Below are positions 1 to 64,000 of a stretch of 64,000 nt of DNA, piece by piece (positions within the stretch are counted from its first letter, which is position 1; each line of letters begins with the position of its first letter). The DNA is taken from the NCBI RefSeq assembly GCF_014646015.1, contig NZ_BMMQ01000005.1, forward strand, positions 186,001-250,000. The letters run 5' to 3'. The position numbers and the translations under genes are program-made. This DNA comes from Microbacterium nanhaiense (GTDB lineage: Bacteria > Actinomycetota > Actinomycetes > Actinomycetales > Microbacteriaceae). Below the pieces are notes generated by a model. It was given only the letters and a program-made list of their open reading frames with translations. It ran no database searches and was not told the origin of the DNA.

Positions 1-345
1 GTAGAGCCACCATTCGTTCGCCGCTCCGGACCACGCGAGGGCGGCGAGCAGGGCCGTGGACGCCCAGGTGATCGTCGCCGCCGTGAGGGCGAGCTTGCGC
101 CGGTCGAAGACGTCGGCGAGCATGCCCCCGTAGAGTCCGGCGATGATCATCGGCACGAGCCCCGCGAAGGCGATCATCGCGACCGCGACATCGCTACCCG
201 TGAGGGCATACATGTGCAGCATGACGGCCATGATCGTCAGCTGGCCGCCGAGACCGCCCAGCACATTGCCGATCCAGAGCCGGGCGAACGCGGGATGCTC
301 CGTGATCGGCCGCAGATCGATGAAGTGTGAGGAACGCTGAGACAC
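1..345 (-). CDS. MFS transporter, N-terminal part (cut by window edge)
   Basis: This is the first 115 codons of a major facilitator superfamily permease; the rest lies left of the window. Read from a GTG at 345, the protein has a short cytoplasmic start, two hydrophobic helices (about residues 25-45 and 55-75), then the loop GGMLADVFDRRK, which is the MFS loop 2-3 signature (G-x-x-x-D-x-x-x-R-R-K). The next helix follows. The arrangement resembles EntS-type exporters, but the substrate cannot be read. The GTG lies 8 nt after a TACGAT box, so the mRNA is probably leaderless. It is divergent from rpsO. Confidence 0.85.
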   Translation of the reverse strand, partial: MSQRSSHFIDLRPITEHPAFARLWIGNVLGGLGGQLTIMAVMLHMYALTGSDVAVAMIAFAGLVPMIIAGLYGGMLADVFDRRKLALTAATITWASTALLAALAWSGAANEWWLY

Positions 346-353
346 GAAGCCTC

Positions 354-359
354 ATCGTA
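354..359 (-). promoter_or_regulatory. -10 box of leaderless promoter, MFS gene
   Basis: TACGAT on the minus strand ends 8 nt before the GTG start. This is the same TANNNT-to-start spacing as at a dozen other genes in the window. Confidence 0.5.
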
Positions 360-362
360 CGG

Positions 363-368
363 TAGGCT
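363..368 (+). promoter_or_regulatory. -10 box of rpsO promoter
   Basis: TAGGCT sits about 90 nt upstream of rpsO in the short divergent gap with the MFS gene. The same hexamer occurs upstream of pnp at 5809-5814. No convincing -35 is visible. Confidence 0.45.
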
Positions 369-459
369 ATGACGGTTGCCGTATTGACGGCCGCGGATAA
401 AGAGAGCTCGCGCATCCTGCGACGGGCACCGCGCAACGAGACGAAAGGGGATCACTTCT

Positions 460-729
460 ATGGCACTTGAAGCTGCAGTGAAGAAGTCGATCATCGAAGA
501 GTACGCGACGCACCCCGGTGACACCGGATCCCCCGAGGTGCAGGTTGCGATGCTGTCGCGTCGCATCTCCGACCTGACGGAGCACCTCAAGGAGCACAAG
601 CACGACCACCACTCGCGTCGTGGCCTGTTCCTGCTCGTCGGTCAGCGTCGTCGCCTGCTCGGCTACCTCCAGCGCGTCGACATCGAGCGCTACCGCGCTC
701 TGATCGCGCGCCTGGGCCTGCGTCGCTAA
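460..729 (+). CDS. rpsO: 30S ribosomal protein S15
   Basis: An 89-residue protein, the usual length of bacterial S15, a primary 16S rRNA-binding protein of the small subunit platform. The start is an ATG preceded by AAAGGGG at a good spacing. Recognisable blocks are the TGSPEVQVA segment near residue 26, the [11 protein letters not shown] turn near residue 50, and the LGLRR terminus. S15 normally sits directly before pnp. Here a 5.2-kb block of five unrelated genes separates the two, and rpsO ends at its own strong terminator. Confidence 0.98.
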
Positions 730-775
730 GACAGCAGGAGCAGAGCCGAACGCAGCCAGCGTTCAATCGACTTCT

Positions 776-810
776 CGAAAGCCCGTCCCACGGTGTGGGG
801 CGGGCTTTCG
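776..810. terminator. rpsO terminator hairpin
   Basis: A 16-bp stem, CGAAAGCCCGTCCCAC pairing with GTGGGGCGGGCTTTCG (one G-U), with a 3-nt loop. The T-tract is poor. Confidence 0.85.
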
Positions 811-907
811 TCGTCCCCGGTGGATCCGCGACACGCCGCGGGAATAGATTGATCCGTGCGTGGTTTCACCATGTATATTCAAACGCATGGAAACGGGGAG
901 CGATCTC

Positions 908-2119
908 ATGAACGACAACACCACCTGGCAGGGCATGCAGTTCGGCCTGATGAGCGTGAGCGACATCACGCGCAACCCCCTCACGGGCGAGACGCCCAGC
1001 GAGGCGCAGCGCATTCGCGACGTCGTGACGATCGCCAAGCACGCCGAGGACGCGGGCCTCGACGTCTTCGCCATCGGCGAGCACCACAACCCGCCGTTCT
1101 TCTCGTCGTCGCCGACGACGACCCTGGCGTACATCGCGGCGCAGACCGAGCGCCTGCTCGTCTCGACCTCGACGACGCTGATCACGACGAACGACCCCGT
1201 GCGCATCGCGGAGGACTACGCGATGCTCCAGCACCTATCGGGTGGCCGGATGGACCTCATGATGGGTCGCGGCAACACCGGCCCCGTGTACCCATGGTTC
1301 GGCAAGGACATCCGTCAGGGCCTGCCGCTGGCGATCGAGAACTACCAGCTCCTGCACCGCCTGTGGCGCGAGGACGTCGTCGACTTCGAGGGCAAGTTCC
1401 GCACGGCCCTCAACGGCTTCACCTCGACGCCGCGCCCGCTCGACGATGTCGCGCCGTTCGTCTGGCACGGATCCATCCGCACGCCCGAGATCGCCGAGCA
1501 GGCCGCGTACTACGGCGACGGCTTCTTCGCGAACAACATCTTCTGGCCGAAGGAGCACTACCAGCGCCTCATCAGCCTCTACCGCCAGCGCTATGCCCAC
1601 TACGGGCACGGCACGCCCGAGCAGGCGATCGTCGGCCTCGGCGGGCAGGCGTTCATGGCGAAGAACTCGCAGGATGCGATCGATCAGTTCCGCCCGTTCT
1701 TCAACGCCGCACCGGTCTACGGCAACGGTCCCTCGATGGAGGACTTCACCGAGATGACCCCGCTCACGGTCGGCTCGCCGCAGCAGGTCATCGACCGCTA
1801 CGCCGCGATGCGCGACTACTACGGCGACTACCAGCGCCAGCTGTTCCTCGTCGACCACGCGGGCCTGCCGCTGAAGATGGTGCTCGAGCAGATCGACTTC
1901 CTCGGTCAGGACGTCGTACCGGTGCTGCGGCGCGAGCTGCAGAAGAACCGTCCCGCGAACGTGCCCGACGCGCCGACGCACGCCGCGCTCGTCAAGGCCA
2001 AGTACGGTGACAAGGCGCCGCGCCAGCCGCGCCCCAACGCCAACCGTGGCGACAACGTGACGGGCGGGTCGCCGTACCAGGACACCGAGAGCGCATTCGG
2101 ATCGGCGGCCAACCGATGA
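908..2119 (+). CDS. LLM-class flavin-dependent monooxygenase, CE1758-like
   Basis: A luciferase-like (TIM-barrel) flavin monooxygenase of 403 residues. Typical features are the FAIGEHHNPPFFSSSP segment near residue 50, SGGRMDLMMGRGN near residue 115, and the later G-S-P-Q-Q-V-I-D-R-Y block. Such enzymes use reduced FMN and oxygen to oxidise small organic molecules; the substrate is unknown. The ATG at 908 is chosen because GGGGAG precedes it by 7 nt; earlier in-frame starts at 860 and 887 lack a ribosome site. A TATATT box (874-879) may be the -10. The gene overlaps its flavin-reductase partner by 4 nt (ATGA), as in the known CE1758/CE1759-type pairs. Confidence 0.88.
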   Translation: MNDNTTWQGMQFGLMSVSDITRNPLTGETPSEAQRIRDVVTIAKHAEDAGLDVFAIGEHHNPPFFSSSPTTTLAYIAAQTERLLVSTSTTLITTNDPVRIAEDYAMLQHLSGGRMDLMMGRGNTGPVYPWFGKDIRQGLPLAIENYQLLHRLWREDVVDFEGKFRTALNGFTSTPRPLDDVAPFVWHGSIRTPEIAEQAAYYGDGFFANNIFWPKEHYQRLISLYRQRYAHYGHGTPEQAIVGLGGQAFMAKNSQDAIDQFRPFFNAAPVYGNGPSMEDFTEMTPLTVGSPQQVIDRYAAMRDYYGDYQRQLFLVDHAGLPLKMVLEQIDFLGQDVVPVLRRELQKNRPANVPDAPTHAALVKAKYGDKAPRQPRPNANRGDNVTGGSPYQDTESAFGSAANR

Positions 2120-2760
2120 GCCGCAGGATCGCCGTCGTCTCGGCGGGGCTGTCGGATCCGTCCTCGACGCGCATGCTCGCCGACAAGCTCGTGCAGGCCG
2201 TCTTCGAGGCGCTCGATGATCGCGGCGTCGAGCGGGAGGCGCGCGTCTTCGAACTCCGAGATGTCGCTCACGACATCACGAACAACCTGATGACGGGTTT
2301 CGCGCCGAAGGCGCTCGCCGAGATGAACGACTACGTCGCCAAGGCCGACGCGCTGATCGCAGTGACGCCCATCTTCTCGACGAGCTACTCGGGCCTCTTC
2401 AAGAGCTGGATTGACGTGCTCGACCGCGACGCGATCGAGGGTACCCCGGTGCTCCTCGGCGCGACGGCGGGGACCGCCCGCCACTCGCTCGCGATCGATT
2501 ACGCGATGCGGCCGCTGTTCACCTATCTGCACGCCGAGCCAATCTCCACGGGCGTCTTCGCCGCCAGCAGCGATTGGGGTGCGGAGGCCGACAGCGTCGC
2601 CCCGCTGCAGAAGCGCATCGACCGTGCCGCGGGTGAGCTCGCCGACCGGCTGAGCGGATCCAGCGCTGCGCAGAAGACCGATCCCTTTGCGCCGGAGGCG
2701 TATCTCGCGGGCGGCAGTTCCTTCGAGGATCTGCTGACGAAGCTGCCGAGTCGAGGTTGA
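2116..2760 (+). CDS. LLM-partnered NADPH-dependent FMN reductase, CE1759-like
   Basis: A flavodoxin-fold FMN reductase of 214 residues that should supply FMNH2 to the preceding monooxygenase. The N-terminus IAVVSAGLSDPSSTRMLADKL is the phosphate-binding loop of the NADPH-dependent FMN reductase family. TPIFSTSYSGLFKSWID near residue 80 is the flavin-contact segment, and GATAGTARHSL lies near residue 117. The ATGA overlap with the upstream gene indicates translational coupling. The acidic, proline-rich tail is not needed for the fold. It ends before a bidirectional terminator facing the small DUF5302 gene. Confidence 0.9.
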   Translation: MSRRIAVVSAGLSDPSSTRMLADKLVQAVFEALDDRGVEREARVFELRDVAHDITNNLMTGFAPKALAEMNDYVAKADALIAVTPIFSTSYSGLFKSWIDVLDRDAIEGTPVLLGATAGTARHSLAIDYAMRPLFTYLHAEPISTGVFAASSDWGAEADSVAPLQKRIDRAAGELADRLSGSSAAQKTDPFAPEAYLAGGSSFEDLLTKLPSRG

Positions 2761-2772
2761 GCTCCTGACGCA

Positions 2773-2808
2773 CGAAACCGGCGGGCCCGTAGGGGTCCGC
2801 CGGTTTCG
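2773..2808. terminator. Bidirectional terminator between convergent genes
   Basis: CGAAACCGGCGG pairs with CCGCCGGTTTCG, with extra pairing of GGCCC/GGGTC near the loop. It serves the FMN reductase gene and the opposing DUF5302 gene. Confidence 0.85.
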
Positions 2809-2822
2809 TCGTCGGGGGCAGC

Positions 2823-3002
2823 TCAGCCGCTCTTGCGGCGGAACTGTCGCTGGGTGTGGGCCGAGTGCGTCTCGTGGATGGCGGAGTCACCGTCGAGGTG
2901 GGCCTCGCCCGCCCGCTGGTGGGCGTTCTTCTTCTCGAGCGCCTCTCGGAACTTGCGCTTCATCTCCTCGCTGGGAGTGACATCATCGTCGTGACCGGTC
3001 AT
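2823..3002 (-). CDS. DUF5302 family small protein
   Basis: A 59-residue, highly charged, cytoplasmic protein. It begins MTGHDDDVTPSEEMKRKFRE, continues with an A-L-E-K-K segment and an acidic-histidine middle, and ends in R-R-K-S-G. The S-E-E-M-K-R-K-F-R-E-A-L-E-K-K pattern matches the short actinobacterial DUF5302 family of unknown function. The start is an ATG at 3002. Codon use is ordinary for the window. The gene is convergent with the FMN reductase and faces the terminator at 2773-2808. Confidence 0.8.
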   Translation of the reverse strand: MTGHDDDVTPSEEMKRKFREALEKKNAHQRAGEAHLDGDSAIHETHSAHTQRQFRRKSG

Positions 3003-3127
3003 GGCCCCAGGCTAGTGCGCGCGCGTCGGCGGGACAAGGCGTCTCGTCGGCCACGGGCCGGTGAACAGTCCGGGAACAGTGCGGAAAACGGGGTGCGCCG
3101 ACAGGTCGCGAAGCGCATCCTGAAGCC

Positions 3128-5068
3128 ATGCGCGTCGCGATCGTCACCGAGAGCTTCCTTCCGCACATGAACGGCGTCACGAACTCCGTCCTCCAGGTGT
3201 CCCGGCACCTGCGCGAACTCGGGCACGAAGTGCTCATCATCGCCCCGAAGGCCCCGGGCGGCCAGTCCGACGACCAGGCCACGTACCTCGCCTCCGTCCC
3301 GCTGCCGAGCTATCCGGATGTGCGTGTCGCGATCGCGCCGGTCGCGCAGCTGAAGCGGATCCTCGCCGGTTTCGACGTCGTTCACCTCGCGTCGCCGGCC
3401 GTGCTCGGTTGGCAGGGCCTCGTCGCCGCCGATACGCTCGGCCTGCCCACGGTCGCGGTTTATCAGACGGACGTCATCGCGTACACCGCGCGGTACGGGG
3501 TGGCTGGCGTGGCGGCGCTCGCCGAGGCCCACGTGGCGCGCCTGCACCGCCGCGCCACCATGTCGCTCGTGCCCTCGAGCGCCGCCGAGCGGCAGCTCGA
3601 GGCGCTCGGCGTCGACCGCATGTGGCGCTGGGGGCGGGGCGTGGACGCCGAGAAGTTCTCGCCCGCACGGCGCTCGGAGCAGTGGCGCGCGGAGCTCGCG
3701 CCGGGACAGAAGATCATCGGCTATGTCGGCCGGCTCGCGCCCGAGAAGCAGGTCGAGGATCTGAGGGTCCTGAACGACATCCCCGGCGCGCGGCTGGTGA
3801 TCGTCGGAGACGGACCGGAACGCGCCCGGCTCGAACGGGAGCTCCCGGGGGCCGTGTTCACGGGCTTCCTCGGCGGCGACGAGCTCGGCCGCGCCGTCGC
3901 GAGTTTCGACGTGTTCGTTCACCCCGGCGAATCGGAGACCTTCTGTCAGACGGTGCAGGAGGCCCTCGCCAGCGGCGTTCCCGTCGTCGCGACAGGATCC
4001 GGCGGCCCGGTCGACCTCGTGCGGAGCTCGATCGACGGCTGGCTCTACACGCCGGGCGACCTGGAGGACCTGCGCGCGCGGGTCGTCGACCTGGTGGGCG
4101 ACGACGCCAAGAGGCTCGCGTTCGGATCCGCCGCGCGGGAGAGTGTGCGGGCGCGCACCTGGCGCGCGCTGACGGAGCAGCTCGTCGCGCACTATCTCGA
4201 GGCCGTTCGCCTGAAGCACTTCGACCGCAACCTGCTCGCGCGCTCGGTCACGCGTCCGCTCGCGCCGGCACTGGCGCCGCTGCGGCCGCGTTGGCGCCGC
4301 TTCGTCGCGCTCGGCGACTCTCTCACCGAGGGGCTATGCGACACATCGCGCATGATGGACGGGCACTACCGGGGCTGGGCCGATCGGCTCGCCACGATGC
4401 TCGCCGAGAACGAGGGCGACGACTTCCTCTACGCGAATCTGGCGGTGCGCAGCCGGCGCATGCGCGACCTCGCGGGCGAGCAGGTGCCGGCGGCACTCGA
4501 GCTGAAGCCGGACCTCGTGGCCATCTTCATGGGCTCCAACGACCTCGTCAGCCACGCGGCGGATCCCGTGCGGCTCGCGCGCGAGCTCGAGGCGAGTGTG
4601 CGCGCGCTGCGTGAGGCCGGCGCCGACGTGTTGCTCGTCACACCCTTCCTCCCGCGCCGGAGGGCCGCTCGCCCCTTCGCGCGGCGTTTCGCCCGCTTCG
4701 CGCACGAGATGCGTCGCGTCGCGCGCGACACGGGCGCCTACCTCGTCGACGTCGAGGCGTTGCCCGAGCTGAGCGACCTCGAGATGTTCGCGGACGACAG
4801 GGTGCACCTCGCCAGTCGCGGCCACCGGTTGCTGTCGTATCGGGCGGCCGAGGTCCTCGGGGTGCCCGACGCGGCGCACCTCGGCGACCTCGACGACGCG
4901 CTCCACACGGATCCCGATCCCGCGTCGAGCCCCTGGCTCACGGCACACGCCCTGCCGTGGATTTGGCGCCGGATCAACGGGCGAACGGCCGGGGACGGGA
5001 TCGTCGCCAAGCACAGCGACTACGTCGTGATACCCGGCCGCCGCCGCGGTCAGCGCGCCGACGCCTGA
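3128..5068 (+). CDS. Fused GT4 glycosyltransferase / SGNH hydrolase
   Basis: One 646-residue reading frame holds two enzymes. Residues 1 to about 370 are a GT-B, GT4-family glycosyltransferase: N-terminal TESFLPHMNGVTNSV, GYVGRLAPEKQ near residue 200, and E-S-E-T-F-C-Q-T-V-Q-E (the E-x7-E donor motif) near residue 280. It resembles the GDP-mannose-dependent MgtA/PimB' type of lipid mannosyltransferase. Residues about 395-600 are an SGNH/GDSL esterase: block I GDSLTEG, block III GSND, and block V D-D-R-V-H-L with the catalytic Asp/His. No signal peptide is visible, so both should act at the inner face of the membrane. The stop lies in the palindrome CTGACGCGTCAG, which also contains the stop of the convergent ThuA gene. 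The donor sugar is inferred, not shown. Confidence 0.88.
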   Translation: MRVAIVTESFLPHMNGVTNSVLQVSRHLRELGHEVLIIAPKAPGGQSDDQATYLASVPLPSYPDVRVAIAPVAQLKRILAGFDVVHLASPAVLGWQGLVAADTLGLPTVAVYQTDVIAYTARYGVAGVAALAEAHVARLHRRATMSLVPSSAAERQLEALGVDRMWRWGRGVDAEKFSPARRSEQWRAELAPGQKIIGYVGRLAPEKQVEDLRVLNDIPGARLVIVGDGPERARLERELPGAVFTGFLGGDELGRAVASFDVFVHPGESETFCQTVQEALASGVPVVATGSGGPVDLVRSSIDGWLYTPGDLEDLRARVVDLVGDDAKRLAFGSAARESVRARTWRALTEQLVAHYLEAVRLKHFDRNLLARSVTRPLAPALAPLRPRWRRFVALGDSLTEGLCDTSRMMDGHYRGWADRLATMLAENEGDDFLYANLAVRSRRMRDLAGEQVPAALELKPDLVAIFMGSNDLVSHAADPVRLARELEASVRALREAGADVLLVTPFLPRRRAARPFARRFARFAHEMRRVARDTGAYLVDVEALPELSDLEMFADDRVHLASRGHRLLSYRAAEVLGVPDAAHLGDLDDALHTDPDPASSPWLTAHALPWIWRRINGRTAGDGIVAKHSDYVVIPGRRRGQRADA

Positions 5069-5072
5069 CGCG

Positions 5073-5762
5073 TCAGCGCGACGCCCAGAGGAGGCCGCGC
5101 TCGATGAGCGTGCGCACGTTCGGATCCTCGAGGACCTCGGGGGAGTGGCCCGGGGTGGCGACGAAGATCCGGCCCTCGCCCCAGAGCCGCGTCCAGACCA
5201 CCGGTGAGGTGATGGGGCGGTGCCACGGGTGGTACGGCTGCACGGGGTGGGTCGTCGTGGCGAGCACATCGATCAGGTCGTCGTGCAGCACCCAGTACTG
5301 CTCGGTCGTCAGCTCGAAGTCGTCGAGGCCGCGCGTGATCTCGTGATCCCGGTCCGTGATGTGGACGGTGTAGGTGAGGAAGTTGTCGGATCCGTCGCCC
5401 GCGCGCAGATCCGGGGCCTTCGACGGGTGGGTCGCGAACTGGCCGCCCACGAGCTGCAGATAGTCGGAGTTGTTGCGGTAGGAGTCGGCGATGCCGCCGT
5501 GCCAGCCGGCGAAGCCCGTGCCCGCGATGATCGCGTCGCGGAGGCCCGCGAAGGCCTCCCGGGAGATCTCCGACATCGTCACGGACTGAAGGATGAGGTC
5601 GGTCTCGGCCATCACGGCCTCGTCGGTGTAGATCTCGTTCGCCTCCTCGATCCGCACGTCGAAGCCGTTCGCCTCGAGGAATGGGACGAAGAGGTCGGTC
5701 GCGGCGACGGGCTGGTGCCCGTCCCATCCGCCTCGGACGATGAGGGCCTTCTTCGCGGTCAT
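5073..5762 (-). CDS. ThuA domain protein
   Basis: A 229-residue ThuA-like protein (class I glutamine-amidotransferase-like fold), often found with sugar catabolism. It starts MTAKKALIVRGGWDGHQP, continues with GFAGWHGGIADSYRNN near residue 85, GGQFATHP near 105, the T-E-Q-Y-W-V-L-H block near 160, and VVWTRLWGEGRIFVATPGH near the end. The ATG at 5762 has GGAG shortly upstream; an in-frame upstream extension lacks a ribosome site and is rejected. The exact reaction is unknown for the family. It is convergent with the fused transferase/hydrolase, with only 4 nt between stop codons. Confidence 0.88.
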   Translation of the reverse strand: MTAKKALIVRGGWDGHQPVAATDLFVPFLEANGFDVRIEEANEIYTDEAVMAETDLILQSVTMSEISREAFAGLRDAIIAGTGFAGWHGGIADSYRNNSDYLQLVGGQFATHPSKAPDLRAGDGSDNFLTYTVHITDRDHEITRGLDDFELTTEQYWVLHDDLIDVLATTTHPVQPYHPWHRPITSPVVWTRLWGEGRIFVATPGHSPEVLEDPNVRTLIERGLLWASR

Positions 5763-5808
5763 TGAGTCTCCTTCGATCTCGGTTGTCCCTCTATTCAAGC
5801 GCCCCTGA

Positions 5809-5814
5809 TAGGCT
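5809..5814 (+). promoter_or_regulatory. Candidate -10 box of pnp promoter
   Basis: TAGGCT, identical to the candidate rpsO -10 box, lies about 28 nt before the pnp leader hairpin. The best -35 candidate, TTGTCC at 5783-5788, is 20 nt away, longer than usual. Confidence 0.4.
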
Positions 5815-5841
5815 GAAAGCACACAATTGAACATATTCAGC

Positions 5842-5937
5842 GGAGCAGGCTTGATAGGAGCTGGTCTCTAGAAGTGGCTTCCCGGGTCTTCCCGGTGGGT
5901 TTCTCCTGGTGGCCAGCATGGCATCCTCTCCTGCTCC
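5842..5937 (+). promoter_or_regulatory. Structured pnp leader hairpin
   Basis: A long interrupted stem precedes pnp. GGAGCAGG (5842-5849) pairs with CCTGCTCC (5930-5937), AGGA (5856-5859) with TCCT (5924-5927), and GCTGGTC (5860-5866) with GGCCAGC (5911-5917, one G-U). Small hairpins GAAG-TGG-CTTC and CCGGG-TCTT-CCCGG sit in the top. In other bacteria the pnp leader is a double-stranded target cut by RNase III and then by PNPase for autoregulation. A similar role is inferred here. Confidence 0.65.
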
Positions 5938-5991
5938 TTCACGTACGCCCAGTCATCAGCTCGGGCACGCACGTATAAAAGGAGGGATCCC

Positions 5992-8244
5992 TTGGAGGGT
6001 CCAGAAATCACTGCAGCCGAGGCCGTTCTCGACAACGGCCGCTTCGGAACGCGCACCATCCGATTCGAGACCGGTCGCCTCGCGCAGCAGGCGCAGGGCG
6101 CCGTCGCCGCCTACCTCGACGAAGAGACCATGCTTCTCTCCGCTACGAGCGCCGGCAAGCACCCCCGCGAGGGCTTCGACTTCTTCCCGCTGACGGTCGA
6201 CGTCGAAGAGCGCTCCTACGCCGCGGGCAAGATCCCCGGCTCGTTCTTCCGTCGCGAGGGCCGCCCCTCGACCGAGGCCATCCTGGTGTGCCGCCTCATC
6301 GACCGCCCGCTGCGCCCGTCGTTCGTGAACGGCCTGCGCAACGAGGTTCAGATCGTCGTGACGGTGCTCTCGATCGCACCGGGCGAGTTCTACGATGCCC
6401 TCGCGATCAACGCCGCCTCGGCGTCGACGCAGATCTCCGGCCTGCCCTTCTCGGGTCCCATCGCCGGCGTGCGCCTCGCGCTCATCCCCGGGCTCGGCCA
6501 GCACGAGGACCAGTGGGTCGCGTTCCCGAACGCGGAGCAGGTCGATCAGGCCGTGTTCGACCTGATGGTCGCGGGCCGCGTGCTCGACAACGGCGACGTC
6601 GCGATCATGATGGTCGAGGCGGAGGCCACGGAGGGGTCGTGGAACCTCATCCGCGGCGGTGCCGTGAAGCCCAACGAAGAGGTCGTCGCCGGCGGTCTCG
6701 AGGCCGCCAAGCCCTTCATCAAGCAGCTCGTCGCGGCGCAGGCCGAGATGGCCGCGTCGTCGACGCGCGCCCCGCTCGAGTTCCCGGTGTTCGCCTCGTA
6801 CTCCGACGAGGTCTTCGCCGTCGTGCGCGACGCGGCCCTGGAAGAGCTCAAGGGTATCTACCAGATCGCCGACAAGCAGCAGCGCCAGGACGCCGACGAC
6901 GCACTGAAGGATCGCGTCAAGGCAGAGGTCGCCGCCAAGGTGGAGGCCGGCGAGCTTCCCGCCTCGGCGAACGCAGAGGTCTCCGCTGCCTACAAGTCGG
7001 TCACGAAGGACGTCGTCCGCGGTCGCATCCTCACCGATGGTGTGCGCATCGACGGCCGCGGCCTCGCCGACATCCGCCCGCTCGACGCCGAGGTGCAGGT
7101 CATCCCGCGCGTGCACGGTTCGGCGATCTTCCAGCGCGGCGAGACCCAGATCCTGGGCGTCACCACGCTGAACATGCTCAAGATGGAGCAGCAGATCGAC
7201 TCGCTCTCGCCGACCACGTCGAAGCGGTACATGCACCACTACAACTTCCCGCCCTACTCGACGGGTGAGACGGGCCGCGTCGGCAGCCCGAAGCGTCGCG
7301 AGATCGGTCACGGCTTCCTTGCTGAGCGCGCCCTCGTGCCGGTGCTGCCGACGCGCGAGGAGTTCCCCTACGCGATCCGCCAGGTCTCGGAGGCTCTCGG
7401 TTCGAACGGCTCCACCTCGATGGGCTCGGTCTGCGCCTCGACGCTCTCGCTGCTGAACGCGGGTGTGCCGCTGCGCGCCCCCGTCGCCGGCATCGCGATG
7501 GGCCTCGTGTCGGAGGACGTCGATGGCGAGACGCGTTACGCGGCCCTCACCGACATCCTCGGCGCCGAGGACGCCCTGGGCGACATGGACTTCAAGGTCG
7601 CCGGCACGAGCGAGTTCGTGACGGCCCTCCAGCTCGACACGAAGCTCGACGGCATCCCCTCCGAGGTGCTCGCCGGCGCGCTGACCCAGGCGAAGGACGC
7701 GCGCCTGCGCATCCTCGACGTCCTGAACTCGGCGATCGACGCCCCCGACGAGATGGCGCCGACGGCTCCGCGCGTGATCAGCGTGCAGATCCCCGTCGAC
7801 AAGATCGGTGAGCTCATCGGCCCGAAGGGCAAGACGATCAACGCGATCCAGGACGAGACGGGTGCCACGATCTCGATCGAGGAGGACGGCACCGTCTACA
7901 TCGGCGCGACCGACGGGCCGGCGGCCGACGCCGCGCGCGCCCAGGTCAACGCGATCGCCAACCCGACCAACCCCGAGGTCGGCGAGCAGTACCTCGGTAC
8001 GGCCGTCAACATCGCGAAGTTCGGCGTGTTCGTCTCCCTCCTCCCAGGCAAGGACGGCCTGCTGCACGTCACCGAGCTGCGCAAGCTCAACGGCGGCAAG
8101 CGCGTCGAGACGATCGAGGACGTCGTGAGCGTCGGTCAGAAGCTGCTCGTCAAGATCTCGAAGGTCGACGACCGCGGAAAGCTCTCGCTCGAGCTCGTGC
8201 AGGAAGAGGGCGCTGAGCCCGAAGCCGAGGCGACCGAAGCCTGA
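5992..8244 (+). CDS. pnp: Polyribonucleotide nucleotidyltransferase (PNPase)
   Basis: A 750-residue PNPase, a 3'-to-5' phosphorolytic exoribonuclease and RNA tailing enzyme. The two RNase PH-like domains are visible: the first includes [12 protein letters not shown] and [12 protein letters not shown] near residue 85, and the second includes the [12 protein letters not shown] segment near 375 and [11 protein letters not shown] near 470. Then come a KH domain ([19 protein letters not shown], about residue 605) and an S1 domain ([16 protein letters not shown], about residue 680). The start is a TTG preceded by a near-perfect AAAAGGAGG at 5977-5985. A TTG start behind a folded leader suits translational control. 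Confidence 0.97.
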
Positions 8245-8261
8245 TTTCCAGACGCTGTAGT

Positions 8262-8302
8262 CGAGGGCCTCGCTTTCCGAAACGCCGGAATCGAGGCCCT
8301 CG
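8262..8302 (+). terminator. Hairpin after pnp
   Basis: CGAGGGCCTCG (8262-8272) is a perfect inverted repeat of CGAGGCCCTCG (8292-8302), with a further TTCCG/CGGAA stem in the loop. There is no T-tract. Probable terminator or 3'-end stabiliser. Confidence 0.7.
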
Positions 8303-8419
8303 GCCGTGACGCGGGATAGGGTGGATGAAAGCCGCGGCGCCTCAGCGCGCGGCTTTCATACTGCACACATGCCCACACTGCGCCAGATACAGCACTGACC
8401 TCGACGAAGCGGATCAACG

Positions 8420-9022
8420 GTGACGCACTACATCTATCTCGTTCGCCATGGCGAACACCAGGACGCCGAATACGGTCTCGAAGACGGGCCGCTCTCGCCG
8501 CGAGGCGTCCGCCAGGCGGGCCTTCTCGCCGACCGCCTCTCGGGCGTTCCGTTCGATGCCGTCTGGCATTCACCGCTTCTGCGCGCCACCGAGACGGCGA
8601 AGATCCTCGCCGAGCGCATGCCGGCGATCGACCCGCAGCCGCACGCCCTGTTGTTCGACTGCGTGCCCACAGGGATGTGCGAGGACACGCCCTCGGTCTT
8701 CGAGCCCTTCTTCGGCGGGATCAGCGAGGAGGAGATCGAGGCGGGGCAGGCGCAGATGGCCGATGCCGTCAACGAGTTCCTCGTGCGCAAGCCGGGCGAC
8801 GTTCATGAGCTGCTCATCACGCACAACTTCGTCATCTCCTGGTTCGTGCGCGAGGTGCTGGGTGCGGAGGAATGGCGCTGGCTCACGCTCAACCAGGCCA
8901 ATTGTGGGCTCACGATCCTGGCGCAGAAGAAGGGGCGCCCCTGGAGCCTCGTGAGCCACAACGACATCGCCCACCTCCCGTACGAGCTGCGCACCGGGCT
9001 GCCCGAAATCCCGCCCGTCTAA
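8420..9022 (+). CDS. Histidine phosphatase family protein
   Basis: A 200-residue phosphoglycerate-mutase-like phosphatase. The catalytic LVRHGEH motif lies at residues 7-13 and the second His in ITHNFVISWFVRE near residue 133. SPLLRATETAKILAERM near residue 52 carries the family arginine. The substrate is not known. The start is a GTG at 8420 without a clear ribosome site. The TAA stop (9020-9022) forms the first three bases of the dapB -10 box. Confidence 0.88.
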   Translation: MTHYIYLVRHGEHQDAEYGLEDGPLSPRGVRQAGLLADRLSGVPFDAVWHSPLLRATETAKILAERMPAIDPQPHALLFDCVPTGMCEDTPSVFEPFFGGISEEEIEAGQAQMADAVNEFLVRKPGDVHELLITHNFVISWFVREVLGAEEWRWLTLNQANCGLTILAQKKGRPWSLVSHNDIAHLPYELRTGLPEIPPV

Positions 9023-9025
9023 ACT
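9020..9025 (+). promoter_or_regulatory. -10 box of leaderless dapB promoter
   Basis: TAAACT begins exactly at the stop codon of the upstream phosphatase gene and ends 6 nt before the dapB ATG, so the transcript should start at or next to the ATG. Confidence 0.65.
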
Positions 9026-9031
9026 GGATCC

Positions 9032-9754
9032 ATGACTCTCGTGGCTCTCGCCGGCGCCTCCGGCAAACTCGGCAGGATCATCCATTCGGTCATCGACGAG
9101 ACGCCCGGCTTCGAGGTGACCCGAGTGCTCGGATCCGCGAGCGAGCCGGCGGAGATCGCGGGCGCCGAGCTCGTCGTCGACGCGACGAACATCGAGGCGA
9201 GCGAGAAGATCGTCCGCGAGGCGATCGCGCGCGGCATTCCGACGCTCGTCGCCACGAGCGGATGGTCGGCCGAGAAGGTCGCGGAGATCACCCCGCTCGC
9301 GCAGGCCGCAGGCGTGGCCGTCGTCTTCATCCCGAACTTCTCGCTCGGTTCGGTCATCGGCTCGCGCATCGCCGCGCAGGCGGCCAGGTTCTTCGACTTC
9401 GCCGAGGTCGTGGAGGCGCACCGCGACACGAAGATCGATTCGCCGAGCGGCACGGCCGTGCGCACCGCGGAGCTCATCGCCGCCGCGAAGGACGAGCCGG
9501 TGCGGGCGCCCCACGCGGAGCAGCCGGCGCGTGGTGAGCTCGTCTCCGGCGTGCCCGTGCACTCGCTCCGCCGGCCCGGCGTCGTCGCGCAGCAGCAGGT
9601 CGTCCTCTCCGGGCCCGGCGAGAGTCTCACGATCCAGCACGACACCGCCGATCCGCAGGCCGCATACGCCCCCGGCATCCGGCGTGCGCTCGAGGGGGCG
9701 CCGGACGCGTCGGGCGTCGTCGTCGGTCTCGAGAACTTCCTCGAGCTCGCCTGA
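9032..9754 (+). CDS. dapB: 4-hydroxy-tetrahydrodipicolinate reductase
   Basis: DapB reduces the product of DapA with NAD(P)H in the diaminopimelate/lysine pathway. The 240-residue length fits actinobacterial DapB. The nucleotide loop V-A-L-A-G-A-S-G-K-L-G-R is at residues 3-14, and the signature VVEAHRDTKIDSPSGTA is near residue 127. The usual EAHH/ELHH is EAHR here, so the second His is Arg while the catalytic first His, the Lys and PSGTA are kept. It has no Shine-Dalgarno sequence and sits behind a leaderless promoter. The stop overlaps the next start (TGATG). Confidence 0.95.
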   Translation: MTLVALAGASGKLGRIIHSVIDETPGFEVTRVLGSASEPAEIAGAELVVDATNIEASEKIVREAIARGIPTLVATSGWSAEKVAEITPLAQAAGVAVVFIPNFSLGSVIGSRIAAQAARFFDFAEVVEAHRDTKIDSPSGTAVRTAELIAAAKDEPVRAPHAEQPARGELVSGVPVHSLRRPGVVAQQQVVLSGPGESLTIQHDTADPQAAYAPGIRRALEGAPDASGVVVGLENFLELA

Positions 9755-10206
9755 TGGGCACCCGTATCGGCGTCGCCGTGATGGCGGTCGTCTTCGTCCT
9801 CTACATCTGGCTGCTCGGCGGTCGCTCCATCGCGCTCATCCGCACCGGGATCGACACCGAGGTGCCGGTCGCGGTCATCATGGGCGCCACGATGATCGTT
9901 TTTCCGCTCCTGGGCTTCTGGGCGCTCGGGCGAGAGCTGTGGTTCGGCTGGCGCGGAGACCGGCTCGCCAAGCAACTCGGCGAAGAGGGGCTGCTCCCCG
10001 ACGAGGAGGTCGCCCTGCGCCCCTCCGGTGGCGTCGTCCGCGCCGACGCCGACGCGCTCTTCCCGGCGTACCAGCGCGCCGTCGAGGACGAACCCGAGAG
10101 CTGGCGCGCGTGGTTCCGGCTCGGTGTCGTCTATGACGCGGCGGGCGACCGGAAGCGCGCTCGCGCGGCGACTCGGCAGGCCATTCGCTTGGCTCGCCGA
10201 GGCTGA
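9754..10206 (+). CDS. Membrane-anchored TPR protein
   Basis: A 150-residue protein of unknown function. Two N-terminal membrane helices are visible (about residues 5-25 and 40-62), followed by a cytoplasmic linker. The C-terminus has one tetratricopeptide-like repeat, F-P-A-Y-Q-R-A-V-E-D-E-P-E-S-W-R-A-W-F-R, then L-G-V-V-Y-D-A-A-G-D. It starts inside the dapB stop codon (TGATG), so it is probably co-translated with DapB. It ends 14 nt before a very long terminator stem. Confidence 0.75.
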   Translation: MGTRIGVAVMAVVFVLYIWLLGGRSIALIRTGIDTEVPVAVIMGATMIVFPLLGFWALGRELWFGWRGDRLAKQLGEEGLLPDEEVALRPSGGVVRADADALFPAYQRAVEDEPESWRAWFRLGVVYDAAGDRKRARAATRQAIRLARRG

Positions 10207-10220
10207 TCCGACGATCGAAT

Positions 10221-10267
10221 CGCGTAGCAGAACGGCCCGTCCTCAGGACGGGCCGTTCTGCTACGCG
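10221..10267. terminator. 22-bp perfect bidirectional terminator stem
   Basis: CGCGTAGCAGAACGGCCCGT plus CC is perfectly inverted after the 3-nt loop TCA. It lies between the convergent TPR and osmC genes and reaches to within 7 nt of the osmC stop. It has no T-tract. Confidence 0.85.
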
Positions 10268-10273
10268 GACGAT

Positions 10274-10696
10274 CTAGGCGAGCGTTGCTTCGATCGTGAT
10301 CTCGATGCCGGCGAGCGCCTGCGAAACCGGGCAACCGGCCTTCGCGCCGTTCGCGATCTGCTCGAACTGCTCCTCCGAGATGCCCGGGATGCTCGCGGAC
10401 ACGTTCAGGTGGCTGCCCGTGATGCCCGTTCCGGGAACGAACGTGACCGATGCGGTCGTGGTGAGCGAGGTGGGCGTGAAACCCGCCTGACCGAGCTCGT
10501 TCGACAGCGCCATGTTGAAGCAGGACGAGTGCGCGGCAGCGATGAGCTCCTCGGGCGTGGTCGTCGACTCCGAGCCCTCGGAGCGCGCCTTCCAGTTGAC
10601 GGGGAACGTGCCGATGCCGCTCGCGGCGGAGACGGTTCCGGATCCTTCGGTGAGCGATCCCGACCAGTTGGCGGTTGCTTCGCTGGTGACAGCCAT
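10274..10696 (-). CDS. OsmC family peroxiredoxin
   Basis: A 140-residue OsmC/Ohr-type thiol peroxidase that reduces organic hydroperoxides. The two reactive cysteines are visible: one in AAAHSSCFNMAL near residue 58, the other in AKAGCPVSQAL near residue 123. T-P-E-E-L-I-A-A-A before the first Cys is typical of the OsmC branch. The start is the ATG at 10696, preceded on its strand by a GAGG-like sequence. It is convergent with dapB-TPR and divergent from thyA. Confidence 0.92.
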   Translation of the reverse strand: MAVTSEATANWSGSLTEGSGTVSAASGIGTFPVNWKARSEGSESTTTPEELIAAAHSSCFNMALSNELGQAGFTPTSLTTTASVTFVPGTGITGSHLNVSASIPGISEEQFEQIANGAKAGCPVSQALAGIEITIEATLA

Positions 10697-10793
10697 GGTG
10701 ACTCCTCGGGGTAGTGGTGTGCCTTCGGGATCAGCCTAACGGCGCCCGGAAGACACGTCACGAAGACGCGGCGAATCACCACGCGGCGCCGCG

Positions 10794-10799
10794 TACGCT
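10794..10799 (+). promoter_or_regulatory. -10 box of leaderless thyA promoter
   Basis: TACGCT ends 6 nt before the thyA ATG. A GGAGG next to the ATG is too close (1 nt) to act as a normal ribosome site. Confidence 0.5.
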
Positions 10800-10805
10800 G
10801 GAGGC

Positions 10806-11612
10806 ATGTCTGCCGCGATCCCGACACCATACGAAGACCTGCTCCGCGATGTGCTCGCGAACGGTGCGCACAAGTCGGATCGCACGGGGACCGGCACGAC
10901 GAGCGTGTTCGGGCGACAGCTGCGCTACGACCTCTCGCAGGGGTTCCCCCTGATCACGACGAAGAAGGTGCACTTTAAGTCCGTCGCGCTGGAGCTGCTG
11001 TGGTTCCTGCGCGGCGATTCGAACGTGAAGTGGCTGCAGGAGCGCGGCGTGTCGATCTGGGACGAGTGGGCCGACAACAACGGTGATCTGGGTCCGGTCT
11101 ACGGGGTGCAGTGGCGCTCGTGGCCGACGCCGGACGGCGGCCACATCGACCAGATCGCGAAGGTCGTCGAGCAGATCCGCACCACGCCGGATTCGCGTCG
11201 CATGATCGTCTCCGCGTGGAACCCGGCCGAGGTCGACGACATGGCACTCCCGCCGTGCCATGCGATGTTCCAGTTCTACGTCGCGGACGGGCGCCTCAGC
11301 TGCCAGCTGTACCAGCGCAGCGCGGATCTGTTCCTCGGGGTGCCGTTCAACATCGCCAGTTACGCGATGCTTACGATGATGATCGCCCAGCAGGCGGGAC
11401 TCGAGCCGGGCGAGTTCGTCTGGACGGGCGGCGATTGCCACATCTACGACAACCACCGCGAGCAGGTCGCCGAGCAGCTCTCCCGCGAGCCGTACCCGTA
11501 CCCCACGCTCCGGATCCGCCGGGCCGCGACGATCTCCGACTACGAATACGACGACTTCGAGGTCGTCGACTACCAGCACCACCCGGCGATCCGCGGCGCG
11601 GTCGCGGTCTGA
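10806..11612 (+). CDS. thyA: Thymidylate synthase (ThyA)
   Basis: A 268-residue, folate-dependent enzyme making dTMP from dUMP. Visible motifs are the phosphate-binding [11 protein letters not shown] near residue 25, [12 protein letters not shown] near 60, the catalytic Cys in [12 protein letters not shown] near residue 148, and the C-terminal [10 protein letters not shown]. It is coupled to dfrA by a TGATG overlap. This is a functional pair, because ThyA oxidises tetrahydrofolate to dihydrofolate and DfrA reduces it again. Confidence 0.97.
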
Positions 11613-12106
11613 TGCTCCGCTCGATCTGGGCGGAGGCCCGGGGCGGCGTGATCGGCGCGGACGGATCCATGCCCTGGCACGTGCCGGAGGACATGGCGTA
11701 CTTCGCCGAGAAGACCGGGGGGTCGGCGGTCATCATGGGCCGCCGCACCTGGGAGTCGTTCCCCGAGCGGTTTCGCCCCCTGCCCGGGCGCCGCAACATC
11801 GTGATCACCCGCGACGGATCCTACGCGGCGCCGGGTGGGCAGACGTGCGGATCCCTCTCGGAGGCGATCGAACTCGCGGGCGGCGACGCGTGGATCATCG
11901 GTGGGGGAGAGATCTACCGGCAGGCGATGGAACGCGTGTCCGAGCTGTACGTGACCGAGATCGACCTCGACGTCGCGGGCGACACCCGCGCGCCCGAAAT
12001 CGGTGCCGAGTGGATCCGGTCCGGGGCGGGGGAGTGGCTCACGAGCCGCACGGGGACGCGGTATCGCTTCGTCACGTACACACGTGATCCAGGCCGCTCG
12101 CGCTAA
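11612..12106 (+). CDS. dfrA: Dihydrofolate reductase
   Basis: A 164-residue DHFR that regenerates tetrahydrofolate with NADPH. The N-terminal strand IWAEARGGVIG, the substrate loop SMPWHVPEDMAYF near residue 20, MGRRTWESFP near 45, and the late DAWIIGGGEIYRQAM segment near 92 are all standard. The ATG lies in the thyA stop (TGATG). Its TAA stop (12104-12106) doubles as the start of the dapA -10 box. Confidence 0.95.
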   Translation: MLRSIWAEARGGVIGADGSMPWHVPEDMAYFAEKTGGSAVIMGRRTWESFPERFRPLPGRRNIVITRDGSYAAPGGQTCGSLSEAIELAGGDAWIIGGGEIYRQAMERVSELYVTEIDLDVAGDTRAPEIGAEWIRSGAGEWLTSRTGTRYRFVTYTRDPGRSR

Positions 12107-12109
12107 TCT
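12104..12109 (+). promoter_or_regulatory. -10 box of leaderless dapA promoter
   Basis: TAATCT starts at the dfrA TAA stop and ends 7 nt before the dapA ATG. Confidence 0.65.
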
Positions 12110-12116
12110 TGTCTCT

Positions 12117-13094
12117 ATGACGCATCCCGCTAACCCCTTCGGTCAGGTTCTCGTCGCCCTCGTCACCCCGATGACCGCCGATGGTGAGGTCGACTGGGAT
12201 GCGACCGAGCGGCTGATGGACGACGTGATCACCTCCGGTGCCGACGGCATCGTCGTCACCGGCACCACCGGCGAGACGTCGACGCTGACCGATGCCGAGA
12301 AGCTCAAGCTCGTCGAGGTCGGCAAGAGTGTCGCGTCGGGGCGCGCGAAGATCATCACGGGCGGCGGCTCGAACGAAACCGCCCACGCGATCGACCTCTA
12401 CAAGAAGAGCGAGAAGGCAGGCGCCGACGGCATCATGGTCGTCACGCCGTACTACAACAAGCCCACCCAGGCGGGCATCCTCACGCACTTCCGGCTCATC
12501 GCCGACTCGACCGATCTGCCGGTCATCGCCTATGACATTCCGGGCCGCACCGGCGTCCCGATCAAGTACGAGACGTTCCTCCGTCTCGCCAAGCACCCCA
12601 ACATCGTCGCGGTGAAGGACGCGAAGGGCGACTTCAGCGAGGTCAGCCGCGTCCTCAACCAGACCGACCTCATCTACTTCTCGGGCGACGACGCGAACGC
12701 GCTGCCCGCACTGTCCATTGGCGCCACGGGCCTGATCGGCGTCACGGCGAACATCGCCGCCGGCCCATACCGAACCATCGTCGACGCGGTCAACCGCGGC
12801 GACCTCGCAACCGCCACCGAGCAGCACAAGAAGCTCGAGCCGCTCGTCCGCGCCGTGATGACTCACGTTCCGGGCACGGTGTCCACCAAGTACATCCTCC
12901 ACGGCCTCGGCCGAATCTCGAGCCCTCGCGTGCGCTTGCCGCTCGTGGGCCCGGAAGAGTGGGAGGCCGCCATCATCGAGGACGAGCTCGCCCTCGTGAA
13001 GGACGTCGAAGGCGTGGACTTCTCGAACTTCCGTCCGGACCGCAATGCGGCCGCGGGCGGTGCGCTGCCTAAGGTGCCTGGCACCACACGGTGA
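12117..13094 (+). CDS. dapA: 4-hydroxy-tetrahydrodipicolinate synthase
   Basis: A 325-residue class I aldolase condensing pyruvate with aspartate semialdehyde at the entry to the diaminopimelate/lysine pathway. GTTGETSTL near residue 47 binds pyruvate. YYNKPTQAGIL near 112 and AYDIPGRTGV near 140 hold the tyrosines of the active site, and VAVKDAKGD near residue 165 holds the Schiff-base lysine. The ATG at 12117 is preferred to an upstream in-frame start at 12003, which would cross dfrA, because of the leaderless promoter. rnj follows after 33 nt. Confidence 0.97.
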   Translation: MTHPANPFGQVLVALVTPMTADGEVDWDATERLMDDVITSGADGIVVTGTTGETSTLTDAEKLKLVEVGKSVASGRAKIITGGGSNETAHAIDLYKKSEKAGADGIMVVTPYYNKPTQAGILTHFRLIADSTDLPVIAYDIPGRTGVPIKYETFLRLAKHPNIVAVKDAKGDFSEVSRVLNQTDLIYFSGDDANALPALSIGATGLIGVTANIAAGPYRTIVDAVNRGDLATATEQHKKLEPLVRAVMTHVPGTVSTKYILHGLGRISSPRVRLPLVGPEEWEAAIIEDELALVKDVEGVDFSNFRPDRNAAAGGALPKVPGTTR

Positions 13095-13127
13095 CGAAAC
13101 CCTGCGCGTCACGCGCTGAAAGGCACA

Positions 13128-14804
13128 ATGTCCACCCCTGTCTTTGACCCGCCCGCACTCGAATCCGGCGCCCTGCGCGTCACGCCCCTCGGCGGCCTCG
13201 GCGAGGTCGGCCGCAACATGGCCATGTACGAGTTCGACGGCAAGATCCTGCTCGTCGACTGCGGCGTGCTGTTCCCCGAGGAGCACCAGCCGGGTGTCGA
13301 CCTCATCCTGCCCGACATGGAGCCGCTGAAGGGTCGACTCGGCGACATCGTCGGCCTCGTGCTCACGCACGGCCACGAGGATCACATCGGCGGCGTCCCC
13401 TACCTGCTGCGCCTGCGCGAGGACATCCCGATCTACGGCTCCAAGCTGACGCTCGCGCTGACGACCGCGAAGCTCAAGGAGCACCGGATCACGCCGATCT
13501 CGAACGTGGTCCGTGAGGGCGAGAAGCGCCAGGTGGGCGGCTTCGACCTCGAGTTCGTGGCGGTGAACCACTCGATCCCCGACGCGCTCGCCGTGGCGAT
13601 CCGCACCGAGGCGGGCCTTGTGCTGCACACGGGCGACTTCAAGATGGATCAGCTCCCGCTCGACGGCCGCATCACGGATCTGCGCCACTTCGCGCGGCTC
13701 GGCGAGGAGGGCATCGACCTGTTCCTGCCCGATTCGACCAACGCCGACGTTCCGGGCTTCACCCCGACGGAGCGGCAGATCGGTCCCGTCATCGACCAGG
13801 TCATGTCGAAGACCACGGGCCGGGTCGTCGTGGCGAGCTTCTCGAGCCACGTGCACCGCGTGCAGCAGGTCATCGACGCCGCCGTCAACAACGGCCGCCG
13901 CGTCGCGCTGCTCGGCCGCTCGATGGTGCGCAACATGACGATCGCCGAGCAGCTCGGCTACCTCAACGTCCCCGAGGGCGCTCTCGTCGACTACAAGAAG
14001 TCGCACGACATCCCGGACGACAAGATCGTGTACATGTCGACCGGATCGCAGGGCGAGCCCATGGCGGTGCTGAGCCGCATGGCGAACCTCGACCACGCCA
14101 TCACGCCGGGCGAGGGCGACACGGTGATCCTGGCGTCGAGCCTCATCCCCGGCAACGAGAACGCGGTCTACCGCGTGATCGACGGCCTCACGAAGCTCGG
14201 TGCCAACGTCGTGCACAAGGCGAACGCGAAGGTGCACGTCTCCGGTCACGCGGCGGCGGGCGAGCTGCTCTACTGCTACAACATCCTCAAGCCGAAGAAC
14301 GTCATCCCCGTGCACGGTGAATACCGTCACCTCACGGCCAGCGCCAACCTCGCGCAGCAGACGGGTGTGCCCGAGGAGAACACGTTCATCGTCGAGAACG
14401 GCACCTCGATCGACCTGAAGGACGGCGAGGCGTGGGTGTCGGGTCAGCTCGACCTCGGCTTCGTCTACGTCGACGGCTCGTCGGTGGGCGAGATCACCGA
14501 TGCTGACCTCAAGGATCGCCGCGTGCTCGGCGAGGAGGGCTTCGTCTCGATCATTGTGGTCGTCGACTCGAAGACCGGCAAGATCATCACGGGGCCGGAG
14601 ATCCACGCCCGCGGATTCGCGGAGGACGACAAGGTCTTCGACAAGATCCGTCCCAAGATCGTTGCGGCCCTTCAGGAAGCCGCGGAGAAGGGCGTTCGCG
14701 ACAACCACGCGCTCAGCCAGGTGATCCGTCGCACGATCGGCCGTTGGGTGGGTCAGCGCCTGCGCCGACGCCCGATGATCGTTCCCCTCGTCATCGAGGC
14801 GTAA
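13128..14804 (+). CDS. rnj: Ribonuclease J
   Basis: A 558-residue metallo-beta-lactamase/beta-CASP RNase J with 5'-to-3' exonuclease and endonuclease activity in mRNA turnover and rRNA maturation. [11 protein letters not shown] (the H-x-H-x-D-H zinc motif) lies near residue 80, HTGDFKMD near 165, the beta-CASP segment [14 protein letters not shown] near 235, and [11 protein letters not shown] near 370. A GAAAGG ribosome site precedes the ATG. It follows dapA at short distance, an order common in actinobacteria, and ends at a classical terminator. Confidence 0.96.
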
Positions 14805-14825
14805 ACGCCTCGACGGTGCCGCAAG

Positions 14826-14860
14826 CCCGGGTGAATTCTTCGGTGATCACCCGGGTTTTT
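14826..14860 (+). terminator. rnj intrinsic terminator
   Basis: CCCGGGTGA pairs with TCACCCGGG and is followed by TTTTT. This is the only terminator in the window with a clear T-tract. Confidence 0.9.
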
Positions 14861-14877
14861 GCGCGTCCTGCGTTCGA

Positions 14878-14900
14878 TTGTCAGCGGTCACGCGTACCGT
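14878..14900 (+). promoter_or_regulatory. PafBC-type promoter of ftsK (leaderless)
   Basis: TTGTCAGCG, 8 nt, then TACCGT matches the mycobacterial RecA-independent damage promoter pattern (TTGTCRGTG-N8-TANNNT) with one mismatch. The TACCGT ends 7 nt before the ftsK ATG. Confidence 0.6.
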
Positions 14901-14907
14901 GGATCCC

Positions 14908-17811
14908 ATGGCACGATCGTCCACCGCGCCCAAGAACTCTTCGGGATCCGGCCGCGGCGGCTCCTCGAAGGGGAGCGCCGCGAAGCCCGCCCCTGCGCCG
15001 AAGAAGCACATCGGCGACCCCGAGCGCCCCGCCGCACCCGTGCGGATGTGGCACGGGCTCGCCCGTGCCACCGGCGGGCTCTTCCGCGCGTTCGGGCAGG
15101 AGACGCTCGACAAGTCGGATCGTCGCGACGGTTTCCCGTTCTTCCTCGTGCTGCTCGCGATCGCCGGTGCGGTCGTCGAATGGTTCTTCATCAACAACCC
15201 GGTCGCCGAGAACATCAGCGCGTACACGTTCGGCGGCGTCATCGGGCGCACGGCGTTGGTCTTCCCCGTCGTTCTGGTGCTCCTCGCGGGCTGGCTGTTC
15301 CGCCATCCCTCCTCGGTGTACAACAACGGTCGGGTCGGGATCGGCACGGCACTCCTGACGCTGTCGGTCGCGGCGATCTGCCACATCGCGGTGGTGCGCC
15401 CCGAGCCCGCCTCCGGTCGGCCGGCGCCCGCCGAGGGCATGCCCGCGCTCAGCGGGTCGGGAGGGGTCTTCGGCTGGATGATCGGCGAGCCGCTCGCGAA
15501 GCTGCTCTCGCCGATCGGCGCATACGTGGTGCTCGCGCTGCTGATCGCTCTCAGCCTCCTGATCATTACCAAGACGCCCCCGAACCGCATCGGCAAGCGC
15601 CTGGGCGACCTGTATCGGTGGATGTTCGAGGCCGAGCCGCGCGAACCGCGCGTGGCGGCCGGCGACGCGGAGGCGGACCTGGCCGAGACGAAGGTGCTCG
15701 ATGAGAAGCCGGCGCGGGTCCGCCGCTCGCGGAAGAAGAAGACCGACGAGGACGTGCTCTTCGATGGCGCGGACGAGCTGCCGTGGTGGCGGCGCAACGC
15801 CACGGGGCGCGAGGAGGACGTCGAGGTGCCGGCGGACACGGTGCACCTCGGCCAGCTCCTCGGGCTGCAGGACGACCCCGGCTACGACCAGGCGGTCATC
15901 GCAGACGACGCTCCGGCGCCCACGGAGACCGCACCCGTGCCGCTCCCGTTCGCTGACGACCCGGCGCCTCGGGCGCCGGAGCCGAAGGTCACCGCGGCCG
16001 AGCAGGTGACGCAGGTCCTCGACGACCCGGCGCTCTCGCGGATCCGTGAGGAGGCGGCGGCGGGCGACTTCGGAATCGATCTCATGGGTGACGACGAGCT
16101 CGGCCCCGACGACGAGTTCGGTGAGATCTCCGGCTTCGGGACCGATGGCCCCGGTTCGCGGGGGCCGCAGCCGCCCGAAGCGCCCTACGTGCTGCCGTCG
16201 CCGGCGCAGCTCGCCGCCGGCCCGCCCGCGGTGGTCAGCTCCGAGGCGAACGACCGCATGGTCGCGCAGATCGAGCAGGTCTTCGTCGAGTTCAAGGTCA
16301 ATGCGAAGGTCACCGGCTTCTCGCGCGGTCCGACCGTGACGCAGTACGAGGTCGAGCTCGGCCCCGGCGTCAAGGTCGAGAAGATCACGCAGCTGTCGAA
16401 CAACATCTCCTACGCCGTCGCATCGAACGACGTGCGCATCCTCGCGCCCATCCCGGGCAAGAGCGCGATCGGCATCGAGATCCCGAACGTCGACCGCGAA
16501 ACGGTCGCTCTCGGCGACGTGCTCCGTTCTGCCGCCGCCCAGAAGTCGACTCACCCGTTGACGATTGGCGTCGGCAAGGACGTGTCGGGCGGGTTCGTCG
16601 TGGCGAACCTCGCGAAGATGCCGCACCTGCTGGTCGCCGGATCGACCGGATCCGGTAAGTCCAGCTTCGTGAACTCGATGATCACGAGCCTGCTGATGCG
16701 CGCCAAGCCAAGCGAGGTGCGCATGGTGCTCGTCGACCCGAAGCGCGTCGAGCTCACCGCCTACGCCGGTGTGCCGCACCTGATCACGCCCATCATCACG
16801 AACCCGAAGAAGGCGGCCGAGGCGCTGCAGTGGGTCGTGAAGGAGATGGACATGCGCTACGACGACCTCGCGTCGTTCGGCTTCCGTCACATCGACGACT
16901 TCAACAAGGCCGTGGTCGCGGGTGAACTGCAGCTTCCCGCCGGTTCGGAGCGCGTGCTGAAGCCCTACCCGTACCTTCTCGTCGTGGTCGACGAGCTCGC
17001 CGACCTCATGATGGTCGCGCCGCGCGACGTCGAAGACTCCATCGTGCGCATCACCCAGCTCGCGCGCGCGTCCGGAATCCATCTCGTGCTCGCCACCCAG
17101 CGACCCTCGGTCGACGTCGTGACGGGGTTGATCAAGGCCAACGTGCCCTCACGCATGGCCTTCGCCGTGACGAGCGTGACGGACTCGCGCGTCATCCTCG
17201 ATGGCCCCGGTGCCGACAAGCTGATCGGCCAGGGCGACGCGCTGTTCTCGCCCATGGGCTCCTCGAAGCCCTTCCGCCTCCAGGGCGCGTGGGTGACCGA
17301 GGCCGAGATCGACGCGGTCGTCAAGCACGTGACGGGGCAGGCGCGACCGGAGTATCGAGCTGACGTCGCCGAGGCGCTTGAGGCGCCCAAGAAGGAGATC
17401 GACGAGGACATCGGAGACGACCTCGAGGTACTCCTCGCGGCCACGGAACTGATCGTCTCGAGTCAGTTCGGCTCGACGTCTATGTTGCAGCGGAAGCTGC
17501 GCGTCGGATTCGCCAAGGCCGGCCGTCTCATGGACCTGCTCGAGTCGCGCGAGATCGTCGGGCCGTCGGAGGGTTCCAAGGCGCGCGACGTGCTCGTGGC
17601 GCCGGAGCAACTGCCCGCCGTGCTCGCGAAGCTCAAGGGGGAGGAGCCACCCGCTGCTCCGGCCGCGGCGGCGGCCCCGGCTCCGTCGGCGAACGACGCC
17701 GATGACCGCTACGGTGTCGACCCGATCGAGGCCCAGTTCGATGGGCTCCCGACCGTAAATGGCGATGACGAAGATGGCGAAGACGCCTGGAAGTTGACGG
17801 GACGCGACTGA
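14908..17811 (+). CDS. ftsK: DNA translocase FtsK/SpoIIIE
   Basis: A 967-residue septal DNA pump that clears the chromosome terminus at division. The N-terminus is basic and serine-rich, followed by four membrane helices (about residues 75-235), then a long acidic/proline linker to about residue 430. The motor has Walker [14 protein letters not shown] near residue 580, Walker [14 protein letters not shown] near 692, and [21 protein letters not shown] after it. A gamma-type winged helix ([16 protein letters not shown]) lies near residue 855. The ATG at 14908 fits the leaderless promoter; a TTG at 14878 lies inside the promoter and is rejected. TGATG couples it to pgsA. Confidence 0.96.
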
Positions 17812-18386
17812 TGGCCATCCACCCGCAGCTTCCCAACGCGATCACGCTCGCGCGCATCCCGCTCGCGGTCGTCTTTGTCGCGCTGCTCCTCGTCGGGGGG
17901 CCGTTCGGTGACGGCCACCTCGCGCTCCGCTGGACGGCGGCGATCCTGTTCGTCGTCGCCATCTCGACCGACTGGGTCGACGGATTCCTCGCGCGCAAGT
18001 ACGAGATCGTGAGCGACTTCGGCAAACTCTGGGATCCGATCGCCGACAAGCTCCTCACGGGGCTGGCGTTCGTGGGCCTCGCCGTGCTCGATGAGATCGC
18101 GTGGTGGATGGTCATCGTGATCCTCGTTCGCGAATGGGGCATCACGGTTCACCGCCTCGTCGTGCGCCGCACGCACGTCGTCGCGGCCGCCTGGCTGGGG
18201 AAGATCAAGACGGCAACGCAGGGCGTCGTGCTGTCGTGGGCGCTGCTGCCGCTCGACGTCGTGATCGGGCGCGAAGCGTGGACCCTCGTCACGGCGATCG
18301 GAATGTGGGTCGTTGTGGTGCTGACGATCGTGAGCGGACTCGACTACGTGCTTGCTCAGCTGCGCGGGGCGCGGAAGGTCGCATGA
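17811..18386 (+). CDS. pgsA: CDP-alcohol phosphatidyltransferase, PgsA type
   Basis: A 191-residue integral membrane enzyme. The family motif D-x2-D-G-x2-A-R-x8-G-x3-D-x3-D is complete: DWVDGFLARKYEIVSDFGK, then LWDPIAD, near residues 45-70. Its place after ftsK and before cinA, and its length, fit CDP-diacylglycerol-glycerol-3-phosphate 3-phosphatidyltransferase, which commits lipid to phosphatidylglycerol and cardiolipin. Substrate choice is inferred from context. Several hydrophobic helices flank the motif. Start and stop both overlap neighbours (TGATG with ftsK, ATGA with cinA). Confidence 0.9.
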   Translation: MAIHPQLPNAITLARIPLAVVFVALLLVGGPFGDGHLALRWTAAILFVVAISTDWVDGFLARKYEIVSDFGKLWDPIADKLLTGLAFVGLAVLDEIAWWMVIVILVREWGITVHRLVVRRTHVVAAAWLGKIKTATQGVVLSWALLPLDVVIGREAWTLVTAIGMWVVVVLTIVSGLDYVLAQLRGARKVA

Positions 18387-18874
18387 CGCGCGCGGCGGCT
18401 TTGGTCGAGACACTCGTCGCTCGCGGTCTGACGATCGCCGCGGCCGAGTCGCTCACCGGCGGACTCGTAGCCTCCGCTCTCGTCGACGTCCCGGGCGCGT
18501 CTCGCACGATGCGCGGCGGTATCGTCGCCTACGACACGCGGGCCAAGCGCGACCTCCTCGGCGTCGACGGCGGACTGCTCGCCGAACGCGGAGCGGTGAA
18601 TCCGCGGGTCGCCGAGCAGATGGCGTCCGGAATCCGGCGCGCGTTCACGCTCGACGGATCGATCGCCGATCTCGGGCTTGCGACCACCGGGGTGGCGGGC
18701 CCCGACCCCCAGGACGGGCACGCGGTGGGAACGGTCTACGTCGCCGTCGCGAGCGCCGAGGACGTGGTGGTGGAGCGCTGCGAGCTGAGCGGCGGGCGGG
18801 CCGAGATCCGCGCCGCGGCCGTCGACGCGGTGCTCGAACTGGCGCTTCGCGTGCTCGGGAATAACTCGCACTGA
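18383..18874 (+). CDS. cinA: CinA C-terminal domain protein (NMN deamidase type)
   Basis: A 163-residue stand-alone CinA C-terminal domain, the PncC-type nicotinamide-nucleotide amidohydrolase that recycles NMN to NaMN. A-A-E-S-L-T-G-G near residue 20 and GLATTGVAGPDPQDGHAVGT near residue 97 are the conserved blocks. The N-terminal molybdopterin-like domain of full-length CinA is absent, as is usual in short actinobacterial forms. The ATG overlaps the pgsA stop (ATGA). Confidence 0.92.
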   Translation: MTRAAALVETLVARGLTIAAAESLTGGLVASALVDVPGASRTMRGGIVAYDTRAKRDLLGVDGGLLAERGAVNPRVAEQMASGIRRAFTLDGSIADLGLATTGVAGPDPQDGHAVGTVYVAVASAEDVVVERCELSGGRAEIRAAAVDAVLELALRVLGNNSH

Positions 18875-19022
18875 GAGAAGCGTTCCACCTACATATCCAT
18901 TTGCCGTGAGGAGCATCTCGCGGCCGAATCTCGATTACTCTGGTATGTCAGACAAGCGATCCGGCGACAACTCCGTGGTCGTGTGAACGAGATCGTAAGA
19001 CGCGAAACGTAAGGAGGGCGCC

Positions 19023-19334
19023 ATGATCCTGGTTCGTCAAGAGATCGGCGACGTGCTTCGCGACTTCCGGCAGCAGCAGGGGCAGACCCTGCGCCAGGTT
19101 GCGAGTAAGGCGAGCGTCGCGCTCGGGTATCTCAGCGAGGTCGAGCGCGGACAGAAGGAAGTCTCGAGCGAGATCCTTGCATCGGTGACAGACGCGCTCG
19201 GCGTGCCGATGTCGGCCGTTATGCGTCGCGTCGGCGACCGTCTCGCCGTGCTCGAGGGGATCGAGAGTCCCTTCCCGGATGTCGTTCCCGACGAACTCGT
19301 CGCCGAGGTCGAGCCCGAGCTGTCGCTCCGGTGA
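19023..19334 (+). CDS. clgR: ClgR-type XRE regulator
   Basis: A 103-residue helix-turn-helix protein. G-D-V-L-R-D-F-R-Q-Q-Q-G-Q-T-L-R-Q-V-A-S then K-A-S-V-A-L-G-Y-L-S-E-V-E-R-G-Q-K-E is the XRE DNA-binding motif, with recognition helix around residues 38-50. The place between cinA and recA and the Y-L-S-E-V-E-R-G-Q-K-E-V-S-S-E sequence match ClgR, which activates clp protease and recovery genes in actinobacteria. The ATG has AAGGAGGG 5 nt upstream. The 148-nt gap from cinA contains an AT-rich stretch (TACTCT near 18936) that may be its promoter. GTGA couples it to DUF3046. Confidence 0.88.
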   Translation: MILVRQEIGDVLRDFRQQQGQTLRQVASKASVALGYLSEVERGQKEVSSEILASVTDALGVPMSAVMRRVGDRLAVLEGIESPFPDVVPDELVAEVEPELSLR

Positions 19335-19549
19335 AGCGGAGCGAGTTCCTGCGGGCCGCGGATGAGCACTTCGGCGCGCGAGCCAGCTGGATCCTCGCCG
19401 ACCTGATTCTGCCCGGAATCGGCCAGAGCGCCAATGACGCTCTGGCCGCCGGTGTTTCCGTGCGCGAGATCTGGAATGCGCTCTGCGATGAGACGGATCT
19501 CCCCGACTCGGCGCGCTACGGACAGGGACTGCAGGCGCCACCGCGCTGA
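19331..19549 (+). CDS. DUF3046 family protein
   Basis: A 72-residue protein of unknown function that starts with GTG inside the clgR stop (GTGA). MKRSEFLRAADEHFG, ASWILADLILPGIG and AGVSVREIWNALCDETDLP match the actinobacterial DUF3046 family, which is regularly found just before recA. It is probably cytoplasmic and all-helical. Coupling to ClgR suggests a shared expression pattern. Confidence 0.9.
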   Translation: MKRSEFLRAADEHFGARASWILADLILPGIGQSANDALAAGVSVREIWNALCDETDLPDSARYGQGLQAPPR

Positions 19550-19600
19550 CCCGTTTCCGGCGATCTGTTTCGAAGGTCTTTTCGACACGCCGACCGAATC

Positions 19601-19616
19601 TCGAATATTCGTTCTA
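19601..19616 (+). promoter_or_regulatory. LexA (SOS) box upstream of recA
   Basis: TCGAAT-ATTC-GTTCTA differs at two positions from the actinobacterial SOS box TCGAAC-N4-GTTCGA. It lies about 200 nt before the recA ATG. A -10-like AATATT (19604-19609) lies inside it, 16 nt after a TTCGACA -35-like element, so LexA binding would block RNA polymerase. Confidence 0.7.
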
Positions 19617-19685
19617 TGAGGCGTAGCGTTGTTCACAACGTGGAGATCGTGCTTGTTCTCCACATCTTCGGGTGATCCGCTTCGT

Positions 19686-19708
19686 TTGTCAGTGGTTCTC
19701 CGTAGCGT
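19686..19708 (+). promoter_or_regulatory. PafBC-type damage promoter of recA
   Basis: TTGTCAGTG, exactly 8 nt, then TAGCGT is a full match to the RecA-independent (PafBC-dependent) promoter motif known from mycobacteria. It is about 100 nt before recA and downstream of the SOS box. Confidence 0.8.
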
Positions 19709-19811
19709 GGAAACAGGCAAGACGCCACGCGCCCTGTCGAAGAATCCGTCCCCGTGAGGCGGATCGCGACAGCCTATGGGCGGCGGTACACGAGCGAAGA
19801 AGGAGTTCATC

Positions 19812-20861
19812 ATGGCTACGGCTACAGATCGCGAGAAAGTCCTCGAAACGGCACTCGCGCAGATTGATCGTCAGTTCGGCAAGGGGTCGGTCATGCGGCT
19901 CGGCAGCGAAGAGCGCGCCCCTGTCGAGGTCATCCCCACGGGCTCCATCGCGCTCGATGTCGCCCTCGGAATCGGCGGGCTGCCGCGCGGTCGCGTCGTC
20001 GAGATCTACGGCCCGGAGTCTTCGGGTAAGACGACGCTGACGCTTCACGCGATCGCCAACGCTCAGGCGGCGGGCGGTATCGCGGCGTTCATCGACGCCG
20101 AGCACGCGCTCGACCCGGAGTACGCGCGGAAGCTCGGCGTGGACATCGACGCGCTTCTCGTGTCCCAGCCCGACACGGGTGAGCAGGCGCTCGAGATCGC
20201 CGACATGCTGATCCGCTCGGGCGCGATCGACCTGATTGTCATCGACTCGGTCGCGGCGCTCGTGCCCCGCGCGGAGATCGAGGGCGAGATGGGCGATTCG
20301 CACGTGGGTCTCCAGGCCCGACTGATGTCGCAGGCGATGCGTAAGATCACCGGTGGCCTGAGCCAGACGAAGACGACGGCGATCTTCATCAACCAGCTGC
20401 GTGAGAAGGTCGGTGTCTTCTTCGGCTCTCCCGAGACGACCGCCGGCGGCAAGGCGCTGAAGTTCTACGCCTCCGTTCGCCTCGACATCCGACGCATCGA
20501 GACGATGAAGGACGGCGGCGACGCGGTGGGTAACCGCACGCGCGTCAAGGTCGTTAAGAACAAGATGGCCCCGCCCTTTAAGCAGGCGGAGTTCGACATT
20601 CTCTACGGCACGGGAATCTCGCGCGAGGGTTCGCTGATCGACTTCGGCGTCGAGCACAACATCGTCAAGAAGTCGGGCTCGTGGTACACGTACGACGGTG
20701 ACCAGCTCGGCCAGGGCAAGGAGAACGCGCGTCGTTTCCTGAAGGAGAACGCCGACGTCGCCCTCGAGATCGAGAACAAGATCAAGGTCAAGCTCGGCCT
20801 GCTCGAAGACGACTCGGCCGCGGTCGAGGCGCCCGAAAGCGACGAGCGCGCCGCGGCCTGA
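19812..20861 (+). CDS. recA: Recombinase RecA
   Basis: A 349-residue RecA that polymerises on single-stranded DNA, exchanges strands and triggers LexA self-cleavage. Walker [11 protein letters not shown] is near residue 66, the L1/L2 loop region includes [15 protein letters not shown] near 170, [20 protein letters not shown] is near 200, and the C-terminus is acidic. No intein is present. The ATG at 19812 has GAAGGAG upstream; an earlier in-frame ATG at 19776 lacks this. It is preceded by two damage-responsive promoters and followed 2 nt later by recX. Confidence 0.99.
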
Positions 20862-20863
20862 TC

Positions 20864-21643
20864 ATGCGCACCTCGCATGACGACGGGGGCGAACGCCTCG
20901 CCCCCGTCGTGCCCCTCTTCGGTGGGCCGGCGCCCGAGGCGCCTGCCCACCCGGAGAACCGGCCCGGCGGCCCCCGGGCCGACCTCGACGAGAACGACCC
21001 GCAGTGGCACACCACCTGGCAGGGTGCGCCCGTGCGCCGCGTCGCAGATGCTCTCGCGAGCGGCGACGATGCGGCCCTTCCGGATCTGAGCTCCGTTTCG
21101 GAGACCGACGACACCGCGCCCGACAACACCGAGCCCGACGAGACGGATTCCGAAGAGATCGCGCATCGCGCCGAGCAGCGGCTCGTTCGTGCGCTCGGCT
21201 CACGTGGCCTCTCGGAGCGGGAGGCACGCGATCGACTCCGTCGTGACGGCGTCGAGTCCGAGCTCGCGGAAGACATCATTGACCGTCTTCTGCGCGTCGG
21301 TGCGATCGACGACGACATGCTGGCGGAGCAGCTCGTCTATCAGGCGACCACCCGCAAGAATCAAGGCCGCAAGGCCGTGGCTCAGACGCTCGCCAAGCGC
21401 GGGCTGTCGCGCGACGCGATCGATCGCGCGATCGAAACGCTTCCCGACGACGATGCCGAGCGGGCGCTCGAGTTCGCACGCACGAAGGCCGGGTCGCTCG
21501 CGCGTCTCGATCACGACACCGCCCTGCGCCGCCTGGTCGGGCAGCTCTCCCGCCGTGGGTTCGGAGGGGCGATGGCGATGCGCGTCGCGACGCAGGCGCT
21601 CGACGAGGCGCGCGGCGGCGGCCGTCGGGTGCGCTTCCAATGA
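20864..21643 (+). CDS. recX: Regulatory protein RecX
   Basis: A 259-residue RecX that binds and modulates RecA filaments. The first 80 residues are an acidic/proline extension without clear fold. The RecX three-helix repeats start near residue 85: R-L-V-R-A-L-G-S-R-G-L-S-E-R-E-A-R-D-R-L, then G-A-I-D-D-D-M-L-A-E-Q-L-V, A-K-R-G-L-S-R-D-A-I-D, and a final R-R-G-F-G-G-A-M-A-M-R-V. It starts 2 nt after recA, so translation is probably linked, and ends at a strong hairpin. Confidence 0.92.
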   Translation: MRTSHDDGGERLAPVVPLFGGPAPEAPAHPENRPGGPRADLDENDPQWHTTWQGAPVRRVADALASGDDAALPDLSSVSETDDTAPDNTEPDETDSEEIAHRAEQRLVRALGSRGLSEREARDRLRRDGVESELAEDIIDRLLRVGAIDDDMLAEQLVYQATTRKNQGRKAVAQTLAKRGLSRDAIDRAIETLPDDDAERALEFARTKAGSLARLDHDTALRRLVGQLSRRGFGGAMAMRVATQALDEARGGGRRVRFQ

Positions 21644-21649
21644 TCGCGC

Positions 21650-21687
21650 CGGGGTGCGCGGACGTTTCGTGATGTCCGCGCACCCCG
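21650..21687 (+). terminator. recA-recX terminator hairpin
   Basis: A 14-bp perfect stem, CGGGGTGCGCGGAC with GTCCGCGCACCCCG, and a 10-nt loop, lying just before the miaB promoter. Confidence 0.8.
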
Positions 21688-21705
21688 CTCACACCCTCAG
21701 CTCCG

Positions 21706-21711
21706 TAGAAT
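21706..21711 (+). promoter_or_regulatory. -10 box of miaB promoter
   Basis: TAGAAT ends 10 nt before the ATG at 21722, consistent with a leaderless or nearly leaderless transcript. Confidence 0.55.
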
Positions 21712-21721
21712 GGCTCTCGCT

Positions 21722-23266
21722 ATGACCACGCCATCTTCTGCCCCGACGCTCATTGACCCGTCGCCCGCTGCCTTCGACGAAGACGGCCGCGCCCGCACCT
21801 ACGAGGTGCGCACCTTCGGGTGTCAGATGAACGTGCACGACTCCGAGCGCATGTCCGGATCTCTCGAGAGCGCGGGATATGTGCGCGCCGCAGAGGGCGA
21901 GGACGCCGACGTGGTCATCATCAACACGTGCGCCGTGCGCGAGAACGCCGCGGGCAAGCTCTACGGCACGCTGGGCCACCTGAAGTCGGTGAAGGACAAG
22001 CGCAAGGGCATGCAGATCGCCGTCGGCGGTTGCCTCGCGCAGATGGACAAGGACACCGTCACGCAGAAGGCGCCCTGGGTCGACGTGGTCTTCGGCACGC
22101 ACAACATGGGTTCGCTCCCGCAGCTGCTCGAGCGCTCGCGTCACAACGGCGAGGCGTCGCTCGAGATCCTCGAATCTCTCGAGGTCTTCCCGTCGACGCT
22201 GCCGACAAAGCGCGACTCCCACTACTCGGGGTGGGTATCCATCTCGGTGGGCTGCAACAACACCTGCACCTTCTGCATCGTTCCGAGTCTGCGCGGCAAA
22301 GAGAAGGACCGCCGGCCCGGCGACATTCTCGAGGAGATCAAGCTCCTCGTCGACGACGGCGCGATCGAAGTGACGCTGCTCGGTCAGAACGTCAACAGCT
22401 ACGGCGTCGAGTTCGGCGACCGCCAGGCGTTCAGCAAGCTGCTCCGCGCCTGCGGAGAGATCGAGGGGCTCGAACGCGTGCGGTTCACGAGCCCGCATCC
22501 CGCTGCCTTCACCGACGACGTCATCGACGCGATGGCCGAGACGCCGAACGTGATGCCGCAGCTGCACATGCCGTTGCAGTCCGGCAGCGACAAGGTGCTG
22601 AAGGACATGCGCCGCTCGTACCGCTCGAAGAAGTTCCTCGGCATCCTCGACCGCGTGCGCGAGAAGATCCCGAACGCCGCGATCACGACCGACATCATCG
22701 TCGGGTTCCCCGGCGAGACCGACGAAGACTTCGAAGACACCATGCGGGTCGTCGAGGCGGCGCGCTTCTCGAGCGCATTTACCTTCCAGTACTCGATCCG
22801 CGAGGGCACGCCCGCCGCGACGATGCCGAACCAGGTGCCGAAGGCGGTCGTGCAGGAACGCTACGAGCGCCTCATGGCGCTTCAGCAGCGCATCACGCTG
22901 GAAGAGAACGAGAAGCAGCTCGGCCGCAGCATCGAGGTTCTCGTCTCGACCGGCGAGGGCAAGAAGGACGCCTCGACGCAGCGCCTGACGGGCCGGGCCG
23001 AAGACAACCGGCTCGTGCACTTCGAGGTGCCGGAGGGATCCGAGACGCCGCGCCCCGGCGACGTCGTCACCGTCACGGTCACGCATGCCGCACCCTCGCA
23101 CCTGCTGGCCGACAGCACCGACGGAGCACCGCTGAAGATCCGTCGCACCCGCGCGGGTGACGCCTACGATCGCTCGCTGTCCGACAGCTGCGCCGTGCCC
23201 TCGCCGGCAGGTGCGGGCGACGGCAAGGTCGGTCTCGGCATTCCGACGCTCCGCGTTGGGCTGTGA
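21722..23266 (+). CDS. miaB: tRNA-2-methylthio-N6-dimethylallyladenosine synthase
   Basis: A 514-residue radical-SAM methylthiotransferase acting on i6A37 of tRNA. The N-terminal UPF0004 domain begins V-R-T-F-G-C-Q-M-N and supplies cluster cysteines ([17 protein letters not shown]). The radical-SAM motif C-N-N-T-C-T-F-C is near residue 178. A TRAM domain lies near 390-450, and a proline/serine-rich tail of about 35 residues follows. The ATG at 21722 is chosen because the ATG at 21710 overlaps the -10 box. miaA, whose product makes the substrate of MiaB, follows with a GTGA overlap. Confidence 0.96.
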
Positions 23267-24228
23267 TCGCCGGCCCCGCGGCCGCGGCTGATCCCGGATC
23301 CGTGGGGGCGCCGTCGGCGGACACCCTGCTGTGGAACGCGGCGGAGGCGGCGGACGAGCCGCACCTCTGGGCGGTCGTGGGCGCGACGGGCACGGGCAAG
23401 AGTGAGCTATCCCTCGATCTTGCGGAAGCGCTCGACGGGCACGGCCGGGCGGCGGAGATTGTCAACGCCGACGCGATGCAGCTCTATCGCGGTATGGACA
23501 TCGGCACGGCGAAGCTGCCCGTCGGCGAGCGCCGCGGTATCGCTCACCACCTCTTCGACGTGCTCGGCGTCACACAGGAGGCGGCGGTCGCCGCCTATCA
23601 GGAGCAGGCGCGCGCCGCGATCGATGACATCATCTCGCGCGGTCGCCACGCGATCCTCGTCGGCGGATCCGGTCTCTACGTGTCGAGCGTGATCTACGAC
23701 TTCCGCTTCCCGCCGCGAGACAACGAGCTCCGCGCCGAGCTCGAGGCGCGCCTCGAGTCGGAGGGCGCCGGCGCGCTCTACGAGGAGCTTCGGCTGAAGG
23801 ATCCGGCGACGGCCGAGCGGGTGGATCCGCGCAACGGCCGCCGCGTCGTGCGCGCGCTTGAGGTGCTCGCACAGGGCGATGCCGGCCACGGCGCCGCATT
23901 GCCGGAGAAGCCCGTGCCGTGGCGAGACATGACGATCGCCGGGCTGCGCATGGAGCGGGAGAGGCTCGTCGAACGCCTCGACCGCCGCGTCGAGCTGATG
24001 TGGGAACAGGGCATGCTCGCCGAGACCGACGCCCTGCGCGCGGAGGGGCTCGAAGAGGGCAAGACGGCAAGCCGCGCGATCGGCTACGCCCAGGCCCTCG
24101 CCCAACTCAAGGGCGAGAAGACCGAGGCCGAGGCGATCGCCGAAACCCAGGCCCTCACCCGTCGCTACGCCCGCCGCCAGGTCAGCTGGTTCAAACGCTA
24201 CGAGAACACCCTCTGGCTCACCCGTTGA
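23263..24228 (+). CDS. miaA: tRNA dimethylallyltransferase
   Basis: A 321-residue enzyme that adds dimethylallyl from DMAPP to A37 of UNN-decoding tRNAs, the step before MiaB. The P-loop GATGTGKS is at about residue 46, after an unusual alanine-rich N-terminal stretch of about 35 residues. [15 protein letters not shown] follows near residue 75, and the [13 protein letters not shown] signature is near the C-terminus. The start is a GTG in the miaB stop (GTGA). Its own stop lies in a large inverted repeat. Confidence 0.95.
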
Positions 24229-24287
24229 AATGACACTTGTGGGCCGTCGAGGGGCGCGATACCCCTCATAAGTGTCATTTGAACGGG
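24221..24287. repeat. Large imperfect inverted repeat at miaA end
   Basis: Arms CCCGTTGAAATGACACTT (24221-24238) and AAGTGTCATTTGAACGGG (24270-24287) pair with one mismatch, and GAGGGG/CCCCTC pair inside the loop. It overlaps the miaA stop and separates miaA from the convergent island gene. It probably terminates both. The AAATGACACTT core is AT-rich for this genome. Confidence 0.75.
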
Positions 24288-24329
24288 TGGGGGTGCGGAT
24301 GAGAGGGTGCGGCGTGTGACGGACCTCGC

Positions 24330-26456
24330 TCAGCCCTGCGTTGGCAGGAACGGGTCGACGAGTGTGGGGCCGGCCAACGGGTGGCGGCGGTCGGGGACGG
24401 CGCGGGGGCCGGCGCCCGAGACGTCCGGGATCCGGATCCCGAGATCGTGGGCCGGGGACTCGGCGTCAACCGTGAAGTCGTCCGAGAGACGCGGATCCGC
24501 GTCGATCGAATGCAGGTCGTGGTCGAGCCTCGCCCACTCCGCATCGAGGGCCTCGGTGATGTCGAAGCCGACGGATCCGTCGGCGCCCTTCGGGCGCTCC
24601 GCGTTCGCGGCCCGAACCGCACCGGGGATGGGCGAGGCATCCCAGAACAGGTTCAGGTCGCTGTCGATCCGATAGTTCCGCACGTCGCGCGCGCCCGGCG
24701 TTCCGACGAAGCCGGGGGAGGAGCTCCCCACGACGATGTTGCGCAGGAAGGTGAACGAGGTGTGGTCCTCGGGGCGGGTAATCGAGATCTGGCCCTCGCG
24801 GCCGCGCGCCCAGATGTTGTCGCGCACGATGACCTCGCGCCCGTAGTGCTGGTGGTAGCACTGGCTCGAGGTATCGTGCACGACGTTGCCCTCGATCACG
24901 ACGTGGCTGGAGCCCTCGTCGAGGTAGATGCCCCAGCCCCCGTAGTTCTGGCACTCGACGTCGTGGATGTGGTTGCCGCGCACCACAGTCCCGGGCGCGA
25001 TGCCCAGCAGGTACACGCCGCCCATGTCGTTGAGCTTGCCCTGGCCGAGGTGATGGATGTGGTTGCCGACGATGAGGTTGCCCTCGGACGGGCTGCGCAG
25101 ATAGTCCCACATCCATCCGACCGAGATGCCCGAGTAGGGGAAGTCGCGGATCTCGTTGTGCGCGATGACGTTGTGCGAACCATGCTGGAACAGCATCGCG
25201 ACGGCGCCGCGGTACACCTGCCCGCCGCGCTCCGCGGTGCAGTCGGAGACCTCGTTGGCGCGGTTGAAGTCCGCGGCGAGCGGGTCGATGCCGCCGCCGG
25301 AGCGGACGGCTCCCGCGCCCAGGTCGCGGAAGACGACACCGGAGACGAGGTTTCCGCGCGATCCGGCCCCGAGCGAGAGCCCATATCCGCCGACGCGCTC
25401 CACGGATCCGCCCGTGACGGCGCAGCCGCGCGCGTACGCGAAGCGCAAGGCGGCGGGCACGGTCGCGGCCGCCTGCACGTCGGCGGCGTAGCGTCCGTCG
25501 GCGGGAAGCTGCGGATCCTCCCTCACCCCGAACGGCGGGGTCGCGGGCGGAACCGAGGCGAAGTCGGCCTCGGCGAAGGAGATGCCCTCGAAGCGCACCT
25601 CGCGCACGGGCCGCTCCGCCGTGCCCTCGACCGACACGAAGGCGTCGGTCACGGGAAAACGCACGTCGAGATGCTCGGGCGACTCGGCGGAGGCGAAGAG
25701 GATGTGCGGCCCCTCGAGCCCGGAGATCCGGCCGGTGGCGTCCAGGTACCACTCGCCATCGACCTCGCCGAGCGACTCGGCGACGTTGTCGAGGTAGTAG
25801 CGGGCGAAGGTGGCGGCCGCGTCGTCCCGCAGCGCGAAGATGCTCGTGAGGCTGCTCGTGACGGTGCGCGCCGCGCGATCGATCGATGCGATCGGCATCC
25901 GCTCCTGCACCCAGTAGTGCGGCACGACGATCTCGACGGCGCTCTCCTCGGCGAGCTCGGGAATCTCGCCGTCGCGGTACCGAAAGCTTGCGGATCCGTC
26001 GAAGAGCGTCCCGACGAAGCTGCCCTTCGGATCCAGACCCTCCTGCTCCTCCACGCGCAGGAAGCCCTCGCGTGGGTATCGCGGGCGGGGCGCGGCGCCC
26101 CCGTCGACATAGAGCCGGCGGCCGCTCGCGCGGGGCGCGGGCGCCGCCCACACGGAACGCCCGTTCACGGTGACGGGCCGCCAGCCCGCGATCCGCACCG
26201 AGCCGCGCAGCACCGGCGGATCCGCGGGGTCGACGGCGACGACCGAGGTGAACGAGTCGGTCGCGTCGAACACGACGGGTTCGGCGTGCGCGTACTCGCC
26301 GCCCGCCATCCAGATCACCGCCCGCTGGCCGGGCTCGCGGCGCCGACGCACGAGGTCGAGCCCGTGCGCCAGGTCGTTCGCGGGGTAACCGTGCGAGCCG
26401 TCGGCGAACGGCGAACCGTCGGGGGCGACGTAGACCTCGATGCGGTCGGTACTCAT
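24330..26456 (-). CDS. Right-handed parallel beta-helix protein (polysaccharide lyase/hydrolase-like)
   Basis: A 708-residue protein. The first third is a mixed sheet region with a V-Y-V-A-P-D-G-S start typical of proteins carrying DUF1565-like pectin-lyase folds. Residues about 330-600 show repeated N-x-I/V, G-N-H-I-H and H-N-E-I-R-D patterns (NVIAHNEIRDF, NLIVGNHIHHLG, VVRGNHIHDVE, VVIEGNVVHDT), the rungs of a beta-helix. No signal peptide or lipobox is visible, so it appears cytoplasmic. It should cleave or epimerise an imported oligosaccharide, but the substrate is unknown. It is the last gene of the ABC importer operon, 6 nt after the second permease. Confidence 0.8.
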   Translation of the reverse strand: MSTDRIEVYVAPDGSPFADGSHGYPANDLAHGLDLVRRRREPGQRAVIWMAGGEYAHAEPVVFDATDSFTSVVAVDPADPPVLRGSVRIAGWRPVTVNGRSVWAAPAPRASGRRLYVDGGAAPRPRYPREGFLRVEEQEGLDPKGSFVGTLFDGSASFRYRDGEIPELAEESAVEIVVPHYWVQERMPIASIDRAARTVTSSLTSIFALRDDAAATFARYYLDNVAESLGEVDGEWYLDATGRISGLEGPHILFASAESPEHLDVRFPVTDAFVSVEGTAERPVREVRFEGISFAEADFASVPPATPPFGVREDPQLPADGRYAADVQAAATVPAALRFAYARGCAVTGGSVERVGGYGLSLGAGSRGNLVSGVVFRDLGAGAVRSGGGIDPLAADFNRANEVSDCTAERGGQVYRGAVAMLFQHGSHNVIAHNEIRDFPYSGISVGWMWDYLRSPSEGNLIVGNHIHHLGQGKLNDMGGVYLLGIAPGTVVRGNHIHDVECQNYGGWGIYLDEGSSHVVIEGNVVHDTSSQCYHQHYGREVIVRDNIWARGREGQISITRPEDHTSFTFLRNIVVGSSSPGFVGTPGARDVRNYRIDSDLNLFWDASPIPGAVRAANAERPKGADGSVGFDITEALDAEWARLDHDLHSIDADPRLSDDFTVDAESPAHDLGIRIPDVSGAGPRAVPDRRHPLAGPTLVDPFLPTQG

Positions 26457-26462
26457 GGAGGA

Positions 26463-27293
26463 TCAGCCCTTCGTTGCGCCGGCGGTGACGCCGGCCGTGA
26501 TCTGTCGCTGGAAGATGAGATAGACGACGATGATCGGCAGCACGGTCAGCATCACGCCCGCGATGTACGTCGGCACGTTATCCGGGTACTGGCCGCGCAG
26601 CGTGCTCACGCCGACCATGACGGTACGCTTCTCGGGGCTCTGCATGAGCAGCAGCGCGATGAGGATGTCGTTCCAGATGAACAGCGCGTTCAGGATGCCC
26701 ATCGAAATGAGCGCGGGCTTGCCGCTCGGCACCATGATGCGCCACCACACGCCGAAGAGGCCGTTGCCGTCGACGCGGGCCGCCTCCGTCATTTCCTTCG
26801 GGATGCCCGAGTAGTACGAGGTCATGAAGTAGACCGTGAACGGCAGGTACTGGGCGACGTAGGCGATGATGAGGCCAGGGAAGGTGTCGATCAACCCCAT
26901 CGAGCTCAGCACCTTGATCGTCGGCACCATGATCACCTGGAACGGGATCATCATCATCGCGAGGATGATGAGGAACGCCACCTTGCTGCCCCGGAATGCG
27001 AGGTGGCTGAGGGCATAGCCGCACATCGACGCCAGCAGGAGCAGGATCGCGACGGAGATCACCGTGACGATGATCGTGTTGAGGAAGTAGCGGCCCATGC
27101 TCGCGTTCGTCCAGGCGTCCGCGAAGTTCTGCACGTTGAACGTCTGCGTCACGCCGAGCCGGTCGAGAACGTACCCCTTGCGGTCCTTCAGCGAGACGTT
27201 GAGCGCGAAGAGCATGGGGTAGATGGTGGCGAGCGCGAGCACCATCATGGGCACGGCGATCACCCACTGGGTGGCGCGTTGGCGGCGCATCAT
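26463..27293 (-). CDS. Carbohydrate ABC transporter permease (MalG-like)
   Basis: A 276-residue CUT1-type inner-membrane permease with six helices. The EAA loop, Y-S-G-I-P-K-E-M-T-E-A-A-R-V-D-G, lies near residue 185 and is where the ATPase docks. The ATG at 27293 (followed by a second ATG) overlaps the stop of the upstream permease, and AAGGAGG lies just before. A longer in-frame extension to 27578 is the antisense-like overlap of the other permease and is rejected. It pairs with the upstream permease as the translocation pore. Confidence 0.93.
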   Translation of the reverse strand: MMRRQRATQWVIAVPMMVLALATIYPMLFALNVSLKDRKGYVLDRLGVTQTFNVQNFADAWTNASMGRYFLNTIIVTVISVAILLLLASMCGYALSHLAFRGSKVAFLIILAMMMIPFQVIMVPTIKVLSSMGLIDTFPGLIIAYVAQYLPFTVYFMTSYYSGIPKEMTEAARVDGNGLFGVWWRIMVPSGKPALISMGILNALFIWNDILIALLLMQSPEKRTVMVGVSTLRGQYPDNVPTYIAGVMLTVLPIIVVYLIFQRQITAGVTAGATKG

Positions 27294-28243
27294 GCCTCCT
27301 TCGTCGCGCGGCGCAGCACGCGGATCTGAATGAGCCCGATGACGAGGACGATCAGCAGCAGGAACACGCTCGCGGCGGACGCCAGGGCGGGGCGCGCCTC
27401 TCCGTTGAGCTTCCAGATGAGGAACTCGGGCAGGTAGCTGGAGGCTCCGGGACCGCCGGCCGTCATCGTGTAGAGCAGGGCGAACAGGCCCGTCAGCATG
27501 CCGATGGTGGTCGTCACGAACACGAACTGGATCGTCTGGCTGAGGCTCGGGATGATCACGTGGACGATCTGCTGCCACAGGTTCGTGCCGTCGATCTTCG
27601 CGGCATCGAGGAGCTCCGCGTCGAGCGTCGCGAAGCCCGCGAGGAAGATCGTGAACGCCATGCCGAAAGTCGCCCAGATGTGCACGACGAGGACCGTCGG
27701 GAGCGCGGTGGCGGGTAGGCCGAGCCAGTCGACGGCCGGCAGGTTGATCGCGCCGAGGGCGGAATTGAACGGGCCGTTCGCGCTGAGGATGATGTTGAAG
27801 ATCGCGCCGATGATGATGGGCGAGAGAACGACCGGAAGGAAGTAGACGCTGCGGTAGAAGCGGTGCCCGGGCACCTTGAGGAAGATGAAGGTCGCGAGGA
27901 TCCCCGCGAAGAACACCTGCACCGGCACGAACAGCAGGACGATCACGACGTTCTTTGCCGAGGCGATGAACCGCTCGTCGTACAGCAGGAAGGTGTAGTT
28001 GTCGAGGCCGACGAATTGCCCGTTGAGCTCACCGTCGCCGGTGAAGGAGAAGTTGATGCCGAGAACCAGCGGGTACAGGCGGAAGACGACGAGGATGGCG
28101 ATGACGGGCAGCACCATCAGGTACGGCGCGAGACGCTCGGCGTTCCAGGGGCGCCGACGGCGCGGCGACTGCGAGCCGCGCGGGCGACCCGCACCCTTGC
28201 CGCTCGTGACAAGGGTGCGGGTCGACGTTGCGTAGTTCGACAA
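27290..28243 (-). CDS. Sugar ABC transporter permease (MalF-like)
   Basis: A 317-residue CUT1-type permease. It has an arginine-rich cytoplasmic start, then six or seven membrane helices. The docking loop F-A-T-L-D-A-E-L-L-D-A-A-K-I-D-G is near residue 205. The start is a TTG 7 nt after the binding-protein gene; no better start exists before the first helix and no strong ribosome site is seen. A 14-bp perfect hairpin lies in codons 7-20 and could reduce its translation relative to the binding protein. Confidence 0.9.
   Translation of the reverse strand: MSNYATSTRTLVTSGKGAGRPRGSQSPRRRRPWNAERLAPYLMVLPVIAILVVFRLYPLVLGINFSFTGDGELNGQFVGLDNYTFLLYDERFIASAKNVVIVLLFVPVQVFFAGILATFIFLKVPGHRFYRSVYFLPVVLSPIIIGAIFNIILSANGPFNSALGAINLPAVDWLGLPATALPTVLVVHIWATFGMAFTIFLAGFATLDAELLDAAKIDGTNLWQQIVHVIIPSLSQTIQFVFVTTTIGMLTGLFALLYTMTAGGPGASSYLPEFLIWKLNGEARPALASAASVFLLLIVLVIGLIQIRVLRRATKEA
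28186..28223 (-). repeat. Hairpin in 5' coding region of first permease
   Basis: GACCCGCACCCTTG (28186-28199) is perfectly inverted at 28210-28223, with a 10-nt loop. It lies about 30 nt after the binding-protein stop, inside the permease gene. Its position suits differential expression: a protected 3' end for the binding-protein mRNA and lower permease expression. Confidence 0.7.
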
Positions 28244-28249
28244 TGCGGA

Positions 28250-29536
28250 TCAGCCCTTCGCAGCGTCAGCGAGCTGCGCCGTGGCATCGGCGACCGTCAC
28301 GTCGCCGTTCAGGAGCTGCTGGCCGAGGCGGTGCAGCAGGTCGAGCTCGTCGGCGCCGAGCGCGGTGTGCAGGAGCGGCTTGCTGCCGGGCAGCTCGGCG
28401 ACGATCTCGTTCGCCGACGAGATGTCGGTGTCGAGGGTGATCGTCGTGTCGGAGGTGATCTGGCCGCCGGCCAGCGAGTACGCGGCGAGCGCGTCGTGGT
28501 CGACGGACGCACGGATCCAGTCGACCCCGAGGTCCTTCTTCTCCTCGTTGAGGATGCCGTAGCCGATGCCGCCCTCGGCGGGGAGCGCAACGGTCGTGCC
28601 GTCGTTCGTCGCCACCGGCATCACGAAGCCGAGGTCGTCGCCGAGGAACTCATCGAACTGCTTCCAGTGGGCGGTGCCGCTCATGAGGCCGATGACCAGC
28701 GCGGCGTCGCCTGCCGAGAAGATGTCGAACGAGTCGTTGAACATCGCCGTCGAGTTGGCGCCGTCGTTGTACCAGCCGTCGGCCGACGAGTCGGCCCACA
28801 TCTGCAGGACCTGCGTGGCGTGCTCGCTCGTCCAGTCGCGCTCGCCCGCGATCCAGGCGTCGTACTCCTCCGGGGTGAACACGCCCGAGCCGAAGCCCGA
28901 GAGGAAGAACTCGATGCCGAGGCCCTCCTTGTTGCCGAGAGCGAAGCACGAGGCGTCGGTGCTGTCGAGGATCGCCTGGCACGCGCTCGTGAGCTCGTCC
29001 CACGTCTGGGGTGGGTTGTCGGCGTCGAGCCCGGCCTCCGCGAAGAGCGCCTTGTTGAAGTAGATCGGGAAGCCCTGCAGGAAGGTGGGCGCCGAGTAGG
29101 TCTCGCCGCCCTCCTCGAACGCGGGCCATCCCGCCAGCTGGTCCTTCAGATCGGCGAGCTCGTCCGTGACCGGAACGAGCGATGCCGCGCGGCTCTTGAT
29201 CTGCGTGCCGCCGTTGTAGAGGGCGAGGTCCGGCCCCGTTCCGGCCTCGATCGCGCTCCCCAGCAGCGTGTAGTACTGGTCGAACGGCTGGTTCACGATC
29301 TCGACGGTGACGTCGGGGTGCATCTCCGCGAACGCCGCCTTCACGTCCTCCGTGTACGCGGCAGCAGCCTCGTCGGCATCGCCCCAGTTCCAGATCGTCA
29401 GCTCCTGAGCGGATCCGCCCGACGGGGCGTCCGTCGAACCGGAGTCTCCCGGCGTGGTCGGCGCGGCGCCGCCGCAGCCGGTGAGGGTCACGAGCGCGAC
29501 GCCCGCGACGGCGGTGGTGATGATTGTTCGCTTCAT
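28250..29536 (-). CDS. Sugar ABC transporter substrate-binding lipoprotein
   Basis: A 428-residue extracellular binding protein of the carbohydrate CUT1 class. The signal peptide ends in the lipobox V-T-L-T-G-C (Cys about residue 21), followed by a G/S/T-rich linker and the mature start ELTIWNWGDADEAAAAYTED. E-M-H-P-D-V-T-V-E-I-V-N-Q-P-F-D-Q-Y and the later W-I-R-A-S-V-D-H region fit family 1. Ligand unknown. It is the first gene of the importer operon, with a candidate palindromic operator 91-110 nt upstream. No ATPase gene is in the cluster, so a shared MsiK-type ATPase is likely. Confidence 0.93.
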   Translation of the reverse strand: MKRTIITTAVAGVALVTLTGCGGAAPTTPGDSGSTDAPSGGSAQELTIWNWGDADEAAAAYTEDVKAAFAEMHPDVTVEIVNQPFDQYYTLLGSAIEAGTGPDLALYNGGTQIKSRAASLVPVTDELADLKDQLAGWPAFEEGGETYSAPTFLQGFPIYFNKALFAEAGLDADNPPQTWDELTSACQAILDSTDASCFALGNKEGLGIEFFLSGFGSGVFTPEEYDAWIAGERDWTSEHATQVLQMWADSSADGWYNDGANSTAMFNDSFDIFSAGDAALVIGLMSGTAHWKQFDEFLGDDLGFVMPVATNDGTTVALPAEGGIGYGILNEEKKDLGVDWIRASVDHDALAAYSLAGGQITSDTTITLDTDISSANEIVAELPGSKPLLHTALGADELDLLHRLGQQLLNGDVTVADATAQLADAAKG

Positions 29537-29626
29537 TGCGATCCTCTCGGAATGATCCGCTGCGGTGCAGGAGAGTGGTGCGGATGTCCCGAGAAATGTA
29601 CTACGTCTGATGAACGCTCGTCAACA

Positions 29627-29646
29627 AACATCACATGAATGATGTT
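29627..29646. promoter_or_regulatory. Candidate operator upstream of importer operon
   Basis: AACATCA-CATGAA-TGATGTT is a perfect 7-bp inverted repeat with a 6-nt spacer in the gap between the regulator stop and the binding-protein gene. It shares ATGATG cores with two other sites at 30428 and 31643. Confidence 0.55.
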
Positions 29647-29652
29647 CTCCCG

Positions 29653-30372
29653 TTACTCCCCGCGTGACGGATCCCTGCGGCGGCTCCACGAGCCGAGGAT
29701 GTGCTCGCTCATCGCGGTGCGCGACGCGGCCGCGTCGCTCTCCGCGATGGCCTCCGTGATGCGCCCGTGTTCGGCGAGCGTCAGCTCGAAGGAATGAGCG
29801 GGGTCGTGGCCCATGAAGCGCGAGCTTCCGACCGCGTGTCCGATGAGAACGCGGGCGATGTTCTCCGCGAGCGTGTTGCCCGATAGCGACATGACGACGT
29901 GGTGGAAGCGCACGTCCGCCTGGCGGAACTCCGCCTGGTCGTCGATGTTGTCGGCCATGTTCTGAAGCGCCGCGCGGAGGCGCTCGAGTCCGTCGTCGTC
30001 GAGCCGCTGCGCGGCGGCCCCCGCCATCTCGGCCTCGAGGGCGGCGCGCACGATGCTCAGCTCGTCCAGAACCGTCAGGTTGTCGTCGTTGGCGACGAGC
30101 GCATCGATGACGAGGGGGTCGAGCATGTTCCAGCTGGTGCGGGGGTTGACGCTGGTGCCGCGTCCCTGCGCGACGGTCACCATGCCCTTCTCCTGCAGGC
30201 GCTTCATCGACTCGCGGATCACGGTGCGGCTCACGCCGAACTCCTCGCTGAGCGCGGCCTCGGTCGGCATCGTCGAGTCGGATGGGTGAACGCCCGTGAC
30301 GATCTGCTCGACGAGCTCGCGCAGCACGGTCGTGCCGATGCGTTCGATGGGGGTGCGACGGGGCGTGTTCAT
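29653..30372 (-). CDS. FadR-type GntR family regulator
   Basis: A 239-residue transcription factor. The N-terminal winged helix-turn-helix shows T-M-P-T-E-A-A-L-S-E-E-F-G-V-S-R-T-V-I-R, then E-S-M-K-R-L-Q-E-K-G-M-V near residues 36-68. The C-terminal all-helical FCD ligand domain contains R-Q-A-D-V-R-F-H-H near residue 150 and a later histidine in A-E-H-G-R-I near 207, which match the metal/ligand residues of FCD proteins. Such proteins usually respond to sugar acids or carboxylates, agreeing with the enolase-type gene next to it. It is divergent from that gene. Confidence 0.92.
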   Translation of the reverse strand: MNTPRRTPIERIGTTVLRELVEQIVTGVHPSDSTMPTEAALSEEFGVSRTVIRESMKRLQEKGMVTVAQGRGTSVNPRTSWNMLDPLVIDALVANDDNLTVLDELSIVRAALEAEMAGAAAQRLDDDGLERLRAALQNMADNIDDQAEFRQADVRFHHVVMSLSGNTLAENIARVLIGHAVGSSRFMGHDPAHSFELTLAEHGRITEAIAESDAAASRTAMSEHILGSWSRRRDPSRGE

Positions 30373-30427
30373 GGGGTCACTCTATGAGGAAATCCGTCCA
30401 TCTTCGCGAGAACGTTCGGCAATCAGC

Positions 30428-30447
30428 AGACATATGATGTATGGTCT
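30428..30447. promoter_or_regulatory. Candidate operator before the enolase-type gene
   Basis: AGACATA-TGATG-TATGGTCT is a palindrome with one extra G in the right arm, 33 nt before the enolase-type gene and between it and its divergent regulator. The CATA-TGATG-TATG core is exact. Confidence 0.55.
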
Positions 30448-30479
30448 TTCCAGATTCTGATCTCTGATTCGAGGACGAT

Positions 30480-31613
30480 ATGAAGATCACGGGGTACCGC
30501 ACGCTCCGCACCGTGCACGACTGGGGCCGGCCGGTCGGCGACGTCAATGGGTTCATCGCCTCCGGCGTCACCGACGTGCCGCTCGTGGTTCTCGAAACCG
30601 ACGAGGGCATCGAAGGGGTGGGCATGGGATCCCACGCCGACCTCGACCGCCTGTTCCCGGCACTCGAGGGGCGGGATCCGCGAGCGGTGTCGGCGCTCTA
30701 CGACGCGATGCTCGCGCGAGTCTTCAAGTCCTCGCACGCGGGGGCGACCTTCGGCGGCGTAGGCGCCTTCGACACGGCGCTCTGGGACCTCAAGGCGAAG
30801 ATCGCCGGCGAGCCGCTGTGGCGCCTGCTCGGCGCGGCCGATCGCTTCGTGCCCGGCTACGCGTCCGCCCTCGACATCGCGCTGTCGGACGACGAGCTCG
30901 GCGCTCTCTACGGGCGCTTTGCCGAACGCGGCTTCACCTCAGCGAAACTCAAGGGCGGGCGCAGCCTCGAGCGCGACCTCGCCCGTTTCGACGTGCTTCA
31001 GCAGCGGATGCCCGGTGCCGACCTCATGCTCGACGTCAACGAGTCGTGGAACCTGGGGCAGGCGGTCCGCTACCTTTCGCGCCTCGAGGAGCGCATCGAT
31101 CTCGCCTGGATCGAGGAGCCGCTGCGCCGTTGGGACGCGCCGGGGCACGCGCGTCTGGCCTCGTCCATCCGCGCGGCGGTCGCGACCGGGGAGAACCTTA
31201 CGGGCCTCGAGCAGTACCGCCCGCTGCTCGACGCCGGCGGCGTCGGCATCGTGCAGGCGGGCGCCGTGTGGGGCATCACGCATTTCCTCCGCGTCGCCGT
31301 GATGGCTCACTCGCGTGACCTGCCCATCAGCCCCGTCGGGCTCACCGCGAACCACTCCGTCACGGCGGCCGCGGCCGCGGTGCCGAACCACCTCACGGCC
31401 GAGATCCAGGACTTCGGCCAGCCGTTCGGCCTCACGCTCGACCAGGAGTTCGCCGACGGCGGGGTCGTGCTCGGCGACGAGCCGGGCGTCGGTATCGCGA
31501 TCGACGAGGGCGCCATCCGGCAGGCGCACGCCGAGAGCGCGTGGGGAGTGCTCGCCGGGCCGCACGTGCGCTCGCCGCGAGCGGGTCTGAATCTCACCCT
31601 CGAGGGGCATTGA
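30480..31613 (+). CDS. Enolase-superfamily (mandelate racemase-like) sugar acid dehydratase
   Basis: A 377-residue TIM-barrel enzyme with an N-terminal capping domain. The catalytic K-x-K is A-K-L-K near residue 155. Metal ligands are the Asp of MLDVNES (about 184), the Glu of WIEEPL (about 211) and the Glu of ATGENLTG (about 237). A later His in V-P-N-H-L-T-A-E-I and its Glu match the MR His297/Glu317 region. The Asp that normally partners the His (Q-P-D in VDIVQPD-type sequences) is replaced: the segment reads IVQAGAVWGITHF. The reaction is probably loss of water from a sugar acid, but the odd active site leaves this open. GAGGA precedes the ATG. Confidence 0.85.
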   Translation: MKITGYRTLRTVHDWGRPVGDVNGFIASGVTDVPLVVLETDEGIEGVGMGSHADLDRLFPALEGRDPRAVSALYDAMLARVFKSSHAGATFGGVGAFDTALWDLKAKIAGEPLWRLLGAADRFVPGYASALDIALSDDELGALYGRFAERGFTSAKLKGGRSLERDLARFDVLQQRMPGADLMLDVNESWNLGQAVRYLSRLEERIDLAWIEEPLRRWDAPGHARLASSIRAAVATGENLTGLEQYRPLLDAGGVGIVQAGAVWGITHFLRVAVMAHSRDLPISPVGLTANHSVTAAAAAVPNHLTAEIQDFGQPFGLTLDQEFADGGVVLGDEPGVGIAIDEGAIRQAHAESAWGVLAGPHVRSPRAGLNLTLEGH

Positions 31614-31642
31614 TGGCGCTTGCGCCGTATGCCACGATGTCA

Positions 31643-31667
31643 TCATCATACGACTGTCGAATGATGA
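31643..31667. promoter_or_regulatory. Candidate operator, 25-bp near-perfect palindrome
   Basis: The arms TCATCAT-A-CGAC and GTCG-A-ATGATGA flank a central T; only one pair (A/A) fails. It lies 30 nt before the first Gfo/Idh/MocA gene. It is probably bound by the GntR/FadR-type regulator of the island. Confidence 0.65.
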
Positions 31668-31697
31668 GTACGGCGACGCTTCACGGAGGAAGTACGC

Positions 31698-32789
31698 ATG
31701 ACAGCTGACGACGCGGGCCTCGTACCCGACCCGCCGATCCGCGCGCGAAACCACATGATCGGAGCGATCGGTGCCGGTGCGATCATGGCCAACGAACACC
31801 TCACCGCCTACGGCCTCGCGGGCTTCCCCGTTGCGGCGATCGCCTCGCGCTCGCGAGCACACGCCGCGGAGGTCGCCGCACGGCACGGCATCGAGACCGT
31901 GCACGACACCCCGAGCGACCTGATCGCGGATCCGCGGATCGAGATCGTCGACATCGCGTTTCCGCCCGACCAGCAGCCGGCGCTGATCCGCGAGGCGCTC
32001 GCCGCGCCGCACGTCAGGGCGATCCTCGCGCAGAAGCCCCTCGCTCTCTCGCTCGACGAGGCGATCGCCCTGCGCGACGAGGCCCGGGCATCCGGCACCC
32101 TCCTCTCCGTCAACCAGAACATGCGATACGACCAGTCGATCCGGGTGCTCAAGCAGCTCCTCGACCGCGGCGCACTGGGCGAACCGGTCTTCGCCGCGAT
32201 CGACATGCACGCCGTGCCGCACTGGCAGTCGTTCCTCGAGAGTTACGACCGGTTGACGATCGCGAACATGGGCGTGCATCACCTCGATGCCCTGCGCTAC
32301 CTCTTCGGCGAGCCGGTGGAGGTCTCGACGGCGGCGCGCACGGATCCGCGAACCGCCTTCGCGCACGTCGACGGGATCGCGGCGTCCACGATCCTCTTCG
32401 ACAACGGGGTGCTCGCGACGACCCGCGAGGATGTCTGGGGCGGCCCGCGCCAGGAGGGCTACGACTCCGACTTCTTCATCTCGTGGCGCGTCGAGGGCAC
32501 CCAGGGCGCCGCTAAGGGAACGATCGGCTGGCCGAACGGCGAGCCGTCCACGCTGTCCTACGCGTCGACGATCGAGACCGACGGGCACTGGCGGACCCCC
32601 ACCTGGGACACGCACTGGTTCCCGCACGCCTTCGCCGGCGTGATGGAACAACTGCAGTACGCCCTGGAGAGCGGCGAGGAGCCCGCGCTCACCGTCGCCG
32701 ACAACGTCAGGACCATGGCGCTCGTCGAAGCGAGCTATCGATCCCTCGGCGAGAAGCGCACCGTGCGCCTCGACGAGTTCACCCTGTAG
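31698..32789 (+). CDS. Gfo/Idh/MocA family oxidoreductase (first copy)
   Basis: A 363-residue NAD(P)-dependent sugar oxidoreductase. The Rossmann loop IGAIGAGAIMANEHL begins only at about residue 21, after a short proline-rich extension. The E-K-P motif is A-Q-K-P-L-A-L-S near residue 112, with Gln for the usual Glu. V-N-Q-N-M-R-Y-D follows near 137, and N-M-G-V-H-H-L-D-A near residue 195 carries the D/H active-site pair. A GGAGGAAG ribosome site and a palindromic operator precede it. Substrate unknown; in an island of this type it probably oxidises a sugar or sugar-acid hydroxyl. Confidence 0.9.
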   Translation: MTADDAGLVPDPPIRARNHMIGAIGAGAIMANEHLTAYGLAGFPVAAIASRSRAHAAEVAARHGIETVHDTPSDLIADPRIEIVDIAFPPDQQPALIREALAAPHVRAILAQKPLALSLDEAIALRDEARASGTLLSVNQNMRYDQSIRVLKQLLDRGALGEPVFAAIDMHAVPHWQSFLESYDRLTIANMGVHHLDALRYLFGEPVEVSTAARTDPRTAFAHVDGIAASTILFDNGVLATTREDVWGGPRQEGYDSDFFISWRVEGTQGAAKGTIGWPNGEPSTLSYASTIETDGHWRTPTWDTHWFPHAFAGVMEQLQYALESGEEPALTVADNVRTMALVEASYRSLGEKRTVRLDEFTL

Positions 32790-32829
32790 TACCCCACCCA
32801 CCGGCACGGAGAACGCAAAGGAGCATTCC

Positions 32830-33744
32830 ATGATTCAGGTAGGCATCTTCTCGGGATACTTTCCCTACGACCTCGAGACGACGGCGACGAAGATTCGCGC
32901 CCTCGGCTTCAACACGGTGCAGCTCGATCTGCACTTCAAGGACATCGACCTCTCCGACGGGCAGCTGACCGCGGAAAAGGGCAAGCGGGTGCGCGACGTC
33001 TTCCGCGCCCACGACCTGCCCATCTGCGGCATCAGCGCGTACACCAACATGATCCACCCGGATCCGGAAAACCGCCGTCACAATGTCGAGCGCGTCAAGG
33101 AGATCCTCCGTCATGCCCGAGAGTTCGGCACGCCGTACGTGATCAGCGAGACCGGCACCATGAACCCCGAGAGCGAATGGTCGGGGCACCCCGACAACCG
33201 CTCGGAAGAGGCATACGACCTCGCGCGCTCGACCCTGGCCGACTTCGCGCAGACCGCGTGGGATCACGGGGCGACCTTCCTGATGGAGACCTACGTCAAC
33301 AACGTCATCGGATCGGTGCGCGAGGCCGCGCGCCTGTTCCACGACGTCAACCACCCCGGTCTCGAGCTGCTCATGGACCCGACGAACTTCTTCGAGGTGC
33401 ACAACATCGGCGACCAGAAGGGCACGCTCGACGAGATGTTCGACGTGCTCGGCGACCGCGTGCGGATCGCCCACGCGAAGGACGTCAAGCTCGCGGGCGA
33501 CGACAAGAGCGAGAAGCACGCCGACATTGGCGACGACGATGCGCTCGCATCGCACACGTTCCGAGGCGTCGGCGAAATCGAGCTCCCGGCCGCCGGGCTC
33601 GGCTTGCTCGACTACGACCACTACGTCAAGCGGCTCTCGGAGCGTTCGCCGAACGTGCCGCTGATCATCGAGCACCTCGACGAGTCGGACGTGCCGCGCG
33701 CGAAGAAGTTCATCGACGAGGTCCTCGTCCGCCAGGGCGTCTGA
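32830..33744 (+). CDS. Sugar phosphate isomerase/epimerase-like TIM barrel
   Basis: A 304-residue xylose-isomerase-like (AP endonuclease family 2) barrel. IQVGIFSGYFP begins strand 1. Likely metal ligands are the Glu in FLMETYVNN near residue 157, the Asp in LLMDPTNFFE near 182, the His in RIAHAKDVK near residue 217, and the Glu in IIEHLDES near residue 280. Enzymes of this fold isomerise, epimerise or dehydrate sugars and inositols; the exact activity is not evident. AAAGGAG lies 6 nt before the ATG. It is followed by a strong hairpin before the next gene. Confidence 0.87.
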   Translation: MIQVGIFSGYFPYDLETTATKIRALGFNTVQLDLHFKDIDLSDGQLTAEKGKRVRDVFRAHDLPICGISAYTNMIHPDPENRRHNVERVKEILRHAREFGTPYVISETGTMNPESEWSGHPDNRSEEAYDLARSTLADFAQTAWDHGATFLMETYVNNVIGSVREAARLFHDVNHPGLELLMDPTNFFEVHNIGDQKGTLDEMFDVLGDRVRIAHAKDVKLAGDDKSEKHADIGDDDALASHTFRGVGEIELPAAGLGLLDYDHYVKRLSERSPNVPLIIEHLDESDVPRAKKFIDEVLVRQGV

Positions 33745-33758
33745 GCCCGTTCGGATCC

Positions 33759-33786
33759 GGCCGGCGTCGCTTCGGCGGCGCCGGCC
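33759..33786 (+). terminator. UUCG-capped hairpin between island genes
   Basis: GGCCGGCGTCG pairs with CGGCGCCGGCC (one G-U), closed by the very stable C-UUCG-G tetraloop. It has no T-tract, so it may be a partial terminator or processing site that lowers expression of the next genes. Confidence 0.65.
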
Positions 33787-33806
33787 CACCACCCAGGAGA
33801 CACACT

Positions 33807-34760
33807 ATGGAGATCAGGCCGGGTCTGCATCGCATCGTGGCGCCGATACCGCCGCGATTCATCGCGATGCACCTCTTCGTCGGGCCGGAGGGCGCGCTGC
33901 TGTTCGACACGGGAGTCGACGGATCCGTCGAGGGGACGCTCCTCCCGTACCTGCGGGAGGCGGGCATCGACCCCGCGTCGATCCGCTGGGTCGTCAGTTC
34001 ACACTGCGACTTCGACCACACCGGCGGCAACGCCGCGCTCAAGGCGGTCGCACCCGAGGCACAGTTCCTCGCGGGCGCCGCCGACCAGCTGATGACCGAG
34101 AACCTCGAGGTGCTCATCGCGGGTCGCTACGGGGAATTCTCGCGGGCCGATGGCTTCGACGACCCGGCGTCGACGACGGCGGAGATCCGCGAGTCGACGC
34201 GGCTCGTCGGCGTGGACCGCGCGTTGACGGGCGGCGAGCGCATCGAGCTCGGCGGGGGCCGCGTGCTCGAGATCCTCGCCGTGCCCGGCCACTCTCCGGG
34301 CCACCTCGCGGTGTGGGATCCGGCTAACGCGACCCTCGCGATCTCCGATGCCGTGCTCGGTGAGACGGTGCCGACAGCGGAGGGGTCACCGGCGTTCCCT
34401 CCGACCTACCGCGACACCGCCGCATACGTCGACTCGATCGCGCGCCTGCGCGGATACGATGCGGAGCTGCTGCTGACGGCGCACTACCCGGTGTACGAGG
34501 CGAACGAGGTGACCGAGTTCCTCGAGAACTCCCTGGCGTACACCGAACGGATTGATCGCGCGATCGAGAAGCACCTCGTCGGTGAGATGAGCTCGCTGGA
34601 GCTGATCCACGATGCGGCGGCCGACCTCGGCCCCTGGCCGCGCGAGGCGGCCGAGTACCTGATCTTCCCGATGACGGGAAACCTCGAGCGACTCGCGAGG
34701 GCGGGCCGCGTCGCCGAGGGCTGGCGCGACGGCACCCGCACCTGGAAGTGGGCGGAATGA
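33807..34760 (+). CDS. MBL-fold metallo-hydrolase
   Basis: A 317-residue metallo-beta-lactamase-fold enzyme. The metal motif reads S-S-H-C-D-F-D-H near residue 68: the normal H-x-H-x-D-H has Asp instead of the second His. VPGHSPGHL near residue 158 and AISDAVLGE near 175 supply the next ligands. TAHYPVYEANEV near residue 228 is the last His region. A helical C-terminal domain follows. It may hydrolyse a lactone or thioester of the pathway (inference). CAGGAGA precedes the ATG; ATGA couples it to the next gene. Confidence 0.87.
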   Translation: MEIRPGLHRIVAPIPPRFIAMHLFVGPEGALLFDTGVDGSVEGTLLPYLREAGIDPASIRWVVSSHCDFDHTGGNAALKAVAPEAQFLAGAADQLMTENLEVLIAGRYGEFSRADGFDDPASTTAEIRESTRLVGVDRALTGGERIELGGGRVLEILAVPGHSPGHLAVWDPANATLAISDAVLGETVPTAEGSPAFPPTYRDTAAYVDSIARLRGYDAELLLTAHYPVYEANEVTEFLENSLAYTERIDRAIEKHLVGEMSSLELIHDAAADLGPWPREAAEYLIFPMTGNLERLARAGRVAEGWRDGTRTWKWAE

Positions 34761-35812
34761 GCGAGTCGAAGAAGGTGCGCCTCGGCGCGATCGGCGCCGG
34801 GTGGTGGGCCACGAGCAACCATTTCCCCCTGTTCCGCGACCACCCCGACGTCGAACTCGTCGGCGTGTGCGGGATCGGGGACGACCTCGAGCGGATCCGC
34901 GAGAAGTTCGGCTTCGGCTTCGCGACGGAAGACGCCGACGAGTTGCTCTCCGCCGACATCGACGCGGTCGTCATCGCGACCCCGCACGACCTGCACCACG
35001 AGCTCGCGGCGAAGGCGCTCGACCGCGGCCTGCACGTCCTGTGCGAGAAGCCGATGACGCTGAAAGCCGAGGAGGCCTGGGACCTCGCGCGGCGCGCGGA
35101 GGAGGCGGGCACCGTGTTCCTCGTGCCGTACGGCTGGAACTACAAGCCGTTCACGGTCGCCGCCAAGAAGCTGCTGGCGGACGGCGCGATCGGCGAGATC
35201 CAGTTCGTGTCGTGCAACATGGCGTCCCCCACGCGCGGGCTGTTCGGCACCGACCCGAGCTACATGCTCGAGCTGTGGAACTCCGAGACGGCGCCCAACC
35301 CGACCACCTGGTCGAGCCCCGAGCACGGCGGCGGCTACGCCCACGGCCAGGTCACGCACTCCTCGGCGCTGCTGTTCTGGCTCACGGGGCTTCGCGCGAG
35401 CTCGGTCGCGGGGCGCGTCTCGACCGCGGGCGCGCCCGTCGACCTCTTCGACGCCGGAGTCGTGCACTTCGAGGGCGGTGCCCTCGGCTCGCTCTCCGGT
35501 GCTGCGACCCTCGCCGACGGCGACAACTATCAGATCGACATCCGCCTCTTCGGAACCGAGGGCGTGATGATGATCGACGTGGAGCGCGAGCGCGTCACCC
35601 TCAGCCGCTACGACGGACGCCGGGAATCCATCGACATCGCGCCGGGCGAGGGCGAATACGAATGCCTCGTCCCGCCCGTGCGGTTCATCGAGCTGATCAC
35701 GGGCGCCTCCACCGAGAACAACTCCGACGTCACCGTCGCGGCACGATCCGTCGAACTCATCGACGCCCTGCTGCGGTCCTCCGCGGCCGGCGGCGTCGAG
35801 ACGCCCGTGTGA
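34757..35812 (+). CDS. Gfo/Idh/MocA family oxidoreductase (second copy)
   Basis: A 351-residue NAD(P)-dependent oxidoreductase. R-L-G-A-I-G-A-G-W-W-A-T-S-N near residue 8 is the Rossmann loop, LCEKPMTLKAEEAW near residue 97 carries the canonical E-K-P, and HGGGYAHGQVTHSSAL near residue 195 replaces the usual D-x-x-x-H with an H-x-x-x-H-type segment. It is only distantly similar to the copy at 31698, so they should act on different intermediates. The ATG overlaps the MBL gene (ATGA). Confidence 0.89.
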   Translation: MSESKKVRLGAIGAGWWATSNHFPLFRDHPDVELVGVCGIGDDLERIREKFGFGFATEDADELLSADIDAVVIATPHDLHHELAAKALDRGLHVLCEKPMTLKAEEAWDLARRAEEAGTVFLVPYGWNYKPFTVAAKKLLADGAIGEIQFVSCNMASPTRGLFGTDPSYMLELWNSETAPNPTTWSSPEHGGGYAHGQVTHSSALLFWLTGLRASSVAGRVSTAGAPVDLFDAGVVHFEGGALGSLSGAATLADGDNYQIDIRLFGTEGVMMIDVERERVTLSRYDGRRESIDIAPGEGEYECLVPPVRFIELITGASTENNSDVTVAARSVELIDALLRSSAAGGVETPV

Positions 35813-35856
35813 CCGCACGCACCTCCCACGACACACGTCACGACCTAAGGCACGAC

Positions 35857-37068
35857 ATGACTGATTCCTCCCCCCGCGGCATCCTCGACGGGTACCGCGT
35901 CGTCGACTGCTCGATCGCAATGGCGGGGCCCTTCGCCGCGCAGCGCCTCGGCGACCTCGGCGCCGACGTCATCAAGGTCGAACCCACCGGCGGAGAGTGG
36001 CAGCGCTTCGCCGCCGCGGGCGGGGCGCAGGGCAACGAGATCAACGTCTCCTTCCTCTCGCTCAACCGCAACAAGCGCTCGCTCGCCGCCGACCTCAAGA
36101 GCGAGGGCGGGCGGCGCGTCGTGCGCGAACTCATCGCCGGATCCGACGTGTTCCTGCAGAACTATCGGCCGGGCGTCGCCCAGCGACTGGGGCTCGACTA
36201 CGAGAGCGTTCGCGAGATCAACCCGTCGATCGTCTACGTCTCGATCTCGGGTTACGGCGAAGACGGCCCCTACGTCAACCGTCCGGGGCAGGACATGCTG
36301 TTGCAGGCGATGACCGGGTCGATGCTCTCGGGCGGTCGCGAGGGCGAACCGCCGCGCGCGGCCGGGCTGTTCCTCGCCGACGCGGTGACCGCCTCGACGG
36401 CATTCGAGGGCGTGCTGGCGGCGCTGCTGCATCGCGAGCGCACGGGGGAGGGGCAGCTCGTCACCGTCAACATGCTCGACGCGCTGACGACCCTGCAGAT
36501 GCAGGAACTCAGCGTCTACACCGTCGGCGGCGTGCCGCAGAAACGCGGATCCGAGCCCAACGCGCACGTGTATATCCGGGCGCCGTACGGCGTCTTCGCG
36601 ACGAGCGACGGTTACCTCGCGCTCGCCTTTGCGGACCTCGACACCCTCGGACGCGTCTTCGATGAACCCGAGCTGCGGGGCCTCGACCCGGAGGTCGCCG
36701 GCTGGACGCACCGCGACGAGCTCTTCGCCCTCGTCTCCGTGCACCTGGCGAAGAACACGACCCAGCACTGGCTCGACACTCTCCTGGCCGAGGGCGTATG
36801 GGTCGGCCCGGTCTACGGTTACGAGGAGCTCGTGAACGACCCGCAGGTGATCCACAACGGCACTTTCGTCGAATACGAGCACCCGACCGAGGGACACATC
36901 AAGACGCCCGGTTTCCCGTATCGCTTCCACGCGACCCCCGCCCGCATCGACAGGGGCGCGCCCCTCGTCGGGGAGCACACGTCCGAGATCCTCGCCGAGC
37001 TCGGGATCGGGCCCGAGGCGATCGAACGCCTCAAGGCCGAGGGCGCGGTTGCGGAGAAAAAGGCATGA
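35857..37068 (+). CDS. CaiB/BaiF family CoA-transferase
   Basis: A 403-residue class III CoA-transferase moving CoA between carboxylic acids. D-G-Y-R-V-V-D-C-S-I-A-M-A-G-P-F-A-A begins the fold. R-L-G-D-L-G-A-D-V-I-K-V-E-P near residue 30, LNRNKRSLAADLK near 68, and the catalytic Asp in the GQDMLLQAMTGSM segment near residue 148 are present. The ATG at 35857 has AAGG at good spacing. A GTG at 35809, overlapping the previous stop (GTGA), would add 16 charged residues and remains possible. ATGA couples it to the next gene. It probably activates an acid for the enoyl-CoA hydratase two genes on. Confidence 0.9.
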   Translation: MTDSSPRGILDGYRVVDCSIAMAGPFAAQRLGDLGADVIKVEPTGGEWQRFAAAGGAQGNEINVSFLSLNRNKRSLAADLKSEGGRRVVRELIAGSDVFLQNYRPGVAQRLGLDYESVREINPSIVYVSISGYGEDGPYVNRPGQDMLLQAMTGSMLSGGREGEPPRAAGLFLADAVTASTAFEGVLAALLHRERTGEGQLVTVNMLDALTTLQMQELSVYTVGGVPQKRGSEPNAHVYIRAPYGVFATSDGYLALAFADLDTLGRVFDEPELRGLDPEVAGWTHRDELFALVSVHLAKNTTQHWLDTLLAEGVWVGPVYGYEELVNDPQVIHNGTFVEYEHPTEGHIKTPGFPYRFHATPARIDRGAPLVGEHTSEILAELGIGPEAIERLKAEGAVAEKKA

Positions 37069-38147
37069 CGGACTACGTGGGGCTCACCTGGGATCATCCC
37101 CGTGGTCGCCGGGCGCTCGAGGAGGCCTCTGGCGAGCTCGCCGGCGGAGACACGATCCGCTGGGAGGTGCAGTCGCTCGAGGGATTCGAGTCGGCGCCGA
37201 TCGACGAGCTCTGCGAGCGCTACGACCTCGTCGTCCTCGACCACCCCCACCTCGGCGACGCCCTCGAAAACCGCAGCATCCGGCCGCTCGACGAACTCTT
37301 CGGCGAGGCCGAGCTCGAGGCATGGCGGCGGTCGGCCGTCGGCCCCACCATCGCCTCGTACACGATGGAAGGGCGGCTGTGGGCCCTTCCGCTCGACGCC
37401 GCGACGCAGGTTTCGGCGCGCCGCGTCGACGCCGTGCCCGTCGCGCCGCGCAGCTGGGACGAGCTCCCGGATCGGAGCGCCCTCAGCCTCGCCGGGCCGC
37501 ACGCATTCCTCAGCGCTTGTTCGATCGCGGTGTCCCTGGGTGCGGATCCGTTCGCGGACGGCGCGTTCGGGCGCGAAGCGGGACTCCGGACGCTCGAGAT
37601 CATGCAGAGCATCGCCGATCGCGCCCCGGCGGGATCCGAACGACTCAATCCGATCGGGCTGCTGGAGCGCATGCGCGACCAGGGCGACATCGATTTCATT
37701 CCGCTCGTCTACGGGTACGTGAACTACAGCTCCGGGGCGATCCGATTCGGTGCTCCACCCCAATCGGTCCGCCCCGGGTCCACGATCGGCGGGACGGGGA
37801 TCGCGGTCTCCCGCCGAGCGGCGGTCGGCCCGGCGCTCATCGACCACCTGCGCTGGCTCCTCTCGCCCGAGACGCAGGCGGGTTTCATCCCGCGCAACGC
37901 GGGCCAGCCGGGGCTGCGCTCCGCCTGGCGGGATCCCGCGGTGGACGAGGCGGCGCACGGGTTCTATTCCGCGACTCTCGACACCATCGAACACGCCTGG
38001 ATCCGCCCCCGCTTCGCCGGGTACATCCCGTTTCAGCAGGCCGCGTCCGCCATCGTGCGGGACGCGCTCTCCGGCACCACCACCCACGCGGACGCGCTCG
38101 ATGCGATCGATCAGCGTTACCGCGCCGCTCTCGAGGAGGCATCATGA
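37065..38147 (+). CDS. Solute-binding-protein-like protein without signal peptide
   Basis: A 360-residue protein that resembles extracellular solute-binding proteins of the carbohydrate type: YVGLTWDHPRGRRALEEASGE at the start, a Y-D-L-V-V-L-D-H-P-H-L-G-D segment, A-L-P-L-D-A-A-T-Q-V near residue 107, and a G-G-T-G-I-A-V-S-R block near 245. It begins directly with the first strand, with no signal peptide, lipobox or membrane segment, so it should stay in the cytoplasm. It lies between a CoA-transferase and an enoyl-CoA hydratase with ATGA overlaps on both sides. Its role is unknown; a cytoplasmic ligand carrier or sensor is possible. Confidence 0.75.
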   Translation: MTDYVGLTWDHPRGRRALEEASGELAGGDTIRWEVQSLEGFESAPIDELCERYDLVVLDHPHLGDALENRSIRPLDELFGEAELEAWRRSAVGPTIASYTMEGRLWALPLDAATQVSARRVDAVPVAPRSWDELPDRSALSLAGPHAFLSACSIAVSLGADPFADGAFGREAGLRTLEIMQSIADRAPAGSERLNPIGLLERMRDQGDIDFIPLVYGYVNYSSGAIRFGAPPQSVRPGSTIGGTGIAVSRRAAVGPALIDHLRWLLSPETQAGFIPRNAGQPGLRSAWRDPAVDEAAHGFYSATLDTIEHAWIRPRFAGYIPFQQAASAIVRDALSGTTTHADALDAIDQRYRAALEEAS

Positions 38148-38926
38148 GCGTGACGAGTACGAGCGAGCAGATCGTCGTCGAGCAGGACGGGCACGTTGCG
38201 ACCGTGCGACTGAACCGCCCGGAGAAGCTCAACGCGGTCACGCAGGCGATGAGCGACGAGCTCGAACGGATCGCCCGCGCGCTGAACGCGGATCCCGCCG
38301 TGCGCGCGATCGTTTACACGGGAACCGGACGCGCCTTCAGCGCGGGAAGCGACATCGGCACGCTCGACGCCTACGAGACCCCGTGGGAGTTCCGCAACCG
38401 CCGCGACTACTGCGACGCGCTGCGCGAGCTGCGCAAACCGGTCGTCGCCGCCGTCAACGGATACGCGTTCGGCGGCGGCCTCGAGTCGGCGCTCACCTGC
38501 GATATCCGCATCGCCGCGGACACGGCCAGCTTCGCGGCCCCCGAGATCAAGCTCGGCTGGGTCGGGGGCGGCGGCATGTCGGTGCTCCTCGCGAACTCCG
38601 TCGGCGCCTCGAACGCGGCGCTCATGCTCATGACGGGCGAGGCCATCGACGCAGAACGGGCGCTCGCCTGGGGGCTCGTCAGCGAGGTCGTGCCCGCGGG
38701 AGAGGTCGTCGCCCGCGCCCAGCAGATCGCCGGGAAGATCGCGCAGCGCCCACCGATCGCGGCCGAGACCGCGAAGGCGAACCTCCGCGCGGCCTACAAC
38801 CTGCCACAGGATCAGGCCATCGCGTACGAGCGCGAGATGCAGGCCATCACCTTCGCCACGGAGGACGCCGCGGAGGGCCGCGCCGCGTTCGCCGAAAAAC
38901 GCGACGGCGTCTTCCGCGGGCGCTGA
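38144..38926 (+). CDS. Enoyl-CoA hydratase/isomerase family protein
   Basis: A 260-residue crotonase. The oxyanion-hole segments are GTGRAFSAGSDI near residue 63 and NGYAFGGGLES near residue 107. Both catalytic glutamates of the hydratases have counterparts: the Glu of GGGLES and the Glu of AAPEIKLGW. This supports water addition or removal on a CoA thioester rather than only isomerisation. The start overlaps the previous stop (ATGA). It follows the CoA-transferase operon, so its substrate is probably the thioester that enzyme makes. Confidence 0.92.
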   Translation: MSVTSTSEQIVVEQDGHVATVRLNRPEKLNAVTQAMSDELERIARALNADPAVRAIVYTGTGRAFSAGSDIGTLDAYETPWEFRNRRDYCDALRELRKPVVAAVNGYAFGGGLESALTCDIRIAADTASFAAPEIKLGWVGGGGMSVLLANSVGASNAALMLMTGEAIDAERALAWGLVSEVVPAGEVVARAQQIAGKIAQRPPIAAETAKANLRAAYNLPQDQAIAYEREMQAITFATEDAAEGRAAFAEKRDGVFRGR

Positions 38927-38957
38927 CCCTCACCCCCGAACCCCTCAAGGAGCACCC

Positions 38958-40130
38958 ATGAGCAGCTGGCTTCCCGCCGCCGCAGACGTCCTGCCCGCCG
39001 ACGCCGAGCGCGCCCTCCTCGTCGGGAGGGTGCATACGCCCGACGGCCCGAGCGTCGTCGTGCTGCGCGGCGGCGAGCTCGTCGATATCACCGCCGCGTT
39101 CCCCACGATGAGCGCGCTCACCGAACACGCGGATCCCGCCTCGGCAGCCCGCGCCGCGGACGGCCCGTCCCTCGGATCCCTGGAGGACGCGTGGCGGAAC
39201 ACGGATCCCGACACCCGCGACGAGCGCGGCATCTACCTGCTCTCGCCGATCGACCTGCACGTCATCAAGGCCTCGGGCGTGACATTCCCCGTGTCGATGC
39301 TGGAGCGCGTCATCGAGGAGCGCGCCCGCGGCGAGGCATCGTCGGCGGAGGGGATCCGCCACACGGTCCAGGCGGCGATCGGCGGGGATATCGCCGAGCT
39401 CGTCCCGGGCTCGGAGGCCGCGATGAGGCTCAAGGACGTCCTGATCGATCAGGGGCTGTGGAGCCAGTACCTCGAGGTCGGAATCGGGCCCGATGCCGAG
39501 ATCTTCTCGAAGGCCCCCGTGCTCTCCTCGGTCGGCTCGGGCCACGACATAGGCGTGCTCGCCGAATCGCGCTGGAACAATCCCGAGCCCGAGGTCGTCA
39601 TCGTCGTCGCCTCGACGGGGCGCATCGTCGGCGCGACGCTCGGCAACGACGTCAACCTGCGAGACATCGAGGGGCGTAGCGCCTTGCTCCTCGGTCGCGC
39701 GAAGGACAACAACGCCTCCGCCGCCGTCGGGCCGTTCATCCGGCTCTTCGACGACGGATTCTCCCTCGACGATGTGCGCCACGAGACCGTCGCCCTGCGC
39801 GTCACGGGCGACGACGGCTTCTCGATGGAGGCCTCGAGCCACATGGAGCAGATCAGCCGCGACCCGGCCGATCTCGCCGCCCAGGCCGCGGGCCGCCACC
39901 ACCAGTACCCCGACGGCTTCGTGCTCTACCTGGGCACGATGTTCGCCCCGACGGACGACCGCGACGAGCCCGGGCGGGGATTCACGCACCACGTCGGCGA
40001 CGTGGTCACGATCGCATCATCGAAGCTCGGATCCCTCGTCGGGCGCGTCACGCATTCGGAGGATGCGGCGCCCTGGACCTTCGGCATCCGAGCTCTCATG
40101 GCCAATCTCGCGGGGCGAGGACTGCTGTAG
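38958..40130 (+). CDS. Fumarylacetoacetate hydrolase family protein (2-keto-3-deoxy acid enzyme-like)
   Basis: A 390-residue FAH-fold enzyme. A-L-L-V-G-R-V-H-T-P-D-G-P-S-V-V begins an N-terminal domain. The catalytic domain has the metal ligands E-P-E-V-V near residue 211, then GNDVNLRDIEGRSALLLGRAKD near 232 and SAAVGPFIRL near 256. The length and the N-terminal pattern resemble FAH-family 2-keto-3-deoxy-pentonate dehydratases of the AraD1 type, which follow an enolase-type dehydratase in non-phosphorylating sugar acid pathways. That would fit the gene at 30480; it is inferred. AAGGAG precedes the ATG. It ends the island. Confidence 0.85.
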   Translation: MSSWLPAAADVLPADAERALLVGRVHTPDGPSVVVLRGGELVDITAAFPTMSALTEHADPASAARAADGPSLGSLEDAWRNTDPDTRDERGIYLLSPIDLHVIKASGVTFPVSMLERVIEERARGEASSAEGIRHTVQAAIGGDIAELVPGSEAAMRLKDVLIDQGLWSQYLEVGIGPDAEIFSKAPVLSSVGSGHDIGVLAESRWNNPEPEVVIVVASTGRIVGATLGNDVNLRDIEGRSALLLGRAKDNNASAAVGPFIRLFDDGFSLDDVRHETVALRVTGDDGFSMEASSHMEQISRDPADLAAQAAGRHHQYPDGFVLYLGTMFAPTDDRDEPGRGFTHHVGDVVTIASSKLGSLVGRVTHSEDAAPWTFGIRALMANLAGRGLL

Positions 40131-40157
40131 TCCGCGTCTCCCGGCGACCCACCGCTC

Positions 40158-40808
40158 CTATCGCCCCACGAGGCCGGCCTCATAGGCGATGATCACGAGC
40201 TGCACGCGATCGCGGGCGTCGAGCTTCTGCAGGAGCCTCGAGATATGGGTCTTGACCGTCGAGATCGAGAGAAAGAACCGCGCGGCGAGCTCGTCGTTCG
40301 TCAGACCCTCTCCGATGGCGACGAGGATCTCGCGCTCGCGGGGCGTGAGCACGTCGAGGCGGGAATCGTCCGCGGGGGCGGGGCCGTCGACGAAGGTCGC
40401 GATCATCCGGGCCGTGACGCGGGGAGCGAGCGCCGCGTCGCCGGAGTGCACGGCACGGATGGCGCCGAGCAGCTCCGCCGGGCGGGCGTCCTTGAGGAGG
40501 AAGCCGCTCGCGCCCGCGCGGAGCGCCGCGAAGGCGTACTCGTCGAGGTCGAAGGTCGTGAGGACGAGGATCCGCGGGGTGCCGCCCGCGGACGCGATGC
40601 GCTCCGTCGCGGCGATCCCGTCGAGACCCGGCATGCGCACATCCATGAGCATCACGTCGATGCCGCCGGCCGCAGCGAGGGCAATCGCCTCGCGGCCGTC
40701 GGACGCCTCCGCGACGACCGAGACGTCGGGCTGTGCGTCGAGCACCATGCGCAGCCCCATGCGCACCAGCTCCTGATCGTCGACGATGGCAACGCGGATG
40801 TCGGTCAT
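40158..40808 (-). CDS. NarL/LuxR-type response regulator
   Basis: A 216-residue regulator. The receiver domain has the acidic pair in VAIVDDQELV, the phosphorylation Asp in VMLMDVRMPG near residue 54, and the Lys in GFLLKDA near 105. The LuxR helix-turn-helix, L-T-P-R-E-R-E-I-L-V-A-I-G-E-G, with S-I-S-T-V-K-T-H-I-S-R-L-L, lies near residues 150-200. It overlaps the kinase gene (ATGA) and is the last gene of the ATPase-permease-kinase-regulator operon. Confidence 0.96.
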   Translation of the reverse strand: MTDIRVAIVDDQELVRMGLRMVLDAQPDVSVVAEASDGREAIALAAAGGIDVMLMDVRMPGLDGIAATERIASAGGTPRILVLTTFDLDEYAFAALRAGASGFLLKDARPAELLGAIRAVHSGDAALAPRVTARMIATFVDGPAPADDSRLDVLTPREREILVAIGEGLTNDELAARFFLSISTVKTHISRLLQKLDARDRVQLVIIAYEAGLVGR

Positions 40809-42067
40809 GATGCTCCTGCAGAAGGGTGGAGGGTCAGGGTCGCGGTCACCCGCCAGCGCCCGTCGGCGCGCGGGCCTGCGGTGACGGATCCCGCGTGCAT
40901 CGCGGCGCGCTCTCGCATGCCGACGAGGCCGCGCCCCGCGCCGTCGGACGGCATCGGGTCGTGGGTCGTTTCGTTGTCGATCGTGAGCGCGACGACGGAT
41001 CCGTCGTTCCGCGTCGCGACGTCGACGACGCGGCTGCCGGGCGCGTGACGGAGGACATTGGTGAGCGATTCCTGCACGATCCGGTAGGCGGCGAGGCCCA
41101 CGCCGCCGCGCGGGATCGCGGCGCCCTCGTGGCGCCACGCGACGGGAAGGCCCGCGTCGCGGAACTGATCGATGAGGGATCCGATGCTGTCGGCGCCCGG
41201 TTGCGGGGCGAGCTCCGCCGCGTCGCCGGGCGTGCGGAGGACGCCGAGGAGCCGGCGCATCTCGGCGAGCGATTCCCTGCCCGTCTCCGCGACGCGACGC
41301 ATCGCGTCGGGCGCGAGGTCGGATCCCGCCTCTGCCTGCGCCGCCGCGCCCTCGCTGAGGGTGATCATCACCGTGAGGCTGTGGGAGACGATGTCGTGCA
41401 TCTCGCGCGCGATGCGGGTGCGTTCATCGCTCACCGCGAGCCGGGCGCGCTGGTCGCGCTCCCGAGCGAGGTCGGCGGCGCGGGCGATGAGGGCGCGCTC
41501 GTATCGGCGCCGGCCACCGACCGAGATGCCGATGAGCGTCGGGATGAGGAGGAGGACCGCGGTCTGGGCGATGTTTCCGGCGATGCTCGGAATGAGGGGG
41601 TTGTTCGCATCGCTGCCGGGGTAGATCAGGTCGAGCTGGAAGCTCATGAACCACAGCGCGGTGGCGATGGCGAAGCCGACCCACGCGGCACGGGTCGATC
41701 GGATCACCGCGATCGAGTACAGCGCCACCCAGGTCGACAGGATCCCGCTCGTCATCCCGAGGTCGGGGAGCATGCCGAGGATCGAGGAGAAGACGAGGAG
41801 GACGAAGGGATGCGTGCGCCGGAAAAGGGTGAGGACGAAGCAGATCGCCGCACCGACCGCCGCGACCGCCACGTACCACGGCTGCCCGACCGTCGCCATC
41901 ACGAGGAAGACGAGGGCCGGCAGTCCCGCCGACGCGACGGCAATAAGCGTGTCTACCGCGCGCGGATGACGATCGATGAAGCGCCGCAGGATCCCCGGCG
42001 GGCGGGGGAGAGCCAGCGCAGCGCCCGGATCCGTCGCGGATCCGGGCGCTGCGCTGGAGGTGCTCAT
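40805..42067 (-). CDS. Membrane histidine kinase (HisKA_3 type)
   Basis: A 420-residue sensor. Five or six helices span about residues 35-185 with little extracellular sequence, as in kinases that sense membrane stress through their partner ABC transporter. The dimerisation/phosphoacceptor segment is R-E-M-H-D-I-V-S-H-S-L near residue 232, and the ATPase has the G-R-G-L-V-G-M-R-E-R motif near residue 385. The ATG at 42067 lies 11 nt after the permease stop. A 21-bp perfect hairpin falls in codons 4-18. Confidence 0.93.
   Translation of the reverse strand: MSTSSAAPGSATDPGAALALPRPPGILRRFIDRHPRAVDTLIAVASAGLPALVFLVMATVGQPWYVAVAAVGAAICFVLTLFRRTHPFVLLVFSSILGMLPDLGMTSGILSTWVALYSIAVIRSTRAAWVGFAIATALWFMSFQLDLIYPGSDANNPLIPSIAGNIAQTAVLLLIPTLIGISVGGRRRYERALIARAADLARERDQRARLAVSDERTRIAREMHDIVSHSLTVMITLSEGAAAQAEAGSDLAPDAMRRVAETGRESLAEMRRLLGVLRTPGDAAELAPQPGADSIGSLIDQFRDAGLPVAWRHEGAAIPRGGVGLAAYRIVQESLTNVLRHAPGSRVVDVATRNDGSVVALTIDNETTHDPMPSDGAGRGLVGMRERAAMHAGSVTAGPRADGRWRVTATLTLHPSAGAS
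42013..42057 (-). repeat. 21-bp perfect hairpin at start of kinase gene
   Basis: CCAGCGCAGCGCCCGGATCC plus G is perfectly inverted after a 3-nt loop (42013-42033 with 42037-42057). It lies inside the kinase coding start, between the transporter and sensor genes. It can terminate or attenuate transcription so that the sensor is made at a lower level. Confidence 0.75.
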
Positions 42068-42078
42068 CGGGTACGAAT

Positions 42079-42918
42079 CTACGCGTCCTTGCGGTTCATC
42101 ACCGCAGCGCCGCCGAAGAACGCGACTCCCGCCCAGGCGAGCGTGATGACGAGGTCGACGACGTAGTCGCCCGTGAAGGAGTCGATCGGCGATGCGATCG
42201 AGGCTCCCGTGTTGAACAGCAGCGCGTCGTAGACGTCGTGCGCCCACGGCCACGGCACCGTCATGATGAGCACCGGCAGCACGTAGAGCACGACGAGCGA
42301 GAGCGTGACCGCCCAGGTTTCCGAGCGGAGCATGGCGCCGAGCCCGAGAGCGAAGACCGCGACCGCGGCGGAGAAGACGCCGCCACCGAGGATGGGCAGG
42401 ATCAGACCGAAGAAGGGGTTGTCGATCCCCGTCTCGAGCCCGTAGATCGATCCGACGGCGAAGGCCGCGAGGAACGCGAGACCGAGGAGCACGACGGCGG
42501 AGACGAAGACGGTCGCGGCGACGACCGTCGCCTTCGCGGCGATCAGCGTGAAGCGGCGCGGCGCGGCGGTGAGCTGTGTGCGCAGCGAACCGGTCGAGTG
42601 CTCCTTCGCGACCGAGGCGGCACCCACGAGGGCCGCGACGGCGATCGCGAACATGATGCCCTGGCCGGAGAGTTGGGCGATCGTGGGCACCCAGGGAACG
42701 GCGGTGAGGTCGCCGCCGGCGTCCTGAAGGTCCTTGCCGTAGAGGAACGCGAAACCGGCGGCGGGTGCGATGACGAGCAGCGCGCCGACGATGAGCGAGA
42801 TCGTGTTGCCGCGCAGGCTCATCAGGCTGATCCATTCGGCCTTCATCATGCTGGCGAAACCGGTGCGGGCGGTGACGGTGGTGGTGCGTGCCGCAGGGGC
42901 GGCGAGGGTGGTGGTCAT
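42079..42918 (-). CDS. ABC transporter permease (ABC-2 type)
   Basis: A 279-residue membrane protein with six hydrophobic helices and an alanine/threonine-rich cytoplasmic start. F-A-S-M-M-K-A-E-W-I-S-L precedes helix 1, and A-K-E-H-S-T-G-S-L-R-T-Q-L-T-A-A-P-R-R lies near residue 108 between helices 2 and 3, the typical loop of ABC-2 exporters. GAGGAAGAG precedes the ATG. It should form an exporter with the ATPase encoded 17 nt upstream. The substrate is unknown. Confidence 0.9.
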   Translation of the reverse strand: MTTTLAAPAARTTTVTARTGFASMMKAEWISLMSLRGNTISLIVGALLVIAPAAGFAFLYGKDLQDAGGDLTAVPWVPTIAQLSGQGIMFAIAVAALVGAASVAKEHSTGSLRTQLTAAPRRFTLIAAKATVVAATVFVSAVVLLGLAFLAAFAVGSIYGLETGIDNPFFGLILPILGGGVFSAAVAVFALGLGAMLRSETWAVTLSLVVLYVLPVLIMTVPWPWAHDVYDALLFNTGASIASPIDSFTGDYVVDLVITLAWAGVAFFGGAAVMNRKDA

Positions 42919-42935
42919 CTTCTCTTCCTCGTGAC

Positions 42936-43841
42936 TCAGGCGGCGCTGCGGTATTCGGTGGCCTCGTCCGTGAGGGCGAGGTAGGCCTCCTCGAGGGAGA
43001 CGCTGAGCGGGGTGAGCTCGTGCAACTCGAGGCCCTCGTGCGCGGCCGTGCGGGCGATGAGGTGCGAGGGCATCCCCGCGACCTCGAGGGAATCCGCCGC
43101 GGTCTGCGTGATCGTGACGCCGTCGGCGGAGAGCAGGGATCCGAGGACCGTCGCATCCGACACGCGCACGCGGACGGTGGGGTTCTCCGCGGCGCGGAGG
43201 AAGTCCTTCAGGGGCGCATCGGCGAGCACGCGTCCCTTGCCGAGCACGATGATGTGGTCGGCGGTCTGCGCCATCTCGCTCATGAGGTGCGAGGAGATGA
43301 AGACGGTGCGGCCCTCGGCGGCGCGGGCGCGCGCGAAACCGCGCACCCAGTGCACGCCCTCCGGGTCGAGGCCGTTGACGGGCTCGTCGAAGATCAGCAC
43401 CTGGGGGTCCCCGAGCATGGTCGCGGCGATGCCGAGGCGCTGGTGCATACCGAGCGAGAAGCCGCCGATGCGGCGCCGAGCGACGTCGGTGAGCCCGGTC
43501 AGCTCGAGCACCTCGGCGACGCGCCGGTCCGGGATGCTGTTGGTGGCGGCGAGCAGGCGCAGGTGGTCGACGGCGCGGCGACCCGGGTGGGCCGCCTTGG
43601 CGTCGAGCAGGGCTCCCGCCTGGGTCATGGGGTCGCGGTGGCTTGCGAAAGGCTTTCCGTTGACGGTCGTGTGGCCGCTCGTCGGGCGATCGAGCCCCAT
43701 GATCATGCGCATCGTCGTCGACTTGCCGGCGCCGTTCGGGCCGAGGAAGCCCGTGACCTGGCCGGGGCGCGCGACGAACGACACGTTGTCGACCGCCGTG
43801 TGCGCGCCGAAGCGCTTCGTGAGGTTCTCTGCTGTGATCAT
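42936..43841 (-). CDS. ABC transporter ATP-binding protein
   Basis: A 301-residue nucleotide-binding subunit. Walker A GPNGAGKST is near residue 35, the ABC signature reads FSLGMHQRLGIA near residue 132, Walker B with catalytic Glu is VLIFDEPVNGLDP near 152, and the switch His is in FISSHLMSEM near 187. The C-terminal 80 residues are the usual extension of drug/antibiotic-type exporters. The ATG at 43841 has GGAG upstream. It heads the operon that includes the sensor pair, with a palindrome 67-84 nt upstream of its start. Confidence 0.94.
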   Translation of the reverse strand: MITAENLTKRFGAHTAVDNVSFVARPGQVTGFLGPNGAGKSTTMRMIMGLDRPTSGHTTVNGKPFASHRDPMTQAGALLDAKAAHPGRRAVDHLRLLAATNSIPDRRVAEVLELTGLTDVARRRIGGFSLGMHQRLGIAATMLGDPQVLIFDEPVNGLDPEGVHWVRGFARARAAEGRTVFISSHLMSEMAQTADHIIVLGKGRVLADAPLKDFLRAAENPTVRVRVSDATVLGSLLSADGVTITQTAADSLEVAGMPSHLIARTAAHEGLELHELTPLSVSLEEAYLALTDEATEYRSAA

Positions 43842-43907
43842 GACTCCATCCTTTCGAGCGCGCCGGATTCGCACATCGGAGGATGGGCGGATCCTTCCGC
43901 CCGCGAC

Positions 43908-43925
43908 GTCATACCAGGGGATGAC
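43908..43925. promoter_or_regulatory. Candidate response-regulator operator
   Basis: GTCAT-ACCAGGGG-ATGAC is a perfect 5-bp inverted repeat with an 8-nt spacer, located in the divergent gap between the ABC exporter operon and dapF. It is a plausible site for the LuxR-type regulator at 40158. Confidence 0.5.
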
Positions 43926-43932
43926 ATCGCCG

Positions 43933-43938
43933 TAGACT
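43933..43938 (+). promoter_or_regulatory. -10 box of leaderless dapF promoter
   Basis: TAGACT ends 7 nt before the dapF ATG; there is no ribosome site between them. Confidence 0.65.
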
Positions 43939-43945
43939 CGAATAC

Positions 43946-44785
43946 ATGCCCATCTCGTTCACAAAAGGCCACGGCACCGGCAACGACTTCGTGATCATCG
44001 CGGACCCGGATGGGCAGCTCGACCTCTCAGCGGATCAGGTGGCGGCGCTCTGCGACCGGCACTTCGGGATCGGCGCCGACGGTCTGCTGCGCGTCGTGCG
44101 CTCGTCCGCGGGCGGCTTCGACTCGGACGCCGAGTGGTTCATGGACTACCGCAACGCCGACGGATCCATCGCCGAGATGTGCGGCAACGGCGTGCGCGTG
44201 TTCGCCCGCTACCTGGTCGACACGGGCCTCGCGGCGATCGACGAGCCCCTTCCGATCGGTACGCGCGCCGGCACGAAGACCGTCACGCGCAGCGACGACG
44301 GCTTCCGCATCGACCTCGGCCTCTGGGCGAGCGACGGCGGCGAGCCTCTCGTGCGTGCGCGGGGCCTGGATGTGCCGCGACCGGGGATGAACATCGATCT
44401 CGGAAACCCCCACACGGTCGTCGCGCTCGCGAGCGAGGCCGAGCTGGAGTCCCTCGACCTGACCGTGATCCCGCAGATCACTCCCGAACCCGCGCACGGA
44501 GCGAACGTCGAGTTCGTCGTTCCGGCGCCCGTGCAGAACGGCGTGGGCCACATCCGCATGCGGGTTTTCGAACGCGGAGTGGGCGAGACGCTCTCCTGCG
44601 GGACCGGCACGGTCGCGGCCGCCCTCGCGGTGCGCGCCTGGGCGGGCGGCAAGATCGACTCGTGGCGCGTGGACGTGCCCGGCGGGACCCTCGGCGTGAC
44701 GATGTTCCCGGCGGACGACGGCGAGCACGTGTCCCTCTCGGGCCCCGCCACCCTGGTGTACTCGGGCCAGGTCGCCCTCGCCTAG
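43946..44785 (+). CDS. dapF: Diaminopimelate epimerase
   Basis: A 279-residue cofactor-free epimerase converting LL- to meso-diaminopimelate, the precursor of lysine and of cell-wall peptides. Both active-site cysteines are present: [14 protein letters not shown] near residue 78 and [15 protein letters not shown] near residue 219. [12 protein letters not shown] opens the N-terminal half, and G-N-P-H-T-V-V-A near residue 153 is conserved. It follows a leaderless promoter and ends at a large inverted repeat facing lysE. Confidence 0.97.
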
Positions 44786-44790
44786 GGCGC

Positions 44791-44846
44791 GAGATTCTGA
44801 AGATTCCGCGAGAATCGGCGGTAATGCCAAAAATCTTCAGAATCTC
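44791..44846. repeat. 15-bp perfect inverted repeat between dapF and lysE
   Basis: GAGATTCTGAAGATT (44791-44805) is perfectly inverted at 44832-44846, with a 26-nt loop. It lies between convergent genes and probably terminates both. The arms are strikingly AT-rich compared with the surroundings. Confidence 0.75.
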
Positions 44847-44873
44847 ACGACATCGTCAGAGTCTCGGAGCGGA

Positions 44874-45575
44874 TCAGTCGAAGGCGAGCACTCCGGCGAG
44901 CGCGAACATCATGACCGCGATGACCGCGTCGAGCACGCGCCAGGACCTCGGCGAGCGCAACCAGCGGGCCGCGTAGCGGGCGGCGAAGGTGAGGAACGCG
45001 AACCAGATCGCGCTGCCGAGGATCGCGCCGACCGCGAAGAACCACCGGGCGTCGCCGTAGTTCGTCGAGATGGATCCGAGCAGCAGCACCGTGTCGAGGT
45101 AGGTGTGCGGGTTGAGCCAGGTGATCGCGATGCAGGTCAGCACGGCCGGGACGAGCGCCGTGCGCGTCCTCGTGGCGGCGGGAGCGACGAGCGTCGCGGT
45201 CCCGGATCCGCCGGGTGCCGGAGCGGGCGCCGGTGCGGCCGGCGCCGCGCCCGCGTCGATCGCGGATCCGCCTCGGAAGACGCGGATTGCGGCGAGCAGA
45301 CCGTATCCGCTCAGGAACGCAACGCCCGCCCAGCGGGCGACGTCGAAGAGCCACGGCACCTGTTCGATGACGACGCCGAAGCCGCCGACGCCGGCGGAGA
45401 TGAGGATGACGTCGCTCGCGAGGCACACGGCGGCGAGGATGACCACGTGGGATCGGCCGCCCTGCGAGTGCTTGATGCCCTCGCGGAGGAGGAAAACGTT
45501 CTGCGCGCCGGGTGCGACGATGAGCGAGAGGCAGAGTCCGATACCGGCGAGCAGGGCAGTGAGCATGGCTTCCAT
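44874..45575 (-). CDS. lysE: LysE/ArgO family amino acid exporter
   Basis: A 233-residue exporter of basic amino acids. G-I-G-L-C-L-S-L-I-V-A-P-G-A-Q-N near residue 11 and FLLREGIKHSQ near residue 28 are the LysE signature, and AITWLNPHTYLDTVLLLG near residue 148 is the second conserved block. Six helices are visible, with an alanine/proline-rich cytoplasmic loop (residues about 108-130) unusually long for the family. The ATG at 45575 is used; an ATG three codons later is also possible. The divergent lysG should induce it in response to lysine or arginine. Confidence 0.93.
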   Translation of the reverse strand: MEAMLTALLAGIGLCLSLIVAPGAQNVFLLREGIKHSQGGRSHVVILAAVCLASDVILISAGVGGFGVVIEQVPWLFDVARWAGVAFLSGYGLLAAIRVFRGGSAIDAGAAPAAPAPAPAPGGSGTATLVAPAATRTRTALVPAVLTCIAITWLNPHTYLDTVLLLGSISTNYGDARWFFAVGAILGSAIWFAFLTFAARYAARWLRSPRSWRVLDAVIAVMMFALAGVLAFD

Positions 45576-45641
45576 CGTGCTCGTCGACGTGCGATGATCA
45601 AAAGCAAATGAGGATGAACGAAACCTCGTGAAGGAACGCTT
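45576..45641. promoter_or_regulatory. lysE-lysG divergent control region
   Basis: A 66-nt gap between the divergent exporter and its LysR-type regulator. It contains an AT-rich stretch (ATGATCAAAAGCAAATGAG, 45593-45611) of the kind LysR proteins bind. Exact boxes cannot be placed. Confidence 0.4.
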
Positions 45642-46526
45642 ATGTGGATTTCGCCGGAGCTGGCCGAGACGGTAGCGACGATCGTCGACGAGGGATCCTT
45701 CGAACAGGCGGCGAAGCGCCTGCGCATCTCGCCGTCGGCGGTGAGTCAGCGCCTGCGGACGCTCGAGTCGCAACTCGGTCGCGTCCTCATCATCCGCTCA
45801 CGCCCCATCCGAGCGACGACCGACGGCGCGACGGTGGTGCGCCTCGCGCGCCAATACGCCGCGGTCGCGCACGAGGCGGGGGTGTCGCTCGGCCTCGAGC
45901 GGCAGGAGCGCATGCACGTGCCGATCGCGGTGAACGCCGACTCGCTCGCGACCTGGCTGCTGCCGGCGCTCGAGGCCGTCACGCGCGAGCACGACGTGAC
46001 CTTCGAACTGCTCCGCGAGGACGAGGCGCGAACGGCGACGCTACTGGAATCCGGATCCGCTCTCGCGGCGATCACGTCGGAGCGACGGCCGATTGCGGGG
46101 TGCTCGGTGACGGCGCTCGGCTTCACGGAGTACATCGCCGTGGCCACGCCCGCCTTCGTGGCCCGCTGGTTCCCGAACGGGATCACGCGGGACGCGCTCG
46201 CCGCGGCGCCCGCGATCGAGTTCGACCGATCGGACGACGTGCAGTCCAATTGGCTGCGCGCGCTCGGCGTGGATCCCGCGCTCGCACCGCGCCACTATGT
46301 TCCCGCCTCGGAGGACTACGCGGCGGCGGTGCGCCTCAGCATGGGATGGGGCATGCTGCCGCCCGCGCAGGCGCAGGCATCGCTCGAGCGGGGCACCCTG
46401 ACACGAATCGGCGGCCACGACGTCAGGGAGCCGCTGTACTGGCAGCAGTGGAACATCGATTCCTCTGTCCTGCTCGCGATCCGCGAGCAGGTGGTGAGTC
46501 ACGCGAGGGCCGCGCTCGCGGCGTGA
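45642..46526 (+). CDS. lysG: LysR family regulator, LysG/ArgP type
   Basis: A 294-residue LysR regulator. The helix-turn-helix is GSFEQAAKRLRISPSAVSQR near residues 18-37, followed by the linker helix and the ligand domain. ArgP/LysG traits are L-A-E-T-V-A-T-I-V-D-E-G-S-F at the start, VAVNADSLATWLLPAL-like spacing (IAVNADSLATWLLPAL near residue 93), and the divergent lysE partner. AAGGAA precedes the ATG. It is convergent with the methyltransferase gene, with 10 nt between stops. Confidence 0.93.
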   Translation: MWISPELAETVATIVDEGSFEQAAKRLRISPSAVSQRLRTLESQLGRVLIIRSRPIRATTDGATVVRLARQYAAVAHEAGVSLGLERQERMHVPIAVNADSLATWLLPALEAVTREHDVTFELLREDEARTATLLESGSALAAITSERRPIAGCSVTALGFTEYIAVATPAFVARWFPNGITRDALAAAPAIEFDRSDDVQSNWLRALGVDPALAPRHYVPASEDYAAAVRLSMGWGMLPPAQAQASLERGTLTRIGGHDVREPLYWQQWNIDSSVLLAIREQVVSHARAALAA

Positions 46527-46548
46527 CACGGCGGCGCTACGCCGCGTG
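46527..46548. terminator. Short bidirectional hairpin, lysG/methyltransferase
   Basis: GCGGCG-CTA-CGCCGC, with further CAC/GTG pairing after a bulge. The loop CTA is the methyltransferase stop codon. Confidence 0.45.
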
Positions 46549-47148
46549 GCGGCGCACCTTCAGCACGCGGAAGCCCTTGCTCATCGCGTGACGGTGGGTG
46601 GAGAACTCATCGGGGAGCGTGTCGTCGATCCAGCGCTGCAGCGAATCGCTGCCGAGGTTCTTCTGCACGACCATGTAGGCGTCGCCGTGCACGTCGAGAC
46701 GCGGGAGCCACGCCTCGAGAAGCCCGTGCAGCGCCGGCTTGCCGATGCGGATGGGCGGGTTCGAGCGGATCGTCCGGAAGGCGATGTCGGACGGGATCTG
46801 GTCGGCCGTCACAGCGTGGACGTTGTCGAGACCGAGCTCTTCGGCGTTCCGGCGAACGAGGTCGAGCGCGCGCTCGTTGACATCGAGGGCCCACACTCTC
46901 GCATGCGGCGACTGCATCGCGAGGTCCAGCGAGATCGCTCCCCAGCCGCATCCGACATCGAGGAAGTCGCCACCCGGGGGTGCCGCGGGAGAGTTCGCCA
47001 GAAGCACCTCGGTGCCCTTATCGAGGTGACCGGGGCTGAACACGCCGCTTGCGGTCGTGACGTCGACCTCGCGTCCGGCAAGGACGACGCGGATCCGACG
47101 GAGTTCTTCCGGGCTCGAGGGCTGGGCACTGAAATAGTGGTCCGCCAT
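46537..47148 (-). CDS. RsmC-like class I methyltransferase
   Basis: A 203-residue SAM-dependent N-methyltransferase corresponding to the catalytic half of RsmC/RsmD-type rRNA guanine methylases. GVFSPGHLDKGTEVLL near residue 40, motif I LDVGCGWGAISL near 64, ALDVNERAL near 87, and the base-binding motif S-N-P-P-I-R-I-G near residue 128 are present. The R-V-L-K-V-R-R end is typical. Target base not known. It is probably leaderless, with TAAACT 8 nt upstream, and divergent from hflX. Confidence 0.88.
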   Translation of the reverse strand: MADHYFSAQPSSPEELRRIRVVLAGREVDVTTASGVFSPGHLDKGTEVLLANSPAAPPGGDFLDVGCGWGAISLDLAMQSPHARVWALDVNERALDLVRRNAEELGLDNVHAVTADQIPSDIAFRTIRSNPPIRIGKPALHGLLEAWLPRLDVHGDAYMVVQKNLGSDSLQRWIDDTLPDEFSTHRHAMSKGFRVLKVRRHAA

Positions 47149-47156
47149 GAGCCGCG

Positions 47157-47162
47157 AGTTTA
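47157..47162 (-). promoter_or_regulatory. -10 box of leaderless methyltransferase promoter
   Basis: TAAACT on the minus strand ends 8 nt before the ATG at 47148. Confidence 0.6.
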
Positions 47163-47189
47163 GCGGAGCCCCCTGGGAGGCATAAGGGA

Positions 47190-47195
47190 TAAAAT
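47190..47195 (+). promoter_or_regulatory. -10 box of hflX promoter
   Basis: TAAAAT lies 28 nt before the hflX TTG start, leaving room for the GAAAGG ribosome site at 47212-47217. Confidence 0.5.
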
Positions 47196-47223
47196 GGAAG
47201 GCTAGACCTACGAAAGGCATCAC

Positions 47224-48711
47224 TTGCCCGAAACCACAGGCACCGACGACGCCGTCGACCGGATCATCGCCCGAGACGAAGCACACAGCAACTCGCGCGT
47301 GTTCGGCACGGCGCAGGCATTGCAGGACACCTCTACCGTCTACGACGACGGCCAGCAGTGGGATCTCGAGGATCGCCACTCGCTGCGCCGCGTCGTGGGC
47401 CTCTCGACCGAGCTCGAAGACATCACCGAGGTCGAGTACCGCCAGGTGCGCATGGAGAACGTCGTCCTCGTCGGCGTCTACCGCGCCGGCACGCTCGAGG
47501 ACGCGGAGAACTCGCTGCAGGAGCTCGCGGCGCTCGCCGAGACAGCCGGATCCGTCGTGCTCGACGGCGTGCTGCAGCGGCGCCCGAACCCGGATCCCGC
47601 GACCTACATCGGTCGCGGAAAGGCGGAAGAACTCAAGCAGATCGTCGACTCCGTCGGCGCCGACACCGTCATCGCCGACACCGAGCTCGCGCCCAGCCAG
47701 CGGCGCGCGCTCGAGGACGTCATCAAGGTCAAGGTCATCGACCGCACGGCCGTGATTCTCGACATCTTCGCGCAGCACGCGAAGACCCGCGAGGGCAAGG
47801 CGCAGGTCGAGCTCGCCCAGCTCGAGTACCTCCTCCCGCGTCTGCGCGGATGGGGTGACTCGATGAGCCGTCAGGCGGGCGGACAGGTCGGTGCCGCGGG
47901 CGCCGGTATGGGATCCCGCGGGCCGGGTGAGACCAAGATCGAGCTCGACCGCCGCCGCATCCGCGACCGGATGGCGATGCTCCGCCGTCAGATCCGCAGT
48001 TTCGCGCCCGCGCGGGACGCCAAGCGTGCCGAGCGCAGCCGCAACAAGATCCCGTCCGTCGCGATCGCCGGTTACACGAACGCGGGCAAGTCGAGTCTGC
48101 TCAACCGGCTCACGAACGCGGGCGTGCTCGTCGAGAACGCGCTCTTCGCGACCCTCGACTCGACGGTGCGGCGCACCGAGACGGCGGACGGACGCGTGTT
48201 CACGCTCGCGGACACCGTCGGCTTCGTGCGCAACCTGCCGCACCAGCTCGTGGAGGCGTTCCGCTCGACCCTCGAGGAGGTCGCCTCGGCCGACCTGATC
48301 GTGCACGTCGTCGACGGCAGTCACCCCGACCCCGCCGGTCAGATCCAGACGGTGCGAGATGTGCTCGGCGAGGTCGAGGCGCGCGCGATTCCCGAGATCA
48401 TCGTGTTCAACAAGATGGATCTCGTCTCCGACGACGACCGTCTCGTGCTCGCGGGGCTCGCGCCGAAGGCCGTCTTCGTCTCGAGCCGCACCGGCGAGGG
48501 CATCGCGGAACTGCGGCGAATCGTCGAGGACGCGCTGCCGGTGCCCGACGAGGAGATCACGGCGCTCGTGCCCTACAGCCGCGGCGACCTGATTTCTCAG
48601 ATCCACGAGGAGGGGCAGTTCCTCGAGCAGCGTCACGAGGCGGGCGGCACCTTCGTGCACGCCCGCGTGCACGCGCGACTCGCGGCGGAACTGCGGTCCT
48701 ACCCGGCCTGA
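47224..48711 (+). CDS. hflX: Ribosome-splitting GTPase HflX
   Basis: A 495-residue GTPase that binds and rescues or splits stalled ribosomes. The N-terminal domain includes P-A-T-Y-I-G-R-G-K-A near residue 125 and the glycine-rich GGQVGAAGAGMGSRGPGE near 218. The G domain has G1 GYTNAGKSSLLN near residue 282, G3 DTVGFV near 330, and G4 N-K-M-D near 398. A small C-terminal domain follows. The start is a TTG with GAAAGG 6 nt upstream. The N-terminal 60 residues are acidic and longer than in enterobacterial HflX. Confidence 0.96.
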   Translation: MPETTGTDDAVDRIIARDEAHSNSRVFGTAQALQDTSTVYDDGQQWDLEDRHSLRRVVGLSTELEDITEVEYRQVRMENVVLVGVYRAGTLEDAENSLQELAALAETAGSVVLDGVLQRRPNPDPATYIGRGKAEELKQIVDSVGADTVIADTELAPSQRRALEDVIKVKVIDRTAVILDIFAQHAKTREGKAQVELAQLEYLLPRLRGWGDSMSRQAGGQVGAAGAGMGSRGPGETKIELDRRRIRDRMAMLRRQIRSFAPARDAKRAERSRNKIPSVAIAGYTNAGKSSLLNRLTNAGVLVENALFATLDSTVRRTETADGRVFTLADTVGFVRNLPHQLVEAFRSTLEEVASADLIVHVVDGSHPDPAGQIQTVRDVLGEVEARAIPEIIVFNKMDLVSDDDRLVLAGLAPKAVFVSSRTGEGIAELRRIVEDALPVPDEEITALVPYSRGDLISQIHEEGQFLEQRHEAGGTFVHARVHARLAAELRSYPA

Positions 48712-48746
48712 GCGGGGGAGTTCTCCGGCCGTTTCCCACGCTCGGC

Positions 48747-48752
48747 TAGAGT
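48747..48752 (+). promoter_or_regulatory. -10 box before the peptide synthetase gene
   Basis: TAGAGT ends 8 nt before a GTG at 48761, the spacing seen at the other leaderless genes. It supports the GTG start. Confidence 0.5.
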
Positions 48753-48760
48753 GTACGGCC

Positions 48761-51700
48761 GTGCGGCCGAGCGGGCCGCCTCCCCGGCACCTGAGGACTC
48801 AGCCCACGATGCAGCACACCTTCGACCGTTCGCACGCCGCACCCGAACCGCGTACCCTTCTCGACATCCTCCGCGCGTCGGCGCGTGCGCACCCGTCGGC
48901 GTCGGCGCTCGAGGACGAACGGGGAGCGCTGAGCTATGAGGAGCTGGTCGCGCTCGTCGAACAGACCGCCAGCCGTCTCACGGCGCTCGGTGTGCGGCGG
49001 GGCGACCGGGTGGGCGTGCGCATGCCCTCCGGCGAGCGCGAGCTGTACCTCGCGATCCTCGGCGTCATGGCGGCCGGCGCGGCGTACGTGCCCGTTGACG
49101 CCGACGACCCGCAGGAGCGCGCCGACCTCGTGTTCGGCGAGGCGGGCGTGCGCGGTGTCATCCGCGACGGCGGGCTCTTCGTCCCGCACGGGGACGCCGT
49201 CGCGGGAGACCTGTTCGCCGAGGAGGCGCCGTCGGCCGTCGCCGACGAGCCCACGCCCTCCGACGACGCGTGGATCATCTTCACCTCGGGATCGACCGGC
49301 GTGCCGAAGGGCGTCGCCGTGGCGCACCGTTCGGCCGCGGCCTTCGTCGACGCGGAGGCTCGCATGTTCCTCCAGGACGCGCCGCTCGGGCCCGGCGACC
49401 GCGTGCTCGCCGGTCTGTCCGTCGCGTTCGACGCGTCCTGTGAAGAGATGTGGCTCGCATGGCGGCACTCCGCCTGCCTGGTGCCCGCCCCGCGCGCGCT
49501 CGTGCGCTCGGGCGAAGACCTCGGGCCCTGGCTCGTGGGCCACGGGATCACGGTCGTCTCGACGGTGCCGACGCTCGCGGCGCTCTGGCCCGAGGACGCA
49601 ATCGAGAACCTGCGCCTGCTGATCTTCGGCGGCGAGGCGCTGCCTCCGGAGCTGTCCAATCGCCTGATCGGCGCGGAGCGCGAGGTCTGGAACACCTACG
49701 GCCCGACGGAGGCGACGGTCGTCGCGTGCGCGGCGAAGATGGACGGCACCGCGCCGATCCGCATCGGCCTTCCCCTGGACGGGTGGGAGCTCGCGGTCGT
49801 CGATGCCGACGGCAACCGGGTCGCCGAGGGCGAGGTCGGAGAGCTGATCATCGGCGGCGTCGGCCTCGCCCGCTATCTCGACCCCGCGAAGGACGCCGAG
49901 AAGTACGCCCCGATGCCCTCGCTCGGGTGGTCTCGCGCCTACCGTTCCGGCGACCTCGTGCGCCTCGAAGAGGCAGGGCTCGTCTTTCAGGGCCGCGCCG
50001 ACGACCAGGTGAAGATCGGCGGGCGCCGCATCGAACTGGGCGAGGTCGAGGCGGCGCTGCAGAACCTCTCGGCCGTGACGGCCGCCACGGTCGCGGTGCG
50101 GCACTCCGCCGGCGGCACGCCGATGCTCGTCGGCTACGTCGTTCCCTCCGGCGACGCCTTCGACCGGGGCGCGGCCCGCGCGGAGCTCGCCGAGTCGCTC
50201 CCGGCCCCGCTGATCCCCGTACTCGCCGTCATGGACGAGCTGCCGGTGCGCACCTCCGGCAAGGTCGACAAGGCCGCGCTGCCATGGCCACTCCCCGACA
50301 CGGGCGAAGAGGCATCGACGCTGTCCGGCACAGCCGCCTGGCTCGCCGAGCAGTGGGCGGCCGTGTTGGGGATCCGTCCGCACGACGAAAAGGCCGACTT
50401 CTTCGAGCTCGGCGGCGGATCGCTCGCGGCCGCGCAGCTCGTGTCCCGGATCCGTGCCCGCGCCGCCGAGTTCACGATGGCCGACGTCTACGACCTCCCG
50501 AGGCTCGGGAAGATGGCGGAGGCGATCGGCGAGGAGGAGGGCGCGTCCGGCGAGATCAACTACCACTCGTCGAACCCCACCCCGCGGCGAATGCAGTGGG
50601 TGCAGACGATCCTCGGGGTTCCGCTGTTCATTCTCACCGGAGCCCGCTGGATGACGTGGCTCCTCACGGCGAGCTGGATCCTGCACCGCGTGCCGGGCTT
50701 CGAGCTGCTGCCGGCGGCGCCCGGATGGGTCGTCGTCGCGGGCCTGGTGCTCTTCGTCACCCCGTTCGGCCGGATGGGCATCTCGGCGCTCGCCGCGCGG
50801 ATCCTGCTCGCCGGCGTGCGACCGGGCGACTACCCGCGCGGCGGCGCCGTCCATCTGCGTCTCTGGCTGGCGGAGCAGATCGCGCACCAGGTCGACCCCG
50901 TCGGGCTCGTCGGCGCGCCCTGGGTGTCGTACTACGCCCGCGCGCTCGGCGCGACGATCGGCCGCGACGTGAACCTGCACACGCTCCCGCCCGTCACGGG
51001 CTTCCTCGACGTGCGCGACGGCGCGTCGATCGAGCCGGAGGTCGACCTGTCGGGCATCTGGATCGACGGCGACACGGTGCGCGTCGGCGGGATCCAGATC
51101 GGCGCCGGCGCGACCGTGGGGTCGCGGAGCACGCTCGCCCCCGGAGCGAAGATCGGTCGCGGCGCGGAGGTGGCGCCCGGATCGGCCGTGTTCGGCCGCG
51201 TGAAGGCCGGGCAGCGCTGGGCGGGTTCGCCGGCCGTGCGCGTGGGCGCGGCCGCCGAGGAGGCACCGCGCCCTCCCGCGCCCACGCGGTGGCTGTGGGC
51301 GTACGGGGCGTCGTCGGTTGTGCTCGGGCTGTTGCCGTTCATCGCCTTCGCCGCCGGCGGGCTCGTGCTTGCCGCGCGGATCCGCGGCGCGGATGGCCTC
51401 GTCGACGCGATCCCCGCGGCGCTCGCGTGGCTCGTGCCGGCGGTGCTCGTCACCGGCGCGGTGTTCGCGGCGCTCGTGGTCGCGCTCGTGCGGCTCCTCG
51501 CGATCGGGCTCGCGCCCGGCACCTATCCGGTGCGCAGCCGCGTCGCGTGGCAGGCGTGGACGACCGAGCGGCTGCTCGACTCCTCGCGCACGCTACTGTT
51601 CCCGATCTACTCGAGCCTCTTCACCGCGACGTGGCTGCGCCTCCTGGGTGCCCGCGTGGGGCGCGATGTGGAGGCCTCGACGGTGCTGCTGATCCCGTCG

Positions 51701-52702
51701 CTCACGCGGATCGACGACGGCGCATTCCTCGCCGACGACACGATGGTCGCCACGTACGAGCTGCGGGGCGGCTGGATGTACGTCGCGAAGGCGCGGATCG
51801 GCAAGCGCGCCTTCCTCGGCAACTCGGGGCTTGCCGCGGCCGGCCACACCGTGCCGAAGAACTCGCTCGTCGCCGTGCTCTCGGTCGCGCCCGACAAGGC
51901 GAAGTCCGGATCCAGTTGGCTCGGCTCGCCCGCGGTGCGGTTGCGCCGGGTCGTGAACGAGGCGGATCTGGAACGCACCTACCGGCCACGACGCGGGCTG
52001 CGCGTTGCGCGCACGCTGTGGGAGCTGTGCCGCATCGTTCCCGTTCTTGTGACGTGCGCGCTCGGGATCGCGGTGATGGGGGTGCTGACCGCGATGATCG
52101 ACGCGTGGGGTGTCCTCGCCGCTTGTCTCCTCTCGGGCGTCGTCATGATCGCGGCGGGCGCCGTGGCCGCCGCGATCGCGACCATCGCGAAATGGGCGTT
52201 CGTGGGCCGGATCCGCGCGGGCGAGCATCCGCTCTGGTCGAGCTTCGTGTGGCGCACGGAGGTCTCCGACGTCTTCACCGAGATGGTCGCGGCCCCCTGG
52301 TTCGCCAACGCGGCGGCCGGAACCCCCGCCCTCGCGATGTGGCTGCGGTCGCTCGGCGCGAAGATCGGAAAGGGCGTCTGGACCGACAGCTACTGGTTGC
52401 CCGAACCGGATCTCGTCACGCTCGGCGACGGGGCGACGGTGAACCGCGGATGTGTGGTTCAGACGCATTTGTTCCATGATCGAGTGATGAGTATCGATAC
52501 CGTGGTCCTCGAAAAGGGCGCGACGCTCGGCCCGCACAGCGTCATCCTGCCGGCCGCCACGATCGGGGCGGACGCGACCGTGGGCCCCGCGTCGCTCGTC
52601 ATGCGCGGCGAATCCGTGCCCGTCGGCAGCCGGTGGAGCGGAAACCCGATCGGTCCCTGGCGCGCCGTCAAGGTCCGCGCCTATCAGGAGGACGCCGAAT
52701 GA
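48761..52702 (+). CDS. Pls/PosA-type membrane NRPS, candidate poly-lysine synthetase
   Basis: A 1313-residue single-module, membrane-bound peptide synthetase with the layout of epsilon-poly-lysine synthetase. Residues about 30-530 are an adenylation domain (IIFTSGSTGVPKG near 171, NTYGPTEAT near 313, YRSGDLV, GRADDQVKIGGRR, and the A10 lysine in TSGKVDK). A carrier domain follows with F-F-E-L-G-G-G-S-L near 548. Then three membrane pairs (about 613-683, 843-920, 1083-1150) alternate with three hexapeptide/left-handed-helix domains (about 726-826, 960-1066, 1196-1310) that stand in for condensation domains. There is no thioesterase. A hand-read specificity code is D-A-E-S-I-G-T-V-V-K, close to lysine codes. 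The leaderless GTG is chosen; an ATG at 48809 is the alternative. ATGA couples it to the peptidase gene. Confidence 0.9.
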   Translation: MRPSGPPPRHLRTQPTMQHTFDRSHAAPEPRTLLDILRASARAHPSASALEDERGALSYEELVALVEQTASRLTALGVRRGDRVGVRMPSGERELYLAILGVMAAGAAYVPVDADDPQERADLVFGEAGVRGVIRDGGLFVPHGDAVAGDLFAEEAPSAVADEPTPSDDAWIIFTSGSTGVPKGVAVAHRSAAAFVDAEARMFLQDAPLGPGDRVLAGLSVAFDASCEEMWLAWRHSACLVPAPRALVRSGEDLGPWLVGHGITVVSTVPTLAALWPEDAIENLRLLIFGGEALPPELSNRLIGAEREVWNTYGPTEATVVACAAKMDGTAPIRIGLPLDGWELAVVDADGNRVAEGEVGELIIGGVGLARYLDPAKDAEKYAPMPSLGWSRAYRSGDLVRLEEAGLVFQGRADDQVKIGGRRIELGEVEAALQNLSAVTAATVAVRHSAGGTPMLVGYVVPSGDAFDRGAARAELAESLPAPLIPVLAVMDELPVRTSGKVDKAALPWPLPDTGEEASTLSGTAAWLAEQWAAVLGIRPHDEKADFFELGGGSLAAAQLVSRIRARAAEFTMADVYDLPRLGKMAEAIGEEEGASGEINYHSSNPTPRRMQWVQTILGVPLFILTGARWMTWLLTASWILHRVPGFELLPAAPGWVVVAGLVLFVTPFGRMGISALAARILLAGVRPGDYPRGGAVHLRLWLAEQIAHQVDPVGLVGAPWVSYYARALGATIGRDVNLHTLPPVTGFLDVRDGASIEPEVDLSGIWIDGDTVRVGGIQIGAGATVGSRSTLAPGAKIGRGAEVAPGSAVFGRVKAGQRWAGSPAVRVGAAAEEAPRPPAPTRWLWAYGASSVVLGLLPFIAFAAGGLVLAARIRGADGLVDAIPAALAWLVPAVLVTGAVFAALVVALVRLLAIGLAPGTYPVRSRVAWQAWTTERLLDSSRTLLFPIYSSLFTATWLRLLGARVGRDVEASTVLLIPSLTRIDDGAFLADDTMVATYELRGGWMYVAKARIGKRAFLGNSGLAAAGHTVPKNSLVAVLSVAPDKAKSGSSWLGSPAVRLRRVVNEADLERTYRPRRGLRVARTLWELCRIVPVLVTCALGIAVMGVLTAMIDAWGVLAACLLSGVVMIAAGAVAAAIATIAKWAFVGRIRAGEHPLWSSFVWRTEVSDVFTEMVAAPWFANAAAGTPALAMWLRSLGAKIGKGVWTDSYWLPEPDLVTLGDGATVNRGCVVQTHLFHDRVMSIDTVVLEKGATLGPHSVILPAATIGADATVGPASLVMRGESVPVGSRWSGNPIGPWRAVKVRAYQEDAE

Positions 52703-54057
52703 GGTCCCGCGCGCGCCGCTGGGGCGGGGACGACTACACGCCCGACACGGGAGACACGCGCTACCAGACCCGGCACGTCGAGCTCGACCTCGCCTACAAG
52801 GTCGCGAACAACCGGCTCTCCGGCCGCGCGGAGATCACGGGTGAGGCGCGCGAGGCGACGGCGTCGATCGCCTTCGACCTCACGCATCTGAAGGCGAGCA
52901 GCGTGAGGGTCGCCGGCGACAAGCGTGCGCGTTTCGAGCATCGTCACGGCCGGCTCGAGGTGATGTTCTCCCGCGAGCTCGCGCCGGGCGATGAGTTCGT
53001 CGTCACGATCGACTACGCGGGCTCACCCAAGCCGCGGCGCTCGCCGTGGGGGACGCTGGGGTGGGAAGAGCTCGAGGACGGCGCCACCGTGGCGTCGCAG
53101 CCCAACGGCGCCTCGACGTGGTTCCCCTGCAACGACCACCCGCGGGACAAGGCGAGCTACACGATCCGGATCCAGACGGAGACGCTTTACGACGTCGTCG
53201 CCGGTCGACGCACCGAGAACCGCCCGCGCGGGGGCACGCGGGCGTGGACGTTCCGGCTCGATCAGCCGACCGCCGCCTACCTGGTGCCGCTGCAGATCGG
53301 CCGCTACACGAGCGAGTCCGTGACGCTCGATTCCGTGCCGGCGGAGCTGCACTATCCGCCGATGATCGCGTCTCGGGTGCGCCACGACTTCCGGAGGCTC
53401 TCCGAGATGATGGCTCTCTTCCAGTCGTCGTACGGCCCGTACCCGTTTGCCGACTACACCGTGGTGATCACCGCGGACGAGCTGGAGATTCCGCTCGAGG
53501 CGCAGGGGAGCGCGGTCTTCGGCGCGAACCTGGTTGACGGCAAGGGCACCTACGAGCGCCTCGTGGCTCACGAGCTGGCGCACCAGTGGTTCGGTAACGC
53601 CGTGGGCCTCGCCGCGTGGCGTGATATCTGGTTGAACGAGGGCCCGGCCTGCTACGCGGAGTGGATCTGGTCGGAGGCCTCGGGAGGCGATACGGCGCAT
53701 GCGCTCGCATTGGCCCATTACGCGCGGCTCGCGGAGAAGGACCAGGATCTGGTGCTCGCGGATCCGGGGGCGGAGCGCATGTTCGACGACCGCGTCTACA
53801 AGCGCGGTGCGCTCGCGCTCCACGCCCTCCGGCTGACGATCGGTGACGAGGCCTTCTTCGAGCTGCTGCGCGCATGGACGTCGCGGCACGGCAACGGCAC
53901 CGCGACGACCGCCGACTTCGTCAGGTTGGCCGAGGAGGTGTCCGGACAGAACCTCGGCGAGTTCTTCGAGGCGTGGCTATCGCAGGAGCGGCTGCCGGAG
54001 CTGCCGGCCACGGACCTTCCCGATACGCCGGCGTCCGACCTCGGGGTCGAGGTCTGA
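52699..54057 (+). CDS. M1 family metallopeptidase
   Basis: A 452-residue zinc aminopeptidase-like protein. The N-terminal saddle domain is residues 1 to about 200. The zinc site H-E-L-A-H-Q-W-F-G-N, with the downstream W-L-N-E-G-P-A, gives the full H-E-x2-H-x18-E near residues 296-319. The usual G-x-M-E-N substrate motif is not recognisable; the aligned segment reads I-P-L-E-A-Q-G. The C-terminal helical domain of large M1 enzymes is missing, so it is a short form. No signal peptide. ATGA coupling to the synthetase suggests it trims, degrades or gives resistance to the polymer. Confidence 0.92.
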   Translation: MRSRARRWGGDDYTPDTGDTRYQTRHVELDLAYKVANNRLSGRAEITGEAREATASIAFDLTHLKASSVRVAGDKRARFEHRHGRLEVMFSRELAPGDEFVVTIDYAGSPKPRRSPWGTLGWEELEDGATVASQPNGASTWFPCNDHPRDKASYTIRIQTETLYDVVAGRRTENRPRGGTRAWTFRLDQPTAAYLVPLQIGRYTSESVTLDSVPAELHYPPMIASRVRHDFRRLSEMMALFQSSYGPYPFADYTVVITADELEIPLEAQGSAVFGANLVDGKGTYERLVAHELAHQWFGNAVGLAAWRDIWLNEGPACYAEWIWSEASGGDTAHALALAHYARLAEKDQDLVLADPGAERMFDDRVYKRGALALHALRLTIGDEAFFELLRAWTSRHGNGTATTADFVRLAEEVSGQNLGEFFEAWLSQERLPELPATDLPDTPASDLGVEV

Positions 54058-54068
54058 GGCTGCGGCGG

Positions 54069-54686
54069 TCAGCCCGCGTCGATGAGCGCGAGCGTCGCCG
54101 TGAAGCCCTCGGGGGCACCGGCGTCGAGCAGCCGGAACGAGGCGTCTGAGCCCGGTAGTTGCGCGCGGTCGCCGGCGATACAGATCCGGTCCGGCGGCAG
54201 CCGCAGGCCGCGCCCGTCGGCCTTCGTCGCCGCCTCGATCGCGGTCCAGCGGCGCAGCGTCGGCGGATCCGCGGGGGAGAAGAGGGGCGCAAGCTCCTGC
54301 AGGACCGTATCCGGGTCGCCGCGCTCGAGATCGATGCCGAGCGCGGCGGTACAGTCGAGCGTCGCCCCTGCCGCCACGACGAACGGCTCGCTGTAGCTGA
54401 GACTCAGGACCACCGGGGCGTGGGTCGCGCGCACCGGTCCGTGGTCCGTGCGCCCGCAGCGGCCGCAGCGCGCCTCGACCGCGGGGTCTACGCCGGGAGC
54501 GAGCCGCAGCGTCAGCTCGCGGAGGAGACGGCGGCCCTCGACGAATCCGTCGGCGCGCGGCCCCGGCCCCCAGCGCCGCGCGCGTTCTCGCTCCGGGCCC
54601 GAGAGCCACGGCGTCTCGCCGATCGTCGCGCGACGCCCGGGCGCGACGCGAGAATACGCGACGAGGGCGGGACCGATCTCGATCAT
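54069..54686 (-). CDS. 4'-phosphopantetheinyl transferase (Sfp superfamily)
   Basis: A 205-residue enzyme that would attach the pantetheine arm to the carrier domain of the nearby synthetase. A-L-G-I-D-L-E-R near residue 115 is the magnesium motif. R-W-T-A-I-E-A-A-T-K-A-D-G near residue 145 is the W-x3-E-A-x2-K-A-x-G signature, with Ile in place of the usual Lys before Glu. S-L-S-Y-S near residue 93 replaces the common S-x-S-H-S. Cysteines CGRCG form an unusual C-x2-C. It overlaps the S9 gene (ATGA), so both are on one transcript, and it is convergent with the synthetase operon. Confidence 0.88.
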   Translation of the reverse strand: MIEIGPALVAYSRVAPGRRATIGETPWLSGPERERARRWGPGPRADGFVEGRRLLRELTLRLAPGVDPAVEARCGRCGRTDHGPVRATHAPVVLSLSYSEPFVVAAGATLDCTAALGIDLERGDPDTVLQELAPLFSPADPPTLRRWTAIEAATKADGRGLRLPPDRICIAGDRAQLPGSDASFRLLDAGAPEGFTATLALIDAG

Positions 54687-56671
54687 CGGGCGAGCTCGAG
54701 GCGCGGCACTCCCGGCGTCTCGAACCCCAGCACCTGGCCGAGGAACGACAACTCACTTTCGAAGGAGCGGACGATCGTGTCCGCCTGGCGGAACCCGTGG
54801 CTCTCTCCGTCGAACAGCAGGTAGGCGTGCGGAACTCCGTTCGCGGCGAGGGCGTCGCGAAGCGCCTCGGACTGCGAGGGCGGCACGACGGGATCGTCCG
54901 CGCCCTGCAGGATGAGGAGGGGCGTCTGCAGCCGTTCCGGGTGGGTGAGGGGCGATCGTTCGATGTAGTCCGGCTCTGCCTCGGGCAGCTCTCCGACGAG
55001 CGAGTCGAGGTACCGGGCCTCAAAATCGTGGGTCTCGGCGAGTAGCAGGCGAAGGTCCGCCACGCCGTATCGGCTGATGCCGGCGGCGAAGACATCCGTG
55101 TCGGCGAGCGCGCAGAGCACGGTCCAGCCGCCCGCCGACCCGCCCTTGATCGCGATGCGCCGAGGATCCGCGAGACCCTCCGCGATGAGCCCGTGCACGG
55201 CGGACGCGACGTCCTGCACATCCACGATTCCCCACCCGCCCGCGAGGCGTTCGCGGTAAGCACGGCCATAGCCGGAGGAACCGCCGTAGTTGACATCGAG
55301 AACGCCGATGCCGCGGCTGGTGAAGAACGCCGCGTTCTGCGAGAGGTCGCCCGTCGAATGCCCTGTCGGTCCCCCGTGGACGAGCACGAGAACGGGCGGA
55401 AGCTCGCCCTCGAGGCCGCGCAGCGCGCCGTTCTGGGGCGGGTAGTAGAAGGAATGAACCGGCCCGAGCGAGCCCGCGTAGGTCTTCGGCTCGGCGATCG
55501 AGTGCACGCCCTCCGACAGGTCGACCTCGCCCCCGCGGAGCGGGCGGAGCGAGCGTGCGGAGACGTCGAGCTCCCAGAGGCCACCCGGCACGGTCGCGCC
55601 CGCCCCGGTGAGCAGGGCGCGCCGTCCTCGCACGTCGTGCACCTGCACGTCGCCGGTCAGCGGTGTCTCGAGCTCCGCAACGGCGCCGGACACGGGATCG
55701 ATGAGCATGAGCCGCGCGCGCCCGTTCGTGACGACGGCGATGATGTTCCCATCGTCGAGCGGGGCGTACCAGCGCGAGCCGAGGCTCCAGAGCGGACCGC
55801 CGCTGTCGGCGTCGACGGCGTGGATCGGCTCGGCGGCGGCGTGGGCGAGGCCGTCGTCGAAGCGGATCCGGTGGAGATTCCAGCGTGAGGTCCACGATCG
55901 GTCCGCGCGAGCGGCCGCGGAAGGCGGATCCTGCGCGAACAGGAGTTCGTCCTCGCTCAGCCACTCCGGCTGGAGCGCGGACACGTTCTGGCCGCGCGAG
56001 GCCCGCCGCCCGCCGGCGACGCGCGTCCACTCGGACACCACGCCGTCGGGGCCGAGCGCGCCCACGCGGAGCTCCGCGGCGTCCCAGGGCATGTCGGGGT
56101 GGTCCCACGCGATCCATGCGATGCGGCCCCGGCAGGGCGACGGGTAGGCGAGAAAATCGCTGCCGGCGACGACGACCGTCACAGCCGCAGGATCCTCCGC
56201 ACCGGATCCGTCGACGGGAATCCGGACGATCTCCCGCAGGGGCGTGCCGTGCTCCGCGAGGTGCGTCTCCCGCACCGCCCAGAGCGCGCCCTCCGCCCAC
56301 ACGAGGTCGCCGTGCGCGAGGCGCGGATCCTCCGGCGTCAGCGGCCGGGGCTCGGCGCCCGGTTCGCTGCGGTAAACGCGCTGATCGCGCTGCTCGACGA
56401 ACGCGAACGCATCCCCGTCGAGAGCGACCCACGATCCGCCGCCGTATTCGTGCACCCGCGAGCGGGCGCTCCATGGTGCCGGGAGAACGGGTGTGTCCGA
56501 CGCATCGCGCATGATCGCCGTGCGGCCGCGCTCGGCGGGGACCGACTCGGCCCACCACACCTCGCCGCCCACATACTGCGCGCGCCCGAGCCGGAGAGAA
56601 CCGGTGGGCATGTCGGCGGGACTGATCGGCGAGGGCCAGGAGCCGTAAGGGAGGCGGTCGTCGGTGCTCAT
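54683..56671 (-). CDS. S9 family peptidase (prolyl oligopeptidase-like)
   Basis: A 662-residue serine peptidase. The first about 400 residues form a beta-propeller-like filter (repeated W-x-D/W-S-A segments). The last 250 form an alpha/beta-hydrolase: VLVHGGPTGHS near 405, the nucleophile G-G-S-A-G-G near residue 500, the Asp in LQGADDPVVPPSQ near 590, and the His in FDGESHGF near residue 622. No signal peptide. The ATG at 56671 lies 7 nt after a TAGCGT box; a GTG three codons earlier lies within the promoter spacing. It is the first gene of a two-gene operon with the phosphopantetheinyl transferase. Confidence 0.93.
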   Translation of the reverse strand: MSTDDRLPYGSWPSPISPADMPTGSLRLGRAQYVGGEVWWAESVPAERGRTAIMRDASDTPVLPAPWSARSRVHEYGGGSWVALDGDAFAFVEQRDQRVYRSEPGAEPRPLTPEDPRLAHGDLVWAEGALWAVRETHLAEHGTPLREIVRIPVDGSGAEDPAAVTVVVAGSDFLAYPSPCRGRIAWIAWDHPDMPWDAAELRVGALGPDGVVSEWTRVAGGRRASRGQNVSALQPEWLSEDELLFAQDPPSAAARADRSWTSRWNLHRIRFDDGLAHAAAEPIHAVDADSGGPLWSLGSRWYAPLDDGNIIAVVTNGRARLMLIDPVSGAVAELETPLTGDVQVHDVRGRRALLTGAGATVPGGLWELDVSARSLRPLRGGEVDLSEGVHSIAEPKTYAGSLGPVHSFYYPPQNGALRGLEGELPPVLVLVHGGPTGHSTGDLSQNAAFFTSRGIGVLDVNYGGSSGYGRAYRERLAGGWGIVDVQDVASAVHGLIAEGLADPRRIAIKGGSAGGWTVLCALADTDVFAAGISRYGVADLRLLLAETHDFEARYLDSLVGELPEAEPDYIERSPLTHPERLQTPLLILQGADDPVVPPSQSEALRDALAANGVPHAYLLFDGESHGFRQADTIVRSFESELSFLGQVLGFETPGVPRLELAR

Positions 56672-56678
56672 GTCTCCC

Positions 56679-56684
56679 ACGCTA
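56679..56684 (-). promoter_or_regulatory. -10 box of leaderless S9 peptidase promoter
   Basis: TAGCGT on the minus strand ends 7 nt before the ATG at 56671. Confidence 0.55.
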
Positions 56685-56733
56685 TGCCAGACCGCGGGCG
56701 CCCGTCACCCAGGGCGGGCTACTCGATCGCGCG

Positions 56734-57414
56734 TCAGACGGCGCGCATCACGGCGACCACGCGGCCGAGGATGACCGCCTCGTCGCCGAGGATCGGCTCG
56801 AACGCCGTGTTGCGGGGGAGCAGCCACACGTGGTTGTCGCGCTGCCGGAAGGTCTTGACGGTCGCCTCGCCGTCGAGCATCGCGGCCACGATCTCGCCGT
56901 TCTCGGCGGTGTGCTGCGTGCGCACGACCACCCAGTCGCCGTCGCAGATCGCCGCATCGATCATCGAGTCGCCGACCACCTTGAGCATGAACAGCTCTCC
57001 GCCGCCGACGAGCTGACGCGGGAGAGGGAAGATCTCCTCGACCTGCTGTTCCGCCGTGATGGGGACGCCGGCGGCGATACGCCCGACGAGGGGGACCATG
57101 GCCGCGTCCCCGACGAGCGGCGCGGAATCGGACGGATTCTCCGTGGACATGCTGGGCAGGTCGACGAGCACTTCCATGGCGCGAGTCTTGCCCGGGTCGC
57201 GCCGCAGATACCCGCTCAGCTCGAGCTGCCCGAGCTGGTGCGTGACGCTCGAGAGCGATTTGAGCCCGACGGCGTCGCCGATCTCGCGCATGCTCGGCGG
57301 GTATCCGTTGACCTGAATGGAGCGCTGGATGACCTCGAGGATCGCGAGCTGCTTCTCGCTCAGGCTCTTGCGTCGGCGGTTCTTCGGGGTCGGCTGTGAC
57401 GACGTGGCGCTCAT
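56734..57414 (-). CDS. lexA: SOS repressor LexA
   Basis: A 226-residue repressor of the SOS regulon. The N-terminal winged helix contains [20 protein letters not shown] near residue 35. The autocleavage site is the Ala-Gly in R-I-A-A-G near residue 116. The catalytic Ser is in [11 protein letters not shown] near residue 152 and the Lys in GEATVKTFR near 190. The ATG at 57414 has AAGGAG 7 nt upstream; a longer in-frame extension lacks this. It is divergent from the LysM gene with TCGAAC/GTTCGA half-sites in the gap at 57473-57478 and 57513-57518. Confidence 0.97.
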
Positions 57415-57429
57415 CCGCTCGCTCCTTCG

Positions 57430-57452
57430 AATGTCAGTGGTTGCTGATGGAG
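57430..57452 (+). promoter_or_regulatory. Degenerate PafBC-type motif in lexA-LysM gap
   Basis: ATGTCAGTG, 8 nt, TGGAGT keeps the TGTCAGTG block and the spacing but lacks the TA of the -10. It points toward the LysM gene, 160 nt away. Weak candidate. Confidence 0.3.
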
Positions 57453-57551
57453 TGATCAGCGTCTCGAACAACGCTACCGGACGTCCGCGGATTTTCGGGA
57501 GATTTGTTCGAGGGTGTCGAGGCTGATTCAGAAAGAACTTCGAAATGAGTC

Positions 57552-57584
57552 TTGACACCTTCGAAGATTCGAAGATACATTCGG
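57552..57584 (+). promoter_or_regulatory. Promoter and SOS-like box of LysM gene
   Basis: A consensus -35 TTGACA (57552-57557) and ATACAT (57575-57580) are 17 nt apart. TCGAAG-ATAC-ATTCGG (57569-57584), a 9-of-12 match to the SOS box arms, covers the -10. Confidence 0.6.
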
Positions 57585-57611
57585 AACATCACTACGAGAG
57601 AAGGTATCGTG

Positions 57612-58028
57612 ATGAACACCACCACTTCCGCGGTCTCATCGCACAGGGTTTCGACCGGCGACGTTTCGACCGGCGACGTTTCGATCGACGACGATCGCGC
57701 GGTGCGAACCCGACTGCGGATCACCCGTCGCGGTCGTCGGGTCGTCGCGATGCTGGCGGCCACGCCGTTGGTTGCGGCGACGGCCTTCGTGATCATCAAC
57801 GGCGGCGCCGCGCTCGGCTCGAACGACACGGGCGTCTCGGCCGAGGCGTTCGATGCGGTCACCGTGATGCCGGGGGAGACGCTGTGGTCGATCGCGGAGG
57901 AGGTCGCGCCCGAAGAGGACCCGCGCGAGGTCGTCGACGCGATTTCCGACCTCAACCGCTTGTCGTCCTCCGTGCTCGACACCGGGCAGCGCCTGTTTCT
58001 CCCGATTGCGTACTCTTCGGGGTCTTGA
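57612..58028 (+). CDS. LysM protein, SOS-type division inhibitor candidate
   Basis: A 138-residue single-pass membrane protein. A Ser/Thr/Asp-rich cytoplasmic start with a 15-bp repeat is followed by an R-R-G-R-R anchor, one membrane helix (about residues 55-78), and a C-terminal LysM domain (V-T-V-M-P-G-E-T-L-W-S-I-A-E-E near residue 90, then L-N-R-L-S-S-S-V-L-D-T-G-Q-R-L-F-L-P). Layout and place beside lexA match the actinobacterial SOS genes Rv2719c/ChiZ and DivS and the analogous YneA, which block division during DNA damage. The ATG at 57612 has GAGAAGG upstream; an earlier ATG at 57552 lies in the promoter and is rejected. Confidence 0.85.
   Translation: MNTTTSAVSSHRVSTGDVSTGDVSIDDDRAVRTRLRITRRGRRVVAMLAATPLVAATAFVIINGGAALGSNDTGVSAEAFDAVTVMPGETLWSIAEEVAPEEDPREVVDAISDLNRLSSSVLDTGQRLFLPIAYSSGS
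57648..57692 (+). repeat. 15-bp tandem repeat in LysM gene
   Basis: GTTTCGACCGGCGAC occurs twice exactly and a third time as GTTTCGATCGACGAC. It encodes V-S-T-G-D, V-S-T-G-D, V-S-I-D-D in the cytoplasmic tail. Confidence 0.9.
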
Positions 58029-58041
58029 GACCGACGATCGG

Positions 58042-58047
58042 TAGCAT
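58042..58047 (+). promoter_or_regulatory. -10 box of leaderless hisC promoter
   Basis: TAGCAT ends 6 nt before the GTG start of hisC. Confidence 0.55.
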
Positions 58048-58053
58048 GGGGGC

Positions 58054-59136
58054 GTGACCGTGACACTCGAGGATCTGCCCATTCGCGACGACCTGCGCGG
58101 CCAGAAGCCCTACGGGGCGCCGCAGGTACCGCTTCCGATCGCCCTCAACGTCAATGAGAACACTCATCCGATTCCCGCCGAGGTCGCGGAAGACATCGCC
58201 GACTCGGTCGCTCGGGTGATCACCGACCTCAACCGCTATCCCGACCGGGAGTTCACCGAACTCCGGGAGTCGTTCGCGGAGTATCTGGGCCACGGCCTGA
58301 GCGCCGATCAGATCTGGGCCGCGAACGGCTCGAACGAGGTCCTGCAGCACATCCTCCAGGCCTTCGCCGGCCCGGGCCGCACGGCGTTCGGCTTCGCGCC
58401 GACCTACTCGATGTACTCCCTGCTGGTGCGGGGCGTGGGCTCGACGTGGATCGCGGGAACGCGAGGCTCGCGCTTCGAGCTCTCTCCCGAAGACGCGGCG
58501 CGCCAGGTGCGCGGGGCCGACCCCGATGTGGTCTTCCTCTGCTCGCCCAACAACCCGACGGGCACCCCCGTCTCCCTCGACGTCGTCGAGGCCGTGTACG
58601 AGGCGAGCCGCGGCATCGTCATCGTCGACGAGGCGTACCATGAGTTCGCGTCGGCCGATACACCGTCCGCGCTGACCCTTCTTGACGGTCGCGAGCGCCT
58701 GGTCGTCTCGCGCACCATGAGCAAGGCGTTTGCCTTCGCCGGTGCCCGCGTCGGCTATCTCGCCGCGGACCCGGCTGTGATCGACGCGCTGCGCCTCGTC
58801 CGGCTGCCGTATCACCTGAGCGCGGTCACGCAGGCCGCCGCCGTTGCGGCGCTCCGCCACAGCGAGACGATGCTGCGCACGGTGGCCGACATCGTGGAGC
58901 AGCGCGATCGCATCTCGGCGACGCTCGCGGCGCTCGGCTACGACCCGTATGAGTCGGGGAGCAACTTCGTCCTCTTCGGCGGGGTCGCGGATCCGCAGGC
59001 CACCTGGCGCCGGCTCTGCGACGAGGGCGTCCTCATCCGCGATGTCGGCATTCCGGGTCACCTGCGCGTGTCCGCGGGGACGGAAGAAGAGACGACCGCC
59101 TTCCTGGACGCGCTCGCGCGCATCCGCGACGAATAG
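58054..59136 (+). CDS. hisC: Histidinol-phosphate aminotransferase
   Basis: A 360-residue PLP enzyme converting imidazole acetol phosphate to histidinol phosphate. LNVNENTHP near residue 31, [11 protein letters not shown] near 91, [12 protein letters not shown] near 165, DEAYHEF near 198, and the PLP-lysine segment S-R-T-M-S-K-A-F near residue 223 are present, with A-G-A-R-V-G-Y after it. The start is a leaderless GTG. Its TAG stop (59134-59136) is the start of the hisB -10 box. hisD is not next to it. Confidence 0.96.
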
Positions 59137-59139
59137 GAT
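59134..59139 (+). promoter_or_regulatory. -10 box of leaderless hisB promoter
   Basis: TAGGAT begins at the hisC TAG stop and ends 6 nt before the hisB ATG. Confidence 0.6.
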
Positions 59140-59145
59140 TGCTCT

Positions 59146-59751
59146 ATGAGCACCGCGCGCACGGCGTCCCGCACCCGCACCACGAGCGAGTCGACGATCG
59201 ACCTGTCGATCAACCTCGACGGCACCGGAGAGAGCAGCATCTCGACCTCGGTTCCGTTCTTCGACCACATGCTGACCGCCTTCGCGAAGCACTCGCTCAC
59301 CGACCTCACGGTCGTGTCGACGGGCGACACGCACATCGATGTTCACCACACCGTGGAAGACACGGCGATCGTGCTCGGTCAGGCGATTCGCGAGGCGCTC
59401 GGCGACAAGGCAGGCATCTCCCGGTACGGAGACGCCCTCGTTCCGCTCGACGAGGCGCTCGCCCAGGCGGTCGTCGACATCTCGGGTCGGCCCTACCTCG
59501 TGCACACGGGCGAGCCCGCGGGCTTCGAGATGCACCTGATCGGCGGCCACTTCACGGGTTCGATGGTGCGGCACGCGTTCGAGGCGTTGACGTTCCACGC
59601 AGGCCTGACGGTGCACGTCAATGTGCTCGCGGGCCGAGACCCCCACCACATCGCGGAGGCGGAGTTCAAGGCGCTCGCCCGCGCGTTCCGCCAGGCGAAG
59701 GCACTCGATCCGCTGGTCGTCGGCATCCCGTCGACCAAGGGCGCGCTCTGA
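59146..59751 (+). CDS. hisB: Imidazoleglycerol-phosphate dehydratase
   Basis: A 201-residue manganese enzyme dehydrating imidazoleglycerol phosphate. [13 protein letters not shown] near residue 40 and [10 protein letters not shown] near residue 64 are the first metal-binding block. The second is [10 protein letters not shown] near residue 167. It is the monofunctional form without a phosphatase domain, as usual in actinobacteria. It has its own leaderless promoter despite lying 9 nt after hisC. TGATG couples it to hisH. Confidence 0.97.
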
Positions 59752-60386
59752 TGGCCGAGAAGCCGCTCGTCGCGGTGCTCGACTACGGTTCGGGCAACGT
59801 CCACTCGGCCGTGAAGGCCCTCGAGCAGGCGGGTGCCAAGGTGGCGCTGACCCGCGACCGGGGGGTCGTGGCGGACGCCGACGGTCTGCTGGTGCCGGGC
59901 GTCGGCGCATTCGGCGCCGTGATGGAGCAGCTGAACGCGATCCGCGGGGGCGAGCTGATCGAGCGCCGACTCGCCGGGGGCCGCCCGGTGCTGGGCATCT
60001 GCGTCGGCATGCAGGTCATGTTCGAGCGCGGTGTCGAGCGCGGCACGGACGTCCCGGGCCTCGGCGAATGGCGCGGCACCGTCCGCGAACTCGAGGCACC
60101 CGTCGTGCCGCACATGGGGTGGAGCACCGTGGAGGTCGGGGCGGGCTCGCGCCTCTTCGCCGGCCTCGAAGACGAGCGCTTTTACTTTGTGCACTCCTTC
60201 GCCGCACAGGATTGGACGCTCGAGGTCGACCGTCCCTTCCGTGAGCCCGCGGTGACCTGGTCCAGCCACGGCAGCCGATTCATCGCGGCGGTCGAGAACG
60301 GCCCGCTCTCGGCCACGCAGTTCCACCCCGAAAAATCCGGCGAGGCCGGCATCGCGCTGCTGCGCAATTGGCTCGGAACGCTCTGA
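59751..60386 (+). CDS. hisH: Imidazole glycerol phosphate synthase glutaminase subunit
   Basis: A 211-residue class I glutamine amidotransferase that feeds ammonia to His[15 protein letters not shown] is at the N-terminus, the catalytic Cys is in [11 protein letters not shown] near residue 82, and the His/Glu pair is in TQFHPEKSG near residue 193. The ATG lies in the hisB stop (TGATG). hisF is not in the window. About 90 nt separate it from hisA, with a possible promoter there. Confidence 0.96.
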
Positions 60387-60423
60387 GCGATCGGCAGGAA
60401 TTGGCACCGGAGCGGATCCGGTC

Positions 60424-60429
60424 TAGCCT
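60424..60429 (+). promoter_or_regulatory. Candidate -10 box before hisA/priA
   Basis: TAGCCT lies 48 nt before the ATG of hisA, in the only real gap of the histidine cluster. Confidence 0.4.
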
Positions 60430-60477
60430 TGTCGCTTGTGCGCCTCGTGGGAGGGTCCCGCGGCCACGTCTGGAGAG

Positions 60478-61224
60478 ATGAACGACTTCGCATCGACACC
60501 CCGTCTGACCCTTCTTCCCGCAGTGGACGTCGCGGGCGGCAAGGCCGTGCGCCTCACGCAGGGTGAGGCCGGCAGTGAGACCAGTTACGGCGACCCCATC
60601 GAGGCCGCGGAGCAGTGGCGCGACCAGGGCGCCGAGTGGCTGCACCTGGTGGACCTCGACGCCGCATTCGGCCGTGGTCAGAACACGACGGTGATGCGCA
60701 AGGTCATCAAGCACATGAAGGGCGTGAACGTCGAGATCTCGGGCGGCATCCGCGACGACGCGTCGCTCGAGGCCGCGCTCGAATCGGGCGCGACGCGCGT
60801 GAACCTCGGCACGGCGGCTCTGGAGAACCCCGACTGGACCGAGGCCGTGATCGCTCGCTACGGCGAGGCCATCGCGGTGGGCCTGGACGTGCGCGGCACG
60901 ACGCTCTCGGCGCGCGGGTGGACGCAGGACGGCGGAGACCTCTGGGACGTTCTCGCGCGCCTGGAGAAGGCGGGCTGCGCCCGCTACGTCGTGACCGACG
61001 TCACCAAGGACGGCACGCTCAAGGGGCCGAACCTCGACCTGCTGCGCCAGATGGCCGACCGCACGGACCGCCCGATCGTGGCGTCCGGCGGCGTGTCGAG
61101 CCTCGACGACATCGCGGCCCTCCGCGAGCTCGTGCCGCTCGGCATCGAGGGCGCGATCGTGGGCAAGGCGCTCTACGCGGGTGCCTTCACGCTCGCCGAG
61201 GCGCTGGATGTCGCCGCAATCTGA
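60478..61224 (+). CDS. hisA: Phosphoribosyl isomerase A (HisA/PriA)
   Basis: A 248-residue TIM barrel isomerising ProFAR in histidine synthesis; actinobacterial PriA also does the TrpF step. [19 protein letters not shown] at the start holds the first catalytic Asp. EISGGIRDD near residue 83, [14 protein letters not shown] near 138, and [14 protein letters not shown] near residue 172 with the second Asp follow. GVSSLDDI near 205 binds phosphate. A TTG at 60436 would extend it without homology. It overlaps the next gene by 17 nt. Confidence 0.94.
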
Positions 61225-62011
61225 TCCCGACGGATCCGCCCGCTCGTTGCCCGCGCATCTCGCGGGCAACGTGGCGGACTCCGCGGGTCAGGCCTGGGAG
61301 GGGCGTACCTTCCGGCCCAACCCCGCAGCCGGCGACGACGGATCCGCGGATCCGGTGCTCTGGGACGCCCTCACACGTTTCCGCACGGGGGAGGGCGACC
61401 CGGTCGCGGTCGTCGACGCGCTCCGTCGTGCGCGCGTGTTGGCGCCCTTGGTCGCCGAAAAGGGCGACGAGGGCGTGGGGCCTACGGGCATGGCCGTCGA
61501 CAAGACGCAGGAGCTGTCGATCGTGACAGTCGCGGCGCCGGACGGGCGCAGGGTGCTCCCCGTGTTCTCCTGCGTCGAGACATTGCAGGCGTGGAACCCC
61601 CTCGCCCGGCCCATTCCGGTCGCGGGTACGCGGGCGGCCCTCGCAGCGGCGGGAGAGGATACCGACCTCGTGGTCGTCGACCCGACGAGCCCCACCGAGT
61701 TCGTCGTGCGCCGGCCGGCCGTGTGGGCGATCGCCCAGGAGCAGGCCTGGATGCCGTCGTGGCTGAGCCCCGAGGTGGCGACCGCGTTCCACGAGTCGAT
61801 CGGCTCGGAGCTCGCGGTGCAGGACGTTCGTCTCGCGGCGGGCGACCCGGCCGCGCGGCTGCAGGGGCCGGAACTCACGGTGATCCTCACCCTGACGCAG
61901 GGGCTCGAGCGCGACGAGCTCGACACCGTGCTGGGACGGTTGGCGCGGCGCTGGGCGGCGGACGACCGCATCGCCGTGCTCGTCGACAGCATGCAGCTCA
62001 GACTGCGCTGA
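61208..62011 (+). CDS. SseB family protein
   Basis: A 267-residue cytoplasmic protein with the SseB N-terminal fold. [15 protein letters not shown] near residue 60 and [13 protein letters not shown] near residue 118 are the conserved parts; the C-terminal half has [10 protein letters not shown]. Function is unknown, but the gene regularly follows hisA in actinobacteria. The ATG at 61208 lies inside the end of hisA and has GAGG upstream. It ends at a strong terminator. Confidence 0.85.
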
Positions 62012-62017
62012 GAACCA

Positions 62018-62057
62018 CGAAGAGCGCCGACCGGAGCCTGCCGGTCGGCGCTCTTCG
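62018..62057. terminator. 17-bp perfect bidirectional terminator
   Basis: CGAAGAGCGCCGACCGG is perfectly inverted after the 6-nt loop AGCCTG. It lies between the convergent SseB and DUF1844 genes. Confidence 0.88.
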
Positions 62058-62066
62058 CTGGGAGCG

Positions 62067-62480
62067 TCAGATGACGGGGCCGGTGTACTTCTCACCGGGG
62101 CCCTTGCCGGGCGCGTCCGGGATCGAGGAGATCTCCCGGAAGCGCAGCTGAAGCGAGCGGAGCCCGTCGCGGATCGGGCGCGCGTGCATGTCGCTGATCT
62201 CGGGCGCGGCCGCGGTGACGAGGCCGGCGAGCGCGTTGATGAGCTTGCGGGCCTCGTCGAGGTCGGTCAGCTCGTCGGCGTCGGAGCCCTCGCCGAGGCC
62301 GAGCTTCACGGCGGCAGCGCTCATGAGGTGCACGCAGGCGGTCGCGATGACTTCGACGGCACCGACGTCTGCGATGTCGCGGGTCGCGTCGGTTGCCGCC
62401 GAGGCCCGTTCCTGTTCCTCCCACTTGGCGTGACGCTCGGAGTCGAACGAGTGGGCGTGATCTGACGAAGTGGTGCTCAT
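62067..62480 (-). CDS. DUF1844 family protein
   Basis: A 137-residue cytoplasmic protein of unknown function. The core D-V-G-A-V-E-V-I-A-T-A-C-V-H-L-M-S-A-A-A near residue 40, then LGLGEGSDADELTDLDEAR and LINALAGLVTAAAPE, matches DUF1844, which is mostly helical. The family is commonly located beside infC in actinobacteria. The ATG at 62480 is preferred to one two codons earlier. It is divergent from the infC leader, so both promoters share the gap. Confidence 0.9.
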   Translation of the reverse strand: MSTTSSDHAHSFDSERHAKWEEQERASAATDATRDIADVGAVEVIATACVHLMSAAAVKLGLGEGSDADELTDLDEARKLINALAGLVTAAAPEISDMHARPIRDGLRSLQLRFREISSIPDAPGKGPGEKYTGPVI

Positions 62481-62494
62481 GAGCAACTTTCTGC

Positions 62495-62500
62495 TAGACT
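62495..62500 (+). promoter_or_regulatory. -10 box of infC operon promoter
   Basis: TAGACT lies 250 nt before the infC start; it is identical to the dapF -10 box. Transcription from it makes a leader of about 245 nt. Confidence 0.5.
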
Positions 62501-62506
62501 GTGTCG

Positions 62507-62750
62507 GGCTCCGGGCATTGGCTCGGACGAAAGAGGATTTTCATCCCACCCGCGCTTGCCGCTCCAGGCTACCGGGTCAAGCACACTCCGCCCTCCGAAA
62601 AGGGGGTAGGAGCGGACGCAGGTTCGCTCATCGGGTGGTGACACGCGATTGTTCATGCGTGACACGTGCGGATGTTGAAGATTCTCCCGCCCGCGTCGCG
62701 AACCTCGCGTCGCGGTGGCTTATCGACTACCGCACCACTAGGAGTTCCGC
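62507..62750 (+). promoter_or_regulatory. Long structured infC leader
   Basis: No convincing gene lies in this 244-nt stretch. It contains an outer stem CCGCTCC (62559-62565) with GGAGCGG (62609-62615), an inner CCCTCC/GGGGG hairpin, and a downstream GTCGCG-rich region. A 7-codon frame, M-R-D-T-C-G-C (62655-62678), is present without a ribosome site. It ends in AGGAG (62740-62744) for the AUC start of infC. Autogenous or attenuation control is inferred. Confidence 0.55.
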
Positions 62751-63356
<606 letters not shown>

Positions 63357-63438
63357 TCGGTAACTGAATCACTTCCCGTCCGACGGACGGGTAGCACCCA
63401 TGTCGCCCCTCGCGGGCGCACACGTCAAGGAAAGAACA

Positions 63439-63633
63439 ATGCCGAAGCAGAAGACCCACTCGGGCGCCAAGAAGCGCTTCAAGATCACCGGCAGCGGCAA
63501 GATCAAGAAGCAGCAGTCGGGCATGCGCCACAACCTCGAGGTGAAGTCGAGCCGTCGCACGCGTCGTCTGAACCAGGACCAGCTGGTGTCGGGCAACGAC
63601 ATGAAGACCGTCAAGAAGCTGCTCGGTCGCTGA
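63439..63633 (+). CDS. rpmI: 50S ribosomal protein L35
   Basis: A 64-residue L35. [20 protein letters not shown], then [11 protein letters not shown] and T-K-S-type basic repeats (here [10 protein letters not shown]), is the standard sequence. The ATG at 63439 has AAGGAAAG upstream; an ATG 13 codons earlier is rejected. It is co-transcribed with infC and rplT, 82 nt after infC. Confidence 0.97.
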
Positions 63634-63670
63634 GCGACCCGACCTCTCGAATCTCTAAGGAAACACACTC

Positions 63671-64000
63671 ATGGCACGAGTAAAGCGGGCAGTAAACGCC
63701 CACAAGAAGCGTCGCACAATCCTCGACCGCGCCTCGGGTTACCGCGGCCAGCGTTCGCGCCTCTACCGCAAGGCCAAGGAGCAGGTCACCCACTCGCTGG
63801 TCTACGCGTACCGCGACCGCCGCAAGCGCAAGGGCGACTTCCGCCGCCTGTGGATCCAGCGCATCAACGCTGGCGCCCGCGCCAACGGCCTGACCTACAA
63901 CCGCTTCATCCAGGGCCTCAACCTGGCCGGCGTGACGGTTGACCGTCGCATGCTCGCGGAGCTCGCGGTGAACGAGCCCGCGACGTTCGCGACGCTGATC
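63671..64000 (+). CDS. rplT: 50S ribosomal protein L20 (cut by window edge)
   Basis: The first 110 codons of L20, an early assembly protein of the large subunit. [54 protein letters not shown] and the LAELAVNEP block near residue 95 are canonical. TAAGGA precedes the ATG. Nearly the whole gene is present; the last codons lie beyond the right edge. Confidence 0.98.

Follow-up and report, generated by a model that had tools for sequence, protein, structure and literature searches.

Epsilon-poly-lysine has been approved as a food preservative (PMC8117764). The same source describes coryneform Pls, i.e., the enzyme of C. variabile with its homologues in, among others, Brevibacterium, Arthrobacter and Microbacterium. 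In S. coelicolor, expression of the C. variabile gene yielded epsilon-PL, but no epsilon-PL was detectable in C. variabile itself, though the gene is present, and none was obtained with the gene in C. glutamicum (PMC8117764, same part). Moreover, the available text of PMC12067966 describes pls clusters in Microbacterium canaveralium and M. jepli. Pls in Microbacterium is hence not new (PMC8117764, PMC12067966); our addition is a linked, easily overlooked gene for a predicted transferase.

We analyzed a window of 64,000 nucleotides from Microbacterium nanhaiense, i.e., the whole stretch of DNA to which all positions refer. Its pls frame very probably encodes a membrane enzyme linking lysine into epsilon-poly-lysine. 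We are confident that pls, an M1 peptidase gene and a predicted Sfp-type transferase gene together form a three-gene cassette for epsilon-poly-L-lysine.

Table 1. Features of the pls locus and its borders, with positions in the window.
Feature	Position	Strand	Basis and remarks
hflX, left border of the cassette site, outside the cassette	47224..48711	+	TIGR03156, 434 bits
pls, Pls/PosA-family non-ribosomal peptide synthetase	48761..52702	+	A - PCP - 3 x [TM pair + beta-helix]; TIGR02353, 7wew
Adenylation domain	48872..50092	+	TIGR01733 residues 58-444; PF00501 from residue 38
Peptidyl carrier domain, LGGGSL with Ser554 (50420-50422)	50339..50527	+	PF00550 residues 527-589
Membrane condensation region C1-C3, three TM-helix pairs and three beta-helices	50600..52651	+	TIGR02353, AlphaFold2, Foldseek
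M1-family metallopeptidase (HELAH), PldII-like by position	52699..54057	+	PF01433; start overlaps pls stop (ATGA)
Divergent Sfp-type 4'-phosphopantetheinyl transferase (predicted)	54069..54686	-	Convergent to M1 peptidase; fold, motif, linkage
S9 peptidase, right border, outside the cassette	54683..56680	-	PF00326, 154.6 bits

Architecture and substrate pocket of the synthetase

The pls frame comprises 1313 codons without the stop. As a guess, translation may truly start at ATG 48809 instead of GTG 48761; among the best 80 of 577 relatives, alignments of the two closest named ones begin at Pls residue 17-18, those of others at residue 2-12 or later than 18. Residues 614-1297 matched TIGR02353 over model positions 2-695 of 695 with 704.3 bits (cut-off 423.1), judged by profile score far above chance. 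The A domain reached 215.9 bits with PF00501 and 339.5 bits with TIGR01733 (cut-off 317.4), the carrier domain 44.3 bits with PF00550, and Ser554 was invariant in 12 of 12 sequences. At E 0.001, Pls contained only PF00501, PF00550 and PF00132, and no condensation or thioesterase family was found. An earlier note on this DNA gave the coordinates of the frame correctly, and the adenylation and carrier domains without a thioesterase claimed there are borne out by the profile matches. The three membrane-helix pairs and three hexapeptide-helix domains described there were seen in the AlphaFold2 model (mean pLDDT 79.7), where a membrane-helix pair plus beta-helix is repeated three times; a simple hydropathy scan flagged five of the six expected C-terminal helices, together with two A-domain segments. 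Foldseek matched the membrane region to hexapeptide acyltransferases. With a score above the curated cut-off, a single A and a single carrier domain, and six TM helices with their beta-helices, the protein falls into the Pls/PosA family (TIGR02353).

We located the ten pocket positions via conserved motifs, instead of by structural alignment to PheA. Residues 224, 225, 228, 267, 288, 290, 312, 320, 321 and 501 read DAESIGTVVK, confirming the code read by hand before; the last one, Lys501, lies past the adenylation stretch of Table 1. The best solved relative of Pls was 7wew, an epsilon-poly-L-lysine synthase A domain (615 bits), which we take to stem from S. albulus Pls, in line with the comparison in PMC10522769. 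All ten pocket residues are identical between the two, and the earlier expectation that lysine codes would be about one residue off did not hold. The pocket hence carries a lysine code with Ala at position 2. The code was identical in 81 of 81 sequences (best 80 of 577 relatives), partly by construction, because the patterns that picked these relatives, DDAWIIF and ASCEEMW, fix part of the pocket; the 30 genus loci used for pocket reading were chosen independently of the patterns.

A coupled peptidase and a convergent predicted transferase

The M1 peptidase (PF01433, 95.6 bits) is translationally coupled to pls, as stop and start share the four bases ATGA. It adjoins pls in all 30 sampled genus loci and, among the named loci (best 80 of 577 relatives), in 79 of 80, two sets that possibly share species in part. 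In a Streptomyces plasmid locus, pls and the M1 gene likewise overlap by four bases. The available part of PMC9223678 does not term PldII an M1 peptidase, and the zinc residues given there are not the M1 motif; the link of our gene to PldII therefore rests on position and coupling. Since family, architecture, substrate pocket and coupled M1 peptidase all agree, we read the enzyme as an epsilon-poly-L-lysine synthetase, in support of what the earlier note had proposed.

Convergent to the peptidase gene lies ORF 54069-54686, whose start overlaps the S9 peptidase stop by four bases. It scored 18.2 bits with PF01648, below the cut-off of 25. Six of seven same-position homologues, all from other genera, were above this cut-off (42-59 bits), and the one from Microbacterium was below (13.4 bits). 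A PDB sequence search returned no relatives, and a fold search was hence needed. The AlphaFold2 model (pLDDT 93.8) was closest to Sfp (4mrt, E 3.8e-8), with 4qjk at E 1.4e-7, and all 34 PDB chains at E <= 0.001 were PPTases, with identities of 14-20%. Besides the two-domain Sfp fold, the GID.E and W...EA..K motifs were present; D119, W147, E151 and K155 were invariant in 32 rows and E121 was found in at least 90%. The usual PPTase motif WxxKEA carries Lys, and this ORF has Ile at that place. By fold and motif, the ORF is thus a predicted Sfp-type phosphopantetheinyl transferase, and that it works like one is better supported by the model than its membership by the Pfam rule. No other Sfp-type PPTase was found in the genome, and the ORF stands beside the only NRPS-type carrier domain found. 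The other carrier found was one small acyl carrier protein (91-aa frame), for which an AcpS-sized transferase is present.

All 30 sampled pls-positive genomes had a member of the transferase family no further than 4 kb from pls. Our transferase model A2 matched 29 of these at 111-229 bits and the remaining one in two pieces, whereas no match exceeded 59.5 bits in 30 sampled pls-negative whole genomes; built largely from pls-positive loci themselves, the model favours pls-positive genomes. A single-sequence search found the transferase in 29/30 pls-positive versus 7/30 pls-negative genomes. The 60 genomes were hand-picked, mostly in handle order, and some one-contig genomes were passed over (e.g., G076, G091, G095, G111); 59 consist of one contig and G077 of two. 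A linkage HMM gave 0/30 hits at pls-negative loci, covering about 15 kb around hflX; of the 31 loci later scored with it, 29 had gone into its making. Among the best 80 of 577 relatives, the transferase was absent from all 38 Mycobacteriales pls loci and from 5 of 42 others, so Pls is not always in need of an adjoining transferase.

We infer the functions of the cassette from characterised relatives. The transferase would attach phosphopantetheine to Ser554 of the Pls carrier domain and thus probably switches Pls on. The A domain is predicted to adenylate L-lysine and load it onto the phosphopantetheine arm. In the membrane region C1-C3, this lysyl thioester would then be condensed in repeated rounds with the epsilon-amine of a lysine or of the chain made so far, giving an epsilon-linked polymer with no thioesterase involved. 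The coupled M1 peptidase may trim or degrade this polymer for producer protection or chain-length setting.

Genomic site and alternative readings

A pls-type gene is carried by 191 of 366 species of the genus. The cassette site between hflX and the S9 peptidase was otherwise found only in M. suaedae, among the matches listed. A foreign origin of the cassette was unsupported by composition (GC3 of 0.919 for pls versus 0.903 for hflX). We also rejected a second subfamily made up of genomes scoring 455-516 bits: of the eight checked, three have pls in two overlapping frames (G060, G095, G155), three have a piece beginning no more than 65 bases from a contig end (G272, G329, G365) and two have a single C-terminal piece each (G208, G242). 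We moderately favour the view that the Micrococcales poly-lysine locus comprises three genes that move as a unit, namely those for the synthetase, for the coupled M1 peptidase and for a dedicated Sfp-type PPTase, which diverges fast and is missed by the Pfam cut-off in Microbacterium; for unit movement we point to the new hflX / S9 peptidase site in this genome and in M. suaedae.

The same enzyme architecture yields polymers of ornithine, diaminobutyrate, diaminopropionate and beta-lysine (PMC10522769), and a Pls/PosA enzyme for one of these would make a different cationic isopeptide. This is very unlikely here, as all ten pocket positions match 7wew, position 2 is Ala as in Pls instead of Met (PosA) or Phe (PDAP/PDAB), and the codes for poly-beta-lysine (DGESISVVNK) and of PosA (DMEHNGTVSK) each deviate from ours at four of the ten positions. 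Even less credible is that the exporter LysE and the regulator LysG, encoded upstream (44874-46526), belong to the pathway. Both concern lysine, and their distance to pls is about 2.3 kb, but two pls-negative relatives (G022, G117) keep the same pair there beside dapF, and it was seen within 17 kb at 0/30 sampled pls-positive genus loci. We therefore rejected a general linkage to pls.

The convergent ORF could instead serve another carrier protein and stand beside pls by chance, being outside the pls operon and missing from the Mycobacteriales loci. We hold this to be unlikely given its score distribution between pls-positive and pls-negative genomes, and the only other carrier domain found has an AcpS-sized transferase for it. 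Pls could also activate lysine yet be silent, or make only short oligomers used at the cell instead of a secreted antimicrobial; this is a possibility of some weight, if still the less probable course. No product came of the C. variabile gene, either in C. variabile itself or in C. glutamicum (PMC8117764), therefore the Microbacterium strain may be silent too, and PosA formed 7-12-mers in vitro, according to the available part of PMC10522769. Against silence, the pls frame is intact and under purifying selection (dN/dS versus M. suaedae of 0.18, with 0.17 for hflX), and the coupled peptidase is kept. This alternative concerns the role and is compatible with our reading of the enzyme as an epsilon-poly-L-lysine synthetase.

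Comparison with known systems

The pls gene itself adds one genome to a known list. If the linked transferase arms Pls, it would be a usable part for coryneform Pls in ordinary hosts and a marker of the Micrococcales-type locus; where such synthetases fail in some foreign hosts, the absence of a matching transferase may be among the causes. The parts of PMC4361855, PMC4668381 and PMC8117764 available to us describe no pls-linked transferase, which does not establish its absence from print; "phosphopantethein" and "PPTase" have no occurrence in the main text of PMC8117764, and the available part of PMC12067966 does not mention a PPTase.

The locus resembles S. albulus Pls (7wew) in its A domain, identical pocket and family layout, and the Streptomyces plasmid locus in the overlap of pls with the M1 gene. 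In the Streptomyces and Kitasatospora plasmid pls loci, unlike in Microbacterium, no linked Sfp-type PPTase is annotated in an incomplete gene table. Coryneform Pls enzymes are of the same family and from the same genus or its neighbours (PMC8117764 and PMC12067966, available parts), and the peptidase operon described for C. variabile is like our pls-M1 pair (PMC8117764, available part). PosA, the delta-poly-L-ornithine synthetase of Acinetobacter baumannii (8G95-8G98), shares family and layout but differs in its code, its ornithine substrate and its single-gene operon (PMC10522769). The convergent ORF is like Sfp- and PptT-type PPTases (4mrt, 4qjk) in predicted fold and in its GID.E and W...EA..K motifs, and unlike them in its low identity, in Ile for Lys in WxxKEA and in a score under the Pfam cut-off.

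Pocket and domains of the candidate poly-lysine synthetase

The reading-frame check of the window gave 1313 codons without a stop for pls, and a profile search of its protein found single adenylation and carrier domains together with a C-terminal region of the TIGR02353 type, with no match to a condensation or thioesterase family. This confirms the earlier note, which had described an ORF with adenylation and carrier domains and without a thioesterase. TIGR02353 (NCBIfam, "Pls/PosA family non-ribosomal peptide synthetase") matched the C-terminal region over its full model length with 704.3 bits (cut-off 423.1). The closest solved chain in a PDB sequence search was 7wew, "Epsilon-poly-L-lysine synthase" (615.5 bits, residues 13–513). 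We located the pocket residues via conserved motifs and again read DAESIGTVVK, i.e., the lysine-like code claimed before; the aligned 7wew segments give the identical ten letters. This pocket was present in 31 of 31 genus loci (the window and 30 sampled pls-carrying Microbacterium genomes). It was also found in 81 of 81 sequences comprising the window and 80 named loci, the latter being the best 80 of 577 relatives, retrieved with search patterns in which some of the pocket residues were already specified. According to an excerpt of PMC10522769, pocket position 2 sets chain length, with Ala for lysine, Met for ornithine and Phe for Dap/Dab. We conclude that pls can be assigned, with good sequence-level support, to the lysine-type Pls enzymes, and that it is a new instance of an already known enzyme type.

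Positions of the features in the window
Feature	Start	End	Strand
LysE exporter and LysG/ArgP regulator	44874	46526	divergent
hflX	47224	48711	+
pls	48761	52702	+
M1 metallopeptidase	52699	54057	+
Transferase (predicted)	54069	54686	-
S9 peptidase	54683	56680	-

Structure prediction from 31 sequences gave a model of the C-terminal region (mean pLDDT 79.7) with three repeats, each a helix pair followed by β-helix strands, which bears out the three membrane-helix pairs and three hexapeptide-helix domains proposed earlier. This predicted layout agrees with the PosA model as described in PMC10522769. Fold matches in the PDB were hexapeptide acyltransferases and their relatives, all weak and local; a sequence search found no solved structure of the region, only hexapeptide-repeat proteins at partial coverage.

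A predicted Sfp-type PPTase linked to pls

The transferase ORF had no Pfam match at E 0.001; at a loose threshold PF01648 scored 18.2 bits, below its cut-off of 25. Its sequence contains GIDLE and WTAIEAATK, and its model (pLDDT 93.8) matched Sfp with CoA and carrier protein (4mrt, E 3.8e-8) in a structure search of the PDB, where 34 of 34 chains at E ≤ 0.001 were PPTases, other Sfp-type ones among them. D119, W147, E151 and K155, which we take to be the Sfp catalytic positions, were invariant in 32 aligned sequences. Among seven same-position homologues, PF01648 scored 42–59 bits, above cut-off, in six from other genera and 13.4 in one of the genus. Pairwise NG86 estimates of dN/dS against M. 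suaedae were obtained for pls (0.18), hflX (0.17), the S9 peptidase (0.22), M1 (0.37) and the transferase (0.51); the last value points to rapid evolution of the transferase, a possible cause of its low Pfam score.

Linkage was analyzed in 60 Microbacterium genomes, 30 with and 30 without pls. As a single query, the window transferase matched in 29/30 versus 7/30 genomes; in three of the 29 (G034, G090, G200) the top match lay elsewhere and the second beside pls. A 16-row model found the transferase in 29/30 pls-carrying genomes at 111–229 bits, whereas nine of the 30 without pls gave a match, each scoring 59.5 bits or less, and the other 21 gave no match. The counts were put to Fisher tests, whose p-values are too small because the genomes are related. 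In all 31 examined pls loci the transferase lay within 4 kb of the pls end. It was furthest in the locus of genome G135, at 3.9 kb, where the 16-row model matched it as two fragments (71 and 50 bits), so that this copy may be broken or displaced.

Among the named loci (best 80 of 577 relatives), with order labels that we assigned from genus names as an assumption, the 42 loci of Micrococcales (41) and Propionibacteriaceae (one MAG) included 37 with the transferase, which lies downstream of pls and convergent to it in 36 of these and upstream in one (L168). It was not found in L160, L161, L163, L227 and L198, the last with just 1.9 kb of sequence past pls, nor in any of 38 Mycobacteriales loci, at least five of which have less than 6 kb past pls. 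Within the genome from which the window comes, the Sfp-type model matched the transferase ORF of the window alone, the sole PF01648 match was a 122-codon, AcpS-sized frame, and two carrier domains only were found, in a 91-codon frame and in Pls. The under-annotated predicted PPTase linked to pls is the single addition that we consider worth a test.

Genomic site of the cassette

hflX with dapF upstream was present in 30/30 genomes without pls, and the S9 peptidase followed hflX within the fetched region in 13 of them; two (G022, G117) have both genes without a cassette gene in between. Among 110 other pls loci (30 genus loci and the best 80 of 577 relatives), hflX and the S9 peptidase surrounded pls only in M. 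suaedae (E ≤ 1e-20). The simplest reading is that pls, M1 and transferase would have come to this site together, by entry or by relocation, in the lineage of M. nanhaiense and M. suaedae; composition gave no sign of a recent foreign origin. The S9 peptidase stop overlaps the transferase start by four bases (54683–54686), and the transferase was not seen adjoining this S9 peptidase elsewhere among the sampled genus loci.

The LysE/LysG pair adjoins dapF in the window and is shared with M. suaedae, G022 and G117; none was seen in the other 28 hflX regions without pls. Its presence at the matching position in the pls-free genomes G022 and G117 led us to reject it as part of the pls system.

Distribution and comparison with known pls operons

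Within the genus, 191 of 366 genomes had a TIGR02353 match above cut-off; in a sample of 150 genomes from the family there were 59, that of the window counted, spread over 38 of 85 genera. Of eight borderline genomes of the genus that were checked, three (G095, G155, G060) carry pls in two overlapping frames, either pseudogenes or sequencing errors. Two genomes of another genus of the family (G436, G498) each have two full matches, possibly for two polymers. Among 72,556 plasmid records, 80 matched pls at E 1e-50, 25 of these with a query coverage of 80% or more. Plasmids of the Mycobacterium avium complex (H7–H11) carry Pls/PosA-family genes, with a human host named in four of the five records.

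M1 (PF01433, 95.6 bits; best solved relative 6a8z, a 474-residue "zinc metalloprotease, putative") starts at ATGA (52699), overlapping the pls stop. It followed pls in 30/30 sampled genus loci. Among the best 80 of 577 relatives an M1 match adjoined pls in 79, the remaining locus (L185) having just 1.3 kb of sequence past pls. In five of the 79 (L197, L200, L207, L213, L223) the mechanical ORF start lay 298–2107 bases past pls, and in L218 and L225 the called frame extends far back into pls.

Pls homologues have been reported in Corynebacterium, Brevibacterium, Arthrobacter, Microbacterium and others (Jiang et al. 2021, PMC8117764, in excerpt). The same excerpt reports a pls peptidase operon in C. 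variabile, whose gene gave ε-PL in S. coelicolor, with none in C. glutamicum or C. variabile. For Microbacterium canaveralium and M. jepli, ε-poly-L-lysine clusters were reported in 2025 (PMC12067966, in part), and PMC9223678 reports that S. albulus pldII encodes an aminopeptidase and is coupled to pls at the level of translation. As in the window, the gene 3' of pls in Streptomyces sp. NBC_01454 is annotated as an M1 family metallopeptidase and overlaps pls by four bases, whereas in Kitasatospora sp. NBC_00039 the M1 family gene starts 128 bases past pls.
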